Below are positions 1 to 13,237 of a stretch of 13,237 nt of DNA, piece after piece. The DNA is from Bacteroidales bacterium (GTDB taxonomy: Bacteria; Bacteroidota; Bacteroidia; Bacteroidales; UBA12481): contig JAGHDB010000391.1 in assembly GCA_021160155.1 (NCBI GenBank), positions 1-13,237 on the forward strand. The letters are read 5' to 3'. Each line of letters starts with the position of its first letter. The stretch's first letter is position 1. Both the position numbers and the translations under genes were made by a program. Below the pieces are notes generated by a model. That model ran no database searches, was not told the origin of the DNA, and was given only the letters and a program-made list of their open reading frames with translations.

Positions 1-1068
1 GAAAACAACCAGCTTATACCGGGCACTCAATTCACTCAGCAGAATAGTTTTTTGATCCGGTTGCGGAAGAATAATTTCGGGAGCCTGTTTCCCGACCTTT
101 GTCTTTTGAATAGATTCAAGCAAATCTTTCCACTCTTTTGCTTTTTCAGGGTCTTTACAATCTGATTCAGTCAGGTAGAATTCAGTTAGATAAGCAAAAA
201 AAGTTTCATATTCCGACCGTTCTGCCCATTCGGCAATATCCTCTAAAATAGCATGAAAAAGAACATCATTGACCGCTGTCAGTGACATCAGTCGGTCAAG
301 CCCTTTTTTCATAGCTTCCTCCACCTGATCAGGCGGATAAGCTTGTGGAATCATCCTGAAGAACGTTCTTACTTTACCCATCAGAGCAGGAGCATATAAT
401 TGGGCGGTATCCGTGAAATCCACCAGATCGAAAAAATGATCCAGCAGGTATTTCAACTCCCGGTCTTTAGGTATTTCAACAGGCACGGGTGGGTTCATCT
501 CCGTTTTCAAAAACCTGGCGGTAAAACTACCGGGATATTTTGAAATCAGTTCACGGGTAACCTGATCGGGATCAGCAGATGAAATTTTTTGCAGTTCATT
601 GAGTACCTGTCGATAAAACGGATCACCCGGTTCGTACAGATGCAACAACTGTTGCAGTGCATCGTTCTTTCTCTTCAGAATCACGGCATGATCCATGTAT
701 CTCTTCAACAGGCGGTTTTCATCTGAACGGATTACCTTCAGGCTATCCAGCACCGAATGGTAACTGGTTTGCAGTTCAACCGGTTCACGATTGAAAATAA
801 AATCCCAATACGTGTTTGGGCCCACAACCACACGGTACATTCCGGGGTGTGCCGAAGGAGGTAAAACAAATGTAATCAGACCTCCCGGAAGCTGCACTTG
901 AGCCGAATCTATCACGTGTGTCTTGATCCCCGAATACTCCAGCAGAAATGCTCTTTTATTAGGCATTCCGTTCACCCGGATCCGGACAGGGTATTGTGCC
1001 TGCACTGTCAGACTTTGCAACATCCAGGCACATCCCGCAATCCAAATAATTTGTATGAATCTTTTCAT
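1..1068 (-). CDS. TlpA/ResA-like thioredoxin-family protein, partial (C-terminus beyond left edge)
   Basis: I translated this reading frame by hand: 356 codons are open from the ATG at 1068 to the window edge. The N-terminus MKRFIQIIWIAGCAWML is a signal sequence. A signal peptidase I site after TVQA (residue about 24) fits well; I10-A-G-C13 also matches a lipobox, though Cys13 is early for one. Residues about 25-110 look like the beta-rich N-terminal domain (DUF4369 type) common in Bacteroidota TlpA-like proteins. Residues about 110-320 are charged and helical (DUF5106-like by overall look). At about residue 325 the sequence VGKQAPEIILPQPD then LSEL and KLVVF is the usual opening of an AhpC/TSA-Redoxin fold. 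The window ends just where the WASWCxxC active site would follow, so the redox cysteines cannot be verified. It starts 2 bp after the atpG stop and is probably cotranscribed. Likely role: periplasmic or envelope thiol-disulfide exchange. Confidence 0.75.
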   Translation of the reverse strand, partial: MKRFIQIIWIAGCAWMLQSLTVQAQYPVRIRVNGMPNKRAFLLEYSGIKTHVIDSAQVQLPGGLITFVLPPSAHPGMYRVVVGPNTYWDFIFNREPVELQTSYHSVLDSLKVIRSDENRLLKRYMDHAVILKRKNDALQQLLHLYEPGDPFYRQVLNELQKISSADPDQVTRELISKYPGSFTARFLKTEMNPPVPVEIPKDRELKYLLDHFFDLVDFTDTAQLYAPALMGKVRTFFRMIPQAYPPDQVEEAMKKGLDRLMSLTAVNDVLFHAILEDIAEWAERSEYETFFAYLTEFYLTESDCKDPEKAKEWKDLLESIQKTKVGKQAPEIILPQPDQKTILLSELSARYKLVVF

Positions 1069-1070
1069 GA

Positions 1071-1952
1071 TTACGTACGCAAAACCTCTGCGCCGCTGAT
1101 GATCTCGATTATTTCACTGGTAATAGCTGCCTGACGTGCTTTATTGTATTCAATATTCAAATCATGCAGCATTTTGGTAGCATTATCGGTTGCCTGGTAC
1201 ATGGCGGTCATTCTGGCTCCGTGTTCCGCCGCCACCGAATCCAGTATGGTTTTATGCAGTTTCACCCGAAGGGCTTCGGGCACTAATGTGGTAATCAGAT
1301 ATTCCAATGTGGGTTCGAACAGGTAAAAAGGTATTTCCCGGTGAGATTCTTCTGCCAGCGGCAGTTCAACAGGCAAAAACTGTTCGTGGATGACTGCCTG
1401 GGTAGCTGCGTTTTTAAATTGATTATACACTAAATCCACACGGTCATACCGGCCATTACGGAATTGATTCATCAAGGTATCCGCTAATGTTCGTGTTTGT
1501 TCATATGATGAATCTTCCAACAGATGGTCAAACCGTTCCCATGTTCCGTATCCTTTTCCTTTCAATATTTCTCCCCCTTTTCTGCCGATCAGCAGCAGGT
1601 CCAGTTTTTTTGCAGACCATTGAGCCGGATACCGGTCATCGATTAATTCCTGAGCGGCACGCACAACATTAGCATTAAAACCGCCACAAAGACCTCTGTT
1701 TGCTGAAACCAGCACCAATAAAACTTTGCCGGGTTCGCGCTGTTCCGCATAGGGATTTTCAATGTTCGATTCCACGACTCCACTCAGACGAGCCAGGATA
1801 TCATTCAATTTATTGGCATACGGACGGATCTGTACAATGGCATTCTGGGCCTTTTTCAACTTTGCTGCTGATACCATTTTCATGGCATTGGTGATTTGTC
1901 TGGTCGATTTTACCGACGAGATTCTCTGACGTATCTCTTTAAGACTGGCCAT
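1071..1952 (-). CDS. atpG: F1Fo ATP synthase subunit gamma
   Basis: The 293-residue product is the rotating central stalk of F1, which couples c-ring rotation to catalysis in the alpha3beta3 head. The N-terminal helix carries the family signature (MASLKEIRQRISSVKSTRQI, then TNAMKMVSAAKL) that enters the alpha3beta3 cavity. The C-terminal helix carries the matching signature (YNKARQAAITSEIIEIISGA). The middle contains the Rossmann-like segment with SANRGLCGGFNANV at about residue 83. Length is normal for the family. The ATG at 1952 is the natural start because the signature begins with it; no Shine-Dalgarno sequence precedes it. The gene lies 21 bp downstream of atpA and 2 bp upstream of the TlpA-like gene. 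In many bacteria atpD follows here; in this genome it does not. Confidence 0.98.
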   Translation of the reverse strand: MASLKEIRQRISSVKSTRQITNAMKMVSAAKLKKAQNAIVQIRPYANKLNDILARLSGVVESNIENPYAEQREPGKVLLVLVSANRGLCGGFNANVVRAAQELIDDRYPAQWSAKKLDLLLIGRKGGEILKGKGYGTWERFDHLLEDSSYEQTRTLADTLMNQFRNGRYDRVDLVYNQFKNAATQAVIHEQFLPVELPLAEESHREIPFYLFEPTLEYLITTLVPEALRVKLHKTILDSVAAEHGARMTAMYQATDNATKMLHDLNIEYNKARQAAITSEIIEIISGAEVLRT

Positions 1953-1973
1953 AAATATTCAGCAGGTTTATTT

Positions 1974-3548
1974 TTAAAATTTCGCGGAGAGTTCTGCAGC
2001 TATTTTTATCAGTGTTTCCGAAGTTTTCTCTGTCAGAATACCTTCATTCAGCTCATCCAGTATCTTAACATATTTCAGGTGCAGCAGTTCAATAAGTTCT
2101 TTTTCAAAATCTTTCACTTTATCTATCGGGACATTCTGCAGCAAATCCTTGGTTCCGCAGAATAATATCGCAATCTGGTCACCAACCGGAACGGGTTGAT
2201 GCAGTCCCTGCTTCAGGATTTCGACATTACGGGCACCCTTACCCAGCACAGCCAGCGTAGCCGCATCCAGATCCGAACCAAATTTTGAAAAGGCTTCCAG
2301 TTCGCGGTATTGGGCCTGATCGATTTTCAATGTACCAGCCACTTTTTTCATAGCTTTGATCTGGGCGGCACCACCCACTCTTGATACCGAAATACCTACG
2401 TTGATAGCCGGTCGTATTCCACTGTTAAACAGGGCCGATTCAAGAAAAATCTGTCCATCCGTAATAGAAATCACATTAGTAGGAATATAGGCTGATACAT
2501 CTCCGGCCTGAGTTTCTATGATAGGCAGGGCCGTTAATGATCCTCCGCCTTTGACCATGGGTTTCAATGGTTCAGGCAGATCATTCATCTGTCTGGCAAC
2601 TTCATCACTCTCAATAATTTTGGCCGCTCTTTCGAGGAGTCGGGAGTGGAGGTAAAAAACATCCCCCGGATAGGCTTCTCTTCCGGGAGGGCGACGGAGC
2701 AACAGCGAAACTTCACGATAGGATACTGCCTGTTTTGACAGATCATCGTAAATAATCAATGCATCCCGTCCACTGTCGCGAAAGAACTCTCCGATGGCAG
2801 CACCTGCAAACGGTGCATAAAACTGTAACGCAGCCGGATCACTTGCATTGGCAGAAACAATGATGGTATAGGGGCTTGCGCCAAAATCTTCGAAGGTTTT
2901 CGCAATTTGTGCCACGGTAGATCCTTTTTGTCCTATAGCCACATAGATACAGTAAACTGGTTTGCCTTTTTCATAATTTTCACGCTGGTTGATAATAGTA
3001 TCCACTGCCAGTGCTGTTTTCCCGGTCTGACGGTCGCCAATAATCAACTCCCGCTGACCTCTTCCGATAGGGATCATGGCATCAATAGGTTTGATACCGG
3101 TTTGCAGGGGTTGGTTAACCGGTTGCCTGAAAATAACTCCGGGCGCCTTTCGTTCGAGGGGCAGATCGATTAATTCACCCTGTATCGGGCCTTTACCATC
3201 CAGCGGTTGACCAATTGTATTGATCACTCTGCCGAGCAGTCCTTCACCCACCGGTACCGAAGCGATCCGGTTGGTTCTTTTAACGGGATCGCCTTCGCGT
3301 ATTCCTTCTGAAGGACCAAAAAGTACGGCTCCCACGTTATCTTCTTCAAGGTTCAGCACCATACCAATCACTCCGTTATGGAACTCGACCAGTTCATTAG
3401 CCTGCACTTTATTCAATCCGTAAATGCGGGCAATTCCATCGCCGATCTGAAGAATTGTACCTACCTCTTCAAGCTTGGCATCCAACTGGATACCTTCTAA
3501 TTGCTGTTTAAGAATTCTGGTAATTTCAGCAGGTTTAATCGTTGACAT
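1974..3548 (-). CDS. atpA: F1Fo ATP synthase subunit alpha
   Basis: The 524-residue non-catalytic nucleotide-binding subunit of the F1 head alternates with beta. The beta-barrel domain is at about residues 1-95, with the usual start ..[13 protein letters not shown]. Walker A is GDRQTGKT (171-178) and the Walker B strand ALIIYDD is at about 263-269. The family signature [11 protein letters not shown] ends in Arg390, the arginine-finger residue that reaches into the catalytic site of beta. The segment before [14 protein letters not shown] (about residues 311-334) is longer than in E. coli, seemingly a lineage insertion. The C-terminal helical domain is complete. It starts at ATG 3548, 33 bp after atpH, without a visible Shine-Dalgarno sequence. 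Confidence 0.98.
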
Positions 3549-3581
3549 ATATCACTTAAGTATCTTCTAATGAAACATTCG

Positions 3582-4136
3582 TTAATTGTGTGGCAGAGAT
3601 CGTAATAAGTCCTGCCGGATTTTCTGCAGCCGGTCACTGATACTGACATCTAGCTGACGATCATCCATTCTTAAAATAAATCCGCCGATCAGATTTTCAT
3701 TAATGGTTTGTTGCAGTTCAACTTTTTTCTTCATCTCCTCTTCAATCCACTGAACAAGTTTGGCAACCAGGTTTTTGCGAAGCGGAATTACCGAGGTGAT
3801 CCGGGCTTCCACAATACCTTTTTCCTGTTTATACATACTCTCGTACATCCGGCAGGCATCTCCAAGAGCAGACTCTCTGCGATGAGCCGTCAGCAGTAAT
3901 AAAAAGTCCAGTGTAAGCGGTTGTATCTGATTCTTAAACAGCCGCGTCAGGAGTTTGGCTTTATCGTTTCCTTTCATCATGGGGGTATTGATCAACAGGT
4001 CGAATTCTGTCAAATCTGTCATCAGTTGAAGCAAATCAGACAAGTCGTTTCTGACTTTATCTTCGTTACCCTTTGACTTTGCCACGGCATACAGTGCTCT
4101 GGCATACCTGACTCCAATCCGGCTATCGGTTGCCAT
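3582..4136 (-). CDS. atpH: F1Fo ATP synthase subunit delta
   Basis: The 184-residue peripheral-stalk subunit caps F1 and binds the C-terminus of subunit b. The N-terminal six-helix domain opens with the typical RYARALYAVA (residues about 10-19). The C-terminal domain carries the family motif ENLIGGFILRMDDRQLDVSI followed by a final helix (about 147-184). Length is normal for delta. The start ATG at 4136 lies one base after the atpF stop (TGA-t-ATG), so translation is probably coupled to atpF. It sits between atpF and atpA as in most F-type operons. Confidence 0.96.
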   Translation of the reverse strand: MATDSRIGVRYARALYAVAKSKGNEDKVRNDLSDLLQLMTDLTEFDLLINTPMMKGNDKAKLLTRLFKNQIQPLTLDFLLLLTAHRRESALGDACRMYESMYKQEKGIVEARITSVIPLRKNLVAKLVQWIEEEMKKKVELQQTINENLIGGFILRMDDRQLDVSISDRLQKIRQDLLRSLPHN

Positions 4137-4137
4137 A

Positions 4138-4632
4138 TCAGTTCAATTTGATATCTTTCAGCATCTCCTGAATTAATGATTCGTGATCAGCAGCATTACT
4201 GAGTTCTTTGCGCAATACTTTTTCAGCAATCTGAATCGAGAGTTCAGAGATCTGTTTGCGAATATCAGACAAAGCGGATAACTTTTCATTCTCGATCTGT
4301 TTTCTTGCTTTCAGTACTACTTTTTCCGCTTCAAGAGCCGCCTTGTCGCGTGCTTCTTCAATCATACTTTCGCGCATTTCCCGTGCTTCGTCCAGCAAGG
4401 CATCACGTTCTTTGCGGGCCTGCTGCAATACCAGTTCGTTATCGGCCTGAAGTTTTGCCATTTCACCGCGTGCCACATCAGCAGCCTCCAAAGCTTCCCG
4501 GATGGATTGCTCACGATTCTTCAGGCTGTTCAGAATAGGTTTCCAGGCAAATTTCTTCAGCAGCATGAAAACCAGGCCAAAAGCCAGAACCATCCAGAAA
4601 ATTGTTCCGTAATCCGGTGTAACTAAACCCAT
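4138..4632 (-). CDS. atpF: F1Fo ATP synthase subunit b
   Basis: The 164-residue peripheral-stalk subunit b holds F1 stationary against subunit a. One N-terminal membrane helix (about residues 10-27, IFWMVLAFGLVFMLLKKF) is followed by the conserved KPILNSLKNRE region. A long charged, alanine-rich helix up to about residue 145 reads as the right-handed coiled coil of b. A C-terminal helix binds delta. No second b or b' gene is present, so a b homodimer is expected. It starts at ATG 4632, 9 bp after the atpE stop, and its stop is one base from the atpH start. Confidence 0.96.
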   Translation of the reverse strand: MGLVTPDYGTIFWMVLAFGLVFMLLKKFAWKPILNSLKNREQSIREALEAADVARGEMAKLQADNELVLQQARKERDALLDEAREMRESMIEEARDKAALEAEKVVLKARKQIENEKLSALSDIRKQISELSIQIAEKVLRKELSNAADHESLIQEMLKDIKLN

Positions 4633-4641
4633 TTCGGTTGT

Positions 4642-4917
<276 letters not shown>

Positions 4918-4930
4918 TTAAAAATGATTA

Positions 4931-6034
4931 CTAATGTTCTGCTTCTCTTGCCATCCCAAAATAGAGTGCCGAGAGGAGTGTAAATACGTATGCCTGGATA
5001 AAAGCCACCAGTATTTCCAGGATGGTCATGAAAATATAAAAAAGTACCGAGATCACCGACACTCCGTAACCTGCGATCCAGTTTATTTGCCCGAAAATAA
5101 AGATTAAAACAATGAAACTGAGTGCAATAAAATGCCCGGCCAGAATATTGGCAAAAAGCCGGATACAGAGCACCAACGGTTTGGTAAAAACACCCAGTAA
5201 TTCAATAAAGGGCATCAGCGGAACGGGAAATTTGAGCCACCAGGGTACACCTTCTTCATTATAAATATGTTTCCAGTAATGTTTGTCGGTGCTGAATGTG
5301 GTAATTAAAAAAGTGAAAAATGCCAGTACACCTGTTATGGTAATATTACCGGTAACATTAGCGCCTCCCGGCGGGACAGGAATAATCCCCAGGATATTAT
5401 TAAAGAGGATGAAAAAGAATATGGTCAGTAAAAAGGGCATGAACCGTTCGTACCGTTCTTTTCCGATTGAGGGAACAGCCACCTCATCACGGATAAAAAG
5501 TATAACCGGTTCCATCAGGGATTGAAGGCCTTTAGGCGCTTTCCGGGGGGCTTTCCGGTATTGTCTCCCGATCGATATGAAGATAATCAGTAACAGAATC
5601 AGGCTCATCATCATAGCGAAAACAGTTTTTGTAATCGAGAGGTCAACCGGAAGGGATTTGGAAGGATCTTCCTCACCATTCACATCAACTTCGACAATCT
5701 TTCCTTTATTGGGGCCCTCCTGAGCCACTGCAAAACCTTTATATGCTTTATGACCCTGATGAAATTTTGACGACCAGAAAACGACCAGCCCTCTCTCTTT
5801 TGTATAAAGAATAACCGGCAGCGGAATACTGATATGAGTTTCCCCTATGGTCATGATATGCCATTCATAAGAATCCATGACGTGCTCCATGATGAACACA
5901 CCCGGATCGAATTGTTCATGGCCTGTGTTTTCCTGAGCGGCTTGATGAATGGTATCCTTTGAGCAGGCAGGGTTTCCGGCTTTTGCGCCTAACGTACTAC
6001 TGATCAACAAACACCAAACTAACCATTTTCTCAT
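4931..6034 (-). CDS. atpB: F1Fo ATP synthase subunit a, Bacteroidota type with signal peptide and extracytoplasmic domain
   Basis: This is the stator subunit with the two proton half-channels next to the c-ring. I start it at ATG 6034 (367 residues). The frame is open to a TTG at 6061, but ATG 6034 begins a clear signal peptide (MRKWLVWCLLISSTLGAKAG). Residues about 20-130 form an extracytoplasmic domain, with the conserved-looking FIMEHVMDSYEWHI and a loop rich in His, Lys and aromatic residues. The membrane core follows (about 135-367). The essential arginine is Arg292 in LCIRLFANILAGH. The C-terminal helix ILEILVAFIQAYVFTLLSA is typical. At 367 residues it is far longer than E. coli subunit a (271), as is usual in Bacteroidota from memory. 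It follows the AtpI-like gene by 43 bp. Confidence 0.96.
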   Translation of the reverse strand: MRKWLVWCLLISSTLGAKAGNPACSKDTIHQAAQENTGHEQFDPGVFIMEHVMDSYEWHIMTIGETHISIPLPVILYTKERGLVVFWSSKFHQGHKAYKGFAVAQEGPNKGKIVEVDVNGEEDPSKSLPVDLSITKTVFAMMMSLILLLIIFISIGRQYRKAPRKAPKGLQSLMEPVILFIRDEVAVPSIGKERYERFMPFLLTIFFFILFNNILGIIPVPPGGANVTGNITITGVLAFFTFLITTFSTDKHYWKHIYNEEGVPWWLKFPVPLMPFIELLGVFTKPLVLCIRLFANILAGHFIALSFIVLIFIFGQINWIAGYGVSVISVLFYIFMTILEILVAFIQAYVFTLLSALYFGMAREAEH

Positions 6035-6058
6035 TCCAGATTCAGATTTTGAAATTAT

Positions 6059-6066
6059 CAAAGGTA
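6059..6066 (-). promoter_or_regulatory. Bacteroidota -7 box candidate before atpB (internal promoter)
   Basis: On the minus strand the bases read TACCTTTG, a full match to the Bacteroidota primary-sigma -7 consensus TAnnTTTG, about 25 nt before the atpB ATG. A T-run precedes it, but no clear -33 TTTG sits at the usual spacing. A transcript from here would have a leader of roughly 15-20 nt and could raise the structural ATP synthase subunits above atpZ and the AtpI-like protein. An 8-base match can arise by chance, so this is tentative. Confidence 0.3.
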
Positions 6067-6077
6067 AAAAAAACCAT

Positions 6078-6479
6078 TTATTCCTCCCTTTTATCCCCGT
6101 TGATTACTTCATTTTTTAGTGCATGTACTTCAAACCAGGTAAAAACCAGGTAAAATAAAAATGTCACACCCACAAAGGCTACTGCCTGTGACCGGTCAAT
6201 CAGCAGATAGATCACCATAAAAGCAAGTATAATAAATAATTTCACGATAACTGACAGCATATAAGTCTGGGTAAAACGGTCAGGCGTTTTGAGCAGTCCG
6301 CGCCGCAGAATATAATGATCGGTACCGGTCAGGGCGGCCATCAGGATCAGGCTGAGCAGGTATCCGGGAATCCAGCGTTCAGGAAAAATCAGCAGGAACA
6401 GAAGTATCAGTACGGCCAGTGCTCCCAGGGTAATCAGGCTAATCCTGAAGAGATAAGAGTTTTTTATATTGGGTTTCAT
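6078..6479 (-). CDS. AtpI-like four-helix membrane protein of the ATP synthase operon (putative)
   Basis: The product has 133 residues. The frame is open further upstream, but ATG 6479 is chosen because it overlaps the atpZ stop by 4 bp (ATGA), a classic coupled start, and because upstream codons do not look like protein. It has four hydrophobic segments at about residues 12-32, 37-55, 72-94 and 98-118, short loops and a charged tail ending KREE. Topology, size and place between atpZ and atpB match AtpI (ATP synthase I family), which helps assemble the c-ring. I see no sequence motif that proves this, so the call rests on topology and position. Other possibility: a lineage-specific membrane protein only analogous to AtpI. 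Confidence 0.7.
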   Translation of the reverse strand: MKPNIKNSYLFRISLITLGALAVLILLFLLIFPERWIPGYLLSLILMAALTGTDHYILRRGLLKTPDRFTQTYMLSVIVKLFIILAFMVIYLLIDRSQAVAFVGVTFLFYLVFTWFEVHALKNEVINGDKREE

Positions 6480-6721
6480 TTTGATGATAAGTCTTTGATC
6501 AATAAAAACAGGGTTCCGGTTAGTGCTCCTACCGACAGCAGCAGCGTAAAAAGAGGAAATCCCAGTGAGATCCAACGGTCGAGTTTCATCCCGATAAAAA
6601 AAGCGGCCAGGATGACCGCAATCAATTTAAAGGCAAAATTAGAATACCTGGCATAGTCCCGGATATACTTTTTGCGCTGATTTACACTACTTTTTTGGCG
6701 GAGTTTCTTTTTGTTTTGCAT
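6476..6721 (-). CDS. atpZ: AtpZ/AtpI-family ATP synthase accessory protein
   Basis: The 81-residue protein starts at ATG 6721; another in-frame ATG at 6733 would add four residues, and the GTG at 6763 is unlikely. It has a very basic N-terminus (about residues 1-27), then two membrane helices (about 28-44 and 53-75). Between them is the family motif GMKLDRW (44-50), matching the G-x-x-LD of AtpZ proteins. In other bacteria AtpZ, with AtpI, is linked to Fo assembly and possibly Mg2+ transport. The start lies inside the bactofilin gene (35 bp overlap) and the stop overlaps the AtpI-like start, so translation of the three genes looks coupled. Confidence 0.8.
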   Translation of the reverse strand: MQNKKKLRQKSSVNQRKKYIRDYARYSNFAFKLIAVILAAFFIGMKLDRWISLGFPLFTLLLSVGALTGTLFLLIKDLSSK

Positions 6722-7064
6722 CAAGATCTTCATCCATCTTACAGGTACCGGTAAAAATGGCACCTGGTTCGATGGCCAGTTTACGAGTGATAATTTCTCC
6801 CTTTACCCGGGATGAAGATTTCAGGCTGGCCATTTCAGCAACCTGGATATTACCCAGAATGGTTCCTGAAATCTCTATTGTCTGGCAAAACACATCTCCT
6901 TCAATCCTTCCGGAAGATCCCACCACGACTTTCCCCTTAATATTCATTTTCCCAACCAAAGTTCCGTCAATACGAAATCCGGATGAAGAGAATACGTCAC
7001 CGGTAAAACGGGTACCTGTTGAAATTAAATTTACTGCATTTGAAGTCTCCATTTCTCTTGCCAT
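6687..7064 (-). CDS. Bactofilin (polymer-forming cytoskeletal protein)
   Basis: The 125-residue protein starts at ATG 7064; a second ATG lies four codons later, and upstream codons are non-protein-like. Residues about 11-109 form the bactofilin domain, a right-handed beta-helix of short repeats. It begins NLISTGTRFTGDVFSSSG and continues FRIDGTLVGKMNIKGKVVVG, GRIEGDVFC, ISGTILGNI and VKGEII at the expected spacing. Flanking tails are short and polar (the C-terminus ends ETPPKK), and there is no membrane helix. Bactofilins self-assemble without nucleotide into filaments that scaffold cell-shape or envelope machinery. Its 3' end overlaps atpZ by 35 bp, which ties it to the ATP synthase operon. 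It begins 43 bp after fabH. Its specific partner here is unknown. Confidence 0.92.
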   Translation of the reverse strand: MAREMETSNAVNLISTGTRFTGDVFSSSGFRIDGTLVGKMNIKGKVVVGSSGRIEGDVFCQTIEISGTILGNIQVAEMASLKSSSRVKGEIITRKLAIEPGAIFTGTCKMDEDLDAKQKETPPKK

Positions 7065-7107
7065 AATTCGCTGATTTTGACGAATAAAATTAGTTAAAAT
7101 TGTTAAG

Positions 7108-8112
7108 CTAAACAACCTTGTCGGGATCGTAGGCCCAGGTAAGATACAGGGCGCCCCAGGTGTAACCTCCACCAAAGGCAGAAAGGATCAATTTGTCTCC
7201 CTTTTTCAGTTGTGATTCATAATCTCTCAGGCACAAAGGAATGGTGGCTGTAGTTGTATTACCGTATTTCTCAATGTTGATCATGACCTGGTCGCGACTG
7301 ATTCCCATACGGCGGGCTACTGCTTCAATGATTCTCAGATTAGCCTGGTGCGGAACCAGCCAGGTAAGGTCTTCCGGTGTCAGATGATGTTTTTTCATCA
7401 TTTCAACCGAGACATCAGCCATTTTCTGAACAGCTACTTTAAATACGATCTGGCCTTCCTGATAGATAAAATGCTCCCGGGCATCAACCGTTTCATGTGA
7501 AGCAGGTCTGACCGAACCGCCTGCTTTCAGGTAGAGGTGATGTCGGCCTGCTCCATCCACACCCAGAATATGATCCTGAATACCATACTCTTCGCTGGGT
7601 TCAAGCAGTACCACTCCTGAGGCATCTCCGAAAAGCGGACAGGTAGACCGGTCGGTATAGTCAGTAATGGCTGACATTTTATCAGCTCCCACACAAATCA
7701 CTTTTTTAGCTGTTCCGGTTTCAATGAATTTTGAAGCTACGGTCAACATAAAAATAAACCCGGAGCAGGCTGCGGAGATATCAAAACTGTAAGCATTTTT
7801 AACGCCTACTTTATCACTGATGATGTTTGCTGTAGCCGGGAAATCATGATCGTGTGTAGCAGAAGCGCATATTAATAAATCTACTTCATCCGGACTGGTA
7901 CCTGTTTTTTCAAGTAATTTTTTTACCGCCGGAACCGCCAGGTCAGAACTCCCTTTTCCGGGTTCTCTCAATATATGACGTTCCTTAATACCGGTCCGGG
8001 TTACAATCCATTCATCCGTTGTATCTACCATCTTTTCAAGATCGGCATTTGTCAATACATCTGCCGGAACATAAGCTTCAACTCCCGTAATCGCCGCAAA
8101 AACTTTTTTCAT
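7108..8112 (-). CDS. fabH: 3-oxoacyl-ACP synthase III (KAS III)
   Basis: The 334-residue thiolase-fold enzyme condenses an acyl-CoA starter with malonyl-ACP, the first step of fatty acid elongation. The catalytic triad is visible: Cys116 in DISAACSGF, His255 in VPHQANLRI and Asn285 in YGNTTTATIP. The N-terminal TTDEWIVTRTGIKERH and C-terminal SAFGGGYTWGALYL are also diagnostic. Starter choice (acetyl or branched acyl-CoA) cannot be read from the sequence alone. The start codon shares one base with the plsX stop (TAATG), so translation is coupled. The order rpmF-plsX-fabH is widely conserved. Confidence 0.97.
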   Translation of the reverse strand: MKKVFAAITGVEAYVPADVLTNADLEKMVDTTDEWIVTRTGIKERHILREPGKGSSDLAVPAVKKLLEKTGTSPDEVDLLICASATHDHDFPATANIISDKVGVKNAYSFDISAACSGFIFMLTVASKFIETGTAKKVICVGADKMSAITDYTDRSTCPLFGDASGVVLLEPSEEYGIQDHILGVDGAGRHHLYLKAGGSVRPASHETVDAREHFIYQEGQIVFKVAVQKMADVSVEMMKKHHLTPEDLTWLVPHQANLRIIEAVARRMGISRDQVMINIEKYGNTTTATIPLCLRDYESQLKKGDKLILSAFGGGYTWGALYLTWAYDPDKVV

Positions 8113-9050
8113 TATTCAAACGCTTTAATCATTTTTTTTATTAAACCCGACAAGATGATCTCCTGGTTTTTCAGAATCATATTCTTTATTGCCACAGAAG
8201 ATGACATTCCATGCCCGATCAATACCGGCGAGCCAATCCCGAGAATCGGAGTGCCGCCGAAATTTTCATAATTAAACTTTTCAAAAAACGGATGAGAAAT
8301 ATTGATCTTCCTCATTAATCCGTAAAACGATTCTGTCTGCTTTAATATTACATTTCCTGAAAAGCCGTCACACACCACTACATCGGCACGATCCCCGAAA
8401 AGTTCATTGCCCTCCACATTACCAATAAAAAGGTAATCAGGGCTATCCTGCATGACCTGAAATGTTGATTTAGTCAGCAGGTTGCCTTTTTCCGGTTCAG
8501 AACCAATGTTTAATAATCCTACACGGGGGTTTTCTACACCGTGTACATACCGGGCAAAAAGAGCTCCCATAAAACCAAACTGATACAGTACATCAGGCCG
8601 TACGTCAGGATTGAGGCCCACATCCAAAAGCAGTGTGTAATCATTTTCTCCTTTCGGAATAGAAACTGAAATTGAAGGACGGATAACTCCGGGGATTGAT
8701 TTGATGGTAAACATGGCTCCGGCCAGCATCGCACCCGTATTACCGGCACTGCAGAAACCATCCAGTTCATTGTGAGAAAGCATCTCGAACCCCAGGTACA
8801 TGCTGGATTTTTTCTTGACCGAAAAAGCCCTGACCGGATGGTCATTCATACTGATAGTCTCTTCTGCATGAATTATGGTGAAACGGTCAGAATCAAACGA
8901 GAGTGTTTGACACTCCTTCAAAATATTATCTTTTTCACCGATCAGAACCAGTTCGCAATCAGGGGGCAGAATTTCCCTGGCCAGGACTGCTCCTTTTACC
9001 GTGGCTTTGGGAGCATGGTCACCACCCATTATATCCAATCCGATTCTCAT
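8112..9050 (-). CDS. plsX: Phosphate acyltransferase PlsX
   Basis: The 312-residue enzyme converts acyl-ACP and phosphate to acyl-phosphate, the acyl donor for PlsY in phospholipid synthesis. It opens with the family signature MRIGLDIMGGDHAP. Other PlsX hallmarks are GFCSAGNTGAMLAGA (about residues 97-111), LLNIGSEPEKGN and IGNVEGNELFGDRADVVVCD followed by GFSGNV. It is slightly shorter than many family members (about 330-350) but looks complete at both ends. It sits 29 bp after rpmF and shares one base with fabH. It is a peripheral membrane enzyme in other bacteria. Confidence 0.96.
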   Translation of the reverse strand: MRIGLDIMGGDHAPKATVKGAVLAREILPPDCELVLIGEKDNILKECQTLSFDSDRFTIIHAEETISMNDHPVRAFSVKKKSSMYLGFEMLSHNELDGFCSAGNTGAMLAGAMFTIKSIPGVIRPSISVSIPKGENDYTLLLDVGLNPDVRPDVLYQFGFMGALFARYVHGVENPRVGLLNIGSEPEKGNLLTKSTFQVMQDSPDYLFIGNVEGNELFGDRADVVVCDGFSGNVILKQTESFYGLMRKINISHPFFEKFNYENFGGTPILGIGSPVLIGHGMSSSVAIKNMILKNQEIILSGLIKKMIKAFE

Positions 9051-9079
9051 GATCAGGGTGGGTCAGATTAGTTGAAAAA

Positions 9080-9265
9080 TCAGGCGGTTACTTCTTTCTC
9101 AACTGCCAGTTTCCCGCGGTAATGTCCACATTCGGGACACACCCGGTGATAAGGTACGGCAGCCCCACAATTAGGGCATACTGATAAATGCGTGGGAGTG
9201 GCTTTATAATGTGTCCTCCGTTTGTCTCTTCTCTGCTTCGATGTTCTGTGTTTTGGATGTGCCAT
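9080..9265 (-). CDS. rpmF: 50S ribosomal protein L32 (zinc-binding form)
   Basis: The 61-residue product starts at ATG 9265, giving the canonical N-terminus MAHPKHRTSKQRRDKRRTHY. The frame extends 11 codons further upstream, but that part does not resemble L32. Four cysteines (30, 33, 43, 46) in CPNC and CPEC form a zinc ribbon, so this is the zinc-containing C+ form. The basic N-terminus contacts 23S rRNA. No Shine-Dalgarno sequence precedes the ATG. It is the first gene after a promoter-like element and leads rpmF-plsX-fabH. The DUF177 (YceD) gene often found upstream of rpmF is absent here. Confidence 0.97.
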   Translation of the reverse strand: MAHPKHRTSKQRRDKRRTHYKATPTHLSVCPNCGAAVPYHRVCPECGHYRGKLAVEKEVTA

Positions 9266-9295
9266 GAACAATATCCGTTTAATCGTTAAAACGTG

Positions 9296-9303
9296 CAAAA
9301 GTA
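9296..9303 (-). promoter_or_regulatory. Promoter -7 box for rpmF-plsX-fabH (Bacteroidota type)
   Basis: On the minus strand the bases read TACTTTTG, a full match to the Bacteroidota -7 consensus TAnnTTTG, about 30 nt before the rpmF ATG. A T-rich stretch ending near 9321 is where a -33 element would lie, although no exact TTTG is there. The region is otherwise AT-rich and non-coding, and the gene behind it is highly expressed in most bacteria, all of which supports a real promoter. Confidence 0.55.
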
Positions 9304-9320
9304 TAAAAGATAATTCGAAT

Positions 9321-9379
9321 AAAAAAACAGGGTATTTTTTGTTTTTACAGGGCAGATCAACCCATTAGCCCTGTTTTTT
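9321..9379 (-). terminator. Intrinsic terminator candidate at the end of the histidine kinase gene, with alternative hairpins
   Basis: On the minus strand, AAAAAACAGGG (9332-side partner at 9369-9379) can pair with CCCTGTTTTTT (9322-9332), which ends in a run of seven Ts. This has the form of a rho-independent terminator with a loop of about 36 nt. Inside that loop GCCCTGT (9347-9353) can instead pair with the same ACAGGGC arm (9368-9374), a 7-bp stem with a 14-nt loop that is not followed by a T-run. The two hairpins exclude each other. The upstream arm overlaps the kinase stop region, and the T-run abuts the rpmF promoter. Confidence 0.45.
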
Positions 9380-10660
9380 CAACACGATTCGAAAATCGGT
9401 CCCCCGTCCTATTTCAGAGGATCTGACGAATACTTTACCCGAATGGTAATTTTCAATGATCCGTTTTACCAGCGATAATCCAAGGCCCCAGCCTCTTTGT
9501 TTGGTCGTATATCCCGGTTGAAAGACCACCTGGTAATTGGATTTTGAGATCCCCTTACCGGAATCAGCCACATCAATATACACTACCTGGTTTTGATCTT
9601 CAACTGAAATATCAATCCGGCCGACTCCATCCATGGCATCGATCGCATTACGGCAAAGATTTTCAATTACCCATTCAAACAGGGTAAGATTTAAAGGAAC
9701 TATTAACTCTTCCAGATCTCCGAAATGGAGATTAAAAGATATTTTATCGGAGGTACGGCTTTCAAGATAGTGGATGGCATTACGAAGTACCTGTAAAACG
9801 TCTTCAGGCATTAATACAGGAGCTGATCCGATTTTAGAAAACCGGTCAGTGATGGTCTCCAGTCTTTTTACATCTTTTACAATCTCCTGAATTATTTCAG
9901 GGTTCGGCTCTTTAATTTTCAACAGTTCTACCCAGGCCATTAAAGAAGATATAGGTGTTCCCAACTGATGTGCCGTCTCTTTTGACATACCCACCCATAC
10001 CTGATTCTGCTCTGCCCGCCTTGAAGAACTGAATGCTAAATAGGCAAACAGGATAAACAAAAAGATCACTGCAAGCTGGACGAACGGGAAATATTGAATC
10101 CGGGTCAGGAGGATAGAGTCTTTATAATATAAATATTGAACCATATCCGGAGCGTTCAGCATTTCAGGGGTGATATCATATCCTTTCTGACGCATATTTT
10201 TTAATATCTCACGAAGATCGATTTTGATGGGTTCGTGTTGTTTTTTCATGATCTTCAGCTGATGCCTGAGATACTTCTGGTTTTTTTCGCTCAATTTCTG
10301 GAACTGGAGTCTCAGCAGATCAACCGGTTGTTTGTTTTTACCGAAAAGCCGGAGATTTCTGGCCGAGAGGATATGGTCATTTTCATCCACCGTAATAACC
10401 GGTATGGTTTCGTTTTCCTTTGTAATCCGGTCAACGAAAAGATACATATCCACATCTTCTTCGTTGATGGTCAGGAGTTGCTTGGTAGCTTCAGCCCATA
10501 TTTCCATGCGCTGTTTTTCTTCCTTTTCCAGTCTTTTAACCAGCACATTGGTATACCATGTGGTAGCGATACCAATTATTACCGCTCCGGCAAAAAAGAT
10601 CAACTTCCATCGTTGTTTACGAGAATAAATATGCAAGTCGAATAGTGTTACAAGCGACAA
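9365..10660 (-). CDS. Membrane sensor histidine kinase (orphan in this window)
   Basis: The frame holds 431 residues from a TTG at 10660, preceded directly by a stop. A second in-frame TTG at 10636 would start at residue 9 (HIYSRKQRWK), which from memory resembles homologue N-termini, and may be the true start. There is no ATG until residue 52. TM1 is at about 19-40, a region of about 150 residues lies outside the membrane, and TM2 is at about 192-211. No HAMP domain is evident. The H-box is GMSKETAHQLGTPISSL with phospho-acceptor His231. ATP-binding motifs are the N-box ENLCRNAIDAM (333-343), G1 DSGKGIS (366-372) and G2 GWGLGLSLVK (390-399). No response regulator is visible, so target and signal are unknown. 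Confidence 0.92.
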   Translation of the reverse strand: MSLVTLFDLHIYSRKQRWKLIFFAGAVIIGIATTWYTNVLVKRLEKEEKQRMEIWAEATKQLLTINEEDVDMYLFVDRITKENETIPVITVDENDHILSARNLRLFGKNKQPVDLLRLQFQKLSEKNQKYLRHQLKIMKKQHEPIKIDLREILKNMRQKGYDITPEMLNAPDMVQYLYYKDSILLTRIQYFPFVQLAVIFLFILFAYLAFSSSRRAEQNQVWVGMSKETAHQLGTPISSLMAWVELLKIKEPNPEIIQEIVKDVKRLETITDRFSKIGSAPVLMPEDVLQVLRNAIHYLESRTSDKISFNLHFGDLEELIVPLNLTLFEWVIENLCRNAIDAMDGVGRIDISVEDQNQVVYIDVADSGKGISKSNYQVVFQPGYTTKQRGWGLGLSLVKRIIENYHSGKVFVRSSEIGRGTDFRIVLKKQG

Positions 10661-10701
10661 TTAGTTTTAGGATACCGGCAATAATCAAAACGCATGATTG
10701 T

Positions 10702-10727
10702 ACCGGGTATTGTATTAACCGCCCGGT
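10702..10727. other. Short GC-rich hairpin just after mnmH
   Basis: ACCGGG (10702-10707) and CCCGGT (10722-10727) are perfect 6-bp arms around a 14-nt loop. It lies immediately after the mnmH stop codon, where a terminator would be expected. Read on the minus strand, no T-run follows; read on the plus strand, TTTTTATTT follows. It could terminate antisense transcription, or work weakly or by another mechanism for mnmH. Confidence 0.35.
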
Positions 10728-10729
10728 TT

Positions 10730-11758
10730 TTATTTAAATAATTTATCCAGTGTCCGTATTAACTGTGCCGCATAATTTTCAGGCTTTGTTTTTCTCAGAT
10801 CCAGTTCATATACTGTTTTCGGGTCTCTCAGTCGGAGGCTGTGTGTATATTTTTGATCATAATAAACCAGCAGCATTCTGGCAACTTGTTCTAAATCATT
10901 TCTTTTCAATGCTTCCAGTATTTTTTTTGTGGTTTCTCCTCCCAGTCGTTTCCTGATCCGTTCAATAGAAATTGCCAGTTCATTTTCAGCAGAGTTGCCG
11001 TATTCTTCAATCAGAATCCGTATTCTGAGTTCATCCGGTACCCGTATCAGAATCAGTGGGGCGTTGCTTTTTGCCTGATAAAAAGTATCCGGTATGAAAA
11101 TCCGGCCGATTTGACGGCTTTCATCTTCGATCCAGACCGGCAATGAAGAATTCAGAGCGACCAGCCGGCCGTAGAGTTCATTTTCAAACTGTTCATTGGT
11201 AGGTTGCGTGTCCATTCCGATCCAGCCGAAAACCGAGCCTTTATGATTTGCCAGTCCTTCAAGATCAATTACCTGTTGTCCGGCTTCTTTCAATTGCTTC
11301 AACCACCGCGATTTGCCGCTTCCGGTCAACCCTCCCAGCACAACCAGCGAGCCGGGATTTCCGAGTTGCTTTCGGATATATCTCCGGTAGGCCTGATATC
11401 CTCCTTTTAACAAACTTACCTGATAACCGGCAGTTTCAAAGAGCCAACCCATAGATTCACTTCTCATACCACCTCTCCAGCAGTGAACCAAAACCGGGCC
11501 GTGGGGTATTACAGACTCCAGTTTTTCAAGATACCTGATCATTTTCGGGCCCACCATCTCCAGTCCTTTACGAATAGCCGTATCTCTCCCCCGCTGTTTA
11601 TAAAGAGTGCCAACTTCAGCCCGTTCGTTGTTTTCAAAAAGTGAAATATTGACAGCCCCGGGTATATGGCCCCGGGAAAATTCGGCAGGTGTTCTGACAT
11701 CGACCACCGGTAATTGTGCCGCTTCTTTTAGAAAATTTTCCGGGTCAAGTTGATTCAT
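10730..11758 (-). CDS. mnmH: tRNA 2-selenouridine synthase (MnmH/SelU)
   Basis: The 342-residue enzyme replaces sulfur with selenium in 2-thiouridine at the wobble position of tRNAs for Lys, Glu and Gln. It uses selenophosphate and passes through a geranylated intermediate. Residues about 1-127 are a rhodanese domain starting VVDVRTPAEFSRGHIPGAVN, with catalytic Cys93 in HCWRGGMRS, the signature of this family. Residues about 135-342 are a P-loop domain with Walker A GGLTGSGKS (142-150). Length is close to the E. coli enzyme (364). The ATG at 11758 lies 5 bp after the stop of the SelD fusion, so its selenophosphate source is encoded in the same operon. Confidence 0.95.
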   Translation of the reverse strand: MNQLDPENFLKEAAQLPVVDVRTPAEFSRGHIPGAVNISLFENNERAEVGTLYKQRGRDTAIRKGLEMVGPKMIRYLEKLESVIPHGPVLVHCWRGGMRSESMGWLFETAGYQVSLLKGGYQAYRRYIRKQLGNPGSLVVLGGLTGSGKSRWLKQLKEAGQQVIDLEGLANHKGSVFGWIGMDTQPTNEQFENELYGRLVALNSSLPVWIEDESRQIGRIFIPDTFYQAKSNAPLILIRVPDELRIRILIEEYGNSAENELAISIERIRKRLGGETTKKILEALKRNDLEQVARMLLVYYDQKYTHSLRLRDPKTVYELDLRKTKPENYAAQLIRTLDKLFK

Positions 11759-11763
11759 AGCGG

Positions 11764-13237
11764 TTATTCCCGTTCGGATGCAGCAATAGTTATTTGTCCG
11801 GTACCGGTTTCAGTAAAACGGCCAATAGATGCTACTTCCGTGTTTCCTGCTGCTTTCATACGTTTGATATATAAATCCGCTTCTTTCCCGGGGAGAGCAA
11901 TCAGTAAACCTCCGGAGGTTTGTGCATCACAAAGCATGGTCATCATGTTATCCGGCACATTTTGCGCCTCATTAATCCATGGTTTGAGGTATTCGATATT
12001 GCTTTTGGTTCCGCCGGGGATGATTCCAGAACCAATTAACTCCATCAATCCGGTAAGCAGCGGCACCTGTTGCGGGTCAATTGTCACATTCACGCGGCTG
12101 CTTCGTGACATTTCCAGCAGATGTCCCAACAACCCGAAACCGGTCACATCGGTACAGGCGTGCGGGGTAAAATCGAACAGCATTTCAGCTGCATTACGGT
12201 TCAACCGGCTCATGACCTCTATCAGGCGTTTTTGTTGATCCGTTGTCAGTATTCCTCTTTTGAGTGCGGTACTCATGACACCGGTTCCTACCGGTTTGGT
12301 TAAGATAACCTGATCACCCGGGCGGGCACCCCTGTTACTCCAGATCTTTTGAGGATGAACTTCACCCGTTACCACCATACCGTATTTAGGTTCGGTATCT
12401 TCGATGGTATGTCCGCCCAACACAGTAATTCCGGCTTCTCTGGCTTTATCATGTGCTCCCCTGAGGATCTCTTTCAACACCGAAAGATCCAGTCGTTTTA
12501 CCGGAAACCCGACGATATTCAGTGCAAATAGCGGTCGGGCCCCCATTGCATAGATATCGCTCAGGGCGTTACTAGCCGCGATAGCCCCGAAATGATAGGG
12601 ATCATCCACAATCGGTGTAAAAAAATCAACGGTTTTCACCAGGGCCAGATCATCACGAATTTTAAAAACCGCAGCATCGTCAGCGGTTTCAGGACCGATA
12701 AGAATGCGCGGATCATCTCCTGCGGGCAAATCCCGCAACACCTGCTCCAAGTCCTGCGGTCGCAGTTTACAGGCACATCCCAGACCGTGTGTAAAGTGTG
12801 TCAATTGAACAACTTCAACCCCGGACGGTTTTTCCCCTGAATCTCCCGCCAGGGTTTTAACAGCCTTCACGATCATACCGGTTGCTTTATCCACCTCTTC
12901 ACGGGTGGTCATTTTACCCAGGGAGAACCTGACCGTCCCCATGGCAAATTCATCTTCAATTTGCATAGCCTGTAACACTGAAGAAGCGGTTACCTGATCG
13001 GCATGACAGGCGGCACCTGCCGAGGCAGCGAGCTGTTCCATGCTCCCCAGAAGAGTTTGTGCCTCGATGCCCGGGAAAGAGATACTCAGGGTATTGGGCA
13101 GCCGGTTTTCAGGATGTCCGTTAACCACGGCATCGGGTAATTTTTCCAGCAGTACAGATTGCAGGCGGTCTCTTAATGTTTTCATTCGCTCTGCATTTAT
13201 TTCAATCTGTTCACCGGCTACTTCACAGGCTTTACCC
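11764..13237 (-). CDS. selD: Selenocysteine lyase/cysteine desulfurase-SelD fusion, partial (N-terminus beyond right edge)
   Basis: The open frame runs to the window edge, so the ATG at 13185 is only the first internal Met; 17 more codons before it (ACEVAGEQIEINAER) also belong to the desulfurase. Numbering from that Met, residues 1-111 are the C-terminal small domain of a class V aminotransferase, with HPENRLPNTLSISFPG and catalytic Cys60 in SAGAACHADQ. This GAACH form recalls mammalian selenocysteine lyase more than IscS. After a linker of about 10 residues comes a full SelD (123-473), which makes selenophosphate from selenide and ATP. It has nucleophile Cys137 and Lys140 in HGLGCACK, likely metal ligands Asp170, Asp210 and Asp346, GGHTIEDTEP, DVTGFGLLGH and CDAQTSGGLL. 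The nucleophile codon is TGT, not TGA, so it is Cys and not selenocysteine. mnmH follows 5 bp later. Confidence 0.93.
   Translation of the reverse strand, partial: GKACEVAGEQIEINAERMKTLRDRLQSVLLEKLPDAVVNGHPENRLPNTLSISFPGIEAQTLLGSMEQLAASAGAACHADQVTASSVLQAMQIEDEFAMGTVRFSLGKMTTREEVDKATGMIVKAVKTLAGDSGEKPSGVEVVQLTHFTHGLGCACKLRPQDLEQVLRDLPAGDDPRILIGPETADDAAVFKIRDDLALVKTVDFFTPIVDDPYHFGAIAASNALSDIYAMGARPLFALNIVGFPVKRLDLSVLKEILRGAHDKAREAGITVLGGHTIEDTEPKYGMVVTGEVHPQKIWSNRGARPGDQVILTKPVGTGVMSTALKRGILTTDQQKRLIEVMSRLNRNAAEMLFDFTPHACTDVTGFGLLGHLLEMSRSSRVNVTIDPQQVPLLTGLMELIGSGIIPGGTKSNIEYLKPWINEAQNVPDNMMTMLCDAQTSGGLLIALPGKEADLYIKRMKAAGNTEVASIGRFTETGTGQITIAASERE

Follow-up and report, generated by a model that had tools for sequence, protein, structure and literature searches.

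Chains in which a NifS-like desulfurase and the selenophosphate synthetase SelD share one polypeptide are already in print, for Geobacter in 2008, for Caldithrix and Spironucleus in 2014 and in Mariotti 2015, according to the available excerpts of PMC2398784, PMC4561486 and PMC3916229, which agrees with the mention of such fusions in a few bacteria by the first-pass annotation. As excerpted, PMC2398784 gives a fusion in Geobacter sp. FRC-32 whose SelD reads CxxU, PMC4561486 gives two prokaryotic and two protist cases with NifS at the N-terminus, and PMC3916229 gives a Spironucleus fusion in which, by its wording, the NifS-like protein is C-terminal. The domains of these proteins (NifS-SelD or NifS-SPS, of Geobacter sp. 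FRC-32, Caldithrix abyssi, Spironucleus, Acanthamoeba and Naegleria) are joined in one chain, as are those of the fusion described here. However, the SelD of Geobacter FRC-32 has selenocysteine where ours has cysteine, and the fusion genomes of PMC4561486 have the Sec machinery, whereas in the genome studied here the trait seen is that of selenouridine, and SelA gave no match. SelD also has an N-terminal partner in the NADH dehydrogenase-like-SelD fusions (PMC2398784, PMC4561486), where that partner is an FAD-containing oxidoreductase and not a PLP desulfurase. The SelD of E. coli, with its nucleophile numbered Cys17 (PMC3266270), is free-standing, unlike the SelD described here, and its selenium can be supplied by separate NifS-like enzymes (PMC4561486, citing Lacourciere 2000); ybbB often shares an operon with selD (PMC2432076). 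In the excerpts of open-licence literature that were searched, we found no description of an assay of the fusion, of a selenouridine-only host or of an MnmH-SelD fusion; thus the fusion type is already known, while the selenouridine trait of its host appears to be new to that literature.

The window analysed here, a stretch of 13,237 nucleotides that makes up the entire contig C210 of a Bacteroidales assembly (411 contigs, 81.6% complete, 1.5% contaminated), carries on its minus strand the C-terminal two thirds of a nifS-selD fusion gene (11764..13236; 490 codons plus the stop), as an uninterrupted frame of 490 residues that is open at the right edge of the window. By profile matches and alignments, residues 1-129 of this frame (12850..13236) are the C-terminal lobe of a NifS-like desulfurase, i.e. 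the last third of the NifS/IscS models, and alignment to the Cys loop of Nfs1 places the catalytic cysteine codon at 13006..13008, in the motif SAGAACH. An inter-domain linker of about 12 residues (12814..12849, its boundary being approximate) leads to the SelD (selenide, water dikinase) domain at 11767..12813. In the profile search residues 142-484 match SelD over its length, and the model TIGR00476 scores 393.1 bits, above its curated cut-off of 125, over model positions 2-309 of 311 and residues 145-451. The claim of the first-pass annotation that a NifS-type enzyme and a full-length SelD share a single uninterrupted frame therefore stands, and the distance between the desulfurase cysteine and the SelD nucleophile, put there at about 77 residues, is 77 by count. 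Residues 143-480 were aligned to 3u0o, an entry labelled selenide, water dikinase and presumably E. coli SelD. The nucleophile codon (12775..12777, motif GCACK) aligns with the first Cys of GCGCK in 3u0o, presumably E. coli Cys17, and this Cys, the Lys of the same motif (12766..12768) and the motifs DDAAV, DFF and TDVTGFG are identical in the alignment, which agrees with the earlier statement that the key residues of SelD are present; which of the motifs are catalytic we take from the SelD literature. Also on the minus strand, mnmH (selU/ybbB), for tRNA 2-selenouridine synthase, occupies 10730..11758 and begins 5 bases beyond the stop codon of the fusion, and the reactions of E. coli SelD and MnmH/YbbB would be expected here as well. 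We consider it likely that the fusion is a two-domain selenium-supply enzyme feeding MnmH, with activities and substrate as predicted below. Scanned against Rfam with its gathering scores as thresholds, the window gave no match.

The 5' third of the gene is to be sought on another contig. Among the 12 class-V aminotransferase matches in this genome, the one in the window is a C-terminal part (model positions 275-370) and one on contig C96 is an N-terminal part (positions 1-258), and both run off their contigs. Two further matches at contig ends, on C83 (positions 2-345) and C113 (positions 39-122), belong, by eye, to proteins of other families. The N-half on C96 has 248 residues, is 67-73% identical to eight fused relatives and ends at base 1 of C96. 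When the two halves were compared with these relatives separately and unjoined, the C96 half stopped at relative residue 246-249 and the window half started at 247-250, which is the next residue in 8 of 8 cases. The gene directly upstream of the N-half is rsgA, as it is upstream of the whole fusion in L012, the only one among the 27 loci searched that has rsgA beside the fusion, many of these stretches ending near the gene. We infer from these sequences that the C96 and C210 halves are probably one gene, whose desulfurase would be intact, with the PLP lysine in the C96 half (motif AGHKLYGP) and the catalytic Cys in the window. Of the checks proposed earlier, the PLP lysine is thus accounted for, and the sequence to the right of the window was recovered as far as a probable N-half on a second contig.

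The few lineages for which the excerpted literature names the fusion are far outnumbered by those in which it is found. Among the best 120 of 7997 scored database proteins, i.e. 119 others, all 119 carry PF00266, PF00586 and PF02769 and are mostly 730-750 residues long. A search of GTDB contigs, taken to the best 80 of at least 589 stretches, gave 22 loci (L012-L033) that span the entire fusion with identities of 52-69%, and in 22 of 22 the fusion frame has no stops and the SelD loop has Cys (GCACK), not Sec. Most of them are metagenome bins, titled Bacteroidetes, Eisenbacteria, Zixiibacteriota, Phycisphaerales, Calditrichaceae, Ignavibacteriaceae, Chloroflexi/Anaerolineae, Neomarinimicrobiota, Deltaproteobacteria, Actinomycetota and Caldisericaceae, so that the taxonomic range, another of the checks proposed, takes in at least 22 loci across many named phyla among those best 80 stretches. 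When 395 genomes were drawn evenly from its own phylum, SelD was found in 66 (E<=1e-60) and the fusion in two, this one and G387 (E<=1e-140); with many phyla named among the loci, the fusion is thus infrequent in its own phylum and broadly spread beyond it. The genome of L032 (G021) has two SelD genes, on C51 and C42: the fused one is of the Cys type, while the other stands free and contains an in-frame TGA, which is probably Sec. A distant (33%) NifS/SelD-like match at L080:8001-10382 has three stops and motifs unlike those of the fusion family.

The neighbours of the fusion and the selenium traits of its hosts both bear on its use. Besides the gene pair described here, with its 5-base gap, mnmH adjoins the fusion in L019, L022 and L030, which makes 3 of the 27 loci examined, with several stretches stopping close to the gene, and selB adjoins it in L024. 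Among the 22 named loci, those titled Bacteroidetes are L012, L015, L016, L017, L019, L022, L026, L027, L029 and L030, with Saprospiraceae and Lentimicrobium placed in that phylum by our assumption. SelU was above cut-off in 10 of 10 of these Bacteroidetes genomes versus 0 of 12 others (Fisher p = 1.5e-6, with phylum and trait confounded), and SelA in 1 of 10 (Lentimicrobium, L022) versus 9 of 12; L023, L028 and L033 had neither above cut-off. Where the fusion was unclean (L036, L070, L075 and L080), SelU was above cut-off in 0 of 4 genomes and SelA in 3 of 4. The genome studied here has one SelD above cut-off, and a search for SelA in this 82%-complete assembly gave no match, such absence not being proof. 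Since the Bacteroidetes fusions go with selenouridine and not with selenocysteine, one supply module seems to serve the host's own use, i.e. the fusion seems to feed whichever selenium use the host has, which here seems to be that in tRNA. The Bacteroidetes are described in the excerpts of PMC5322559 as being without the Sec trait, many of them with selenouridine use; the genome of L022 (Lentimicrobium sp.), with both SelA and SelU above cut-off, goes against that description.

The two domains behaved differently in quick trees. The SelD tree comprised 35 fused and 77 unfused domains; the short L036 was dropped, L080 entered as unfused, and L099 and L100, which are MnmH-SelD fusions, were labelled unfused. 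The fused SelD domains formed one group that included a single unfused member, L035 (100% SH-aLRT). One clade for the 35 fused domains was not rejected (p 0.75), the tree constrained to hold them together scoring 13.7 log units above the free tree, and a distant group of their own was formed by the 20 SelD loci that scored best in the Bacteroidota draw (100% SH-aLRT). The SelD of L035 (1534-2640), a member of the fused clade, lies after nth (endonuclease III), the same gene that precedes the fusion in L027, and so resembles a former fusion whose desulfurase has been lost. For the desulfurase tree, of 113 rows, 13 of the 119 free-standing database proteins were removed because they were short or truncated fusions; 38 of the remaining 106 entered it, together with 6 of 27 IscS-like loci, seven further loci being excluded by name. 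In this quick tree the fused desulfurases were split from E. coli IscS and the six IscS-like loci with 98% SH-aLRT, the separation that the first-pass annotation had proposed to look for, and were mixed among their free-standing near relatives; a single clade of fused desulfurases was rejected (p-AU 6e-32). The two domains have therefore parted or been paired anew many times, and this speaks against a tether that the enzyme could not do without. Read together, the two trees would fit a single ancient fusion that was later split or swapped repeatedly.

The idea that the desulfurase clade accompanies SelD was examined in two phyla and rejected. In the own phylum of 395 genomes, the three desulfurase matches of at least 57% identity (G000, G387 and G371) were all in SelD-positive genomes, versus 66 of 395 overall, but G000 and G387 are fusions themselves and only G371 is informative, its enzyme ending SPGSACN and not GAACH. 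In the phylum of G021, where the 31 best-scoring genomes were picked by eye and one proved to hold G021's own fusion, the free-standing clade showed no enrichment, with SelD in 25 of 30 genomes versus 322 of 365 overall. Those of the 30 without detected SelD were G656, G582, G763, G707 and G774, and the desulfurase of four of them (G656, G582, G763 and G774) reads [GS]AACH, 29 of the 30 loci having been examined.

The joined frame could in principle be an assembly or frame artefact of two genes, and the window frame is indeed cut by a contig end; but the junction lies within the window in a single frame and recurs in the 119 listed proteins and the 22 loci, so that we give this explanation almost no credence. 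We also think it improbable that the N-terminal domain is a selenocysteine-specific lyase of the animal type fused to SelD. The human and rat lyases (3gzc, 3a9x) share with it the PLP fold and a His after the catalytic Cys, and GAACH is found in 22 of 22 named fusions and in 107 of the 119 listed database fusions (12 unparsed). From this motif the first-pass annotation had suggested selenium-specific chemistry, which is not supported. In the excerpts of PMC3266270 and its primer, the specificity of the human lyase is decided by Asp146, right after 'EH'; changing it is both necessary and sufficient for cysteine activity, H389T or V256S without that change gives none, and the His after the catalytic Cys, though present in the human enzyme, is insufficient for Sec specificity. 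In the C96 half the residue after EH is Pro, and Pro, Ala and His stand at the equivalents of human 146, 256 and 389 in 22 of 22 named fusion loci, so that both Asp146 and Val256 are replaced. The same three residues were found in 113, 113 and 107 of the 119 listed database fusions, the remainder being unparsed (6 in the case of Pro). GAACH is also usual in free-standing near relatives, of which 118 of 119 have Pro, 119 Ala, 101 AACH and 6 SACH, with 11 unparsed, in a set that still contained 13 fragments or truncated fusions. The Pro/Ala/His triad, being common to these free-standing relatives, marks a clade near NifS and IscS and not selenium use. The N-half scores 185-188 bits against selenocysteine lyase, lower than the 257-265 bits against E. 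coli IscS and Nfs1, although M. tuberculosis IscS, at 178 bits, falls below the lyase. The domain differs from housekeeping IscS as well, with Pro/Ala/GAACH in place of the Lys after EH found in 20 and the GSACT/S found in 22 of the 27 IscS-like loci of its own phylum. Its best desulfurase model is the NifS equivalog TIGR03402 (cut-off 530.75 bits), whose threshold was not reached by the full-length relatives P0002 (478.6) and P0108 (489.7) or by the C96 half alone (354.7).

A stronger competitor, which we still regard as unlikely, is that the desulfurase is a general donor of cysteine sulfur for thiolation or Fe-S work, tied to SelD by co-expression only, with selenide diffusing between the two. 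The Pro at the specificity site and the closeness to IscS/Nfs1 would suit such an enzyme, as would the members of the free-standing clade in genomes without detected SelD and the intermixing of fused and free desulfurase domains in the tree. But the fused SelDs fit one clade and are found in many named phyla, and the general role is already filled here, where adjacent SufD and SufS, both above cut-offs, cover the general sulfur supply, so that the fused desulfurase is free to specialise. The mnmH neighbour, moreover, links the desulfurase to selenium, and so does a triple fusion, P0273, a single sequence from one JGI contig of 4655 bases, in which MnmH (15-320), a NifS-like domain (348-728) and SelD (773-1107) follow one another in a chain of 1115 residues that is predicted to carry out every step between selenocysteine and the selenouridine of tRNA.

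As a selenium-supply enzyme, the fusion would work as follows. The N-terminal PLP desulfurase would move selenium from selenocysteine to its loop cysteine, probably also accepting sulfur from cysteine; the C-terminal SelD would use ATP to convert that selenium to selenophosphate; and MnmH, encoded 5 bases downstream, would use the selenophosphate to turn 2-thiouridine into 2-selenouridine in tRNA. With less weight, we infer a direct hand-over between the active sites, in which selenium would pass from loop to loop and not leave as free selenide. In the AlphaFold model of the relative P0002 (mean pLDDT 87.6) four segments fall under 50, namely residues 227-233, 322-328 (the desulfurase Cys loop), 378-388 (the same region as the linker of the window protein) and 399-406 (the SelD Cys loop). 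Low pLDDT is no proof of motion; if the loops are mobile, they and the short linker would fit a cysteine-to-cysteine hand-over. In a PDB fold search, Nfs1, IscS, NifS and selenocysteine lyase, all matching the first domain, were among the 50 matches listed. Known structures of desulfurases and of SelD are dimeric, so the hand-over could also run between chains. Direct delivery from lyase to synthetase has been proposed (PMC3266270), and their contact in trans demonstrated (PMC7595633), in the excerpts of these papers. A natural tether makes the movement of toxic and scarce selenide between enzymes testable in a single protein. Going further, one may tentatively imagine that in the Bacteroidota desulfurase, selenophosphate synthetase and selenouridine synthase act as one assembly that carries selenium from selenocysteine to the wobble base of tRNA and releases neither free selenide nor free selenophosphate, with the window as a two-plus-one form, P0273 as a three-in-one form and the MnmH-SelD chains (P0241-P0272) as another solution; we hold this to be possible, with the odds against it.

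The MnmH-SelD arrangement was seen at L099:1396-3450 and L100:1396-3450 (both on the minus strand), from two genomes of one genus, where MnmH is fused to the N-terminus of SelD in one frame of 684 residues. It is also present in 32 listed database proteins (P0241-P0272, 43-91% identity). In the three that were tested (L099, P0266 and P0272) the MnmH and SelD domains were both above cut-off; P0272, which is without the start of SelD, has a eukaryote as its source, possibly through contamination. Elsewhere in the window the genes look ordinary: judged by their translations, those for ATP synthase lie at about 1071-6061 and those for FabH and PlsX at 7108-9050.
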